Positions 1-46,120 of a DNA stretch of 46,120 nucleotides are shown piece after piece; positions within the stretch are counted from its first letter, which is position 1; the number at the start of each line of letters is the position of its first letter. A model generated the notes under the pieces. The model ran no database searches, was not told where the DNA came from, and saw only the letters and a list, made by a program, of their open reading frames with translations. The position numbers and the translations under genes are program-made. The DNA is from Acidimicrobiia bacterium (lineage in GTDB: Bacteria; Actinomycetota; Acidimicrobiia; Acidimicrobiales; SKKL01), in NCBI GenBank assembly GCA_016649895.1, contig JAENWR010000016.1, positions 1-46,120 of the forward strand, written 5' to 3'.

Positions 1-503
1 CACGACACGGCCCGCTCGTGGTGGTGGCGGCGGTCGATGTCGTCGGGGTCTTCGTTGCGGCGGGACCACGCGGCGATCGCTGCACCCAGGCGGCCCGCTG
101 GTGTGGAGGCCGCGAGGTCGACCAGAGCGGCCTGGTTGGTGTCGGTCAGGTGCGCCACCAGCACCCTGGCCTTCGCGTAGGACACGTCGCCGCTGGCCAT
201 CGCCGCGTGCAGCCCGGGGTGGTCGCGCATTGCTCGGGCGACGCGGACCTGGGTGCGGGCCGTCGCGATCTCGATGTCGCACACGTCGGCGAGCCACGCC
301 GCGCACGAAATCGCACCCCACGCCGCCCACGTGCCGCGGGTGTCGAGCTCGCCGACCAGCACCAACAGCTCGTAGGTGCCCGCCGACAGTCGCCGGGCGA
401 GCGACACGATCTCGGCTTCGAGTGTCTCGGTCGGCATCGCGGCGACCGGGTCGGTTCGGTCGGTGCAGCGCTGGGTCGGACTCGGGTGTTCTCTTGTGTG
501 CAC
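1..503 (-). CDS. DUF222 / 13E12-repeat family protein, N-terminal part (runs off window)
   Basis: The minus strand is open from a GTG at 503 to the window edge (167 codons). The GTG is preceded by GGAGG with a 7-nt spacer, which fixes the start. The translation contains GTWAAWGAISCAAWLADVCD followed by a basic helix (TARTQVRVARAMRDHPG) and DVSYAKARVLVAHL. This is the characteristic DUF222 pattern of actinobacterial 13E12-repeat proteins, which usually carry a C-terminal HNH nuclease domain. That C-terminal part lies outside the window, so the HNH domain is inferred. Genes of this family are multicopy in many actinobacteria and some mycobacterial copies belong to the LexA regulon. A palindrome sits just upstream. 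The family call is firm; the cellular role of the family is poorly defined. Confidence 0.85.
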   Translation of the reverse strand, partial: MHTREHPSPTQRCTDRTDPVAAMPTETLEAEIVSLARRLSAGTYELLVLVGELDTRGTWAAWGAISCAAWLADVCDIEIATARTQVRVARAMRDHPGLHAAMASGDVSYAKARVLVAHLTDTNQAALVDLAASTPAGRLGAAIAAWSRRNEDPDDIDRRHHHERAVS

Positions 504-520
504 GGGCTGGCCTCCGTCGT

Positions 521-539
521 GGTCGAACTACGTTCGACC
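521..539 (-). promoter_or_regulatory. 19-bp palindrome upstream of the DUF222 gene, SOS-box-like
   Basis: GGTCGAAC-TAC-GTTCGACC is a perfect inverted repeat with 8-bp arms, 18 nt upstream of the GTG at 503 and just upstream of its Shine-Dalgarno. The arms match the TCGAAC/GTTCGA halves of the actinobacterial LexA box, but the spacer is 3 nt rather than the usual 4. LexA binding is therefore only a hypothesis. Confidence 0.45.
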
Positions 540-711
540 TTACTGAGGGGGTGTGACAGTCACAGAGAGTGCGTCTATTACCCGGCGAGACCACGGAACG
601 TGGCAGAACGCGCCCGCGGGCGCGTGCCAGGGCTCATGACGCCGCGGGCGGTCGGATCTGTGGGGCACTCACGGGGACGCCGAACGACTGTCGATGCGAC
701 AGAATCGTCGG

Positions 712-1428
712 ATGGCCACCGATCTCCTGTTCCTGCGCGACGCCTACCTGCGTGAGTTCGACGCCGAGGTCGTCGATGTCGACCTCGAGGGGCAGCGTGT
801 CACCCTCGACCGCACGGCGTTCTACCCCACCGGCGGCGGCCAGCCCCACGACACCGGGATGCTTGGCGTGCTCAGCGTCGTCGACGTGCGCAAGGAGGGC
901 GACCTCGTGTGGCACACGCTCGGCGAGGGCGTGCTCCCCGCGGTCGGCACCACCCTCCACGGCGAGATCGACTGGGAGCGACGTCACCAGCTGATGCGCA
1001 CCCATTCCGCCCTCCACATCCTCTGTGGGGTGATCTGGAACGAGTGGAGCACTGCCGTCACCGGCGGCAACATGGAGCCGTTGGCTGCGCGCATGGACTT
1101 CGAGTTCGATCCGCTGCCCGACGGCTTCAGGGAGCGGGTGGAGGGCTTGGTGGCCGCCGAGATCGTGGCCGACCGCCCGATCGAGGTCTCGTTCCTGCCC
1201 CGCGGCACCGCGCTCACCGACACCGACCTCATCCGCACCAAGGTCAACCTCATCCCCGAATCGGTCACCGAGATCCGCGTCGTCGACATCGTCGGCTGCG
1301 ACAAGCAGGCCGATGGGGGCACCCACGTGCGGTCCACCCGAGAGGTCGGCGGCGTGCGCGTCGTCAAGACCGAGTCGAAGGGCAGGGGCAACAAGCGTCT
1401 GCGCATCGAGGTCAGCGATGCCGTCTGA
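712..1428 (+). CDS. Alanyl-tRNA editing protein AlaX
   Basis: A 238-aa free-standing homologue of the AlaRS editing domain, expected to hydrolyse mischarged Ser-tRNA(Ala) or Gly-tRNA(Ala) in the cytosol. The zinc ligands are visible: HSALH (H98, H102), then C196 and H205 in CDKQADGGTHV. The GGGQ motif at residues 41-44 (YPTGGGQPHD) is typical of AlaX-M/L forms. An in-frame ATG at 694 would add six residues (MRQNRR); I prefer 712 because MATDLLFLRDAYL is the natural N terminus of the family. The gene stands alone, divergent from the DUF222 gene and about 170 nt from the next gene, with nothing evident in that gap. Confidence 0.9.
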   Translation: MATDLLFLRDAYLREFDAEVVDVDLEGQRVTLDRTAFYPTGGGQPHDTGMLGVLSVVDVRKEGDLVWHTLGEGVLPAVGTTLHGEIDWERRHQLMRTHSALHILCGVIWNEWSTAVTGGNMEPLAARMDFEFDPLPDGFRERVEGLVAAEIVADRPIEVSFLPRGTALTDTDLIRTKVNLIPESVTEIRVVDIVGCDKQADGGTHVRSTREVGGVRVVKTESKGRGNKRLRIEVSDAV

Positions 1429-1599
1429 GGCGCCGGCCTGGTCGGTGCCCGAGTGAGCGCCGCGGCAAGCATGGAGCCACTCGGTCTGCTGCCGGTCGGA
1501 ACGACATTGGGTCGGTTGGAAGACCCGCGCGATGACCACAGTTGAGCCACTCACGGCATTGTCACTGACCATGCTTCACTGGCGTCGAGGAGGACTCCG

Positions 1600-2397
1600 G
1601 TGACTCGTCAACGTCCACATCGTCGGCGAGCCAAGGCTTGCCACCAGATGGTCTCGGTTGTTGGAGTGGCTCTGCTGCTCGGTGCCGCCGCCTGCGGTGA
1701 CGACGGTGCCGCCGTGGAGACGGCAGGCGTCGATGCCGGCGAGAACACCAGGGCGCCGGAAAGCGATACCTCATCGAACGATGAGAGTGTCGCGAGTGCG
1801 GAGTCGACGACGACCAGCACCAGGTCGACCATGCCTTCCAGCCGTCCTACAACGACGGCACTGGCAGCAGAGCCAATGGCACTCGAGTCGGAGGGTGAGG
1901 CCTGGCATTCGTTCCGAGACAGCCTGGGTGGACAGATCCTGCTCGAATCGGAGACCTCCGAAGGTTTGGCTGGGCCCTACCGGGTGGTGGCTCGAAACAT
2001 CGATGGGCGGCGGGCCATCGACATCGCAGCGTTCGACGGGCGGGGATGGCGGACCGTCTCGACGATCACGCTGCCGCCGCCGGATTTTCCATTCGGCACG
2101 GGACGAACCGTGCAATCAGCGGATGTGACAGGAGACCGGCAACCGGACTTCCTTGTACCGCTTGATGCTGCGCAGACGATCGGGGTGGTGATCTCCTCAG
2201 CCGACGGCGAATGGCGTGCACTGCCCGTGACGGGAGCCGACGGGATGGCGGCGGAGCCGTACCTTGGTGTGAACCCTCGCATCGAGGGTGGTGAACTCCT
2301 CAGTGACTTCCGGATCTGCGAGCCTTCGTGCGCCGAGGGCGAAACCCAGCCGGTCACGTGGCGATACCAGCAAGGATCACTCGTGCACGCTGAATAG
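1600..2397 (+). CDS. Putative secreted lipoprotein
   Basis: A 265-aa protein with a GTG start preceded by GAGGAGG. The N terminus is basic (RQRPHRRRAKAC), followed by a hydrophobic stretch and a lipobox-like LLLGAAAC with Cys32, so it is probably exported and lipid-anchored. Residues about 40-90 are a Ser/Thr/Glu-rich linker typical of cell-surface lipoproteins. The C-terminal part contains SADVTGDRQPDFLVPL, resembling a single FG-GAP/VCBS-like calcium-binding strand, and ends with a Cys pair (ICEPSC). I do not recognise a specific family. Codon use is slightly less GC-biased than in the flanking genes. The roughly 220 nt that follow contain nothing I can identify. Confidence 0.65.
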   Translation: MTRQRPHRRRAKACHQMVSVVGVALLLGAAACGDDGAAVETAGVDAGENTRAPESDTSSNDESVASAESTTTSTRSTMPSSRPTTTALAAEPMALESEGEAWHSFRDSLGGQILLESETSEGLAGPYRVVARNIDGRRAIDIAAFDGRGWRTVSTITLPPPDFPFGTGRTVQSADVTGDRQPDFLVPLDAAQTIGVVISSADGEWRALPVTGADGMAAEPYLGVNPRIEGGELLSDFRICEPSCAEGETQPVTWRYQQGSLVHAE

Positions 2398-2617
2398 TTC
2401 GGCGTGAGTATTCATTGACCAGGGTGGTGAGCCATGGCAGCGCATCGTGACACGCTGCGCAGCGCGTGAGGAGGGCTGGGCTCAAGGCCAGCCGGGGGTC
2501 ACAAGCATCATCAACCGCCCACTGCGCGTCCCGCCACGCGCAAAGGACCGGCTCGGCCTACGGCGATGGAGACCGACCCGGCCCAGGGTGCCCGGCGGGC
2601 TGGGTACGCTCTCGCCC

Positions 2618-3448
2618 ATGAGGTTGACCTCGATCCCGTCTGAGGCCGACGACCTCCTCCCGGCTGCGCGGCACGCGCTCTCGGCCTCGCTCTCCGACCT
2701 CGAGCACCTGTACGTCGCCTTCTCGGGGGGAGCCGACTCGGCGTTCCTCACCGCCGCGGCTGTCGAGGCGCTCGGCGCCGGCCGCGTCACCGCCGTCACC
2801 GCCATCTCGCCGTCGCTCCCCTCTATCGAGCACGCCGACTGCGCCGCGTTCACCGCCGAGCTGGGCCTGCGCTGGATCGAGGTCGACACCGACGAGATGG
2901 AGCAGGCGGCCTACCGTCGCAACGACGGCGACCGCTGCTTCTGGTGCAAGGACGCGCTGATGCGCGCGCTCGAGCCGATCGTGGGCGACGGCGGCACCGT
3001 CGCTCTCGGGGTCAACGTCGACGATCTCGGCGAGCACCGCCCGGGCCAACGTGCGGCGGCCGAGGCCGGAGCCGTCTTCCCGCTCGTCGAGGCGGGGTTC
3101 ACCAAGGCCATGGTGCGCGAGGCCTCGCGCCGGATGGGCCTACGCACCTGGGACAAGCCGGCCGCGGCGTGCCTGGCATCGCGCATCCCCTATGGCACAG
3201 CTGTCAGCGTGGCCGTGCTCGGCCGCGTGGAGCGGGCCGAACGGGCGCTGCGGGCGATGGGCTTCGACGAGCTGCGGGTGCGCCACTACGACGACACGGC
3301 CCGCATCGAGGTGCCCACGAGCCGCCTGACCGAGGTGGCCGAGCGCGCCGAGGAAGTGGCCGACGCAGTGTCGGCGTGCGGCTACCGCTACGTCACCCTC
3401 GACCTGCAGGGCCTGCGCACCGGCAACCTCAACCAGGCGCTCGCCTGA
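2618..3448 (+). CDS. larE: LarE-type ATP-dependent sulfur-insertion enzyme
   Basis: A 276-aa PP-loop protein. SGGADS (36-41) is the ATP-pyrophosphatase loop that adenylates the substrate carboxylate. Three cysteines stand out: C107 and C110 in RCFWCK, and C185 in AACLASRIPYG. C185 matches the position of the sacrificial cysteine in Lactobacillus LarE. The CxxC-plus-C arrangement matches the three-cysteine LarE class thought to carry a [4Fe-4S] cluster and act catalytically. The known role is sulfur insertion into the nickel-pincer nucleotide cofactor of lactate racemase and related racemases. No larA, larB or larC lies in this window. The start is the ATG at 2618; the reading frame is open upstream to about 2447, but that extension is Arg/Pro-rich and does not look like protein. 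Confidence 0.85.
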   Translation: MRLTSIPSEADDLLPAARHALSASLSDLEHLYVAFSGGADSAFLTAAAVEALGAGRVTAVTAISPSLPSIEHADCAAFTAELGLRWIEVDTDEMEQAAYRRNDGDRCFWCKDALMRALEPIVGDGGTVALGVNVDDLGEHRPGQRAAAEAGAVFPLVEAGFTKAMVREASRRMGLRTWDKPAAACLASRIPYGTAVSVAVLGRVERAERALRAMGFDELRVRHYDDTARIEVPTSRLTEVAERAEEVADAVSACGYRYVTLDLQGLRTGNLNQALA

Positions 3449-3462
3449 TCCGAACGTCGGCG

Positions 3463-3753
3463 TCAGCGCTGCTCGAGGTCGGTGGGGGTCCAGGTGGGGA
3501 ACGTCAGGTAGGGCACGCCCTGGATCTCGACGATCCGACCCTTCCGGCGCAGCTCGTCCACGCACGGCCGACCCGCGTCGACACCCACCATCACCAGGTA
3601 CTCGGCGAGCGCCAGGTGCAGCGGACCCGAGTCGACATCGCCCTCGCGCACCAGAGCCTCGACCTCGAGCGTGGGACGGCACGGGTTCGAGAGGTCGACC
3701 GCATGGGAGTGGTAGACGATCCCCTCGAAGACCGACAGAGCCGTGATCCGCAC
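3463..3753 (-). CDS. Small conserved-looking protein of unknown function (96 aa)
   Basis: Convergent with larE. The translation from the GTG at 3753 begins VRITALSVFEGIVYHSHAVD and ends near YLTFPTWTPTDLEQR. It is well-mixed and globular-looking (LHLALAEYLVMVGVDAGRPCVDELRRKG), unlike a shadow frame, and it ends cleanly 14 nt after the larE stop. A GGAG lies about ten nt upstream of the start. It has no signal peptide or membrane segment and two Cys residues without an obvious motif. I do not recognise the family. The start abuts the divergent gene at 3798, so the two may share a promoter region of about 45 nt. Confidence 0.6.
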   Translation of the reverse strand: MRITALSVFEGIVYHSHAVDLSNPCRPTLEVEALVREGDVDSGPLHLALAEYLVMVGVDAGRPCVDELRRKGRIVEIQGVPYLTFPTWTPTDLEQR

Positions 3754-3797
3754 CCGGCAAGGATGCTCCGGCGCCGGGCGGGTGCCAACATCGACCC

Positions 3798-4298
3798 ATG
3801 ACCGAGCACCGTTCCGACGAGTCCCCCGCCAGCGGGGAGGAGCAGCTCGCGGCCTACGCCCGAGAGCTCGGCGACGCGATCGTGGCGGCGTTGCCCGGCT
3901 GGACGGTGCGGTGCGTGGTCGACCGCATGGAGCAGTGGGCGGGCTCGATCCCCGACGATGTGCGTGATGCCGCCGAGGAGGCGGGCGCCAGGGCACGCGA
4001 CGAAGCGGGAGATGCCGTCCGCCAGGTGCTCGCCGCCGACATCGACGCGCAGAGGGTCCCCCTGCTGTCGCTCCTGCGCGGTGCGGTGCGCTATCCCACC
4101 GATGTGCTGCGCGCCGCAGGGGTTCCTCCGGTGGTCCGTGACGAGTTCGCCGAACGCAACTTCCCCGACGACATCTACGACCTGGCGCCCGCCAGCTTCG
4201 CCGACCTCGACCCCGACCTCCACGAACCCGGTCTGGTGTGGGGAGCAGCCAAGGCGCACGTGCACCTCACCCGCCGTCGGGCCGAGGGCAAGCGCTGA
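3798..4298 (+). CDS. Hypothetical cytosolic protein (166 aa)
   Basis: An acidic, soluble, mostly helical protein beginning MTEHRSDESPASGEEQLAAY. It contains GWTVRCVVDRMEQWAG, a helical core (DAAEEAGARARDEAGDAVRQVL) and a C-terminal segment with RNFPDDIYDLAPASFADLDP. The codon pattern matches confident neighbours, with GC concentrated at third positions. It has no export signal, transmembrane helix or metal motif. I recognise it only as resembling uncharacterised actinobacterial proteins of this size. It is convergent with the small Cys-rich gene at 4314-4499, leaving 15 nt between the stops. Confidence 0.65.
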   Translation: MTEHRSDESPASGEEQLAAYARELGDAIVAALPGWTVRCVVDRMEQWAGSIPDDVRDAAEEAGARARDEAGDAVRQVLAADIDAQRVPLLSLLRGAVRYPTDVLRAAGVPPVVRDEFAERNFPDDIYDLAPASFADLDPDLHEPGLVWGAAKAHVHLTRRRAEGKR

Positions 4299-4313
4299 GG
4301 GCGAGGTCGTTCG

Positions 4314-4499
4314 TCAGTCGTCGTCGGTCTGGAAGCGCTGCCAGCCGGCGTCGGTGATCGATCGCGGTTCGAAGAAGAGGCAGTGCTCGGGACAGGCGAA
4401 CGGGGCCGTCTCGTTGGCGTCGAGCCGGCAGCGCTGCACCAGATCGCCACCGGGGACCGATCTCGTCGAGTAGTGCCGGCAGTCCTGTCGCACAGCCAT
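4314..4499 (-). CDS. 61-aa four-cysteine protein
   Basis: ATG at 4499; the protein begins MAVRQDCRHYSTRSVPGGD and contains C7, C24, C36 and C40. The spacing (C-x16-C-x11-C-x3-C, with CPEHC at the last pair) suggests a small zinc- or iron-sulfur-binding protein. It also carries LFFEPRSITDAGW near the C terminus. Its codon use fits the genome and it sits in a clean gap between two larger genes. Metal binding is inferred from the cysteine pattern only, and I cannot assign a function. Confidence 0.6.
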   Translation of the reverse strand: MAVRQDCRHYSTRSVPGGDLVQRCRLDANETAPFACPEHCLFFEPRSITDAGWQRFQTDDD

Positions 4500-4584
4500 C
4501 CCGGCAGTCTGCCAGTCGCGGAGCCGGCCGCCAGATCGTGACGAGTGGCGGGCTGAGCCGGGCCAGGGCGATATCGTCCGGCGC

Positions 4585-5991
4585 ATGTCAAAGCGCGTGG
4601 TGGTTGTGGGCGGCGATGCCGCCGGGATGTCTGCGGCCTCCCAGGCCCGTCGGCGCGACCCCGGCCTCGAGATCATCGTCCTCGAGAAGGGCACCCGCAC
4701 CAGCTACTCGGCCTGCGGCATCCCGTACCACGTGAGCGGCGCCGTCGACTCTCTCGATGACCTCGTCGCCCGCACCCCCCAGGAGTTCCGCGACAAGTAC
4801 CGCATCGACGCGCGGATGCGCCACGAAGCCATGGCCGTCGACCTCGATCGTCGTCGCATCGAGGTGCGCGACCATGAGCACGCCCGTACGCTGGTACTCG
4901 GATTCGATGAGTTGGTCGTCGCCACCGGTGCACGGCCGATGCGCCCGCCGATCCCCGGCATCGACGGTGAGCGCATCTTCGGGGTGCAGACCCTCGACGA
5001 TGCCGAAGTGTTGCTCGAACACGCCCGCACCAGTCGCTGCCGCGACGTCGTCGTCGTCGGCGCCGGCTACATCGGCCTCGAGATGGCCGAAGCGTTCCTC
5101 GCCTGGGGTGCCAAGGTCACTGTCGTCGACACCGCCGACCAGGTGATGCGAACCCTCGATGCCGACATGGCCGTCCATGTCGCCGACACCATGCGACGCC
5201 GCGGCATCGATGTCCGGCTGGGCGAGGCGGTCGAGGCTTTCGAGCCCGGCGCCGTCACCACCACTGCTGGTTCCATTCCGGCCGACCTCGTCATCCTCGG
5301 CATGGGCGTCACGCCCAACTCGCACCTCGCTGGTGAGGCCGGCGTCGAGCTGGGTTCCCGAGGGGCGATCCGCGTCGACCGCCGGCAACGCACGCCCAGC
5401 CAGGGTGTCTGGGCGGCGGGCGATTGCGCCGAGTCGTTCCACCGGGTGTCGCAACGGTGGCTGCACGTGGCGCTCGGCACCGTGGCCAACAAGCAAGGTC
5501 GGGTGCTCGGGGTCAACCTCGGCGGTGGCTACGCCACCTTCCCCGGCGTGGTCGGCACCGCCATCACCAAGGTGTGCGAGACCGAGGTCGCCCGCACCGG
5601 CCTCACCGAGGTCGAGGCCGTCACCGCCGGGTTCGACCACGTGGCGGTCACCATCGAGACCACCTCGAAGGCCGGTTACTTCCCCGGCGCCCGCCCCATG
5701 ACGGTCAAGATGGTGGCCGAACGTGACACCGGGCGATTGCTCGGCGTGCAGATCGTCGGCGGCGAGGGTTCGGCCAAGCGCATCGACACCGCGGCGGTGG
5801 CCATCACCGCCGAGATGTCGGTGGCCGACGTCATCGAGCTCGACCTGGCCTACGCGCCACCGTTCTCGAGCGTCTGGGATCCCATCGCCGTGGCCGCGCG
5901 AGAGGCGGCCCGGGCGGTCGACGCCGGTCGCGATCCGCTGCCGGCCGAGTCGCCGGTCCGGCGGGCGGCCCCGCCCGCGCCTCGCTCCTGA
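4585..5991 (+). CDS. FAD-dependent pyridine nucleotide-disulfide oxidoreductase, CoA-disulfide reductase / NADH oxidase type
   Basis: A 468-aa flavoprotein. Residues 4-20 are an N-terminal dinucleotide fold (RVVVVGGDAAGMSAAS), and SYSACGIPYH supplies the single active-site Cys44 that defines the CoA-disulfide reductase/NADH oxidase (Nox/Cdr) subgroup. A second Rossmann motif (VVVVGAGYIGLEMAEAF) binds NAD(P)H, and WAAGDCAE closes the FAD site. The C-terminal dimerisation domain (TKVCETEVARTGL, GYFPGA) is complete. It likely reduces CoA disulfide or a related low-molecular-weight thiol, or reduces oxygen with NADH; sequence alone does not separate these. Only 3 nt separate its stop from the glnD start, so the two are probably co-transcribed. 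Confidence 0.88.
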   Translation: MSKRVVVVGGDAAGMSAASQARRRDPGLEIIVLEKGTRTSYSACGIPYHVSGAVDSLDDLVARTPQEFRDKYRIDARMRHEAMAVDLDRRRIEVRDHEHARTLVLGFDELVVATGARPMRPPIPGIDGERIFGVQTLDDAEVLLEHARTSRCRDVVVVGAGYIGLEMAEAFLAWGAKVTVVDTADQVMRTLDADMAVHVADTMRRRGIDVRLGEAVEAFEPGAVTTTAGSIPADLVILGMGVTPNSHLAGEAGVELGSRGAIRVDRRQRTPSQGVWAAGDCAESFHRVSQRWLHVALGTVANKQGRVLGVNLGGGYATFPGVVGTAITKVCETEVARTGLTEVEAVTAGFDHVAVTIETTSKAGYFPGARPMTVKMVAERDTGRLLGVQIVGGEGSAKRIDTAAVAITAEMSVADVIELDLAYAPPFSSVWDPIAVAAREAARAVDAGRDPLPAESPVRRAAPPAPRS

Positions 5992-5994
5992 GCG

Positions 5995-8304
5995 ATGGCC
6001 GACCGCGACGCGCTCCTCGCCAACGAGACGCTCGTCGGATTGTCGTTGTGCGCGGCGCTCAGCGGCTGGGCCGACGAGTGGTTGGCTCAGCTGTTCGGTT
6101 CTGCCCTCGGTGGGCGGCCCGAGGACGGTCTGGCACTCGTGGCCGTCGGTGGCTACGGCCGGGCCGAGCTGAGCCCGCAGAGCGACCTCGACGTCGTCCT
6201 CGTGCACGGCCCTCGGCTCGACGCGGGCCTCGTGGCCGCGGTCGCCGAGCGGCTCTGGTACCCGATCTGGGATCGGGGCGTGAAGCTGGGCCACGCGGTG
6301 CGCACCGTGAGCGACGCGGTGCAGCTCGCCACCACCGACCTCGACACCGCCACCGCGCTGCTCGACTGCCGACACATCGCCGGCGACGTGCAGCTCTCCG
6401 CCGAGCTAGCCGAGGCCGCCGCCGACCAGTGGCGGCGGCGCGGGCGACGCTGGCTCGGTGAGCTCGCCCGCTCGGTCGAGTTGCGCCACGAACGAGCCGG
6501 CGAGGTCGCGTTCCTCCTCGAGCCCGACCTGAAGGAGGGACGCGGGGGCCTCCGCGACGTGCATGCGCTGCGATGGGCCGAGGCGGCGGGTGCCGTGCTC
6601 GCCGACGGTGACGCCGACGACCTGCTGGCGTACTACGAGACGCTCCTCGCCGTCCGCGTCGAGCTCCACCGCCGCACCCGCAGGCCCGGCGACAAGCTCC
6701 TGCTCGAGGAGCAGGACGCCGTGGCGGCCGCCCTCGGAGACCACGATGCCGACGCGACGATGCAGCGGGTGGCCAGCGCCGCCCGCGCCATCGCCTGGCG
6801 CGGCGACGAGGCGTGGCGGGTCATCGGCGAGTCGTTGCCACGATCCTTCGGACGGCGCGGCCCGCGCGACCAGGCGCTGGGCGGCGGTCTCGTCCTGCGG
6901 GGTGGCCGGGTCCGCCTCGACGCCGACGTCGACCTCTCCGACGCGGTGCTTCCGCTGAGGGTTGCGGCCATCGCCGCGCGGCACGGGGCGAGCGTCGACC
7001 GCGGTGCCCTCCAGGCGCTGGCCGACACGCCGGCTCTCCCGACGCCGTGGCCCGAGCCGGCCCGGCGCAGCTTCGTCGATCTGTTCGCGGCCGGACACGG
7101 GGCGATCGATGTCGTGGAGGCACTCGATCACTCTGGGCTGTGGTCGCGCTTCGTGCCCGAGTGGGACGCCGTACACAGCAAGCCGCAGCGCAACGCCTAC
7201 CACCGCTTCACCGTCGATCGGCACCTGCTCGAGGCCGCCGCAAACGCGTCGGCACTGGTCGATCGCGTCGATCGCCCCGACCTCCTCGTGGTGGGTGCGC
7301 TCCTCCACGACATCGGCAAGGGCCGTCCGGGTGACCACACCGAGGTGGGCATCGACATGGTCGGCGAGATGGGCCGGCGCATGGGGTTCGACCAGGGCGA
7401 CGTCGACGACCTCGTCGCCATGGTGCGCCACCGCCTCCTCCTCCCCGACGTGGCCACCCGCCGCGATCTCGCCGACGAGGGCACCATCCGGCTCGTGGCC
7501 GACGCCGTCGGATCGATCCGGGTGCTCCGGCTCCTCGACGCGCTCACCGAGGCCGATTCGCTGGCCACCGGACCGGCGGCGTGGGGCGAGTGGAAGGCGC
7601 ACCTCGTGTCGGTCCTGGTGCACCGCGCCGCAGCACTGCTCGGCGACGACCAGGTGATCGACCTCGATTCGGCCGACGACCTCCCGTCGGCGGCGCACCG
7701 GGCGCTGATGGCCAACGGGAGGCGCCACATCCACGGGGAGGGTGAGGTGCTCACGGTGGTCGACGTCGATCGACCGGGCCTCTTCAGCCGAACGTCGGGA
7801 GTCCTCTCGCTGCACGGCGCCACCGTGGTCGAGGCATCGGCGTGGTCGGAGGAGGGCGGGGCGGTGGCCCGGTTCCGGGTGGCGCCATCGTCGAGCCGGG
7901 GAGTGCCGTGGGACAAGGTGGCGGTCGACCTCGACCGCGCGCTCGATGGACGCCTGGCCATCACCGCGAAGCTGGCCGAGCGCATCCGCACCTACCGGCC
8001 CACCCGCTCGCTCGTGGCTCATCCGGTCACCACGAGGGTGGTCATCGACAACGAGGTGTCGGCCCACGCCACGGTGGTCGAGGTGCACACCGAGGACCGC
8101 ATGGGCGTGCTCTACCGCATCACCAACGCGTTGGCCGAGCTCGGCCTCGACATCCGCAGCGCTCGGGTGCAGACGCTGGGCCAAGAGGTCGTCGACTCGT
8201 TCTACCTGCTCGACTCCGCCGGCCAGAAGCTCGTCGATCCCCACGCGTTGGAGGCGGTCGACGCCGCGGTGCTCCACGCCCTGGGCGGCTACTCGCCGGG
8301 GTGA
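5995..8304 (+). CDS. glnD: PII-modifying nucleotidyltransferase GlnD
   Basis: A 769-aa nitrogen-status sensor that modifies and demodifies the PII protein; in studied actinobacteria the modification is adenylylation rather than uridylylation. The nucleotidyltransferase motif GGYGRAELSPQSDLDVVLV (residues 52-70) has catalytic D64 and D66. The central HD hydrolase has LLHDIGKG near residue 437. Two ACT domains follow, at about 580-650 (VVDVDRPGLFSRTSGVL) and 690-769 (VHTEDRMGVLYRITNAL), which sense glutamine. It lacks most of the region that precedes the transferase motif in E. coli GlnD, as is usual in shorter actinobacterial forms. No glnK or amtB is adjacent. Its last 16 nt overlap the convergent PAC2 gene. 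Confidence 0.95.
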   Translation: MADRDALLANETLVGLSLCAALSGWADEWLAQLFGSALGGRPEDGLALVAVGGYGRAELSPQSDLDVVLVHGPRLDAGLVAAVAERLWYPIWDRGVKLGHAVRTVSDAVQLATTDLDTATALLDCRHIAGDVQLSAELAEAAADQWRRRGRRWLGELARSVELRHERAGEVAFLLEPDLKEGRGGLRDVHALRWAEAAGAVLADGDADDLLAYYETLLAVRVELHRRTRRPGDKLLLEEQDAVAAALGDHDADATMQRVASAARAIAWRGDEAWRVIGESLPRSFGRRGPRDQALGGGLVLRGGRVRLDADVDLSDAVLPLRVAAIAARHGASVDRGALQALADTPALPTPWPEPARRSFVDLFAAGHGAIDVVEALDHSGLWSRFVPEWDAVHSKPQRNAYHRFTVDRHLLEAAANASALVDRVDRPDLLVVGALLHDIGKGRPGDHTEVGIDMVGEMGRRMGFDQGDVDDLVAMVRHRLLLPDVATRRDLADEGTIRLVADAVGSIRVLRLLDALTEADSLATGPAAWGEWKAHLVSVLVHRAAALLGDDQVIDLDSADDLPSAAHRALMANGRRHIHGEGEVLTVVDVDRPGLFSRTSGVLSLHGATVVEASAWSEEGGAVARFRVAPSSSRGVPWDKVAVDLDRALDGRLAITAKLAERIRTYRPTRSLVAHPVTTRVVIDNEVSAHATVVEVHTEDRMGVLYRITNALAELGLDIRSARVQTLGQEVVDSFYLLDSAGQKLVDPHALEAVDAAVLHALGGYSPG

Positions 8305-9224
8305 TCGCGCAGGAAGCGCTCGACCTCGTCGATGAGCGACTGGGCGGTGACCTCGTCGCTGTCGTCGCTGTCATAGCGCTGTTCGAGCTGCTCGACGTAC
8401 CCCGACGTCTCCTCGTCTTCCTGCACGAGCTCGTCGAGTTGACGCTCGTATGCGGCGGTGGCGATCTCGAGGTCGGTGGCCGGCACCGAGGTGCCGAGCA
8501 TCGATGCGGCTCGCTCCACGAGCGCCAGGGTGGCCTTCGGCGACGGTGCGCCCGGCACGTACGACGGCACGGCGGCCCACAGTGCGGCCGACGGGATCCC
8601 CGCGTCGTGGCACGCCTGGTGCACCACCGAGGTGATGCCGGCCGGACCCTCGTAGCGTGAGGCCTTCAGGCCCAGGTCCGCCTGCAGGCCGGGGTCCTGC
8701 GAGCTGCCCATCACCGAGGTGTCGCGGGTGTGCGGCACCTCGGCGAGGAGCGCCCCGAGGGTGATGACCAGGCTCACGTCGAGGGTGCGGGCCACGTCGG
8801 TGATCTGGCGGCAGAAGGCCTTCCACCGCATCTGCGGCTCGGTGCCGAGCAGCAAGACCACGTCGCGGTCGACTCCGGCGACGGTGGCAGCCGTGAGCTC
8901 GTTGGGCGGCCACACGATGTGTCGGCGCTCCGCATCGTCGAGCTCGACCCGAGGGCGGGTCTCGGTGAAGTCGAAGAACTCCTCGGCGTCGATCGAGGCC
9001 ACGGGCCGCGCCGACCAACGCTCGCTGAGGAACTGCACGGCCGAGCTGGCGGCGTCGCCGGCGTCGCTCCACCCTTCGAAGGCGATGATGAACACCGGCC
9101 GACGCAGGGTGGGATGTTCGTGCCAGACGAGCTGCTCCATGCGGGACAACGGTACCGGCTCGGGTCGGGCGCTCGGACCCTCGAACGGCGCTGGATCGTC
9201 GGCTGCGTAGGCTGGATCGGCCAT
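8289..9224 (-). CDS. PAC2 family protein (proteasome-assembly-chaperone fold)
   Basis: The core begins VWHEHPTLRRPVFIIAFEGW, then SDAGDAASSAVQFLSERW, the hallmark of actinobacterial PAC2 proteins, and continues with VLLLGTEPQMRWKAFC and GALLAEVPHTRD. The C terminus is acidic and probably coiled (QRYDSDDSDEVTAQSLIDEV). The family is conserved in actinobacteria, but its bacterial role is not established. Two starts are possible. The ATG at 9224 has GGAG 5 nt upstream and gives 311 aa, overlapping the divergent tesB start. The ATG at 9140 gives 283 aa beginning MEQLVWHE, closer to many relatives, but has no visible Shine-Dalgarno. The family assignment is firm; the start is not. Confidence 0.85.
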   Translation of the reverse strand: MADPAYAADDPAPFEGPSARPEPVPLSRMEQLVWHEHPTLRRPVFIIAFEGWSDAGDAASSAVQFLSERWSARPVASIDAEEFFDFTETRPRVELDDAERRHIVWPPNELTAATVAGVDRDVVLLLGTEPQMRWKAFCRQITDVARTLDVSLVITLGALLAEVPHTRDTSVMGSSQDPGLQADLGLKASRYEGPAGITSVVHQACHDAGIPSAALWAAVPSYVPGAPSPKATLALVERAASMLGTSVPATDLEIATAAYERQLDELVQEDEETSGYVEQLEQRYDSDDSDEVTAQSLIDEVERFLRDHPGE

Positions 9225-10056
9225 GGATGCTCCAGACCCCGCCGTCGCCCGCCTGCTCGCACTGCTCGATCTGACCAAGGTCGACCGCGACATCTTCCAG
9301 ACGCCCAACCCGGGCGATGGTGCAGGGCGGCTCTTCGGTGGTCAGGTGGCCAGCCAGGCGCTGCGCGCCGCCGCGAACACGGTGACGGCAAGCCACGCCG
9401 TCAACTCGCTCCACGCCTACTTCCTGCGGCCCGGCCGGTTCGGCCTGCCGGTGACCTACCTGGTCGACCGCATCCGCGACGGCTCGTCGTTCACCACCCG
9501 CCGCGTCGTGGCCCTCCAGGACGGAGAGGCGATCTTGAACCTCGACGCCTCCTTCCACGCCGACGAGCCGGGTGACGAGTTCCAGCTCGAGTCGCCGGTG
9601 GACGCCATGCCTCCGCCCGACGGACTCGAGCGCGACACCGACCACTTCGGCCCGCACCGCCGGCCCATCGATCACCGTGAGGTCGAGCCTTCGCCGGCCC
9701 GGTCCACCCGGGCGATGTGGATCCGCACCAGCGAGGCGTTGGGAGACGATCCGGTGCTGCACGCCTGTGTCATCACCTACCTGTCCGACAGCGGACCGGT
9801 GTCGGCTGCCCGCCGGGCCATCGGCCGCGGTGGGCGCCGCGGTGGGTGGGGCGGCGACCTCATGACCGCCAGCCTCGACCACACGCTCTGGTTCCACCAG
9901 CCGGCGCGGGCCGACGAGTGGCTCCTCTACGAGCTGCAGGCGGTCGCCTGCGGACGGGCTCGCGGCCTCACGCGAGGCGCGATGTGGACCCAGGACGGGC
10001 GTCTCGCCGTGTCGGTCACCCAGGAGGCGTTGCTGCGCCCCCGCCGGGAGGCCTGA
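9223..10056 (+). CDS. Acyl-CoA thioesterase II (TesB-like), copy 1
   Basis: A 277-aa double hot-dog thioesterase that hydrolyses acyl-CoA to free acid and CoA. Diagnostic blocks are RLFGGQVASQALRAA, NSLHAYFLRPG, DRIRDGSSFTTRRVVALQDG and, in the second hot-dog, SLDHTLWFHQPARADEWLLYE with GLTRGAMWTQDGRLAVSVTQE. Its ATG lies inside a CCATGG that also contains a candidate PAC2 start on the other strand. A second TesB-like gene lies at 41800-42657; the two share the same blocks but are clearly diverged. The context gives no specific substrate. Confidence 0.92.
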   Translation: MDAPDPAVARLLALLDLTKVDRDIFQTPNPGDGAGRLFGGQVASQALRAAANTVTASHAVNSLHAYFLRPGRFGLPVTYLVDRIRDGSSFTTRRVVALQDGEAILNLDASFHADEPGDEFQLESPVDAMPPPDGLERDTDHFGPHRRPIDHREVEPSPARSTRAMWIRTSEALGDDPVLHACVITYLSDSGPVSAARRAIGRGGRRGGWGGDLMTASLDHTLWFHQPARADEWLLYELQAVACGRARGLTRGAMWTQDGRLAVSVTQEALLRPRREA

Positions 10057-10074
10057 CCCCTCCGGGTGATCGGA

Positions 10075-10203
10075 TCAGCCGCGGTGGAGCGGCTCGCCCG
10101 TGACCGGGTGGAGGCGGTTGATCGCCTCGATGCTCTCGAGCTCGGCGAGGCGCGCCTCGACCGCCTCGAGCCGCGCCAGCAGCGCTGTGGTGTCGCCGGA
10201 CAT
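10075..10203 (-). CDS. 42-aa coiled-coil micro-protein, possibly a SnoaL-like N-terminal remnant
   Basis: ATG at 10203 with a GGGGGA stretch just upstream. The translation is a regular heptad helix (LLARLEAVEARLAELESIEAI) followed by NRLHPVTGEPLHRG and a stop. The helix resembles the short leader found at the start of SnoaL-like NTF2-fold proteins (ARLEaREAI). It may therefore be a stand-alone small protein or what is left of a longer gene. It lies between tesB and the thiolase terminator. Confidence 0.45.
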   Translation of the reverse strand: MSGDTTALLARLEAVEARLAELESIEAINRLHPVTGEPLHRG

Positions 10204-10300
10204 GGTGTCCCCCGGATCGTCGGTCGTGCCAAAGATGACGCTAGCCGTCCCATGTGAACGGTGACCGTCACAAGTGGGAAGAGCCTGACGCTGAACGCGC

Positions 10301-10340
10301 CACGGGCACGGACCAGCCTCTCGGCCGGCCCGTGCCCGTG
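10301..10340 (-). terminator. Hairpin downstream of the thiolase gene
   Basis: CACGGGCACGG (10301-10311) pairs perfectly with CCGTGCCCGTG (10330-10340) around an 18-nt loop. It starts 26 nt past the thiolase stop on the minus strand. There is no U-tract, as is common in high-GC actinobacteria. Confidence 0.65.
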
Positions 10341-10365
10341 TGCGGGTGTTGCTACAGGGTGAGCG

Positions 10366-11571
10366 TCAGACGCGCTCGACGAGCGTGGCCATGGCCATGC
10401 CGCCGGCGGCGCACATCGTCTCGATGCCGAACTGGCCGCCCTCGGTGATGAGGTCGTTGATCAGCGTGGTCATGATGCGGGTGCCGGTGGAACCGAACGG
10501 GTGACCCAGGGCGATGGCGCCGCCGTGGGGGTTCAGCTGCTTCTCGATGTCGATGCCGATGGCGTCGCAGATCGGGAGCACCTGGGCGGCAAACGCCTCG
10601 TTGAGCTCGACGAAGTCGATGTCCTTGATGGTCATGCCGGTCTTGGCGAGGAGCTTCTGGATGGCGTCGATGGGGGCAACACCCATGATCTCGGGGTTGT
10701 TGCCCGAGTAGGCGGTAGCGACGATGCGCACGAGCGGGGTGAGCCCGAGCTCGTCGGCCTTGGCCCGGCTGGTGACGACGACGGCAGAGGCGCCGTCGTT
10801 GAGCGGGCAGGCGTTGCCGGCGGTGACGGTGCCGTCTTCCTTGAAGGCCGGCTTCAGCTCGGCCAGCTTCTCCTTGGTGGTGCCGGCGCGGGGGCCATCG
10901 TCCTTGGTGACGACGGTGCCGTCGTCCTTGGTGATGGGGGTGATCTCCCAGTCGTAGATGCCGTTCTCCTGGGCGGCGACGGCGCGCTGCTGGGAGAGGG
11001 CGGCGAACGCGTCCATGTCCTCGCGCTTCACGCCGTACTTGTCGGCGACGTTCTCGGCGGTGAGGCCCATGGGGATGTAGACGAACGGGAAGCCCTGGTC
11101 GTTGCCGGGGAGCAGCTTGGGGTTGAGGCCGCCGGGACCGATGCCACGGCCACCGCCGCCACCACCGCTGCCTCCGCCCTCGGGGGCGGGCGGGCGAGAC
11201 GACTTCTCGACGCCGCCGGCGACGTAGATGTCGCCCTCACCGACCTTGATGGCGTTGGCGGCGTGCGACAGGGCCTGCAGCGACGAGGCGCAGAAGCGTT
11301 GGATGGTGTGGCCGGGCACCGAGTTGGGCCAGCCGGCGAGGATGGTCGCGGTGCGGGCGATGTTGAAGCCGGTCTCGCCGGCCTGGGCGACGTTGCCGAT
11401 GAGGACGTCCTGGACGTCCTCCTTCTTGATCTGGGGCACCTTCTCCATGACGGCATTGAGGATGTCGCCCATCATCTCGTCGGCCCGCTTGTCGACGAGC
11501 GAGCCCTTGTTGGCGCGTCCGATCGGGCTGCGGGTTGCCGCAACGATCACGGCCTCGTTCTGCTCTGCCAT
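10366..11571 (-). CDS. Thiolase (acetyl-CoA C-acyltransferase) with a glycine-rich insertion
   Basis: A 401-aa thiolase. The nucleophile is Cys94 ([10 protein letters not shown]), the C-terminal active site has HPFGSTGTR and [11 protein letters not shown], and NDGASAVVV and ELNEAFAAQ are also present. It catalyses acyl-CoA condensation or thiolysis in fatty-acid oxidation or ketoacyl-CoA metabolism. The start is [16 protein letters not shown] at 11571, with GGGGGA upstream. The segment after [10 protein letters not shown] (about residues 128-148) is a low-complexity Gly/Pro run ([18 protein letters not shown]) where relatives carry a short SRVPMG-type loop. The gene is divergent from ku and followed by a hairpin. 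Confidence 0.9.
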
Positions 11572-11720
11572 GTGGGAGTCCCCCTGGAGTCGATGTACGT
11601 AGTTGATCGTTGCAGATGGCGGGGCATCGAACCAGACGGACCGGTCAAGATCGAGGGGATGGGCGCCCGAAGCTGGCATCCTGGCGTTTCCGTGCGATGG
11701 CTGGAAGGTAGGCGAGAACG

Positions 11721-12716
11721 ATGCCGAGACCGATCTGGACGGGTTCCATCAGCTTCGGGCTCGTGAGCGTGCCCGTGAAGCTCTTCAGCGCGGTCCAGCA
11801 GCAAGATGTCCGCTTCCACCAACTCGAGCGCGGCACGGGCGAGCGCATCCGCATGAAGCGCACGGCCGAGGGCAGCGGCAAGGACGTGGCCTACGAGGAC
11901 ATCGACAAGGGCTACGAGGTGTCGAAGGGTGAGTACGTCATCGTCACCTCCGAGGAGCTCGAGGCGGTCGAGCCGGGGAAGTCGCGGGCCATCGACATCG
12001 AGGACTTCGTCGACCTCGACGACATCGATCCGGTGTACTTCGAGAACACCTACCTCCTGGCCCCTGCCGACGAGGCTGCGGCCAGGCCCTACACCGTGCT
12101 GCAGGCGGCGATGGAGCGGTCGGGCCGGGCCGCGGTGGCTCGGTTCGTCATGCGCACCAAGCAGCACCTCGCGGTCATCCGTCCGGCCGATGCGCGCCTC
12201 ATCCTCGAGACGCTCTACTTCGCCGACGAGGTGCGCCTGGCCGAGGACATCCGCGAGTTCGAGCACCTCGACGCCGTGTCGACGGCGTCTGATCGCGAGC
12301 TGAAGATGGCCGATCAGCTGCTCGAGTCGCTGGTCACCGACTGGGACCCCACGAGGTACGAGGACACCTACCGAACCCGAGTGCTCGAGCTGATCGAGTC
12401 GAAGGCCAAGGGTGACGCCATCGTCACCGAGCGCGAGGACGAGCCGGCCCAGGTCATCGACCTGATGGCGGCGCTCGAGGCCAGCGTGAAGCGGGCGAAG
12501 GAGGGGCGCGCCGGCCTGGTCACCGACGAGGTCACCGAGACCGGTGGCGACGGTGCGGGCGCTGCGGGCGAGTACGCGTCGATGAGCAAGGACGAGCTCT
12601 ACGAGGAGGCGCAACGGCTCGAGATCCCCGGACGCTCCAAGATGGGCAAGGACGAGCTCGTCGAGGCGCTCGGAGCGGCGTCGGCGCCGAAGAAGAAGCG
12701 CCGCAAGGCCTCCTGA
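11721..12716 (+). CDS. ku: Non-homologous end-joining protein Ku
   Basis: A 331-aa bacterial Ku that forms a homodimeric ring on DNA ends and recruits LigD. The N terminus PRPIWTGSISFGLVSVPVKL is diagnostic, followed by the beta-barrel core with FENTYLLAP and AMERSGRAAVARFVMRTKQH. The C terminus has a SAP-like segment (MSKDELYEEAQRLEIPGRSK) with a GKDELVEAL repeat and a lysine-rich tail (KKKRRKAS), like the extended Ku tails of actinobacteria that add DNA affinity. No ligD is in the window. The next gene, 6 nt downstream, is an alkyltransferase-like protein, so the pair is probably one DNA-repair transcript. Confidence 0.95.
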   Translation: MPRPIWTGSISFGLVSVPVKLFSAVQQQDVRFHQLERGTGERIRMKRTAEGSGKDVAYEDIDKGYEVSKGEYVIVTSEELEAVEPGKSRAIDIEDFVDLDDIDPVYFENTYLLAPADEAAARPYTVLQAAMERSGRAAVARFVMRTKQHLAVIRPADARLILETLYFADEVRLAEDIREFEHLDAVSTASDRELKMADQLLESLVTDWDPTRYEDTYRTRVLELIESKAKGDAIVTEREDEPAQVIDLMAALEASVKRAKEGRAGLVTDEVTETGGDGAGAAGEYASMSKDELYEEAQRLEIPGRSKMGKDELVEALGAASAPKKKRRKAS

Positions 12717-12722
12717 CCGGGC

Positions 12723-13001
12723 ATGACACCACTGCAACGGGCGTTCCACGACGTGCTGGCCGACCTGGGCGAGGGTGAGGTGGTGTCCTACGGCGAGGTG
12801 GCACGGCGCGCCGGCCGGCATGGGGCCGCTCGCTCGGTCGGGGCGTTCCTCGCCGAGCACGGATCGGACCTGCCGTGGTGGAGGGTGGTGCGCGCCGACG
12901 GGTCGCTCGCCGCTCACAAGGTGGCCGAGCAGCAGCGCCGGTTGCGGGCCGAAGGCGTCGAGGTCACCGGCGGTCGCGTCACCGATGCCATGCCCCGCTA
13001 A
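12723..13001 (+). CDS. Alkyltransferase-like (ATL) MGMT-family protein
   Basis: A 92-aa protein homologous to the DNA-binding domain of O6-alkylguanine-DNA alkyltransferase. It keeps the fold signatures GEVVSYGEVARRAG and ARSVGAFLAEHG. The PCHR active site reads PWWR (residues 51-54), so the alkyl-accepting cysteine is replaced by Trp and the protein cannot be a suicide alkyltransferase. Known ATLs bind O6-alkylguanine and hand the lesion to nucleotide excision repair. It is probably co-transcribed with ku. It is followed by a tandem hairpin element. Confidence 0.9.
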   Translation: MTPLQRAFHDVLADLGEGEVVSYGEVARRAGRHGAARSVGAFLAEHGSDLPWWRVVRADGSLAAHKVAEQQRRLRAEGVEVTGGRVTDAMPR

Positions 13002-13033
13002 CCGCGCTCAGCTCCCCGCCCCGCACTCGTTTC

Positions 13034-13146
13034 GGGCGCGGTGAGGAACGGCCCCCGTAGCTCACCGCGCCCAATTTCCCTGGCCGCGATCCGGCTCGGT
13101 TTCGGGTGCGGTGACGAACGGACCTCGTAGCTCACCGCGCCCGAAA
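13034..13146. repeat. Two tandem hairpin units (70-nt period) between convergent genes
   Basis: Unit 1 pairs GGGCGCGGTGAG (13034-13045) with CTCACCGCGCCC (13061-13072), a perfect 12-bp stem with a 15-nt loop. Unit 2 pairs TTTCGGGTGCGGTGA (13100-13114) with TCACCGCGCCCGAAA (13132-13146), 14 of 15. The units are clearly related copies; the loops share GAACGG and CGTAGC. They lie between the ends of the ATL and TauD-like genes and could act as a bidirectional terminator. Similar structures occur at 38956-38994 and 40351-40476. Confidence 0.75.
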
Positions 13147-13162
13147 CTCGGGGACGTCGGTG

Positions 13163-14218
13163 TCAGCCGCGCTGGGCGGCGAAGTCGTCCTTCGCCTTGC
13201 GCTTGTTCCAGTGCGAGGCGGTGCGGTCGAGGCGGAACGACTCGGGCTTCTGGTCGTCGGCGAGCACGCGGGTCTCGAGCCACAGGCGCTTGAGGTGGCG
13301 GACTCGACCGTGGTCGGCGTCGTCGGCGTAGGAGTCGCGTCCGTGGAGCACGTGGTAGTTGTTGATGAACTGCATGTCGCCCGGTTCGAGCTGCATCTTC
13401 ACGTGGAAGGTGGGATCGGCGCACATGGCGTCGAGGCGGTCCATGGCGGCGATCGTGGACGGCGCCAGTCGGGGCGCACTCTCGTGGCGCTTCACCGAGT
13501 TGATGTAGGGCCGGATGTAGCGCACGAAGAGCCGCTCGTCGTGGCGCTGGAAGGCCGGCATGGTGTACCAGGGCCGACCCCCCGCGCGCTCCTCGCCGCG
13601 GTAGTCGTAGGGAAGGTCGCCGTAGAGCTCGGCAGCCACCTCGGGTTCGTTGCGCACCAGTTCGTTGTGGATGGCGAGGGCGTTGGCCACGATGCTCTTG
13701 CCGCCCTCGGCGCCGGGGTCGAGGCAGAACAGCCCGACCAGGTCGGAGCCGTCGGAGTGGAACGGAAAGGCGATGCCGCCCACCTCGTTGCCCCGGCTGG
13801 TGGGGTCGTTGGCCGCCTTCTTCTGGTCGGTGACGTCACCGAGCAGGTGGCCTCGGGCGTTCTGCGGCCATGGCCGGCCGAGGTGCATGCCGACGCCCCA
13901 GTACACGATCTCGTTCTGCTCACGGGTGTGGCCCTCGGTGGGCCAGCCCCGGATGAGCCGGACGCCGGCGCCATTGATGAGTTGGTCGGCGGTGTCGACG
14001 AGGCGGGCTCCGAGCGTGGGGAGCGGGAAGTCGTCGACGGTGACGTCGAGCACGTCGTCGCACCGCAACTGGGCGACCGACAGCGCCTCGGCCAGCTCGG
14101 CGATCTCGTCACGGTCGAGGTGCCAGACGTAGCTGTCGACGATGTCGGCCGCCCGCCACTCGCAGTGGGTCTCGAGCGGTCGCAGGTCGTCGATGGCGGC
14201 GGGCTGGGTGGTGGTCAT
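13163..14218 (-). CDS. TauD/TfdA-family Fe(II)/2-oxoglutarate-type dioxygenase
   Basis: A 351-aa protein. The facial triad is visible as HSD (H154 and D156 in FPFHSDGSDLVGLFCLDPG) and the distal H292 in YHVLHGRDSY, followed by a 2-oxoglutarate-binding Arg in LKRLWLETR. GGKSIVANALAIHNEL is typical of TauD/TfdA proteins. The reaction is oxidative hydroxylation or cleavage of a small substrate that I cannot identify. The ATG at 14218 overlaps the stop of the decayed LLM gene by 4 nt (ATGA) with GAGGAG upstream, so the two were once translationally coupled. An upstream in-frame extension is Arg/Pro-rich and not used. Confidence 0.85.
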   Translation of the reverse strand: MTTTQPAAIDDLRPLETHCEWRAADIVDSYVWHLDRDEIAELAEALSVAQLRCDDVLDVTVDDFPLPTLGARLVDTADQLINGAGVRLIRGWPTEGHTREQNEIVYWGVGMHLGRPWPQNARGHLLGDVTDQKKAANDPTSRGNEVGGIAFPFHSDGSDLVGLFCLDPGAEGGKSIVANALAIHNELVRNEPEVAAELYGDLPYDYRGEERAGGRPWYTMPAFQRHDERLFVRYIRPYINSVKRHESAPRLAPSTIAAMDRLDAMCADPTFHVKMQLEPGDMQFINNYHVLHGRDSYADDADHGRVRHLKRLWLETRVLADDQKPESFRLDRTASHWNKRKAKDDFAAQRG

Positions 14219-14710
14219 CGTTGCTCCTCGTGGAGGGCGGGCAGCACCTCGCCGACGAGGCGGCGATCGGCGGCGCGGGCGGTGTCGACGTCGGAGCCGA
14301 GGCCCGAGGTCGTGATGATGAAGCGGTCGAGGCCGAGCTCGGCCAGCCCTTGGAGGCGGGCGATGCACCGCTCGGGCGCGCCGACGACGGCGAAGCGGTC
14401 GACGAACTCGGGGCTCAGCACCTCGGTGTGGCCGGCGCCGTCGCGCAGGTGCTGGTTGCTGTCATAGCGCCGTCCCACCTCGGCCACCACCGCCTTGTCG
14501 TCGTCGCGCAGGCCGGCGCCGGTGGAACCGGGCATCGAGGAGAAGTGGGCGAAGGCGGCGACGCCGGGAGCGATGAGCGCCCGTGCGGCTCGGGTGGCCG
14601 TTCTGGTCGATGATCTCGCCGCGCAGGTACCGCTGGAGCTCGGTGACGGCGGCGGCGAAGTCGGCCACCTTCTGGGGCTTGCGGCCGAGGTGGAACAGTG
14701 CGGTGTCGCT
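14215..14710 (-). pseudogene. Decayed LLM-class (F420-type) oxidoreductase
   Basis: Two pieces of an LLM-family oxidoreductase remain in different frames. The upstream piece (about 14708-14585) reads TALFHLGRKPQKVADFAAAV, then TELQRYLRGEIIDQNG. The downstream piece (about 14583-14215) reads RALIAPGVAAFAHFSSMPGS, then VDRFAVVGAPERCIARLQGL and LGLDRFIITTSG, ending HEEQR. The N-terminal barrel half and a middle block are missing; family members are usually about 300-350 aa. The two junctions, near 14710 and 14585, look like deletions. The first fuses the remnant to the 3' end of the TIGR03086 gene. The 3' end still overlaps the TauD start by 4 nt. Confidence 0.75.
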
Positions 14711-15290
14711 CCGACGTCCAGTACGGATCGCGGCCGGTGAGCCCCACGACCCGATCGAGGAGCGGTGCGCCCTCCGGCGCGGCGACTGGAGGTCCGAACA
14801 GGCTGTCGGGCTCGGGCTCACCCTCGCTGTCGGGAGCGGGGACCTCGCTCAGGAAGGCGTGCAGGGCGACCAGGTGGTCGGAGTCGCAGTGGAACGGCTG
14901 ACCGGTGGCGCGGGCGATGTCCCAGCCGTGGATGACGACCTCGTCGAGCGCGACCAGTCCGGCCGCCTCGCCGGGCAGGTCGATGCCGCCGGCCGCTGTG
15001 GCGCCCGTCCAGGCGTCGGGGTCGTTCCATGCCGAGGCGAGCGCGTCGAGTTCGGCAGCGATCGTGGTGCGCCAGCCCGGTGCGAGGCGCCCCCCGTCGG
15101 GTTGCGGTGGCGGGCCGTTCAGCGGCCGCTTCACCGCGGCAGCGGTGAACGCCATCGACAGGCCGCCCACGTGTTCGACGAGGTCGGCGAGGTCCATTCG
15201 CTCGCACGGGGTGGGCCAGGAGAGCATCTCGTCGCTGATGCCGGCGAGCAGCATCGACATCTGGCGGGTGGCGGGTCGCAGGTCGAGCAC
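14415..15290 (-). CDS. TIGR03086-family metal-binding protein with aberrant C-terminal read-through
   Basis: GTG at 15290 with GGAGGA upstream. The first about 190 residues are a DinB/mycothiol-dependent-isomerase-like protein: LRPATRQMSMLLAGISDEML, CERMDLADLVEHVGG, DEVVIHGWDIARATGQPF and the terminal APLLDRVVGLTGRDPYW. After GRDPYWTSERH the frame runs about 80 codons into Arg/Pro-rich sequence that is the decayed LLM gene read out of frame. The native stop was evidently lost in a deletion near 14710-14720. The N-terminal domain may be functional, but the tail is not family-like. The family often works in mycothiol-linked or detoxification chemistry; the precise reaction is unknown. Confidence 0.75.
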   Translation of the reverse strand: MLDLRPATRQMSMLLAGISDEMLSWPTPCERMDLADLVEHVGGLSMAFTAAAVKRPLNGPPPQPDGGRLAPGWRTTIAAELDALASAWNDPDAWTGATAAGGIDLPGEAAGLVALDEVVIHGWDIARATGQPFHCDSDHLVALHAFLSEVPAPDSEGEPEPDSLFGPPVAAPEGAPLLDRVVGLTGRDPYWTSERHRTVPPRPQAPEGGRLRRRRHRAPAVPARRDHRPERPPEPHGRSSLPASPPSPTSPRCPVPPAPACATTTRRWWPRWDGAMTATSTCATAPATPRC

Positions 15291-15347
15291 GTCGTCCTCC
15301 TCGGTTCGTGGATCCTCAGAGGTGGAGACGGGTCGGCGACGCCAGGA

Positions 15348-16109
15348 TCATCGGTCGCCCGCGGCTGCCTCCACGAAGGCCGCCACCAAGGGGTGCGGAC
15401 GGCCGGGTGAGCTGCGCATCTGCGGTACGAAGAGCGTGGCGACGAAGAAGGGGTGGTCTCCCAGCTCGACGATGCGGGCGGTGCCGTCGGTGTCGGTGCC
15501 CGAGACCACCAGGCCCGCCTCGACGAGCTCGGCCAGTCGCTCGTGCTCGGGCCCGTAGCTGCAGTAGTAGTCCTCGGTCGGCGAGCCACTGATGCCGCCC
15601 CTGGTGTACGCGTCGGCGGCTCGGGTGCCCGGCACCAGCTCGATCTGGAACGACTGACCGGCGAGCGAGCACTCGAGCGCGACGATGAACGGATCGGGTG
15701 CGTCGGCGTCGTACTCGGTGTGCCCGGGCAATGGGATGGCCAGGGCGTTGCGGCCGTACTCGAGGATCACGTGCTGGAGGCCGGCGCAGGTGCCGAGCAA
15801 CGGTATCGAGCGGGTGCGGGCGTGTTCGATGGCGTTGAGGGCGCCGTGCATCGAGGCGTAAGGACTGCCCGGAGCGATGAACACGCCGTGAGCGGCGGAG
15901 AGCTCGTCGAGGCTGCCGCGTGCGGCGGCGGGTCCGCGTCGGCCAGTGAGGTCGAAGTCGGTGGTCGGCAGCCACTGGACGTCGACGTCGCAGCCGACCG
16001 CCTCGGCGGCGTGGCGCAGACCGACCTCGGTGCCGAGGTGCGTTGGGTTCGAGCCGCGGCGCTCGCCGACGATGGCGATGGTGAGCGGTTGGCGGATGGC
16101 GTCGGTCAT
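15348..16109 (-). CDS. CTP synthase C-terminal region-related (seleno)protein family, Cys form
   Basis: A 253-aa class-I glutamine-amidotransferase-like protein. The nucleophile elbow is GTCAGLQHVILEYGRNAL (Cys, not Sec). The C-terminal block, where CTP synthases have FHPEF, reads HPFFVATLFVPQ, so the catalytic His and Glu of the triad are replaced by Val and Gln. HTEYDADAPDPFIVALECSL and YYCSYGPEHERL match the family that RefSeq names CTP synthase C-terminal region-related (seleno)protein. It has no synthase domain. Classical glutaminase activity is therefore unlikely, although the Cys may do other chemistry. Its ATG overlaps the ComB stop by 4 nt (ATGA), indicating translational coupling. 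Confidence 0.82.
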   Translation of the reverse strand: MTDAIRQPLTIAIVGERRGSNPTHLGTEVGLRHAAEAVGCDVDVQWLPTTDFDLTGRRGPAAARGSLDELSAAHGVFIAPGSPYASMHGALNAIEHARTRSIPLLGTCAGLQHVILEYGRNALAIPLPGHTEYDADAPDPFIVALECSLAGQSFQIELVPGTRAADAYTRGGISGSPTEDYYCSYGPEHERLAELVEAGLVVSGTDTDGTARIVELGDHPFFVATLFVPQMRSSPGRPHPLVAAFVEAAAGDR

Positions 16110-16789
16110 GGGATCGGTGCTTCGGGGAGGAGGACGAGGCGGTCGTCGATCGTGTGGACCTCGAGCACCAGATCGAAGCGGTCGAGGTCGAGGCAGGCGT
16201 CGACATCGCCGGGGTCGACGCCGGTGTAGCCGCGGCTCGGTGCCGAGTCGATGTCGGCTGCCGCCGCCGAACGGCGCGCCCGGTCGAGCGCGTCGGATGG
16301 CGGCTTCTCGCCGCGCACCAGCGCCGCGATGTGCTCGGCGCAGGCCAGGTCTTCGTCGGTGCCGGTGATCACGAACGTGACGTGGTCGACGGCGGACTCG
16401 CGCAGCCGTCGGGCCGTCGCCGCGGCCACGACGAAGCTCGCGCACAGGAGTGGAGACGCTCGTCGCGCTGCCACCACGCCCTGGGTCCCGTTGGTGGTGC
16501 GATGCACGATGCGGCGCCCCGCGACGTCGAGGCGCTGCAGCTGCACCGGCGAGTTGAAGAGGTCGAACCCCTCCTTGGGGCGGCCATCGCAGAACGCGAG
16601 CGTGCCCGGTTCGGCTGCCTTGATGGCGAGTGCCTCGTCGAGGCCGGCCACGAGCGTGATCTGCTCGGCGCCGAGGTGCATCGCCCACGCAGCGGTGGTG
16701 AAGGCCCGGATCACGTCGACCACGACGGCGGCCCCGGTGGTGTCAGCGGCCCCGGCGACATCGGTGAAGGTGACGGTCGGCGGCGGCAT
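16106..16789 (-). CDS. comB: 2-phosphosulfolactate phosphatase family protein (ComB)
   Basis: A 227-aa protein with ComB signatures: VVVDVIRAFTTAAWAMHLGA, FDLFNSPVQLQRLDVAGR, RIVHRTTNGTQGVVAARRA and VITGTDEDLACAEHIAALVR. The characterised enzyme hydrolyses 2-phosphosulfolactate in coenzyme M biosynthesis. Bacterial homologues outside methanogens are numerous and many have no proven substrate. Here it is coupled to the CTP-synthase-tail-like gene, so its substrate could differ. The start MPPPTVTFTDVAG at 16789 is the only plausible one. The 57 nt to the divergent GNAT gene must hold both promoters. Confidence 0.85.
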   Translation of the reverse strand: MPPPTVTFTDVAGAADTTGAAVVVDVIRAFTTAAWAMHLGAEQITLVAGLDEALAIKAAEPGTLAFCDGRPKEGFDLFNSPVQLQRLDVAGRRIVHRTTNGTQGVVAARRASPLLCASFVVAAATARRLRESAVDHVTFVITGTDEDLACAEHIAALVRGEKPPSDALDRARRSAAAADIDSAPSRGYTGVDPGDVDACLDLDRFDLVLEVHTIDDRLVLLPEAPIP

Positions 16790-16846
16790 CGGGGGAGTCT
16801 GGCAGCCTCGCTACGATCGGGCGTCGCCGTTTCCGAGGAGCTCCCC

Positions 16847-17281
16847 GTGGTGCAGATCGTCGAAGCCGCCGAGGTCACGCCCCATTTGGTGGCAGCCTTC
16901 GAACGCCTCATCCCGCAGCTGTCGCGCTCGAACCCGCCTCCCTCGCCGGAGGCGCTCGCCGCCATCGTCGAGTCGCCCGCCTGTCACCTCCTCATCGCCG
17001 TCGACGATGGCGAGATCGTCGGCAGCCTCACGCTCGTGGTGTTCCCCATCCCCACCGCAGTGCGCGCATGGATCGAGGACGTGGTGGTCGACGAGGCCGT
17101 CAGCGGCAGGGGCATCGGCCGTCAGCTCAACGAGCATGCGATCGCGCTGGCTCGCCAGCTGGGTGCCAAGACCGTCGACCTGACATCTCGCCCGTCGCGC
17201 GAGGCCGCCAACCACCTCTACAAGAAGATCGGCTTCGAGCAGCGCGACACCAACGTCTACCGGTTCAACCAGCAGCGATAG
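16847..17281 (+). CDS. GNAT-family N-acetyltransferase
   Basis: A 144-aa single-domain GNAT. The acetyl-CoA pyrophosphate loop is in VVDEAVSGRGIGRQL; GEIVGSLTLVVF and the C-terminal SREAANHLYKKIGFEQRDTN fit the fold. The start is GTG at 16847, 6 nt after GAGGAG; a second GTG follows at 16850. The substrate is unknown. The 3' end is unusual: CGCGACACCAACGTCTACCG at 17243-17262 recurs at 18624-18643 beyond the ATPase gene, in the same frame, followed by an alternative C terminus (YDLGS and stop). The present tail FNQQR may therefore have come in with the inserted ATPase segment. Confidence 0.88.
   Translation: MVQIVEAAEVTPHLVAAFERLIPQLSRSNPPPSPEALAAIVESPACHLLIAVDDGEIVGSLTLVVFPIPTAVRAWIEDVVVDEAVSGRGIGRQLNEHAIALARQLGAKTVDLTSRPSREAANHLYKKIGFEQRDTNVYRFNQQR
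17243..17262 (+). repeat. 20-bp direct repeat, left copy (inside GNAT 3' end)
   Basis: CGCGACACCAACGTCTACCG, encoding RDTNVYR in the GNAT frame. It is identical to 18624-18643, 1381 bp away. The pair brackets the ATPase gene like the attL/attR cores of an element that integrated at a gene's 3' end. Confidence 0.8.
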
Positions 17282-17366
17282 CCCGGCGGCAGGTTCGTCT
17301 ACCGGTGAGTACCACGAACGACGCGCGGGGGAACGACCTGCATATCGGCTTCTATGTGTAACTATG

Positions 17367-17394
17367 TTGCCACCGTTAGAGAGCCAGATATAGT
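17367..17394 (+). promoter_or_regulatory. Promoter of the ATPase gene, probably leaderless
   Basis: TTGCCA (17367-17372), a 16-nt spacer and TATAGT (17389-17394) fit a housekeeping-type promoter. The -10 hexamer ends 6 nt before the ATG at 17401, and there is no Shine-Dalgarno. The transcript would start at or next to the ATG. The stretch is noticeably more AT-rich than its surroundings. Confidence 0.55.
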
Positions 17395-17400
17395 CACGTC

Positions 17401-18597
17401 ATGGACCCCGTGAGCAATCCGTACTCGCCCGGCGCCGGGACACCGCCTCCCTATCTCGCGGGTCGTGACGATCTCCAAGAGGCATTCCGAATCCTCATCG
17501 GGAGGGCTGCCGCTGGAAACTCGGTGCAACCGCTTGTGCTCTCTGGTCTGCGCGGCGTCGGCAAGACGGTTCTGCTGCTCCGGTGGCGATCGATGGCTGA
17601 GGAGAGCGGGTGGGTGACCGCGCACATCGAGGCTCGGCCGGAGTCCGATCTTCGACAGCAGCTTGCGGATGCGGTGAACGATCTTCTTCGCCAGATGAGT
17701 CGTAAGTATCGGAACCAGGACCGCGTCGATCGCCTCAAGCGGGTGGCGACATCCTTCGTGCGGGCGGCAGGTGCGACCGTCAGCCGGGGCGGTCTCACCT
17801 TCAACGTGGAACCGGAGCCAGGAGTCGCTGACTCCGGCGAGCTGGAAACCGATCTGGGTGAGCTGCTGGTGGAACTCGGACGAGCTGCCAACGAGGAAGG
17901 TTCGGGCGCCGTGATCCTCATTGATGAGCTGCAAGACGCGGGACCGGAGCGATTGAGCGGGGTCGTAGGGGCGTGTCACCGGATCAACCAGGAACGCCTT
18001 CCAGTCCTGATCGTCGGGGCTGGGCTACCCACTGTCGGGCGCATCCTTTCGGACGCGAAGTCGTATGCAGAAAGGTTGTTCGACCTTCGATCCGTTGGAC
18101 CGCTTGAAGGTCATGCTCAGGATCTGGCTATCACCGAGCCAGCAGGCGCGCTCGGCGTCGAGTTGAGCGAATCGGCCCTGTCGGAGCTCCGAGAACTCGC
18201 AGGTGGATACCCGTTCTTCATTCAAACGCACGCCAAGTTCGTGTGGGATTCGGCAGTTGACTCACCCATCGGAGATGAGGATGTCGATGCTGCGTCGCCC
18301 AGGGCGGACGAGCAGCTACGTCGATCGTTCTTCGCACCGCGCTACGACCGGGCGACTCCTGCGGAGCGTCGATACATGCACGCAATGGCATCGCTGGGCG
18401 ACGGCCACGTTTCGAGCGCAGACGTTGCCGCCGTGATCGGACGCCGCCCGTCCGACGTTTCCGTCCAGCGCGATGGCCTGCTCAACAAGGGTCTCGTCTA
18501 CGCCCCCGAGCGTGGCCTCGTTGCCTTCACCGTGCCACACATGGCGGCCTTCCTCCGATCATTGCCAACCCACGAGTTCGGCGCGGATCGCTCCTGA
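17401..18597 (+). CDS. AAA/STAND-like ATPase with C-terminal winged helix, horizontally acquired cassette
   Basis: A 398-aa ATP-binding protein. The N terminus NPYSPGAGTPPPYLAGRDDL is typical of a family of stand-alone actinobacterial ATPases. Walker A is GLRGVGKT (49-56) and Walker B is VILIDE (171-176), continuing LQDAGP; AGGYPFFIQTHAKFVWD lies in the lid, and residues about 325-390 form a winged-helix-like DNA-binding domain (TPAERRYMHAMASLGDGHVS). This is Orc1/Cdc6-like in layout; a role in mobile-element maintenance or defence is possible but unproven. Base use is less GC-rich than the neighbours. It is bracketed by 20-bp direct repeats derived from the GNAT 3' end and has no adjacent integrase. 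Confidence 0.85.
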   Translation: MDPVSNPYSPGAGTPPPYLAGRDDLQEAFRILIGRAAAGNSVQPLVLSGLRGVGKTVLLLRWRSMAEESGWVTAHIEARPESDLRQQLADAVNDLLRQMSRKYRNQDRVDRLKRVATSFVRAAGATVSRGGLTFNVEPEPGVADSGELETDLGELLVELGRAANEEGSGAVILIDELQDAGPERLSGVVGACHRINQERLPVLIVGAGLPTVGRILSDAKSYAERLFDLRSVGPLEGHAQDLAITEPAGALGVELSESALSELRELAGGYPFFIQTHAKFVWDSAVDSPIGDEDVDAASPRADEQLRRSFFAPRYDRATPAERRYMHAMASLGDGHVSSADVAAVIGRRPSDVSVQRDGLLNKGLVYAPERGLVAFTVPHMAAFLRSLPTHEFGADRS

Positions 18598-18662
18598 TGG
18601 ATCCTTGGCTTCCTGCGACTCGCCGCGACACCAACGTCTACCGCTACGACCTCGGGTCGTAG
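18597..18662 (+). repeat. Leftover GNAT 3' end with right copy of the 20-bp repeat
   Basis: CGCGACACCAACGTCTACCG recurs at 18624-18643 and is followed by CGC TAC GAC CTC GGG TCG TAG, giving RDTNVYRYDLGS and a stop at 18660-18662, a plausible native GNAT C terminus. An ATG at 18597, overlapping the ATPase stop (TGATG), opens an in-frame 21-codon mini-ORF through the repeat, although translation is doubtful. The best reading is the displaced 3' end of the original GNAT gene. Confidence 0.65.
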
Positions 18663-18683
18663 TCGGCGCCTGCCCGGCAAGGG

Positions 18684-18925
18684 TCACTCGCTGGCTGGTG
18701 GCGGGATGAGATGCCGTCGTAGCCACTCTGCGGTGGATGCCTCGTCGAAGTCGCCGGATGCGATCGCCATGACTGTTGCCTCGGAATCGTCGACATCGGG
18801 GTGTGGATCCCAGGACCAGCCGTTGACCGCCACGAAGATGCGCATCGACACCCAGTCCGCCCGCTTGTTGCCATCGGGGAGCGGATGGTTCTTCGTCAGA
18901 CGAGGTCGAGGTACTCGATGGTCAC
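18684..18925 (-). pseudogene. Doc/Fic-family toxin with internal deletion
   Basis: The gene begins with a GTG at 18925 that overlaps the antitoxin stop by 4 nt (GTGA) and reads VTIEYLDLV, then hits a stop. In the next frame the sequence resumes with LTKNHPLPDGNKRADW, the catalytic Doc loop (H-P-x-x-DGNKR), and continues FVAVNGWSWDPHPDVDDSEA to the family-like end WLRRHLIPPPASE. About 50-60 codons between the N-terminal strand and the Fic motif are missing, with a frame change. Doc toxins phosphorylate EF-Tu; without the missing helices this copy cannot fold normally. It is inactive unless the break is an assembly artefact. Confidence 0.75.
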
Positions 18926-19200
18926 TTCGCCAGTCGTTCGAGCAGCTCCCGGTCCTGTTCGACGATGTCCCGCAGGCGCTTCTTGAACTCGGGATCCTTG
19001 CGCCGCCGGTCGACCGCCTCGGCGAGTGCGTCCCTGATCGTCTCGTTGAGACTGGTGCCGTCAGCACGCGCGACCGCTTCGGCGTCGGCCGCCAGGTCGT
19101 CCTGGAGGCCGACCTGGATCCCGGCCCTCGTTTCGGTCGAGACACACCGACCCCGTGGACCGGTGCGCGCGCCAGCGCTGGCGATGAGTCCTGCCGACAC
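18922..19200 (-). CDS. Ribbon-helix-helix antitoxin of the Doc pair
   Basis: An RHH/CopG-like antitoxin: TRAGIQVGLQDDLAADAEAV, then ARADGTSLNETIRDALAEAV and a charged C-terminal helix (DPEFKKRLRDIVEQDRELLE) that would neutralise the toxin. It overlaps the toxin start by 4 nt. The start is uncertain: the only upstream candidate is GTG at 19200, which adds an atypical Gly/Arg stretch (SAGLIASAGARTGPRGRC) before the expected STETR. The original start may have been lost at a junction near 19148. The RHH core itself is complete. Confidence 0.7.
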   Translation of the reverse strand: MSAGLIASAGARTGPRGRCVSTETRAGIQVGLQDDLAADAEAVARADGTSLNETIRDALAEAVDRRRKDPEFKKRLRDIVEQDRELLERLAK

Positions 19201-19216
19201 GGGGCGTCAGAGCTGC

Positions 19217-19468
19217 GTGGAACCAGATCTGGGCCCCGGTGCCCGCATCACCGTGGTCGCTGTCACGGGCGAGGGCGAGGTCGTGCTGCGGCGGATCGTC
19301 GGAGCACCGCCGGACCTGGGCTTCATCGAGGACCTGGCTCGGCTCCATGTGGCTGCGGCTCGGCTGGGGATCGCGATCGAGTACCGGCGCCCGTGCCCCA
19401 CGCTGGCGGCGGTGCTCGAACTGGCGGGCCTCGATGAGGTGCTGGTGGCCGACGATCAGTCGAGGTGA
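19217..19468 (+). CDS. Small STAS-like protein (83 aa)
   Basis: Reads from GTG at 19217. The core FIEDLARLHVAAARLGIAIE followed by PCPTLAAVLELAGLDEVLV resembles the compact STAS-like proteins of actinobacteria (LARLQLAARRLG ... LLALLELAGL), relatives of anti-sigma-factor antagonists. It lacks an obvious phosphorylatable Ser in the usual position, so a regulatory role is inferred only from the fold resemblance. Its end overlaps the convergent ECF sigma gene by 13 nt. The start could lie slightly elsewhere because no strong Shine-Dalgarno is visible. Confidence 0.55.
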   Translation: MEPDLGPGARITVVAVTGEGEVVLRRIVGAPPDLGFIEDLARLHVAAARLGIAIEYRRPCPTLAAVLELAGLDEVLVADDQSR

Positions 19469-20448
19469 GGTGGGAGCCCGAACGCCGCGAACTGGGCGGG
19501 CCCGAGGAAGTTGTTCCAGCCGACGATCTGCCCGTCGTCGATCTCGAGCACGATGAACGACCACGGCGAGTACCCGCCGGCGGGATCGATGCGGTAGCTG
19601 CCGAAGGCTGGACAGCCGTTGGCGAACCCGGCGGGGAGGATCTTCCCGTTGGCGCATCCGATGCCGGGGCCGGCCAGCCACGCGGCCACCTGGTCGGCGC
19701 CCAGCAGCCACAGGGGGTACGGCGGCATGTTGAACTTCACGTCGTCGCGCAGCAGCGCCACGAGCGACGGAACGTCGTAGCGCTCGAACGCGTCGACGTA
19801 GCGGGCGAGCAGATCGGTGTCGTCGGCACCCAGGCCGGGAGCCGGGCCGTCGAGGTCGACGGTGGCGAGGGTGGCGCGGGCGCGCTGCAGGGCGCTGTTC
19901 ACCGAGGCGACCGTGGTGTCGAGCAGTTCGGCCACCTCGGTGGCCTGCCACTTCAGCACCTCGCACAGGATGAGGGTGGCGCGCTGGCGGGCCGGCAGGT
20001 GCTGGAGCGCGGCCACGAACGCCAGGCGGATGCTCTCGCGTCCGGCTGCCACCTCGGCCGGATCACCGTCGACGGGCACCACCCGAAGGTCCTGCACCGG
20101 CGTGATCCAGGTCTCCTCGGGGAGCCCGGGCGCGAGGTAGGAGTCGGCGGTCGACGCGGGGCTCAGGTCCATCGGGCGGGCGCGGCGCTGCGGCCCCCGG
20201 GTCATGTCGATGCAGACGTTGGTGGCGATGCGGTAGAGCCACGACCGCAACGAGGAGCGGCCCTCGAAGCCGTCGAGGGACCGCCAGGCGCGCACCATCG
20301 TGTCCTGCACGGCGTCGTCGGCCTCGAGGTTCGAGCCGAGCATCCGGTAGCAGTAGGCGGTGAGCTCCCGCCGGTGCGACTCGACCTCGGCCTCGAGGTC
20401 GTGGCGGGAGCGGGTACCGGCGAGGGCGGTGGCATCGGGGGAGTTCAC
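19456..20448 (-). CDS. ECF sigma factor, SigG/TIGR02960-like, with C-terminal SnoaL-like domain
   Basis: A 330-aa protein. Sigma region 2 is clear (ELTAYCYRMLGSNLEADDAV, then QDTMVRAWRSLDGFEGRSSL and SWLYRIATNVCIDM), as is region 4 (LPARQRATLILCEVLKWQAT, then EVAELLDTTVASVNSALQRA). The last about 120 residues form an NTF2/SnoaL-like domain (LLARYVDAFERYDVPSLVAL), typical of ECF groups that use a C-terminal extension instead of a separate anti-sigma factor. I start at GTG 20448 (VNSPDATALAG), giving a length near the family norm. No anti-sigma gene is adjacent; the convergent STAS-like gene is the nearest possible regulator. Confidence 0.87.
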   Translation of the reverse strand: MNSPDATALAGTRSRHDLEAEVESHRRELTAYCYRMLGSNLEADDAVQDTMVRAWRSLDGFEGRSSLRSWLYRIATNVCIDMTRGPQRRARPMDLSPASTADSYLAPGLPEETWITPVQDLRVVPVDGDPAEVAAGRESIRLAFVAALQHLPARQRATLILCEVLKWQATEVAELLDTTVASVNSALQRARATLATVDLDGPAPGLGADDTDLLARYVDAFERYDVPSLVALLRDDVKFNMPPYPLWLLGADQVAAWLAGPGIGCANGKILPAGFANGCPAFGSYRIDPAGGYSPWSFIVLEIDDGQIVGWNNFLGPAQFAAFGLPPHLD

Positions 20449-20495
20449 ATGGCGATCGTATGACGCTGGCCGCCGCGAGTGAAGGGCAGGTGCCA

Positions 20496-21545
20496 TCAGG
20501 TGCGGACCGGGCCGACGGTGCCGCGTCGTACCAGCTGGTGGGGCAGCACCAGGTCGCCCACCGGCGCTGCGCCGACGAGCTGGGCCGCGGCCTGGTAGCC
20601 CTTGTCGTAGGCCGACTGGCGCACGGTGGTGAGGTCGAGGTGCGCGGCGGCATCCTGATCGTCGAACCCGACGATGGTGATGTCGGTGCCCGGCCGGAGG
20701 CCAGAGGCGGTGGCCGCGGCGAGCGCACCGGCGGCCAGCTCGTCGGACAGGGCGATGACGGCGGTGGGAGGCCGCTCGGATGCGAGCGCGGCGGCCACCA
20801 CCTCCTGGGCACGGTCGCGGTGGTTGCGGCTTACCTCGTACAGGCGTATGCCATCGCGCGGCACACCTGCGGCGTCGGCTGCTTCGAAGGTGCCGCGCAC
20901 CCGTTCGACCGCGTTGCGGTAGACGCCGGCATCGAGTCGCTGCTCGTCGATCGGCCCGTCGTGGAGGTCATCGACGATGCGGATCGACAGCACGAGCACG
21001 TCGCGGTGCCCGTAGGAGAAGACCAGCTCGGCCAGCTCCCGGGATGCGCCACGATCGTCGATACCTACGAACGGCACCCCCTCGAGGCGTGGCCCGTCGA
21101 TGGTGACGAGGGGGATCTGGCGGTGTCGCAGCGCATCGACCGCGGGGTGCCCGGTGGGCATCGAGTACATCAGGCATCCGTCGATCACGGCGCTGCGGAG
21201 CGCCTCGCCGATGCCGCGCTGGGGCGGCAGTGGCACGATCAGGAGGCCGGTGTCGGCCTTCTCGATGGCGGCGGCGACACCGCGGAGCAGTTCGGCGGCG
21301 TGGGGGTCGCCGAAGGCGTACTGCAGGGTCTCGGTCAGGAGGAGGCCGATGGCGTCGGCTCGCCCGCGCCGTAGCCCACGTGCAGCAGGGTTGGGACCGC
21401 CGTAGCCGAGCTCGTCGGCCACTTTGAGGATGCGGATCCGGACCTCGTCGGACAGCTGGTCGGGGCGCGACCACGCGTTCGAGACGGTGGTGCGCGACAC
21501 GCCGACCTTGTCGGCGATGGTCTGCAGCGTGACGCGCTGTGACAA
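20496..21545 (-). CDS. LacI-family transcriptional regulator
   Basis: A 349-aa repressor. The N-terminal helix-turn-helix is VTLQTIADKVGVSRTTVSNA, with the hinge helix NPAARGLRRGRADAIGLLL, then a periplasmic-binding-protein-type sensor domain (FVGIDDRGASRELAELVFSY, ITIVGFDDQDAAAHLDLTTV). I chose the TTG at 21545: it follows GAGGGGG and puts LSQRVTLQTIAD at the N terminus. A TTG at 21593 would place the start inside the operator. The inducer is probably a sugar or similar ligand, but no transport or catabolic genes are adjacent. The only divergent target is the 65-aa gene at 21659. Confidence 0.9.
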   Translation of the reverse strand: MSQRVTLQTIADKVGVSRTTVSNAWSRPDQLSDEVRIRILKVADELGYGGPNPAARGLRRGRADAIGLLLTETLQYAFGDPHAAELLRGVAAAIEKADTGLLIVPLPPQRGIGEALRSAVIDGCLMYSMPTGHPAVDALRHRQIPLVTIDGPRLEGVPFVGIDDRGASRELAELVFSYGHRDVLVLSIRIVDDLHDGPIDEQRLDAGVYRNAVERVRGTFEAADAAGVPRDGIRLYEVSRNHRDRAQEVVAAALASERPPTAVIALSDELAAGALAAATASGLRPGTDITIVGFDDQDAAAHLDLTTVRQSAYDKGYQAAAQLVGAAPVGDLVLPHQLVRRGTVGPVRT

Positions 21546-21580
21546 CTGACCCCCTCGTGATGGTGGGACGAGCGTAGCAG

Positions 21581-21594
21581 CTTGATCGATCAAG
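21581..21594. promoter_or_regulatory. LacI-type operator O1
   Basis: CTTGATCGATCAAG, a perfect 14-bp palindrome with a central CG as in LacI/GalR operators. It lies 36 nt upstream of the regulator's start, in the divergent gap to the 65-aa gene. Confidence 0.75.
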
Positions 21595-21605
21595 TTCTAT
21601 GGTGA

Positions 21606-21619
21606 CTGTATCGATCAAG
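21606..21619. promoter_or_regulatory. LacI-type operator O2
   Basis: CTGTATCGATCAAG matches O1 at 12 of 14 positions, with the right half-site intact. It is centred 25 bp from O1 and 40 nt upstream of the 65-aa gene, consistent with a two-site operator controlling both directions. Confidence 0.6.
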
Positions 21620-21658
21620 TAGATCGCCATCCGTTCGTTCGACCAACAGGAGCTCACC

Positions 21659-21856
21659 ATGTCCGAGCCCATCTCCCTCTTCTTCGTCCGCGACAACAGC
21701 CGCGACCTGGCGTTCTCGGCCCTTCCGTCGGCCCCGGTCCGCACCGAGCCCCCCGCTCGTGCCCGGGCCCGCCAGGTCGTGTCGTCGGTGGCCCGCCGGA
21801 CCGTGCCGCGCGGAGCGCGGCGATTGGCGTCACCCGAGTCGCGCCACGCCGTCTGA
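21659..21856 (+). CDS. 65-aa basic protein of unknown function under a LacI-type operator
   Basis: ATG at 21659 after AGGAG with a suitable spacer. The translation starts MSEPISLFFVRDNSRDLAFS and becomes Arg/Ala-rich (PARARARQVVSSVARRTVPR), ending SPESRHAV. It has no signal peptide or membrane helix. The strong ribosome site and the operator pair upstream argue for a real gene, while the composition of its second half argues for caution. It could be a small regulatory or nucleic-acid-binding peptide, or a leader ORF. I recognise no family. Confidence 0.5.
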   Translation: MSEPISLFFVRDNSRDLAFSALPSAPVRTEPPARARARQVVSSVARRTVPRGARRLASPESRHAV

Positions 21857-21881
21857 TGGCGCCGTCGGCGGGCGAGTCGGC

Positions 21882-23108
21882 TCAGCGCTGCAGCAGGTCC
21901 TTGGCGATGTGGGTGATCTGGATCTCGTCGGTGCCGGCGTAGATCTGCAGCACCTTCGCGTCGCGGGCGAGCTGCTCGACGCGGAACTCTGCCATGTAGC
22001 CGTTGCCGCCGAAGAGCTGCACCGCTTCGAGGGCCACCTCGGTGGCGGCCCGGGCCGAGTAGAGCTTCATGGCCGACGCCTCGGCGAGCGTCATGGTGCG
22101 TCCGGCGGCACTGAGCTCGATGGTGCGGAACACGAGGTTCTGCACGTTGAGGCGGGCCACCTCCATGCGGGCGAGCTTGTCCTGGATGAGTTGGAACTCG
22201 CCGATGGGCTTGCCGAACTGCACCCGGTCCTTGGCGTACTGCACGCTGACCTGGAGGCACTCCTCGATGATGCCGAGGGCCATGGCGGCGACACCGGAGC
22301 GTTCCTGTTGGAAGGTGGCCTTGGCCCCGTCGCGCCCGCCCGAGCGCAGGTCCTCGGTCTCGCCGACGAGCCGGTCTCGGCCGACCCTCACATCGGTGAG
22401 GAACAGCTCGCCGGTGGGCGAGGAGTGCATGCCCATCTTGCGCAGCGGCTTGGACTGCTCGAACCCGGGCATCCCGCGGTCGAGCACGAACGTGAGGATC
22501 TTGCGGTCCTCGGGTGGGTTGCCCTCGTCGAGCTTGCAGATGAACACGGTGGTGTCGGCGTATGGGCCGTTGGTGATGAAGGTCTTCGAGCCGTTGAGGA
22601 CGTACTCGTCGCCGTCGCGTCGTGCCGTGGAGCGCATCGAGCCGAAGGCGTCGGAGCCCGAGCCCGGCTCGGTGATGGCCCACGCTCCCACCTTCGCCAT
22701 GGTGAGCAGATCGAGGCCCCACCTCTCCTTCTGGGCGATGGTGCCCTTCGACATGATCGCCGCGGAGGTGAGGCCCATCGAGACGCCCATCGCCGTGACC
22801 ATGCCGGGGCACACTCGGCACAGCTCGATGATGGGGATGAGCGTGAGGCTGCCGCCGTCGCCACCGCCACGGTCCTCGCGCTCGGGAAGGGGCTCGCCGG
22901 CAGCGGCGGCCTTCTCGCGTGCGATCTGCTTCTCGAAGCGGTCGCGCGCCATCGCGTCCATGCCGAAGGTGGCGAACAGCTTGCGGAGGATGTCGTAGGG
23001 CGGCATGTCGCCGTGTTCGAGGTCGTCGACGTGGGGTCGGATCTCCTCGTCGACGAAGCGGCGCACCGCGTCGCGGACCATGAGCTGCTCGTCGGACCAG
23101 TCCAGCAT
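21882..23108 (-). CDS. Acyl-CoA dehydrogenase
   Basis: A 408-aa FAD enzyme that introduces an alpha,beta double bond into acyl-CoA. AWAITEPGSGSDAFGSMRST binds flavin; YVLNGSKTFITNG, RVQFGKPIGEFQLIQDKLA and EAVQLFGGNGYMAEFRVEQL are signature blocks. The catalytic Glu is in QIYAGTDEIQITHIAKDLL. An acidic/basic Gly-rich insertion (REKAAAAGEPLPEREDRGGG) lies after residue 65, longer than in short-chain enzymes. Substrate chain length cannot be told. It is a single gene downstream of the DUF4383 terminator and convergent with the 65-aa gene. Confidence 0.93.
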   Translation of the reverse strand: MLDWSDEQLMVRDAVRRFVDEEIRPHVDDLEHGDMPPYDILRKLFATFGMDAMARDRFEKQIAREKAAAAGEPLPEREDRGGGDGGSLTLIPIIELCRVCPGMVTAMGVSMGLTSAAIMSKGTIAQKERWGLDLLTMAKVGAWAITEPGSGSDAFGSMRSTARRDGDEYVLNGSKTFITNGPYADTTVFICKLDEGNPPEDRKILTFVLDRGMPGFEQSKPLRKMGMHSSPTGELFLTDVRVGRDRLVGETEDLRSGGRDGAKATFQQERSGVAAMALGIIEECLQVSVQYAKDRVQFGKPIGEFQLIQDKLARMEVARLNVQNLVFRTIELSAAGRTMTLAEASAMKLYSARAATEVALEAVQLFGGNGYMAEFRVEQLARDAKVLQIYAGTDEIQITHIAKDLLQR

Positions 23109-23163
23109 CGGGGCTCCTCACCTCGGTCGTGCCGGGCGGTGCGCCCGAGGTGTACAGCGTAGA

Positions 23164-23197
23164 ACAGGCGCCGCGACCTGACGGCCGCGGCGCCTGT
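23164..23197 (-). terminator. Strong hairpin between DUF4383 and acyl-CoA dehydrogenase genes
   Basis: ACAGGCGCCGCG (23164-23175) pairs perfectly with CGCGGCGCCTGT (23186-23197) around a 10-nt loop. It lies 38 nt past the DUF4383 stop on the minus strand and so should terminate that transcript before the acyl-CoA dehydrogenase gene. Confidence 0.75.
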
Positions 23198-23234
23198 CCA
23201 GGGGGATCAGGTGTCGGGTTGCGTCCTCACGGCA

Positions 23235-23693
23235 TCAGCGGTGGTCGAGGTCGCGACCCTTGTTGCTCAGCGCAGCACCGAGGCCGACCATGCCAACACC
23301 CAGCCCGAGGTGCAGCCAGTTGTCGGCGTCGTTGAGCGGCACGAAGTTGGCGTCGCTCGTCTGATCGATGACGAGGCCGTAGACCCAGAGGGCCAGGTAG
23401 ACGACGCCACCGCCGATCAGGAAGGCGCGAGCGCCAGCCATCGAGCGGGACAGAGCGAGCCCGGCCACCCCGAAGGCGAGGTGGACGATGTTGTGCAGGA
23501 TGCTCACCTGGAAGACCCCGAGGAGCATGGCCTCGGACTCGTGCCCGGCGAACTCCATGGTGTCGTAGTCGCTCGTGATCCCGGGGATGAACCCCAGGAC
23601 GCCGATGGCCAGGAACACCACTCCGACCACGGCAGCAGCCATCTGGACGACGGTCATGTCGCGCGTTGACGTCGCGTGCGTTGTACGTGCCAC
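23235..23693 (-). CDS. DUF4383 membrane protein
   Basis: A 152-aa protein with four predicted membrane helices: MAAAVVGVVFLAIGVLGFIP, SILHNIVHLAFGVAGLAL, AFLIGGGVVYLALWVYGLVI and WLHLGLGVGMVGLGAAL. The NIVHLAFG and NWLHLGLG motifs with conserved His are the DUF4383 signature. The GTG start at 23693 follows GAGGAGG. The function of the family is unknown; it is common in actinobacteria and cyanobacteria, often near stress genes. A terminator follows it. Confidence 0.88.
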   Translation of the reverse strand: MARTTHATSTRDMTVVQMAAAVVGVVFLAIGVLGFIPGITSDYDTMEFAGHESEAMLLGVFQVSILHNIVHLAFGVAGLALSRSMAGARAFLIGGGVVYLALWVYGLVIDQTSDANFVPLNDADNWLHLGLGVGMVGLGAALSNKGRDLDHR

Positions 23694-23770
23694 AGGGCAC
23701 CTCCTCGTAGGTTGTGCGAGAACTTGTTCCCGCTTCGTCGCGGGGCCATGCCGACAGGTCAGGGGGACCG

Positions 23771-23992
23771 ATGGGTGACGTCGCTGCAACCGCCCGTTTG
23801 TGGGTGCTCGTCGAGCACCTCCACGCCGTCGTCTACTTCGCGCCGCAGGCGCGGGCGGCCTACGAGCCGCTCGGCCTTCGTGGCTTCTGGCGCGGCTACT
23901 TCGCCGGACGCGCCGCGCCGATGGGTGCGGTGGGGCGTGGGCGAGCTTCCGCCCGAGTAGGGGCGCCTCACACCGTTGCCGCGCGGATGTGA
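23771..23992 (+). pseudogene. Truncated SCO6745-family gene (N-terminal fragment)
   Basis: ATG at 23771 after AGGGGG. The first about 55 residues (MGDVAATARLWVLVEHLHAV, then VYFAPQARAAYEPLGLRGFW and RGYFAGRAAPMGAVG) match the start of SCO6745-family proteins, which are normally about 270-290 aa. After GAVG the reading becomes low-quality (RGRASARVGAPHTVAARM) and stops, and no later part of the family is found in any frame before nirB. This is a 3' truncation by deletion, leaving a non-functional fragment. Confidence 0.65.
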
Positions 23993-24089
23993 GCGTGCTC
24001 ACCCGCACGGTGCGCGGCCTGCACCAGACGACGCACGCTCGTCACCCACCCGTGACCGCGCGGCAACCCCCGTCGGGTCCACTCGACCC

Positions 24090-26627
24090 ATGGCACCTCG
24101 CTCGCTCCTCGTCGTCGGCAACGGCATGGTCGGCCAGAAACTGGTCGACCTCGTGGTGGGCGAGGATCGCACCGAGGCTTGGCATGTCGTCGTGGTCGGC
24201 GAGGAGTCGCGCCCCGCCTACGACCGCGTCGCCCTCTCGAGCTGGTTCGAGGGACGCACCGAGGCCGACCTCTCGCTCGTCGCCCCCGAGCTCCTCCATC
24301 ACCCCGCGGTCGACTATCGCTTCGGCCGGGTCGTCACCGACCTCGACACCGACGCCAGGGTTGCCGCGCTCGACGACGGCACGTCGGTCGCCTACGACGA
24401 GTTGGTCATCGCCACCGGGTCGACGCCGTTCGTGCCGCCCATCGAGGGACGCGACCTGGCCGGCTGCTTCGTCTACCGCACCCTCGACGACCTCGCCGCC
24501 ATGCGCGAGTGGGCGGCGGTCGAGGGGCGCTCGGTCGGTGCGGTCATCGGCGGCGGGCTCCTCGGCCTCGAAGCGGCCAACGCGTTGCGAGCCCTCGGCC
24601 TCGTCACCCACGTGATCGAGATGGCGCCGCACCTCATGCCCCAGCAGCTCGACCGGCCCGCCGCCCGCATGCTCGAGCGAAGGATCACCGAGATGGGCGT
24701 TCACATCCACTGCGGCATGTCGACCTCGGCCATCGAGGGTGACGACGCCGGCGTCCGCTCGATCCGCTTCGCCGACGCCGACGCCGACGCCGACCCGCTC
24801 GTGGTCGACCTCGTCGTGTTCTCGGCCGGCATCCGGCCTCGCGACGATCTCGCTCGCCGATCGGGCATCGAGGTGGGAGAGCGCGGCGGCATCGTCATCG
24901 ACGACAGCTGCCGCTCGTCGGTGGCCGGCATCTCTGCCATCGGCGAGGTGGCCTGCCACGCAGGACGCGTGCACGGGCTCGTGGCCCCTGGCTACGAGAT
25001 GGCCCGTGTCGTCGCGGATCGCCTGGTGGGCGAGGGCGCCGATGGCAGAGATCCCGGCGCCCCCTCCACCAAGCTGAAGCTGATGGGTGTCGCCCTGGCG
25101 TCGTTCGGCCAGACCGTGGCCGACGACGGGTGCGACGAGCTGGTGTTCTCCGACCCCATCGCCAAGGTGCACCGCAAGCTGGTGGTCGACGCCACCACCG
25201 GGGCGTTGCGCGGAGGGATCCTCGTCGGCGATGCCGAGGGCTTCGACCTGTTGGCCCTGATGGCCAGCGGTGATGTGTCGACCCCCAGCGACATCGGCTC
25301 GTTCCTGTCCCCCGTGTCGACCTCGTCGATCGCCACCGTCGGCCCCGACGCCCTCCCCGACTCGGCGCCGATCTGTAGCTGCAACGCGGTGACCAAGGGC
25401 TCGATCTGCGGTGCGATCGCCGACGGCGCCCACACGGTGAAGGCCATCGGCGCCTGCACCTCGGCGGGCACCGGCTGCGGCGGATGCGTGCCCACCGTCA
25501 ACCGCCTCCTCCGCTCCGAGCTCGATCGCATGGGGGTCACCGTCGACCAGCGGATCTGCGAGCACTTCGCCTACGACCGCCAGCAGCTCTTCGACCTCAT
25601 CCGCTTCCACCGGCACCGCAGCTGGAGCGAGGTGCGGTCGGCCCACGGCACCGGCCGGGGGTGTGAGATTTGCCGGCCGGTGGTGGCATCGATCCTCGCG
25701 TCGCTCGCCAACGGCTACGTCCTCGACGGCGACCAGGCGGCGCTGCAGGACACCAACGACCACGCGCTCGCCAACCTCCAGCGCAACGGTACCTACTCGA
25801 TCGTGCCCCGCATCCCCGGCGGCGAGGTGACCCCTGCCCAGCTCATCGCGCTGGGCAGGATCGCCGACGAGTTCGGGCTCTACACGAAGATCACCGGCGG
25901 CCAGCGCATCGACCTGTTCGGCGCTCGACTCGACCAGTTGCCCGCGATCTGGGAGCGGGTGCTGGCGGCCGGCATGGAGTCGGGGCACGCCTACGGGAAG
26001 GCGCTGCGCACCGTGAAGTCGTGCGTGGGCGACACCTGGTGCCGCTACGGGGTGCAGGACTCGGTGAGCATGGCGATCCAGATCGAGCTGCGCTATCGAG
26101 GGCTGAGGGCGCCGCACAAGATCAAGGCTGCCGTCTCCGGTTGCGCCCGCGAGTGCGCGGAAGCGCAGTCGAAGGACGTGGGGGTCATCGCCACCGAGAG
26201 GGGCTGGAACCTCTACGTGGGCGGCAACGGTGGTACCTCGCCGCGCCACGCCGACCTCTTCGCCACCGATGTCGACGACGACACGCTCGTCCGCTACATC
26301 GACCGGTTCCTGATGTTCTACATCCGCACCGCCGACCGCCTGCAGCGCACCGCTGCCTGGCTCGACGAGCTCGAGGGCGGGCTCGACCACCTCCGGTCGG
26401 TCGTCATCGACGACTCGCTCGGCATCTGCGACGAGCTCGAAGCCGACATGGCCCGCCACGTCGAGAGCTACGAGTGCGAGTGGGCGGCGACCCTGCGCGA
26501 CCCCGAGCGGCGAGCCCGGTTCGTCGAGTTCGTCAACGCCCCCGAGGCCGCGGCCGAGCCGGGTTGGAGCCGCACGCGCGGCCAGCGAGTGCCCCTGCCC
26601 ACCACCCGACGAGAGGCCCGAGTGTGA
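24090..26627 (+). CDS. nirB: Assimilatory nitrite reductase (NADH-dependent) large subunit
   Basis: An 845-aa protein that reduces nitrite to ammonium with NAD(P)H in the cytosol. Order of domains: FAD and NAD binding (LLVVGNGMVGQKLVDLVV; VIGGGLLGLEAANALRALGL), a BFD-type [2Fe-2S] domain near residues 428-465 (ICSCNAVTKGSICG, CGGC), then the sulfite/nitrite reductase ferredoxin-like half and the siroheme/[4Fe-4S] domain. The cluster ligands are CVGDTWC (about 645-651) and CAREC (about 685-689). The start is ATG 24090 (MAPRSLLVVGNGM); the upstream in-frame extension is Arg/Pro-rich. Its stop overlaps nirD by 4 nt. Confidence 0.95.
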   Translation: MAPRSLLVVGNGMVGQKLVDLVVGEDRTEAWHVVVVGEESRPAYDRVALSSWFEGRTEADLSLVAPELLHHPAVDYRFGRVVTDLDTDARVAALDDGTSVAYDELVIATGSTPFVPPIEGRDLAGCFVYRTLDDLAAMREWAAVEGRSVGAVIGGGLLGLEAANALRALGLVTHVIEMAPHLMPQQLDRPAARMLERRITEMGVHIHCGMSTSAIEGDDAGVRSIRFADADADADPLVVDLVVFSAGIRPRDDLARRSGIEVGERGGIVIDDSCRSSVAGISAIGEVACHAGRVHGLVAPGYEMARVVADRLVGEGADGRDPGAPSTKLKLMGVALASFGQTVADDGCDELVFSDPIAKVHRKLVVDATTGALRGGILVGDAEGFDLLALMASGDVSTPSDIGSFLSPVSTSSIATVGPDALPDSAPICSCNAVTKGSICGAIADGAHTVKAIGACTSAGTGCGGCVPTVNRLLRSELDRMGVTVDQRICEHFAYDRQQLFDLIRFHRHRSWSEVRSAHGTGRGCEICRPVVASILASLANGYVLDGDQAALQDTNDHALANLQRNGTYSIVPRIPGGEVTPAQLIALGRIADEFGLYTKITGGQRIDLFGARLDQLPAIWERVLAAGMESGHAYGKALRTVKSCVGDTWCRYGVQDSVSMAIQIELRYRGLRAPHKIKAAVSGCARECAEAQSKDVGVIATERGWNLYVGGNGGTSPRHADLFATDVDDDTLVRYIDRFLMFYIRTADRLQRTAAWLDELEGGLDHLRSVVIDDSLGICDELEADMARHVESYECEWAATLRDPERRARFVEFVNAPEAAAEPGWSRTRGQRVPLPTTRREARV

Positions 26628-27001
26628 CTGCCATCGACACCACCACCGAGATGTGGACCGAGGTCTGCGACCTCGACACCTTGACCCCCGATCGCGGCGT
26701 CGCCGCCCTCCTCGACGGTGTGCCCGTCGCTGTCTTCCGGCTGAGCGCCGACGTCGACAGCTCGCACGTGGTCGCCGTCGACCACGTCGACCCGGTCAGC
26801 GGGGTGGGTGTCATGGCGCGGGGCCTCGTGGGGTCGGTGGGCGTGCGCGATGTCGTCGTCTCGCCCCTGCTGAAGCAGCGCTTCGATCTGCACACCGGCG
26901 AGTGCCTCGACGATCCAGGCGTGTGGTTGCGCACCTGGCCGGTTCGGGTGGCCGACGGCCGCGTCCTGGTGGGAGGCGTCGCCCCGCCGGCAGGTGGCTG
27001 A
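26624..27001 (+). CDS. nirD: Nitrite reductase small subunit NirD
   Basis: A 125-aa Rieske-fold protein that pairs with NirB. It starts GTG (VTAIDTTTEMWTEVCDLDTL) within GTGTGA, overlapping the nirB stop by 4 nt. As expected for NirD, the Cys/His cluster ligands of true Rieske proteins are absent. The conserved SPLLKQRFDLHTGECLDDPG region and the terminal TWPVRVADGRVLVG are present. It is translationally coupled to nirB. Confidence 0.92.
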   Translation: MTAIDTTTEMWTEVCDLDTLTPDRGVAALLDGVPVAVFRLSADVDSSHVVAVDHVDPVSGVGVMARGLVGSVGVRDVVVSPLLKQRFDLHTGECLDDPGVWLRTWPVRVADGRVLVGGVAPPAGG

Positions 27002-27110
27002 GACCACACGACGCCGACGGTCGAGGGTCGGCGCTAGCTGCCGCGGCAGAGTCATCGTCACGTCGACACCGCGAAACGTGCCGGAAACGCCGACCATCGA
27101 GGATGCGCCC

Positions 27111-28226
27111 ATGCAGGTGAGTGGACCCTTGTCGGGCTACGTGATCGGGGTGACCGCCGATCGTCGCGCTGACGAGCAGGTGCAGTTGCTCACGCAGCGC
27201 GGTGCCGAGTGCCTGTCCGGGGCCGTGATCCGCACCCATCCGCTCGGGCCCGAAGAGGACCTGCGGCGTGCCACGGCCGAGGTGATGCGCCAACCACCGG
27301 AGTACGTGCTGCTCACCACCGGCATTGGGGTGCGCGGGTGGCTGGAGGCGGCCGAGGCCATGCATGTGGCCGACGGCCTGCTCGCTGTGCTCAACGGTGC
27401 CCGGGTGTTCGCCCGCGGGCCCAAGGCGGCCGGCGCCGCGCTCACCGGTGGGGTCGAGGTGACGTGGAGCTCGCCCGATGCCACCTCGGCCGCACTTGTC
27501 GATCGGCTCGCCGAGGAGGGGATCGTGGGCAAGCGGGTGGCCGTGCAGCTCGACGGCGCCCTCGGGGCGGAGCTCAGCCGGGCGATCACGCAGCTGGGCG
27601 GTGTGCCAGTGACGGTACCGGTCTACCGATGGTCGCTGCCCGACGACGTGGGACCGGCGGCGCGCCTCGTGCGGGCGGTCGCCGAGGGTCGGGTCGACGC
27701 CATCACGTTCACGGCCCGACCGGCCGTCGACAACTTCTTCGAGATCGCGGCCGAGATCGACCTCGCCGACCGGGCGATGGCGGCGCTCGGCACCGAGGTG
27801 GCGGTCTTCTGCGTCGGGCCGGTGTGCGGTGGCCATGCCCGCTCTCTCGGGATCTCGCCGGTCCACGAGCCGTACCGACACCGGTTGGGTTCGATGGTCC
27901 AGAACCTCACCTCGTGGTTCTCGGGCCGTGAGCAGATGCTCGAGATGGCTGGTCACTCGGTTCGCCTCCAGGGGCGGATCGTCTCGGTCGACGGGTGCGA
28001 ACCGGTCAGGCTCACCGAGCGCGAGCGCGGGGTCCTCGCAGCGCTCGCCACCAATCCGGGAGCCGTCCTCTCCAAACGCGCGCTGCTGCGTGCTGTGTGG
28101 GGTGGCATCGAGGGCGACGAGCACGTGGTCGAGGTGACCGTCGGCCGGTTGCGCCAGCGCCTGGGCCCGGCGGCGGTGGGCATCGAGACGGTCGTGCGCC
28201 GGGGCTACCGCCTCAGTCCGCTCTGA
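27111..28226 (+). CDS. Uroporphyrinogen-III synthase-like protein with C-terminal winged-helix regulatory domain
   Basis: A 371-aa two-domain protein. Residues 1-260 are a HemD-like fold (GYVIGVTADRRADEQVQLLT, VLLTTGIGVRGWLEAAE, ITFTARPAVDNFFEIA). Residues about 290-371 are an OmpR/PhoB-type winged helix (LTERERGVLAALATNPGAVL, then SKRALLRAVWG, EVTVGRLRQRLG and VVRRGYRLSPL). The same architecture occurs in mycobacterial Rv0260c. It lies 109 nt after nirD on the same strand. It could supply siroheme precursor, act as a nitrite/nitrate-assimilation regulator, or both. Start ATG 27111 after GAGGATG. Its end abuts the IS30 region. Confidence 0.88.
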   Translation: MQVSGPLSGYVIGVTADRRADEQVQLLTQRGAECLSGAVIRTHPLGPEEDLRRATAEVMRQPPEYVLLTTGIGVRGWLEAAEAMHVADGLLAVLNGARVFARGPKAAGAALTGGVEVTWSSPDATSAALVDRLAEEGIVGKRVAVQLDGALGAELSRAITQLGGVPVTVPVYRWSLPDDVGPAARLVRAVAEGRVDAITFTARPAVDNFFEIAAEIDLADRAMAALGTEVAVFCVGPVCGGHARSLGISPVHEPYRHRLGSMVQNLTSWFSGREQMLEMAGHSVRLQGRIVSVDGCEPVRLTERERGVLAALATNPGAVLSKRALLRAVWGGIEGDEHVVEVTVGRLRQRLGPAAVGIETVVRRGYRLSPL

Positions 28227-28292
28227 CGGAGCCACCCCGACGAACCGTGGTGGGCGAGTTCAAGTGGTGACGGCCTCAGGTAGAGGTTGAGT

Positions 28293-28359
28293 CTCCACCG
28301 GTCAGAGCGTGATGGCGGGCATGATGCCCGCTGTCTACACAGCACCCTGACCAGTGGAG
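28293..28359. repeat. Nested inverted repeats in the IS30 leader
   Basis: CTCCACCGGTCAG (28293-28305) pairs with CTGACCAGTGGAG (28347-28359), 12 of 13 positions. The loop contains a second near-palindrome, GCGGGCATGATGCCCGC. The structure covers the region just before the transposase ATG and could mask its start or form part of the element's end. Confidence 0.6.
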
Positions 28360-28368
28360 ATCGCCAGC

Positions 28369-29356
28369 ATGCCAGCCGAACCGTTGACCGAGCACGACCG
28401 CGAGGAGATCCGCGCCGGGATCGAGCGTCAGGAGACCCTGACAGCGATCGCTGGGCGCCTGGGTCGGGACCGCACGACGGTCAGCCGTGAGGTGAACCGC
28501 AACGGTGGCCGCGACCGCTATCAGGCGTGTGAGGCGGGCCGCCGGGCCGAGCAGCAGCGGGCCCGCCCGAGGGTGTCGGTGCTGGGGGCTGACCCTGTAC
28601 TGGCCGCGCATGTTGAGGACCGCCTGCGGGCGAAGGACTCGCCGATGACGATCTCGGTCGAGCTCGACCGTGGCGTGTACCCCGACGTCGTGGGGCGGGT
28701 GTCGCACGAGACCCTCTACCGGGAGGTCCACGCGCAGGGCCGTCGCACGCTGCCCAAGGGTCTCCATGTCAACCTTCACCGGGGTCGGCGCTGCCGCAAG
28801 CACCGCCGCCGACCGGGTGAGGAACGGGCCGACCAAGGTTGGCCCGTTGGGTGCGTTCAACCTGATCGGGCTGCGCCCGACGGTCGCGGACGGCCGCAGC
28901 GAGGTCGGTCACTTCGAGGGCGACCTGATCGTGGGGTCGTTCAACCGGTCCGCGATCGTGACGGTGTTCGATCGGGCCAGCCGCAAGCTCTGGTTGGCGG
29001 ACTTCGCCGAGGACCACGGCGCGGACGCGACCCTCGCCGCGCTGGCCGAGATCTTGGAGCGGATCCCCCCGGAGCTGCGCCGCACCCTGGCGTGGGACCA
29101 GGGCCGCGAGATGGCCCGCCACCACGACCTCGCCGAGCTGTGCGGCATCGACATCTACCTCGCGGAGCCCCACAGCCCGTGGCAGCGCCCGACCAACGAG
29201 AACGGCAACGGTCTGATCCGCCGCTACGTCGGCAAGGGCACCGACCTGGGCCGCTTCAGCCCCGAAGATCTGCGCGTCATCGAGACGCGCATCAACACCA
29301 TGCCCCGCCGGGTGCTCGGCTGGGCCAACGCGGCCGAGGTGTTCGCCGCCGGCTGA
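28369..29356 (+). pseudogene. IS30-family transposase, frameshifted
   Basis: The N-terminal part (MPAEPLTEHDREEIRAGIER, then an HTH with AIAGRLGRDRTTVSREVNRN) is in one frame to about 28840. The catalytic part continues in the +1 frame from about 28850 (VGPLGAFNLIGLRP). The DDE triad is intact: Asp in GHFEGDLIVG (28922), Asp in LAWDQGREMA (29096) and Glu in PTNENGNGLIRRY (29198), with 33 residues between the last two, as in IS30. One extra base near 28810-28850 splits the gene. Terminal inverted repeats could not be defined, so the element's borders are unknown. Total coding length otherwise matches the family (about 330 aa). Confidence 0.85.
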
Positions 29357-29390
29357 CCACAGCCACCTGGCAGCATGTGCTGACGCGCCC

Positions 29391-29424
29391 GCCCCCCGGA
29401 GCGGTCACGCCCGGGCCGGGGGGC
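29391..29424 (+). terminator. GC-rich hairpin after the transposase
   Basis: GCCCCCCGG (29391-29399) pairs perfectly with CCGGGGGGC (29416-29424), 35 nt past the transposase stop. It is a likely terminator, or part of the element's right end. Confidence 0.6.
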
Positions 29425-29436
29425 TACCTTCGGTCC

Positions 29437-29742
29437 ATGACCGACCACGGCTGGGTCACCGTCCGCGTGTAACTGGTCAGCGGCCCGACCGAGATGGAAC
29501 ACCCGCCCGGGCGGATCATGCTCGTCGGCCCCGGCCACACCTTCGCCGACCTCGCCGCCGCGATCGACACCGCGTTCGCCCGCTGGGACCTCGCCCACTC
29601 CCACGAGTTCCAACTCCCCGACGGGCGCCTCGTCGGCGCCCCCGATGACGACCTCGAAGACTTCGGGCTCGACCCAGTCCTCGACGACACCACCCTGGCC
29701 GTCACCAGCCACGTCCACGCCGGCGACACCTTCGCCTACACC
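29437..29742 (+). pseudogene. pRiA4b ORF-3-like gene, interrupted by a stop and 3'-truncated
   Basis: From ATG 29437 the frame reads MTDHGWVTVRV, then TAA (29470-29472), then in the same frame LVSGPTEMEHPPGRIMLVGP, HTFADLAAAIDTAFARWDLA and HSHEFQLPDGR. This is the N-terminal half of the plasmid pRiA4b ORF-3-like family (IS-passenger-like protein). The stop replaces what should be one sense codon. An ATG at 29494 could restart translation. At about 29742 family similarity ends and the same frame runs on to 29814 as the antisense of the hsdR fragment. The gene is both nonsense-mutated and cut. Confidence 0.7.
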
Positions 29743-29886
29743 GCCGATGAACGCGAGCAGCTCGGCGGTGTCGAGCCCCTGGGCAACGTCGTAGTGCTGG
29801 TTGACGCCCGCTGAGTAGCCGCCGCCCGTGGTGAGGGCTTCGACCACGTCGGTCTCGAACTGCCGTTCCGACACGTGTCCCGCCAT
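29740..29886 (-). pseudogene. hsdR: hsdR remnant: first about 49 codons of a type I restriction subunit
   Basis: ATG 29886 overlaps the hepT stop by one base (TGATG). The sequence MAGHVSERQFETDVVEALTT, then GGGYSAGVNQHYDVAQGLDT and AELLAFIGG, matches the N terminus of HsdR (SERxFE...GGY...LDTAELFAFI). At about 29740 it stops matching and reads into the antisense of the pRiA4b-like gene. The whole nuclease and DEAD translocase part (roughly 900 residues) is missing. Restriction by this system is therefore lost at this locus unless a second hsdR exists elsewhere. Confidence 0.75.
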
Positions 29887-30221
29887 CAGATCTCCCCCTC
29901 GATCACCCTGAGTTCGGCTACCAGCCGCGGCACATCGTCGCGGGCGGTCGACACCAGCACGTCGAGGTCGACCGACCAGTAGCCGTGCACGATCCGGTTC
30001 CGCAGCCGCACCGGGTCCGCCCATGCCACCTCTGGATGGTCGGCCTTCAGCTCGGCCGACACCTGCCCGGATCCCTCTCCGAGAACCGTGAAGTTCCACA
30101 GCAGCGCGTCGAGCAGGTCCCGGTCGGCAGCGGGACGTTCGGGGTCGAGACGGCCGACGAGGGCGACGATGCGCCCGGCCGCTTCGATCATCTCCCCCAG
30201 GAGGAGCCGGTCACGCGGCAT
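29886..30221 (-). CDS. hepT: HepT-like HEPN ribonuclease toxin
   Basis: A 111-aa all-helical protein (MPRDRLLLGEMIEAAGRIVA, LLDALLWNFTVLGEG). It has the HEPN RNase motif RX4HXY as R74-NRIV-H79-G-Y81 (LRNRIVHGYWSVD). In characterised MntA-HepT pairs, MntA adds AMP to the tyrosine of this motif and silences the RNase; Y81 is present here. The ATG at 30221 overlaps the mntA end by 11 nt and the stop overlaps the hsdR ATG by one base, so all are on one transcript. Confidence 0.88.
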   Translation of the reverse strand: MPRDRLLLGEMIEAAGRIVALVGRLDPERPAADRDLLDALLWNFTVLGEGSGQVSAELKADHPEVAWADPVRLRNRIVHGYWSVDLDVLVSTARDDVPRLVAELRVIEGEI

Positions 30222-30585
30222 ACAGCTCCCGGGCTTCGGCCAACACGTCGTCGCGCATCGCCCGGTGGAGCCCGGTCTTCGAGACGAGATCGACCTTCCG
30301 GCCGAACAGTTCCGACAGCTCATCCTCCAAGCGGTTGATCGAGAACCCCAGGTGCCGCCCTGGCGCCAGCGCGTACAGCAGGTCGATGTCGCTGGCGGCC
30401 CGGGCTTCACCACGAGCGACGGACCCGAAGACGGAGAGCTCCGCCACTCCGTACCGCTCGCACACGTCGGCCAGGCGTGCGCGGTATACCACCGTGCCGG
30501 CGATGACGACAGTCGAGGTGCCAGCGTCCATGGGCCCCATGGTCCCATCGCCGCCTTGCGGGTGCACGGATTCGTCCTCCCTCAT
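30211..30585 (-). CDS. mntA: MntA-like minimal nucleotidyltransferase antitoxin
   Basis: A 124-aa protein with the polymerase-beta motif GSVARGEARAASDID (G54, S55, D66, D68) and a third acidic residue in KVDLVS (D99). This is the AMP-transferring partner of HepT. The ATG at 30585 overlaps the hsdS stop (TGATG). The first about 20-30 residues (MREDESVHPQGGDGT) are not family-like, so an internal ATG at 30540 or 30531 is possible. It lies between hsdS and hsdR, embedding a toxin-antitoxin module within the R-M operon. Confidence 0.87.
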   Translation of the reverse strand: MREDESVHPQGGDGTMGPMDAGTSTVVIAGTVVYRARLADVCERYGVAELSVFGSVARGEARAASDIDLLYALAPGRHLGFSINRLEDELSELFGRKVDLVSKTGLHRAMRDDVLAEARELYAA

Positions 30586-31778
30586 CACGCCACCCCCGGC
30601 AAGCCGTCTATCCCGTGCGTGACCGCATGTGTGATCAACGCCTGCCGGTGCTCCTGTAGGAGCGAGATCTGGTCATCCAGCGCACGCTGGAGGTTGCGAC
30701 ATTGGTGGACGCCTGCGTTGAGACGCTCCACTGCTGCGGCTTGCGCATCGAGTGGCAGTAGAGGCACCCGGAACTCCGCGTAGCGAGAGGCCGAGACGTT
30801 CTCGATCGTGGCTTGGAAGGAAGCCTCCCGCACCTGGTCCCAGTAGTACTTCGATCTGGTGAAATGCATCATGTACTCGGGAAGTACACGCCGTCGGTCG
30901 GTCCGGACGCAGATGAGGTAGCCCGCGAAGCAGGCCGGCCCATCGCTATCCCGGTACAAGAAGGCCTTCCCTACGGTTGCGCCGCTTCGCGTAAGGAGAA
31001 GGTCGCCATCCCGGAGGATGTAGGGCTGCGCAACCTCTGGAGCGAGCGACCTGAAGGTGTCCGAGCGAAGGCCGCCTTCCGGCGTCATGTCCGTAGTTCG
31101 GATGTACCTCGGCCAGCCCCCTTCCGCGCTCATCCCCGGCTCTGCTGCCCCGTAGGCAAGTGGCGCTGCGAGCAGGTGCTTCAACCGCCACGAAACCCCT
31201 GAGGCGAACACATCATCCACGAGGGCGGTCAGCCTCTCGCCGAGTAGCACGCTCTGGTGGCGCTGCTCGGCGATGAGTTCGTCGATGCGGGAGGTCTCGG
31301 CGTCGGGGTAGTCGGCGATTCGCTGCTGCTCCTCCAGCCGATGGAGCACGATTGGGACCATGCCGAGATCCTCGGCGTTCAGGTGAGGTTGTGCTGCACG
31401 ATTCTTCGCAACCGCGATCGAGTGGGCTGCCACTTGTCCGAGCAATGAGTAAGCCAAGAAGCGGGGCTTGATGGCGCTCATTGGTGTGAGGCGGAGGTCA
31501 TAGCCTGGTGCAGATCCAGCCCATTGTTCGGTGACGAGAGCTGAGTCGCCGGTGTACGCGCCGCTTCTCACGACGAGTACCTCTCCGGCGTCTAGGAGCG
31601 GTGTTCGCTGAAGCGGAAGGTCCTCCGCCGCAGCAAAGATCAGATCCTTCGACACGATTCGCCCGCGCTCGATATTGGTCGCTCGAAGGATGGGTACCCC
31701 GGAATCGGTGAGCGGCGGTGGCTGACCCAGACCGTAGGTGATGCGAGCAATCCGTTTGAGGGGGACCGCCGCGCTCAC
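30585..31778 (-). CDS. hsdS: Type I restriction-modification specificity subunit HsdS
   Basis: A 397-aa full-length HsdS. Target-recognition domain 1 (PLKRIARITYGLGQPPPLTD, ATNIERGRIV, RAAQPHLNAEDL) is followed by the central conserved helix (LEEQQRIADYPDAETSRIDE, LIAEQ). Target-recognition domain 2 (WPRYIRTTDMTPEGGLRSDT, GDLLLTRSGATVGKAFLY) is followed by the distal helix (ALDDQISLLQEHRQALITHA). The GTG start overlaps the hsdM stop by 4 nt (GTGA). No frameshift is seen. It sets the bipartite DNA target for HsdM; the site cannot be predicted by eye. Confidence 0.92.
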   Translation of the reverse strand: MSAAVPLKRIARITYGLGQPPPLTDSGVPILRATNIERGRIVSKDLIFAAAEDLPLQRTPLLDAGEVLVVRSGAYTGDSALVTEQWAGSAPGYDLRLTPMSAIKPRFLAYSLLGQVAAHSIAVAKNRAAQPHLNAEDLGMVPIVLHRLEEQQRIADYPDAETSRIDELIAEQRHQSVLLGERLTALVDDVFASGVSWRLKHLLAAPLAYGAAEPGMSAEGGWPRYIRTTDMTPEGGLRSDTFRSLAPEVAQPYILRDGDLLLTRSGATVGKAFLYRDSDGPACFAGYLICVRTDRRRVLPEYMMHFTRSKYYWDQVREASFQATIENVSASRYAEFRVPLLPLDAQAAAVERLNAGVHQCRNLQRALDDQISLLQEHRQALITHAVTHGIDGLPGVA

Positions 31779-33840
31779 TCGGTCACCTCTGCGAGGAGCT
31801 TGAGGATGCGCTGCTGGCTGGCCCTGATGTGGGCGTCGATCTCGGCCAACGGACGGGGCGGGACGTACTTGTAGAAGTGCCGGGTGAACGGAACCTCGTA
31901 GCCCACCTTGGTCTTGGACTCGTCAACCCGTGCATCGGGCGCGTACGGGAGCACCTCCCGCTCGATGAACGCGTTGATGTCCTCGCTCAGCGGGATGCTC
32001 TCGGTGTCGCGCAGGTTGGGGTCCGGCTGCACGACGCCCTTGCGATCGGTGACGGGGTCACCATCGGGGTCGTGGACGGCGAGGTCGGCGAGGATCGCCT
32101 TGGCCTGCGGCTTGGTGACACCGAGTGCCCACGCGATGTCGCCGGTCGCACCCTCCTCCGATTCCCATCCCAGGTCGGTCCACACCGCGATCGCCTCGGG
32201 CACGAGCACCAGCTCGAGGTCCTCGATCGTGGCGGCGCTGGTTCCCTCGAGGTTGTCGAGCTCCCGCCTGATCACCTTCTGCATGTCGTCATCGAGCCTG
32301 GCGACGGTTCTACCGCTGAGGACCTTCGCGGAGGTCTCGGCGGTGACCTCGTAGCGGATCCGCAATGGTCGCTCGACCGTGATCTTGTGGTAGCCGAAGG
32401 CCTCGTTCGGCAGCACCTTCGACCGGTCGCCCTCGGTGAAGTCCTCGTAGAGAGCGGTGACCTCCGCGATGTGCTCGGGTGTCAGCTCGTTGCGCTTGTT
32501 CCCGAGGCTCTTGCGCATCTTGGAGTAGAGCTCTCGGGCGTCGATGAGCTGCACCTTGCCGTGGCGCTCGGGGCGCTTCCGGTTGGTGACCACCCAGACG
32601 TAGGTGCTGATGCCGGTGTTGTAGAAGAGCTGGTCGGGCAGCCCGATGATGGCGTCGAGCCAGTCGTTCTCGATGATCCAGCGGCGGATCTCGCTCATGC
32701 CGGAACCGGCGTCGCTGGAGAACAGCGGCGACCCGTTGAACACGACGGCGATCCGGCTGCCGCCGTCCTCGACCGGGCGCATCTTGGAGATGTCTGTTGG
32801 AGGAACAGGATCTGGCCGTCGGAGGTGGCGGGGAGTCCGGCGCCGAAGCGGCCGTCGAAGCCCTGGTTCGCGTGCTCCTTCTTGATCGCCTTCTCGATCG
32901 TCTTCCAGTCCTTGCCGTACGGCGGGTTGGCCAGCATGTAGTCGAACCGCTTGCCCTTGTGGCCGTCCTCGGTGAACGAATCACCGAACACGATCTCGGA
33001 CGCGTTCTGTCCCTTCAGGAACATGTCGGTGCGACACACCGCGTAGGACTCGGGCTGCAGCTCCTGGCCGAACAGGTGCAGGCGGGCCGAGGGGTTGATC
33101 TGGCGCAGGTGATCCTCGGCCACCGTGAGCATCCCGCCGGTGCCGCATGCCGGGTCGTACACGGTGAAGATCTTCGACGGGAGCTGGAGACGGTCGTCGT
33201 CGGCGAAGAGCACGTTCACCATCAGCTCGATCACCTCGCGCGGGGTGAAGTGCTCGCCGGCTTCCTCGTTCGAGAGGTCGGCGGTGACCCGGACGAGCTC
33301 CTCGTAGATGTAGCCCATCTCCAAGTTGGAGACGACGCTGGGGTGCAGGTCGATCTCGGCGAACTGCTGGACGACCATGTAGAGGATCTTGGCCTCGGCC
33401 ATCTTGTCGATCTGGTTCGGCAGACCGAACCTCACGAGGGCGTCGCGAGCGTTCGGCGAGAACCCCCGGACGTAGGCGTGGACGTTGCGACGGATGTTGT
33501 GCTGGTCGGCCAGCAGGCTGGCGAAGGTGAACTTGGAGGCGTTCCAGAACGGCTGCCCGGCCACGTGCGCCAACACGTCGGTCGCGGCATCCCACTTCGC
33601 CGGGCCCAGTTCATCGGCCTTGGCCACCACGCCCTTGGTGGGCTCGAGGACGCAGTCGAGGCGGCGGAGCACGCAGAACGGAAGGATCACGTCCTGGTAC
33701 TGGTGGCGCTTGTAGTGGTCGCGCAGGGTCTCCTTCACCGACCAGATGAAGTTCAGCTTCTCGCGCTGTCGAGCGCTCAGCTCGTGACGGGATCCGGCCG
33801 TCGACCCGTGATCGGTGTTGACGCTGGCCTGCTCTGCCAC
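31775..33840 (-). pseudogene. hsdM: Type I R-M methyltransferase HsdM, single frameshift
   Basis: GTG 33840 after GAGGA. The first 349 residues are a standard HsdM: FIWSVKETLRDHYKRHQYQD, the SAM-binding VYDPACGTGGM (about 228-237) and the catalytic YMLANPPYG (about 301-309). After SDGQILFLQQ, near 32793, the frame breaks. It resumes one frame over with SKMRPVEDGGSRIAVVFNGS and continues to LKLLAEVTE at 31775. A single-base indel explains it; all family blocks before and after are present (about 690 residues). It is either a phase or inactivating mutation or a base error. It is the first gene of the operon with hsdS, mntA, hepT and the hsdR remnant. Confidence 0.88.
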
Positions 33841-33945
33841 TGCTGGTCCTCACTTGCTCGGTTGCTCCCGCGCTTCGGCCAGTTCCGCATCGGCCGGCAG
33901 GGGACGATGTGGAGCCATCCAAGTCGATGTCCCCGCGCTCGTCCA

Positions 33946-34872
33946 TCAGAGGCGAACCAGCGGCGCGAAGAGCGCAGCGCGCTGCGCGTGGCGCGCACCG
34001 TCGTCGGGCCGCCCGCTGTCGATGTCGTAGAGCGCCCACTCGACGCATCGAGCCAGACCCCAGCCCGCCAGTCGCCCGGGGCCGAGGTCGAGGAGGTCGG
34101 CCAGGCGCTCGACACGGCCACGGACGACATCGAGGGGGTCGAGCTCGTCGAGCACCTCGCCCGACTGCAGGACCAGTTGCACCGGATCGAAGGCGGGGTC
34201 ACCCACCTGGGGCTTGGGGTCGATCGCCAGCCACCCACGCTGGTGCAGGAGCACGTTGCCGGGGTGCAGGTCGTGGTGGAGCACCACCTGCCGTGTTGCG
34301 GTCGTCGGCAGCGTCCGTAGCAGCTCGAGCGCGGTGTCCACCAGGTCCTGGGGGAGCGGTTCTCCGAGGCGCGCTTGGCGTTCGGCCACCAGGTCGGCGA
34401 ACCAACCGGCGACCTCGGCGAGCGACTCGAACGGGTGCCCGTCGGGTGCGGGCACCCAGGTCTGGCGCAGCACCCGGGCGCCGGCGTCGATGATGGCATC
34501 GGGGTCGCCGAGGAGGGTGAGGGGCGTCCCCGGCCGGCACCGCTCGATGAGCATCGCGTCCTCGTCGGGGGCGTGAGCCAGCAGCTCCACCGCGCCCTCG
34601 CCGCCCCAGGCGGTGAGCGCGGCTGCTTCATGCCGCGCCTCCCGGTGAGGGATCACGACCTTGGCCACGGCGTGGCCGCCGTCGGCCTGTCGGACCGGCG
34701 CCACCCACGCGGTGACACCGCCGGGCTCGAACGGCGCCAGGATCTCGATGTCCCAGAGATCGCTGAGCCGCTCGAGCCGGTTCGACAGCTCAGGGAGCCA
34801 CTTCGACGCGGTGTCGTCCTCCCAGCCCTCGATCGACGTGGCGAGCAGCGGCGGGATGCGGATGGGCGCCAT
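33946..34872 (-). CDS. APH(6)/hydroxyurea-resistance-type kinase
   Basis: A 308-aa aminoglycoside-phosphotransferase-fold protein. The Brenner-type catalytic loop is VVLHHDLHPGNVLL, the metal-binding segment is LAIDPKPQVGDPAFDPVQLV, and the N-lobe WVAPVRQADGGHAVAKVVIP supplies the ATP lysine. This matches the streptomycin 6-kinase/hydroxyurea kinase family (APH_6_hur). Actual resistance activity is not implied; many homologues act on unknown small molecules. The start MAPIRIPPLL at 34872 is chosen because the upstream reading is Ser/Pro-rich noise. The roughly 100 nt between this gene's stop and hsdM show nothing specific. Confidence 0.85.
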   Translation of the reverse strand: MAPIRIPPLLATSIEGWEDDTASKWLPELSNRLERLSDLWDIEILAPFEPGGVTAWVAPVRQADGGHAVAKVVIPHREARHEAAALTAWGGEGAVELLAHAPDEDAMLIERCRPGTPLTLLGDPDAIIDAGARVLRQTWVPAPDGHPFESLAEVAGWFADLVAERQARLGEPLPQDLVDTALELLRTLPTTATRQVVLHHDLHPGNVLLHQRGWLAIDPKPQVGDPAFDPVQLVLQSGEVLDELDPLDVVRGRVERLADLLDLGPGRLAGWGLARCVEWALYDIDSGRPDDGARHAQRAALFAPLVRL

Positions 34873-34897
34873 CGCGTCGACGCTACGCCCGGTCCGG

Positions 34898-36298
34898 TCA
34901 GATCGCCTCGGCCGGGGTCGGGGGATCGGTGAGCCGATCGATCTCGGCGTTGCGCCGCTCGCGTCGCCACCACCAGATGGCCCCGACCGGCACGATGACG
35001 ACGAGGAGGGGGATGACGAGGCCCAGTACAACGACGGCCACGGCCAGCGCCCACTGGAGGGCGCCGAACCCCGAGGCCAGGCTGTCGCCGAAGCCCGGCA
35101 GCGACTCGTCGGCGGTCACGGTGAGCTCCACCGGGGTGATGGGCGTCTCGACGCCGATGCGCAGGTGCGTGCCCAATTCGTCGACCGGCACCGCCGACAC
35201 ATCGGGGTGGGGCTGCTCGTCGGTGGCGGCGACGAACCGGGCCCACGCGGTGATGCTGTCGCCGGGTGCCAGCTCGTCGTCGGCTGCGAAGTCGACGATG
35301 GTGACATCGTCGGGGTCGAGGCCCAGGTTGTGGTCGCGCACCTCGAGCTCGGTGAGCGAGACGTTCCCCGAGTTCTCGATGGTGAGGCAGAGCACCATCT
35401 GGTCGCCCTCGTCGACCGTGAGCTCGTCGTCGCCCGGGCAGCGAGCCCCGTCGTCGTCGCCCACGTAGGTGCTGACCTCGATGTCCATCGACGGGGTGGC
35501 CTGGGGCTGGGTGATCGTCAGCGTGATGGTGGCGAGCGACACCTGGTCCTGCAGGGTGCGCAGCTGGCCCCGCATCTGTTCGAGCGAGGTCTCGCGCTGG
35601 AGCAGCTGGCCTTCGAGGGCCGCGACCGTCTCGAGGTTCGGTGCCTGGTCGAGCATCTGCCGCAGCCGCTCCACCGACACCTCGGTGCTGGCGATCTGGC
35701 TCTGCAGGTCGACCACCCGTTCGGTGACGTCGTCGGCGCTGATGTCCTGGCGGATCACCTCGCCGAGCCCGCCGAGCGCTTCGAGTGCCGGGCCGAAGCT
35801 CTCCGGCGTCACCTTGAACACGAGCACGGTGCGGGGCTGCGGATCCGTCGTCGTCTCCTGGCCGAACACCAGGCCACCGAGCGCGCTCACCCGCAGCTGT
35901 GCCTCGCGGCTGGCGGCGGCGACGTTGTCGGTCTGCAGCTCGACGGTGGCGGTGTAGACGATCGACCGACCGATGTCGGCCGGGGTCAACACCACGGGAG
36001 CGATGCCACCCGCCCCCGCCTCGTCCTGGTCCGCGGTGGGGGTCTCGCTGGACTCCTCGCCGGCCGTGCCCTCGGCCCCGCCCGAAGCCCGGCCGGCATC
36101 GCTGTCGGATGGAGCCCCTCCGTCGGAGCCCGAGCCGTCCCCGGCGTCTGTCGCCATCTCGGCCGAGTCGCTGTCGTCGCCGCCGGTCGAGCAGGCGCCG
36201 AGCAGGAGCAGCGTCGCAGCGGCCAGCGCCACGAGCAGACGCACCCCGCCACGCCGATGGCGTCCTCGTTCGCGTGATCGGGTGTCAGTGCTGGCCAT
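34898..36298 (-). CDS. DUF4349 lipoprotein with an inserted beta-rich domain
   Basis: A 466-aa protein. The signal peptide ends in a lipobox LLLGACSTGG (C36), followed by an acidic Ser/Gly linker. DUF4349 starts near residue 90 (VYTATVELQTDNVAAASREA) and includes a long coiled coil (VVDLQSQIASTEVSVERLRQ to EGQLLQRETSLEQMRGQLRT). Before the C-terminal membrane helix (WALAVAVVVLGLVIPLLVVI) there is an extra segment with two Cys (ARCPGDDELTVDEGDQMVLC, LTIENSGNVSLTELEVRDHN) resembling a DUF11/CARDB-like beta-sandwich. In most relatives the coiled coil runs straight to the membrane helix. The function is unknown; it is likely envelope-associated. Confidence 0.82.
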   Translation of the reverse strand: MASTDTRSRERGRHRRGGVRLLVALAAATLLLLGACSTGGDDSDSAEMATDAGDGSGSDGGAPSDSDAGRASGGAEGTAGEESSETPTADQDEAGAGGIAPVVLTPADIGRSIVYTATVELQTDNVAAASREAQLRVSALGGLVFGQETTTDPQPRTVLVFKVTPESFGPALEALGGLGEVIRQDISADDVTERVVDLQSQIASTEVSVERLRQMLDQAPNLETVAALEGQLLQRETSLEQMRGQLRTLQDQVSLATITLTITQPQATPSMDIEVSTYVGDDDGARCPGDDELTVDEGDQMVLCLTIENSGNVSLTELEVRDHNLGLDPDDVTIVDFAADDELAPGDSITAWARFVAATDEQPHPDVSAVPVDELGTHLRIGVETPITPVELTVTADESLPGFGDSLASGFGALQWALAVAVVVLGLVIPLLVVIVPVGAIWWWRRERRNAEIDRLTDPPTPAEAI

Positions 36299-36415
36299 CG
36301 GAACCGCCCCTTCGTCGTCGAGTGACCCTATGACGCCGGCCACACCCGTGTGGTTCCCGAACGTCGGCGGCGTCGGCTCCAGCATCGGCTGACGCGGTGT
36401 GCAAGTGTGCGGAGC

Positions 36416-37453
36416 ATGAAGATCGGAATGGGAATCAGCTACACCGGCGACCCGAAGGCGGCCGGCGATCGTGCCGCCGACCTCGAGAGCGCCGGTGTCG
36501 ACATGTTGTGGGTGGCCGAGCTCTACAGCTTCGACGCCGTGAGCATCCTCGGCTACCTCGCCGCACGCACCGAACGGGTGGAGCTCGCATCGGGCATCCT
36601 GCCGCTCTACTCCCGTAGCCCGTCGCTCATCGCCATGACCGCAGCCGGACTCGACGCCGTGTCCGGCGGCCGCTTCGTGCTCGGACTCGGCGCCTCCGGG
36701 CCCCAGGTCATCGAGGGCTGGCACGGCGTGCCCTACACCAAGCCCCTCACCGCGACCCGTGAGGTCATCGACATCTGCCGCAAGGTGTGGCGGCGCGAGG
36801 TCGTCGAGTACGACGGCGAGATCTACACGCTGCCGCTCCCGCCCGACCAGGGCACCGGGCTCGGCAAGCCGCTGAAGATCATCAACCACCCGGTGCGCGA
36901 CAACATCCCCATCTACCTGGCGAGCCTGGGCCCGAAGAACGTGCAGCTCACCGCCGAGATCGCCGACGGGTGGCTCCCGACCGTCTTCCACCCCGACAAG
37001 GCGCGCGACGTGTGGGGCCCCGACATCGACGCCGGCATGGCGAAGCGCGATGCGGCGCTCGGGCCGCTCGACATCGCCGTCGGCGGCACCGTCGCCATCT
37101 GCGACGAGGCCACGGCCCAGAAGCTCAAGGACGCCCTGCGGCCTGGCATCGCCCTCTACGTGGGTGGCATGGGTGCCAAGACCAAGAACTTCTACAACAA
37201 CACGTTCCGCAAGTACGGCTTCGAGGCCGAGGGCGAGGAGATCCAGGACCTGTTCCTCGGCGGCAAGAAGGCTGAAGCCGCGGCTGCGGTCCCCCAGGAG
37301 TACCTCGACGCCATCGCCATGGTTGGCGACGAGGGCAAGGTGCGCGAGCGCGTCCAGGCCTACGCCGACGCCGGGGTCACCCAGTTGCGCATCAACCCCG
37401 CCGGCGACGACAAGCTGGGCCTCATCGAGAAGATCAAGGCCTGGACCGACTAG
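36416..37453 (+). CDS. LLM-class F420-dependent oxidoreductase
   Basis: A 345-aa luciferase-like TIM barrel. It starts MKIGMGISYTGDPKAAGDRA; VDMLWVAELYSFDAVSILGY, ASGILPLYSRSPSLIAMTAA and GRFVLGLGASGPQVIEGWHG are F420/FMN-dependent monooxygenase-reductase signatures, and YLASLGPKNVQLTAEIADGW is the second flavin-side block. The substrate is unknown. The start at 36416 gives the usual N terminus. It is divergent from the DUF4349 gene and 19 nt upstream of the ketopantoate-reductase-like gene, probably in one operon. Confidence 0.9.
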   Translation: MKIGMGISYTGDPKAAGDRAADLESAGVDMLWVAELYSFDAVSILGYLAARTERVELASGILPLYSRSPSLIAMTAAGLDAVSGGRFVLGLGASGPQVIEGWHGVPYTKPLTATREVIDICRKVWRREVVEYDGEIYTLPLPPDQGTGLGKPLKIINHPVRDNIPIYLASLGPKNVQLTAEIADGWLPTVFHPDKARDVWGPDIDAGMAKRDAALGPLDIAVGGTVAICDEATAQKLKDALRPGIALYVGGMGAKTKNFYNNTFRKYGFEAEGEEIQDLFLGGKKAEAAAAVPQEYLDAIAMVGDEGKVRERVQAYADAGVTQLRINPAGDDKLGLIEKIKAWTD

Positions 37454-37472
37454 CGGCGGCGAGGAGCGCGCG

Positions 37473-38438
37473 ATGCGGTTCGTCGTCTACGGAGCGGGTG
37501 CGGTCGGTGGGGTGGTGGCCGGGCGGCTCTACGAGAACGGCTACGACGTCACCTTTATCGCCCGGGGCGAGCACCTGAGGGTCATCCAGTCCGTCGGCCT
37601 GCGGGTCGACTCGCCTGGCGGCAGCGTCACGCTGTCGATCCCCGCGGCCTCGGGCCCGGCCGCCATCGAGTGGGCGGGCGACGAGGTCGTGTTGCTCGCG
37701 GTGAAGGGGCAGGACACGGTGGCAGCGCTGGTCGCCCTGCGGGATGCGGCGCCGCCGACGATCGCCGTGGTCTGCCTCCAGAACGGGGTGGCCAACGAGC
37801 GCGAGGCGCTGCGCCGGTTCGAGCGGGTCTACGCCGTGCCGGTGATGTCGCCCACCGGGCACCTCGAGCCGGGCGTCGTGCAGGCATGGGCGCACCCCGT
37901 GGCCGGCATCTTCGACATCGGCCGGTACCCGGCCGGCATCGACGCCACCACCGAGGCGTTCGCCGCTGCGTTCATGGCGTCGGGGATGGAGTCGGCGCCG
38001 AGGGCCGACATCATGCGCTGGAAGCATCGCAAGTTGCTCATGAACCTCGGCAACTCGGTGCAGGCGCTGTTCGGGCGGGCCGACGGAGCCAGTGGCATCA
38101 CCGCGGCCGCCCAGGCCGAGGGCGAGGCGGTGTTCGCCGCCGCGGGCATCGACGTGGCGACGGGGGACGAGGACCGCGAGCGCCGGGGCGACATCCTCCA
38201 GATCGGCAGCATCGCCGGGGCCCGCCGTGGCGGCGGCTCCACCTGGCAGAGCCTCGCCCGGCACCAGGGCAGCGTCGAGACCGATCTGCTCAACGGCGAG
38301 ATCGTCCTGCTGGGGCGCCTGCACGGCGTGCCCGCCCCGGTGAACGAGCGGCTGCAGCGGTGGATGGCCGCCGCCAACCTTGCCGGCGTCGAACCCGCCT
38401 CGGCCGACCTGTCCGCCTTCCTCGCCGAGGGTGCCTGA
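37473..38438 (+). CDS. Ketopantoate reductase (PanE/ApbA) family protein
   Basis: A 321-aa NADPH-dependent reductase. The Rossmann motif is FVVYGAGAVGGVVAGRLYEN; AVKGQDTVAALVAL, VCLQNGVANEREALRRF and the catalytic-lysine segment DIMRWKHRKLLMNLGN are family-like, as is STWQSLARHQGSVETDLLNG near the C terminus. PanE proper makes pantoate for CoA; many PanE-like enzymes reduce other 2-oxoacids, so I give no symbol. RBS GAGGAG precedes ATG 37473. Its stop overlaps the next gene's ATG (TGATG). Confidence 0.88.
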   Translation: MRFVVYGAGAVGGVVAGRLYENGYDVTFIARGEHLRVIQSVGLRVDSPGGSVTLSIPAASGPAAIEWAGDEVVLLAVKGQDTVAALVALRDAAPPTIAVVCLQNGVANEREALRRFERVYAVPVMSPTGHLEPGVVQAWAHPVAGIFDIGRYPAGIDATTEAFAAAFMASGMESAPRADIMRWKHRKLLMNLGNSVQALFGRADGASGITAAAQAEGEAVFAAAGIDVATGDEDRERRGDILQIGSIAGARRGGGSTWQSLARHQGSVETDLLNGEIVLLGRLHGVPAPVNERLQRWMAAANLAGVEPASADLSAFLAEGA

Positions 38439-38910
38439 TGGCCGCTGGCTCGCTCGCCTGTTCGTTCTGCACCTCGGTGCCGTCGGCGTGGTGGATGCCG
38501 GACGTCAAGGTCGCCATCGCCGCATCGATCGTGACCGGGTTCGTCGTCGCCGTCGGGGCGGCGTTCACATCGGGCCGACGCGAGGCCGCGCTGAACGCGG
38601 TGGCCGTGGCACTACTGCTGGTGCTCCCTGCTGCGGGGATCCTCGAGGGTATGGGCACCCAGGTCGATGGCGTCGTGATGGCCGTCCCGGTCGACTCGGA
38701 CGACGGGGCGTGGCGGGTCCGCTACACATCCGCCTTTCCTGTCCCACGGATCTCGCGCAGGGCTGCCGCGAGGCCGCGTCGACCCGGCGCACCGCATCGA
38801 TCGCGCTGGCTCTCGTCGGGGGACTGATGGTGGTCGGCGGGCTGGCCGCCGCGGTGCCACGTCCGCGGAAGGACCACTCGACGGCTGCGCCCCTGCCCAC
38901 GCCGGTCTGA
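38438..38910 (+). pseudogene. Small multi-pass membrane protein, probable single-base frameshift
   Basis: ATG 38438 overlaps the upstream stop. The first frame encodes two membrane helices (VAIAASIVTGFVVAVGAAF; ALNAVAVALLLVLPAAGIL) and then reads GAWRVRYTSAF. Beyond that the frame becomes Arg/Pro-rich and stops at 38827. The neighbouring frame reads SCPTDLAQGCREAASTRRTA, then SIALALVGGLMVVGGLAAAV, a third helix, ending TPV at 38910. A lost T in the run at about 38738 (CCTTTCC) would restore one 157-residue protein with periplasmic Cys residues. It is either a real mutation or a base error. I recognise no family. Confidence 0.6.
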
Positions 38911-38925
38911 CCGGCGCATCGCGCG

Positions 38926-38994
38926 GACGCGACGAGAGGCTCCGCTGTCGCGTCTCGTACGAGTTCGGGCCGATGTGCGACCCCAACTCGTACG
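38926..38994. terminator. Two hairpins in a convergent gene junction
   Basis: GACGCGAC (38926-38933) pairs with GTCGCGTC (38947-38954). CGTACGAGTTCGGG (38956-38969) pairs with CCCCAACTCGTACG (38981-38994) at 13 of 14 positions with an 11-nt loop. They lie between the ends of the membrane-protein gene and the LLM gene, consistent with a bidirectional terminator. The second hairpin shares the GAGTTCGGG/CAACTC edge with the other intergenic hairpin elements. Confidence 0.65.
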
Positions 38995-39005
38995 TGAGGA
39001 CCCGG

Positions 39006-39923
39006 TCAGCGGCTGACGAGGTCCTTCAGCAGGGCGTTGGTGCGGGCTCGCGAGCCAGAACGGTCGTCGCCCACCGGGAACACGGCGGCCCACACGTCGG
39101 TGGCACCCGAGTCGAACAGGCCCTGGATGCCGGCGGCGACCGCAGCTTCGTCCCCCACGATGGCGGCATCGCCCGGCCCGTCGGCATCGCCGTGGTCGAG
39201 CAGCCGCCGGTAGTTGGGGAGCTGGCCGTAGACGGTGAACTGCTCTGCGGCCACACGGCGGGCCTCGTCGACGTCGTCGTGCACCGCCACCGGGAGCCCG
39301 GCCACGATGCGCGGAGCCGGCCGTCCGGCCGCCTCGGCGGCGGCGTTGATGCGCGGCGCCACGTGGGTCTCGATGGACCGGGCGTTGCCCATCCACAAGA
39401 TCGTGCCATCGGTGAGCTCGCCGGCCACCCGCAACAGGCGCGGGCCCAGGGCGGCCACGAGGAGCGGAACGGGGTGCGCCGGCGGCTTCGGCTTGGCGGC
39501 GGCGTGCAGCGACAGGTCCTCGCCGTCGAACGCAACGGCCTCACCCCTCAGGAGCGGCGAGATGATGCGCACATACTCCTCGGTGTGCCGGCCGGGGTGG
39601 CTGTAGTCCATCTTGTACATGCCCTCGATGACCGGGCCGTGCGACGGGCCGATGCCGAGCGTGAACCCGGGGCGGTCCATGGCGGCCACGGCAGCGAGGA
39701 CGCGGTTCGCCTGCAACGACGGGTGGCACGGGTAGGTCTGCACGATCGAGGTGCCGAGCTCGATCGTCGAGGTTGCCGCACCGGCCATCGCCATGGCGAG
39801 GAGCGGATCGCCCCCGATGGCCCCGGCGTACCAGAGGGCGCTGAAGCCATCGGCCTCGGCCTTCGTCGCCTGCTCGACCATCTTCTCGACGCTCGCGGCG
39901 CCACCACTCAGTCCGATTCTCAT
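39006..39923 (-). CDS. LLM-class F420-dependent oxidoreductase, second copy
   Basis: A 305-aa luciferase-like oxidoreductase beginning MRIGLSGGAASVEKMVEQAT. LGTSIVQTYPCHPSLQANRV, RPGFTLGIGPSHGPVIEGMY and VAALGPRLLRVAGELTDGTI are typical F420-dependent LLM blocks, and a Gly-rich flavin-contact region is intact. It is clearly diverged from the copy at 36416. Substrate unknown. The start has only 57 nt to the divergent DUF952 gene. Confidence 0.9.
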   Translation of the reverse strand: MRIGLSGGAASVEKMVEQATKAEADGFSALWYAGAIGGDPLLAMAMAGAATSTIELGTSIVQTYPCHPSLQANRVLAAVAAMDRPGFTLGIGPSHGPVIEGMYKMDYSHPGRHTEEYVRIISPLLRGEAVAFDGEDLSLHAAAKPKPPAHPVPLLVAALGPRLLRVAGELTDGTILWMGNARSIETHVAPRINAAAEAAGRPAPRIVAGLPVAVHDDVDEARRVAAEQFTVYGQLPNYRRLLDHGDADGPGDAAIVGDEAAVAAGIQGLFDSGATDVWAAVFPVGDDRSGSRARTNALLKDLVSR

Positions 39924-39980
39924 GGCCGCACGCTACCGAGTTGTGGGCTCCGCCCTCGCCAGGCCCGCGAGGATGGGCCG

Positions 39981-40328
39981 ATGATCTTCCACATCGCACG
40001 ACGGTCGGCTTGGGACGAGGCGCTCGATCGGGGCGACTACCGCCAGTCGACGGTCGACTCAACGCTCGACGAAGAGGGCTTCATCCACGCCAGCGGGGCG
40101 CACCAGCTCCAGGGTGTGGCCGACCGCTACTGCCAGGACGTGGTCGACGACCTGGTGCTGCTCGTCATCGACGCCGACCGGCTGGGCGAGGTCGAGCTGC
40201 GGCACGAGTCGCCCGCCGGGCGCGACGAGACCTTCCCCCACATCTACGGGTCGCTCCCGGTGACGGCGGTGGCCGAGGTCCGCCCGCTCGAGCGCCAGCC
40301 CGACGGCCGCCTCGTCGTCGACCCCTGA
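39981..40328 (+). CDS. DUF952 protein
   Basis: A 115-aa protein matching DUF952: IFHIARRSAWDEALDRGDYR, DEEGFIHASGAHQLQGVADR, LVLLVIDADRLGEVELRHE and ETFPHIYGSLPVTAVAEVRP. The fold resembles ADP-ribosyltransferase-like proteins, with conserved His residues (FIHAS, HIYG); no activity is established. It is convergent with the sugar dehydrogenase and followed by a tandem hairpin element. Confidence 0.88.
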   Translation: MIFHIARRSAWDEALDRGDYRQSTVDSTLDEEGFIHASGAHQLQGVADRYCQDVVDDLVLLVIDADRLGEVELRHESPAGRDETFPHIYGSLPVTAVAEVRPLERQPDGRLVVDP

Positions 40329-40350
40329 GCATCCGGCGTCCCCCCGCGAG

Positions 40351-40476
40351 TTGGGCGCGTTGGGGTCCGCCTGCGCGGACCCTCTCGCGCCCAAGCCGGC
40401 GGGCGAGGGCGCGCGATGTCGGACGTGGGCGCGATGGTGTTCGTCCCTCCGGTCCCTTTCGCGCCCAAGCCGGCGG
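40351..40476. repeat. Two tandem hairpin units (74-nt period) between convergent genes
   Basis: Unit A is a two-tier stem: TTGGGCGCG (40351-40359) with CGCGCCCAA (40386-40394), enclosing GGGTCCGC (40363-40370) with GCGGACCC (40375-40382) around a CTGC loop. Unit B pairs TGGGCGCGA (40426-40434) with TCGCGCCCA (40459-40467). Both units end in TCGCGCCCAAGCCGGCGG, at 40385-40402 and 40459-40476. The layout matches the pair at 13034-13146. Confidence 0.75.
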
Positions 40477-40516
40477 AGTCGGGACCGGGGTTGCGGTTGC
40501 GGATGCTGAGGGAGGG

Positions 40517-41803
40517 TCAGGCGGGGTCGATGCGGTAGATGCCGCCGGACAGCGACAGCACGTAGAGCTCGCCGTCGGGCCCTTCGCCGAACGACACCAC
40601 CGACCCGCCCGGCACCTCGACGTCGAGCGATCGCTCCTCGACGAGCTCGCCGTCGCGTTGGAGCACGGCACGGATGGTGGGGTCGCAGTAGTCCGAGTAG
40701 AGGTAGGCGCCCCGCAGGCCCGGGAGCGCGTCGCCACGCGAGACGTAGCCGCCGGTGATCGAGCAGCCCGGGCCGAGCTCGTAGGTGTGGATCGGGGCGA
40801 CGTAGCCGTCGGGCGCGTCGCCGCCGGCGAAGGGCTCCTCGCCCTCGAAGATGGGCCAGCCGAGGTTGGCGGCCCGGCCGGGTGAGGTCGACCCATCGGC
40901 CGGAAGGAGCGTGATCTCCTCGATGGCGTTCTGCCCCACGTCGGCGATCCAGAGGTCGTCGGTGGCCCGGTCCCACGAGAACCGCCAGGGGTTGCGGACG
41001 CCGGTGATCCACACTTCGGGAGCGCCGCCGCCACCGGCAAACGGGTTGTCGCCGGGGATCTGCCGGGGCGAGCCGTCGGGCCCGGGACGGGGGTCGAAGC
41101 GCAGGATCGAGCCGAGCACGTTGCCGGGGTCTTGAGCGGTGCCGAGGGGATCGCCGCCGCCTCCGCCGTCGCCGAGCGCCAGGTAGAGGTAGCCGTCGGG
41201 GCCGAACGAGATCTGGCCGCCGTTGTGGTTGGCGAAGGGCTGCTCGGTGGAGAACACCGACCGCCGGCTCCCGGCGTCGATGGCAGCGCCGTCGATGGCC
41301 ATCTCGTCGACCTGGGTGTCGCCGGCCCGGTCGGTGTAGCTGAGGTACACGTGGGTGCCGTCGGGGTGGAACGCCAGCCCCAGCAGCCCGCGCTCGCCGT
41401 CGGTGCTGGTGCTCACGTCGACGAGCGGGGGCCCCACCTCGGCGCGCACGCCGCCGCCGGTGACGGGGCGCAGGGCGATGGCGCGCACGGTGCCTGCTCG
41501 CTCGGTGACGTAGAGGTCGCCCGAGCCCGGACGCACCGCCATCGACGTGGGGGCCGACAGCCGCGCGACCTCGGTCAGGACGATGGCCGCCGCGGACAGG
41601 TCGGCGACCGATTCCTGAGCTGTCGTGGTGGTGGGGGCGCCGTCACCGGCAGCCTCGTCCTCGTCCCCGGCCGGCTCGGCCGTGGTCGTGGGCGTGCCGG
41701 CCAGCAGCCTGGTGGATCCCGTGGGGTCGTCGTCGGAGTCGCCGACGCACCCTGCGGCGAGCAGCACGAGCGAGATGGCGGCCGTCGCTGCCCGCCGGTT
41801 CAC
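40517..41803 (-). CDS. Lipoprotein PQQ-type sugar dehydrogenase
   Basis: A 428-aa soluble aldose/glucose-dehydrogenase-like six-bladed beta-propeller. GTG start, signal peptide and lipobox (SLVLLAAGC, C19), followed by a Thr/Asp-rich linker. Signature blocks are PTSMAVRPGSGDLYVTERAG, GERGLLGLAFHPDGTHVYLS, NHNGGQISFGPDGYLYLALG, then DGGGGGDP, GVRNPWRFSWDRATDDLWIA and DVGQNAIEEI. It would oxidise sugars with PQQ at the outer face of the membrane; no PQQ synthesis genes are in view. Its GTG overlaps the tesB stop by 4 nt. Confidence 0.9.
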   Translation of the reverse strand: MNRRAATAAISLVLLAAGCVGDSDDDPTGSTRLLAGTPTTTAEPAGDEDEAAGDGAPTTTTAQESVADLSAAAIVLTEVARLSAPTSMAVRPGSGDLYVTERAGTVRAIALRPVTGGGVRAEVGPPLVDVSTSTDGERGLLGLAFHPDGTHVYLSYTDRAGDTQVDEMAIDGAAIDAGSRRSVFSTEQPFANHNGGQISFGPDGYLYLALGDGGGGGDPLGTAQDPGNVLGSILRFDPRPGPDGSPRQIPGDNPFAGGGGAPEVWITGVRNPWRFSWDRATDDLWIADVGQNAIEEITLLPADGSTSPGRAANLGWPIFEGEEPFAGGDAPDGYVAPIHTYELGPGCSITGGYVSRGDALPGLRGAYLYSDYCDPTIRAVLQRDGELVEERSLDVEVPGGSVVSFGEGPDGELYVLSLSGGIYRIDPA

Positions 41804-42657
41804 GGCTGCACGACCCGGATGAGGCCTTCCTGCACGACCGATACGGCAAGTCGTCCGTCGTGGGTGAAGATCGAACCCCGGGCCAGGCCGCGCGCCCCGG
41901 ACGTCGACGGCGTGTCCTGGCTGTAGAGCATCCACTCGTCGGCGCGGAACGGCCGGTGGAACCACATGGCGTGGTCGAGGCTGGCGGCCATGATCTGGCC
42001 TTCACCCATGCCCGACCGCCCGTGGGGGAGGAGCGTGGTGTCGAGGAGGGTCATGTCGGACAGGTAGGTGAGCACACAGGTGTGCAGCACGGGGTCGTCG
42101 GGCAGCACGCCGTCGGCCTTCATCCACACCCGCGACACCGGCGGCAGCTGCTCGGCCGAGTCGGGCGGCACCCAGTCGACGTGGCGGGTGTCGATGGGGC
42201 GGGGCCGGTGGAACCACTCGCCCATGCGGTCGGCCCACGGCGCCATCCGGCTCTTGAAGTCGGGGATGGTCTCGGGTTCGGGGACGTCGGGCATCTCGAA
42301 CTGGTGGTCGAGCCCCGGCTCGTCGACGTGGAACGACACCGACAGGTTGAAGATGGCCTTGCCGTTCTGGATGGCGACCACCCGGCGGGTGGTGAACGAG
42401 CGCCCGTCGCGGATGCGGTCGACCTCGTAGAGGATGGGCCTCGTGGGGTCGCCGGGCCGAAGGAAGTAGGCGTGGAGCGAGTGCACCGTGCCCTCGTCGA
42501 CGGTGCGAGTCGCGGCCATCAGGGCCTGGGCGGCCACCTGGCCACCGAAGACCCGCTGGCGTTGCTCGTCGGGGCTCACGCCCCGGAACATGTTGACCTC
42601 GATGGGTTCGAGATCGAGGAGGTGGACGAGGTCGTCGACAGCCTGCTGGTCGGCCAT
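41800..42657 (-). CDS. Acyl-CoA thioesterase II (TesB-like), copy 2
   Basis: A 285-aa double hot-dog thioesterase: RQRVFGGQVAAQALMAATRT, TVHSLHAYFLRPGDPTRPIL, YEVDRIRDGRSFTTRRVVAI and SLDHAMWFHRPFRADEWMLY, ending with RGSIFTHDGRLAVSVVQEGL. The start MADQQAVDDL at 42657 is preferred over the ATG at 42666 (MRAMADQ). It is translationally coupled to the downstream sugar dehydrogenase, which is an unexpected partner. It is divergent from gtrA. Confidence 0.92.
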   Translation of the reverse strand: MADQQAVDDLVHLLDLEPIEVNMFRGVSPDEQRQRVFGGQVAAQALMAATRTVDEGTVHSLHAYFLRPGDPTRPILYEVDRIRDGRSFTTRRVVAIQNGKAIFNLSVSFHVDEPGLDHQFEMPDVPEPETIPDFKSRMAPWADRMGEWFHRPRPIDTRHVDWVPPDSAEQLPPVSRVWMKADGVLPDDPVLHTCVLTYLSDMTLLDTTLLPHGRSGMGEGQIMAASLDHAMWFHRPFRADEWMLYSQDTPSTSGARGLARGSIFTHDGRLAVSVVQEGLIRVVQP

Positions 42658-42786
42658 GGCCCTCATGGTGGCACGGCTCGGTCCGCACCTGGCCGATCGG
42701 GTCGGGGCACGGCGGGCCGGCAACGCCTGGCGAGGCCCCGATCCTCGGTTCGTGAGCCTCAACTGACGCCGATACGCTCCGACGAG

Positions 42787-43275
42787 ATGACCGTGACAGG
42801 GACCAAGGCCTCGCGCCTCCGTGACCTCCAGCGTGCCCACGGCGTGCGGGCCCTCAAGTACGCCTCGGTCTCCGTGGTGGGTGTGGCCGTCACGCAGGTC
42901 CTCCTCTTCATCACGCTGCAGCTCCTCGACTGGTCGCCCACGTGGTCGAACTTCGTGGCCGTCAGCGGGGCTTCGGTGCCGGCCTACCTGCTGAACCGCC
43001 AGTGGGTGTGGGCCAAGTCGGGGCGCCACAGCATGCGCCGCGAGGTGCTGCCGTTCTGGGGGGTGTCGCTGCTGGGGCTCCTGCTCTCCACCGTCGCCGT
43101 CGCCGTCGTCAGCGGCTACAGCACCGCCCACCTGGTGGTGGCCGCCACCAACATCGCCTCCTTCGGTGTGCTCTGGGTCGGCAAGTACGTGTTCCTCGAC
43201 AAGCTGATGTTCGGCCCCGGCCAGCACGACGCCGACGACCTCGACGCAGGAGCGGTCAGCCGCGCCGGTGCCTGA
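42787..43275 (+). CDS. GtrA-family membrane protein
   Basis: A 162-aa protein with four membrane helices: LKYASVSVVGVAVTQVLLFI, SNFVAVSGASVPAYLLN, GVSLLGLLLSTVAVAVVSGY and VVAATNIASFGVLWVGKYVF. LNRQWVWAKSGRHSMRREVL is the typical GtrA loop. GtrA proteins are thought to flip polyprenyl-phosphate-linked sugars for cell-surface polysaccharides. Its 3' end overlaps the next methyltransferase gene by 8 nt, and the neighbourhood is glycan-related. Confidence 0.9.
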   Translation: MTVTGTKASRLRDLQRAHGVRALKYASVSVVGVAVTQVLLFITLQLLDWSPTWSNFVAVSGASVPAYLLNRQWVWAKSGRHSMRREVLPFWGVSLLGLLLSTVAVAVVSGYSTAHLVVAATNIASFGVLWVGKYVFLDKLMFGPGQHDADDLDAGAVSRAGA

Positions 43276-43903
43276 CCTCGATCCTGCCCTTCGGGTTGCA
43301 GCCGAAGCCGCCCGCGGGTTCATGCCACCGGATGAGGGCGTCGCCCTCTACGAGGCGGGTTGTCTGGCCGCGGGCGGCCCGCTGCTCGAGATCGGCAGCT
43401 ACTGCGGCAAGTCGGCCGTCTACCTCGGTGCGGCGGCACGCCATCTCGACGCGGTGCTCTTCGCGGTCGATCACCACCGCGGGTCCGAGGAGAACCAGCC
43501 GGGCTGGGAGTGGCATGAGCCCGACGTGGTCGATCCTGCCGTCGGACGCATCGACACGCTGCCCACGTTCCGACGCACGATCCACGATGCCGGCCTCGAG
43601 GGCAGCGTGGTGGCGGTCGTGGCCGACTCGCCCACCCTCGGTCGCCACTGGACGACCCCGCTCGGGTTCCTCTTCATCGACGGCGGCCACGGTGCCGAGC
43701 CGGCCCATCGCGACTACCAGACCTGGGTGCCGCACGTGGCCCTGGGTGGGGTGCTCGCCATCCACGACGTGTTCCCCAACCCGGCCGACGGCGGTCGCCC
43801 GCCGTTTGAGATCTACCGTCGGGCCGTCGAGTCGGGTGCGTTCGCCGAGATCGGCGTCACCGGGTCGCTGCGCGTCCTGCGTCGCACCGGCGCCGGCATC
43901 TGA
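43268..43903 (+). CDS. Class I SAM-dependent methyltransferase (Methyltransf_24-like)
   Basis: A 211-aa protein beginning with a GTG inside the end of gtrA. The SAM-binding motif I is GGPLLEIGSYCGKSAVYLGA, motif II ends in FAVDHHRGSEENQPGWEW, and LGFLFIDGGHGAEPAHRDYQ with GGVLAIHDVF marks the catalytic side. The spacing fits Methyltransf_24 enzymes that modify sugars or small metabolites. The overlap with gtrA suggests a shared transcript and a role in the same glycan pathway. Confidence 0.85.
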   Translation: MPDLDPALRVAAEAARGFMPPDEGVALYEAGCLAAGGPLLEIGSYCGKSAVYLGAAARHLDAVLFAVDHHRGSEENQPGWEWHEPDVVDPAVGRIDTLPTFRRTIHDAGLEGSVVAVVADSPTLGRHWTTPLGFLFIDGGHGAEPAHRDYQTWVPHVALGGVLAIHDVFPNPADGGRPPFEIYRRAVESGAFAEIGVTGSLRVLRRTGAGI

Positions 43904-43939
43904 CCCGGCCGACCGCGCTCCGCCGTGGTCATCGGCTCG

Positions 43940-45040
43940 TCAGTTGGGGTCGCGCACCTCGGCGTCGCCGGCCCGTGCCGACGCGTCGTCGATCGACAGC
44001 AGCGGCGCAAGAGCTCGGTGGCCGGTGAAGAGCTCGGCGGTGGGACTCGAGCCGTCGAGGGCGTCGGCGGCGAGGACCACGGCCGCGGCCGTGTAGGTGC
44101 TCTGCTCGCCGGCCGGGAAGTGGTCGTGCTGCGGGTAGACGATGCCGGTCCAGTAGCGCCCGTCGTCGGTGCGCTGCGACAGGGTCCAGCTGAACATCTC
44201 GGCGGCCCGCTCGTACTCGCCCACGGCCAGGTGGGCGAGGGTGCACTCGCAGGTCTCGGCCACGGTGACCCATGGCCGGTCGGACACGCACCGCACGCCT
44301 TTGCCCGCCATGACGAAGGTGTCGTAGCGGTCGGCCAGGTGGGTGCGCCCACGCTCGGCATCGAGGACGCCGGCCAGCACCGGGTAGTACCAGTCCATGG
44401 CCCACCGGTGCTTGGGAGCGAAGGCGTCGGGCTCGTGCTCGATGACGTGGCCGAGCTGCGCAGCGCTCAGTTCCCAGTCGGGGCGTTCGTGGCCGAGCTC
44501 GGAGGCGATGGCGATGGCGCAGCGCAGGCTGTGGCAGATGCTCGACGAGCCGGTGAGGAGGGCGAACGACCACGGGGTGCCGTCGGTGTGGCGGGCCCAG
44601 AGGATCTCGCCGCGTGGGGTCTGCAGCTCGAGGACGAAGTCGATGGCGGGCTCGACCACCGCCCACATCGTCTCGAGGAAACCGCGGTCGCCGGTGAGGA
44701 GCCAGTGGTGGAGCACCCCGGCGGCGACGTACGCGCAGGTGTTGGCGTCGAGCTTGTCCTGCTCGATGGTGTCGGCCAGGTAGTACTGGTGCCAGGCACC
44801 GTCGGGACGCTGCATGGCGCGCAGCCACTCGTAGGCCCGTTCGGCCTCGGCGACGAACCCGGTGCGGGCGAGGGCCATGGCGGCCTCGGTGTGGTTCCAC
44901 GCGTCGGCGTGGCCGCCGGGGAACCACGGGATCATGCCGTTCGGCAGCTGCCACTCGGCGATGCCGGCCGCGGTCACGCGCACCTGGTCGGCGGAGAGGA
45001 CGCCCTCCACCGAGGGGGCGACGATGGGATCAGGCGGCAC
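43940..45040 (-). CDS. Alpha/alpha-barrel protein (prenyltransferase/glycoside-hydrolase-like)
   Basis: A 366-aa protein of repeated helical hairpins: GIAEWQLPNGMIPWFPGGHA, WNHTEAAMALARTGFVAEAE, YEWLRAMQRPDGAWHQYYLA, HWLLTGDRGFLETMWAVVEP and ICHSLRCAIAIASELG. This is the (alpha/alpha)6 pattern that automated annotation often labels prenyltransferase but which also fits GH-like enzymes. Conserved acidic and aromatic residues could form an active site; I cannot specify the reaction. GTG start at 45040 overlaps the upstream methyltransferase by 11 nt; the upstream extension is low-quality sequence. Confidence 0.75.
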   Translation of the reverse strand: MPPDPIVAPSVEGVLSADQVRVTAAGIAEWQLPNGMIPWFPGGHADAWNHTEAAMALARTGFVAEAERAYEWLRAMQRPDGAWHQYYLADTIEQDKLDANTCAYVAAGVLHHWLLTGDRGFLETMWAVVEPAIDFVLELQTPRGEILWARHTDGTPWSFALLTGSSSICHSLRCAIAIASELGHERPDWELSAAQLGHVIEHEPDAFAPKHRWAMDWYYPVLAGVLDAERGRTHLADRYDTFVMAGKGVRCVSDRPWVTVAETCECTLAHLAVGEYERAAEMFSWTLSQRTDDGRYWTGIVYPQHDHFPAGEQSTYTAAAVVLAADALDGSSPTAELFTGHRALAPLLSIDDASARAGDAEVRDPN

Positions 45041-45770
45041 GGCGGGCCGCCTCGATCGGCTTGCGGGAGTAGACGGCGATGCTCTTGCCGAGCACGGGGT
45101 TGAGGACCCGCTCGGCCCCCCGCGTGACGGCCGGACGTTCGGTGATGTCCCACACGAGCAGGCGGTGGTAGGCCTTGACGAGCGGGTTGTCGTCGTTGGC
45201 GGGGCCCACCGCGCACTTGAGCCACCAGTAGGGGGTGTGGAGCGCGTGGGCGAGGTGCGAGCCGGTCGACTCGAGGCCGGCATCGGCGAGCAGGCCACGC
45301 ATGCGGGCCTCGGTGTAGATGCGCAGGTGGCCGCCCTCGACGTGGGGTGCGTGGTACTCCGACGACAGCTTCCAGCAGAGCGACTCGGCGAGCCAGGCGG
45401 GGACGGTGACGGCCATGGTGCCGCCAGGGCGCAGCACGCGGGCGAGCTCGGCGATGGCGGTGGCGTCGTCGGGCAGGTGCTCGAGCACCTCGGAGGCGAT
45501 GATGCGGTCGAACGTGCCGTCGGGGAACGGCAGCCGGTGGGCGTCGCCGCGGGTGCTGGCCCCGTTGGCGCCGGTGGGTGCCTCGTTCTCGGCGACCATG
45601 GCTCCGAAGAGGGCGTTCACCTGGCGCAGCTCATCGAGCGAGTAGTCGAAGGCGACGACGGTGGCGCCGCGGCGGAGGCCCTCGAAGGCGTGGCGACCGA
45701 AGCCGCACCCCAGGTCGAGGAGGCGTTCGCCGGGGCGGAGGCCCAGGCGGTCGTAGTCGACGGTGAGCAC
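45030..45770 (-). CDS. Class I SAM-dependent methyltransferase (Methyltransf_11-like)
   Basis: A 246-aa protein. Motif I is RLLDLGCGFGRHAFEGLRRG, followed by VVAFDYSLDELRQVNALFGA, RLPFPDGTFDRIIASEVLEH and ELARVLRPGGTMAVTVPAWL. The C-terminal part (EYHAPHVEGGHLRIYTEARM) resembles methyltransferases of glycan and lipid clusters. The GTG at 45770 directly follows the stop of the glycosyltransferase gene with no gap, and the 3' end overlaps the alpha/alpha-barrel gene by 11 nt. The three genes form a tight operon. Confidence 0.9.
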   Translation of the reverse strand: MLTVDYDRLGLRPGERLLDLGCGFGRHAFEGLRRGATVVAFDYSLDELRQVNALFGAMVAENEAPTGANGASTRGDAHRLPFPDGTFDRIIASEVLEHLPDDATAIAELARVLRPGGTMAVTVPAWLAESLCWKLSSEYHAPHVEGGHLRIYTEARMRGLLADAGLESTGSHLAHALHTPYWWLKCAVGPANDDNPLVKAYHRLLVWDITERPAVTRGAERVLNPVLGKSIAVYSRKPIEAARRAA

Positions 45771-46120
45771 TCAGCGGCCCCGGCGGATCGGGGTGGATGT
45801 GAGGTGTTTGCCGGGGCTGGCGGCGGGCCATTCGGCGAGGAGCTCGCGGTACTGCTCGACGGTGGCCTCGGCCGTGTGGCGCCAGCTCCAGCGTGAGATG
45901 ACGCGCTCGCGGCCGGCGGCGCCGATGCGATCGCGGGCGGCTGGATCGTCGAGCGCGCGCCCGATCTCGGCAGCGAGGGCGGCGGAGTCGCCCGGCGGCA
46001 CCTGGAAGCAGGTCTCGCCGGCGGGGCCGGTGACCTCGGGCAGCGCCCCGCCGGTGGTGGCGACGAGCGGCACGCCGCTGCTCATCGCCTCGATGGCGGG
46101 GAGCGAGAAGCCCTCGTAGA
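45771..46120 (-). CDS. Glycosyltransferase family 4-like, C-terminal part (runs off window)
   Basis: Open from the window edge to the stop at 45771. The visible part reads YEGFSLPAIEAMSSGVPLVA, then TTGGALPEVTG and ALDDPAARDRIGAAGRERVI, followed by SRWSWRHTAEATVEQYRELL. EGFSLPAIEAM contains the E-x7-E nucleotide-sugar-binding motif of GT-B enzymes. Only about 116 residues are present; the donor and acceptor are unknown. It is the first visible gene of the minus-strand operon with the methyltransferase and alpha/alpha-barrel protein. Confidence 0.9.
   Translation of the reverse strand, partial: YEGFSLPAIEAMSSGVPLVATTGGALPEVTGPAGETCFQVPPGDSAALAAEIGRALDDPAARDRIGAAGRERVISRWSWRHTAEATVEQYRELLAEWPAASPGKHLTSTPIRRGR

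Follow-up and report, generated by a model that had tools for sequence, protein, structure and literature searches.

A MntA-HepT toxin–antitoxin pair as probable cargo at the hsdS–hsdR junction of a decayed type I restriction–modification operon

Toxin and defence genes have been described inside several type I restriction–modification (R-M) operons. In EPEC (E. coli), the toxin–antitoxin pair DarTG2 of the RRDM island lies between hsdS and hsdR of a single type I operon, and the authors of that work noted that the hsdS–hsdR site might be a hotspot at which defence systems recombine (PMC12255303). PrrC, an RNase of the HEPN fold, is encoded within the hsd operon of the type IC system EcoprrI (PMC3506569, PMC3710099, PMC12707154), and in V. 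cholerae the type I operon of VPI-2 is interrupted by TgvAB, a two-gene defence module that acts independently of HsdR (PMC11411939). MNT-HEPN modules are mobile and toxin–antitoxin-like (PMC2701414). Their Class I pairs are defined by GSX10DXD in MntA and RX4HXY in HepT, and in the known system it is AMPylation by the cognate antitoxin MntA, not methylation, that controls HepT (PMC7641770). The Class I pair HepT/MntA of Shewanella oneidensis (SO_3166/SO_3165; PF01934/PF01909) carries both motifs (PMC7641770, PMC4621449). The locus presented here lies in a window of 46,120 nt, the whole stretch of Acidimicrobiia DNA that was analysed, and is probably best understood as a decayed type I R-M operon in which a type VII MntA-HepT pair was captured, as an accessory passenger, precisely where the stop of hsdS meets the start of hsdR.

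Anatomy of the operon and identity of the pair

Sequence analysis and domain searches placed five tightly packed minus-strand genes in the order hsdM-hsdS-mntA-hepT-hsdR, with hsdM frameshifted and hsdR reduced to a stub. The 5' part of hsdM (32797..33840) encodes HsdM_N (Pfam 5e-19) and N6_Mtase (9e-35) domains and is open up to the frameshift, beyond which the 3' part (31775..32782) continues in a shifted frame (N6_Mtase 9.5e-20; matching 337-660 of the 661 positions in the PADLOC MTase_I model). An intact hsdS of 397 aa follows (30585..31778; Methylase_S 1.6e-9, PADLOC Specificity_I 4e-47), then mntA, encoding the MNT adenylyltransferase antitoxin (30211..30585; NTP_transf_2 1e-12), hepT, encoding the 111-aa HEPN RNase toxin (29886..30221; HepT-like PF01934, 58 bits), and the first 48 codons of hsdR (29743..29886), which align end to end with the HsdR N-terminus of the nearest relative (G399, locus L260) and with other HsdRs. 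All three hsd genes of a type I system are thus present together, hsdR only as its 48-codon stub, and functional M and R subunits are absent. The placement of the pair between hsdS and hsdR, asserted in the preliminary description, was confirmed by gene order and strand, with the hsdR ATG lying within the hepT stop codon.

That description also gave the gene overlaps as 4, 1, 11 and 1 nt. The ends of homologues agree with those of hsdM/hsdS (4 nt, 31775-31778), mntA/hepT (11 nt, 30211-30221) and hepT/hsdR (1 nt, 29886), whereas the 1-nt hsdS/mntA overlap is obtained only if mntA starts at ATG 30585, a start codon without clear homologue backing; homologue N-termini favour ATG 30540 or 30531, which would leave 44-53 nt between the two genes. 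Taken together, the arrangement suggests that mntA-hepT is probably co-transcribed with the hsd genes.

The active-site motifs claimed for the pair are indeed kept. HepT carries RNRIVHGY, matching RX4HXY, with the R and H invariant in an alignment of 21 homologues, and MntA carries GS-x10-DID, matching GSx10DxD; across the same homologues the key motif residues of both proteins are invariant or nearly so, as in Class I (type VII) MntA-HepT. The adjacent PF01909 and PF01934 domains both exceed their Pfam cut-offs (NTP_transf_2 at 48.6 bits; HepT-like at 58.1 bits, cut-off 23.5), and both proteins fall short of the NCBIfam equivalog cut-off of 60, which is an annotation threshold and not a biological definition (MntA 46 bits, HepT 23.7 bits). 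A sequence search of solved structures matched MntA to one structural-genomics MNT (1wot) and returned no match for HepT. The Pfam matches assign both folds decisively. By its NCBIfam scores the pair reads as a divergent type VII member outside the curated core, and a type VII mechanism is predicted for it from its motifs and Pfam domains.

Filled and empty sites at the hsdS–hsdR junction

Comparison with close relatives defines the pair as an insertion. In the nearest relative, Acidimicrobiaceae palsa_743 (G399; 76% HsdM identity), hsdS runs directly into hsdR through a TGATG with no cargo; this operon spans two contigs, joined by reasoning on an 8-nt overlap, and its hsdS–hsdR junction lies on a single contig. 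A Rhodococcus (R. opacus) plasmid carries an equally cargo-free operon, hsdM-4nt-hsdS-1nt-hsdR, with the same TGATG stop/start. In the window this pentamer occurs twice on the minus strand, at the end of hsdS (30583..30587) and at the start of hsdR (29884..29888), marking the left and right edges of a 699-nt insert. With the site empty in relatives and TGATG at both ends, the pair is therefore a 699-nt scarless cargo, and the view that it is locked inside the operon does not survive, as G399 and R. opacus have hsdM-hsdS-hsdR without it. A fixed membership of the pair in this R-M lineage was likewise rejected, since the same site in close relatives is empty or holds FRG, Schlafen, Fic or other genes.

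Such passengers are common at this position. Among 55 related type I operons, 40 carry cargo between hsdS and hsdR, usually with equally tight packing: the first cargo gene starts <=25 nt from hsdS in 29 of these 40, and the last ends <=25 nt from hsdR in 23. The cargo families include FRG, Schlafen, Fic, PIN and ABC proteins; they are mostly toxin- or defence-like, with toxin families enriched. Set side by side, the window and its relatives show clearly the same site with and without captured cargo, which supports the hsdS/hsdR junction as a general docking slot for suicide or defence genes.

Recurrence and origin of embedded pairs

Embedded pairs recur in several other lineages, and they do not always occupy the hsdS–hsdR position. 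The order hsdM-hsdS-mntA-hepT-hsdR is also found at L149, L201, L124 and, with 3.6 kb extra, L195, and in damaged form at L129; two other hsd operons (L163 and L078) hold the pair at other positions. Methanocaldococcus jannaschii may have a similar hsd locus. A single origin of the embedded pairs was rejected: on the tree, embedding must have been gained or lost about six times, and the supported branches by themselves require at least 6 label changes. The embedded pairs form no clade of their own, and the window pair groups with the free-standing pairs L009 and L046, which lie among housekeeping genes with no R-M neighbour; some other sister pairs scored as free-standing (L034, L184) sit on short contigs with incomplete context. 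Captures into hsd operons thus look independent, several times over and from free-standing pairs. None of the plasmid relatives of the pair that were examined lies within an hsd operon.

This distribution bears on the possibility that the pair merely landed in a defence island by chance, that its position has no functional meaning and that its tight packing only reflects the removal of non-coding DNA. The high mobility of the pair fits that account, as does the finding that most pairs found in the same phylum lie outside hsd operons. Against it, four of about 110 pairs besides that of the window are embedded, although the 396 genomes contain about 200 HsdM_N loci, which make up roughly 0.1% of bases, and the slot itself is enriched in toxin families. 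The excess of pairs inside hsd operons is real but modest, because three of the four embedded pairs come from one genus. We regard chance clustering as possible, though on the unlikely side.

Decay of the operon and intactness of the pair

That hsdM and hsdR are broken was borne out. Aligned with the DNA of L057, whose 648-aa hsdM is open throughout and whose product is 76% identical to the window HsdM, the window hsdM shows a net 1-nt deletion at 32792..32793 (minus strand). The hsdR gene is severed after codon 48 and fused at 29742/29743 to a truncated plus-strand gene resembling pRiA4b ORF3 (29494..29742; PRiA4_ORF3 match at E 0.0016, under the cut-off), a junction taken directly from the sequence. 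Nearby lies a degraded plus-strand IS30-family transposase split between two frames (28354..29356), whose two overlapping ORFs match positions 2-109 and 117-267 of the 267-position NCBIfam model. When the rest of the draft genome was searched for the lost part of hsdR, two hsdR fragments came up on other contigs (C17 and C9); neither overlaps the 48-codon stub, so they are not assignable to the window operon. A separate type I system on contig C116 has an open HsdM of 606 aa and an HsdR frame of 1058 aa.

An intact mntA-hepT beside broken hsdM and hsdR invites the reading that the pair stabilised the operon as a selfish passenger and is now kept because its loss is costly, a role in keeping with the mobile, toxin–antitoxin-like character of MNT-HEPN modules (PMC2701414). 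However, hsdS is intact too. Together hsdM and hsdS span about 3.1 kb and carry one small lesion; at that rate, chance alone would leave the about 700 nt of mntA-hepT free of lesions in roughly 80% of cases. Intactness in itself does not show selfish persistence, and we found no evidence for the selfish persistence after R-M decay that had been proposed. The genome also holds other HepT loci, so nothing points to specific retention of this one, and pure addiction appears unlikely. The suggestion that the breaks are sequencing or assembly errors, with the operon intact in the organism, draws on the fact that they are read solely from a draft of 171 contigs; the adjoining IS30 and pRiA4 genes are themselves degraded or truncated, as is typical of real decay, and the hsdS-mntA-hepT-hsdR order holds whether or not the breaks are real. 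We consider such an artefact improbable.

Very improbable is a guardian arrangement in which the R-M complex (HsdM/S/R or the methylation state) restrains HepT and its inhibition unleashes the RNase: the latency imposed on hsd-encoded PrrC by EcoprrI (PMC3506569, PMC3710099) and the recurrence of embedding speak for it, but the pair has a dedicated antitoxin with an intact catalytic motif, its close relatives live apart from R-M genes, embedded pairs are not a clade, and broken hsdM and hsdR would release HepT constitutively, yet hepT is intact. Nor did we find evidence for a past link between loss of methylation and RNase toxicity, the known HepT being controlled by MntA AMPylation (PMC7641770). 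It is equally doubtful that mntA-hepT was recruited repeatedly and independently because coupling to Hsd lets HepT sense when R-M fails; if true, such a sensor would be a two-component, AMPylation-controlled counterpart of PrrC, acting through translational coupling or physical Hsd contact. Intact loci in which R-M/toxin coupling could be probed are Dechloromonas L124 and, within the same phylum, L149 of G048 or L201 of G137.

Capture as cargo remains the preferred account, and the pair is likely ordinary embedded toxin–antitoxin or abortive-defence cargo in a now-dead R-M operon. On this model, mntA-hepT would be translated from the same message as the hsd genes, and MntA would AMPylate the tyrosine of the HepT RX4HXY motif and hold the RNase off, as its motifs and the known system suggest (PMC7641770). 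Should MntA be lost or fail, HepT would cut RNA and growth would stop, so that the pair would either add another layer of defence to restriction or act by addiction beside it. With restriction lost here, and methylation probably too, at most the pair would still work, on its own.

Relation to known systems

The window locus shares its hsdS–hsdR position with DarTG2, which differs in having a DNA ADP-ribosylating toxin, a repressor (RptR) and an R-M system that is intact and active, whereas the window toxin is a HEPN RNase. PrrC is a single ABC-HEPN protein under the control of the Hsd complex; the window RNase is paired with a dedicated MNT antitoxin and is not known to contact Hsd. TgvAB is a modification-dependent restriction system, whereas the cargo here is a toxin–antitoxin pair. 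Relative to Shewanella HepT/MntA, the position within an hsd operon is the distinguishing feature of the window pair, whose activity is predicted. Because such passengers recur at the hsdS–hsdR spot in many bacteria, the locus is a fresh example of a known arrangement and not a new type of system.

Anatomy and decay of the operon

Gene and domain reading bears out the order given in the preliminary description, with hsdM, hsdS, mntA (30211-30585), hepT (29886-30221) and hsdR following one another on the minus strand. The overlaps between hsdM and hsdS (4 nt), mntA and hepT (11 nt), and hepT and hsdR (1 nt) are firm, while the further 1-nt overlap proposed between hsdS and mntA requires an mntA start codon upstream of the starts seen in homologue alignments. 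The GSx10DxD motif of MntA and the RX4HXY motif of HepT are both present as claimed, with key residues invariant or nearly invariant across 21 aligned homologues; both proteins score below the NCBIfam equivalog cut-offs. An APH(6)/hydroxyurea-kinase-like gene (33946-35031) lies on the same strand directly upstream of hsdM.

Whereas hsdS is full length, hsdM and hsdR are indeed broken, as had been described. The HsdM_N domain and the methylase domain's first half are read in one frame to about 32797, and the remainder continues in a different frame from 32782; aligned with the uninterrupted 648-aa hsdM of the closest relative, the gene shows a net loss of 1 nt between 32792 and 32793. The hsdR gene is a 48-codon stub, an N-terminus that matches full HsdR end to end in alignment. 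It meets head-on a truncated pRiA4b-ORF3-like gene on the opposite strand (29494-29742), and this junction is adjoined by a degraded IS30-family transposase (28354-29356) with its DNA-binding and catalytic parts in separate frames; no second copy of this transposase was found in the draft genome. Because pRiA4b-ORF3-like genes adjoin transposases in two examined plasmids (L249 and L250), the arrangement suggests that a mobile element drove the hsdR break. The same draft genome holds two more truncated hsdR pieces (L147, 9522-10292, contig C17; L148, 7738-9057, contig C9) and, on contig C116, a type I system whose HsdM and HsdR frames are long and open.

The hsdS-hsdR junction as a cargo site

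Relatives with hsdM-hsdS-hsdR and no embedded pair, which the preliminary description had set against its own reading, were seen. The nearest HsdM relative comes from Acidimicrobiaceae palsa_743 (76% HsdM identity), in whose genome the 5' part of hsdS closes one contig and the 3' part opens another, on which hsdS runs directly into hsdR via TGATG; HepT was sought in this genome and not found. An annotated Rhodococcus opacus plasmid is likewise compact, with hsdM-(4 nt)-hsdS-(1 nt)-hsdR. Since the window carries TGATG at the end of hsdS and again at the start of hsdR, 699 nt copy to copy, mntA-hepT is, on this sequence comparison, precise cargo at the stop/start junction.

This slot is general for cargo. 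Among 80 HsdM relatives with flanks of up to 10 kb, 55 operons were readable from hsdM to hsdR (the Rhodococcus plasmid included), and 40 of the 55 carry cargo between hsdS and hsdR; the operons scored as compact include one misparsed locus (L109). In 29 of the 40, no more than 25 nt separate the hsdS stop from the start of the first cargo gene, the two genes usually overlapping by 4 nt; in 23 the last cargo gene ends within 25 nt of hsdR, and both ends are this tight in 19. Cargo is thus mostly tightly packed in related operons, and the packing in the window is therefore the rule rather than the sign of a special circuit. Toxin and defence families abound, including FRG (14), Schlafen AlbA_2 (7), Fic (4), ABC/AAA, caspase-like, RhuM and HepT, with PIN-type toxin-antitoxin genes at two loci (L074 and L106); the hsdM-hsdS gap holds RhuM, DUF1016/YhcG, Abi_2 and others. 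One Brocadiia operon (L074, 6235-9129) has an MNT gene in the hsdM-hsdS gap and a UPF0175/PIN-like pair in the hsdS-hsdR gap.

Recurrence and ancestry of the embedded pair

The order hsdM-hsdS-mntA-hepT-hsdR recurs in Dechloromonas (L124, where one more gene separates hsdM from hsdS), in Methylomonas (L129, damaged) and, within the window's phylum, in three genomes of a single genus (L149, L201 and L195), of which L149 shares the 11-nt mntA/hepT and 1-nt hepT/hsdR overlaps. The position is not constant, as L163 reads hsdM-mntA-hepT-hsdS-hsdR and an Acidimicrobiia MAG (L078) has mntA-hepT before hsdS. In L195 (2728-6328), some 3.6 kb of stacked cargo lies between hsdS and mntA, absent from the related operon of genome G137. 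Between Dechloromonas (L124, 14612-15419) and Methylomonas (L129, 14683-15340), which belong to two proteobacterial groups, HepT is 92% identical over the 60 N-terminal residues of the damaged Methylomonas protein, which points to an hsdS-mntA-hepT-hsdR cassette having been transferred recently.

Across 396 genomes of the phylum, with HsdM_N loci numbering about 200 (a manual sum) and MntA/HepT loci about 110, four embedded pairs were found besides the window's, three of them from one genus; embedding exceeds random placement, but the excess is modest. In the MntA+HepT tree embedding needs six changes, all of them imposed by supported branches; the pair in the window clusters with free-standing pairs among housekeeping genes (L009 and L046), although some sister pairs lie on short contigs that leave their free-standing status uncertain.

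Function and relation to known systems

The RNase HepT is neutralised by AMPs that MntA adds to the tyrosine in its RX4HXY motif (PMC7641770). In the window, mntA-hepT would still work as a toxin-antitoxin pair, or have done so until recently, and would be expressed as part of the hsd message. The frameshift in hsdM and the truncation of hsdR mean that restriction is lost, judging from the genes, and that methylation probably is too. Persistence of the pair as a selfish or abortive-infection module, as previously proposed, gains nothing from its intactness, because 700 nt would be lesion-free about 80% of the time at the one small lesion per ~3.1 kb of hsdM and hsdS, and hsdS is likewise intact.

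HEPN-restriction-modification clustering has been reviewed (PMC3710099), and TgvAB is another defence module embedded in such an operon (PMC11411939). PrrC, like HepT here, is an embedded HEPN RNase (PMC3506569, PMC3710099); the dedicated antitoxin of HepT argues against direct PrrC-like control. DarTG2 in EPEC likewise has its toxin and antitoxin genes placed between hsdS and hsdR (PMC12255303), and the window's operon is a further, decayed example of this already described embedded-module arrangement.
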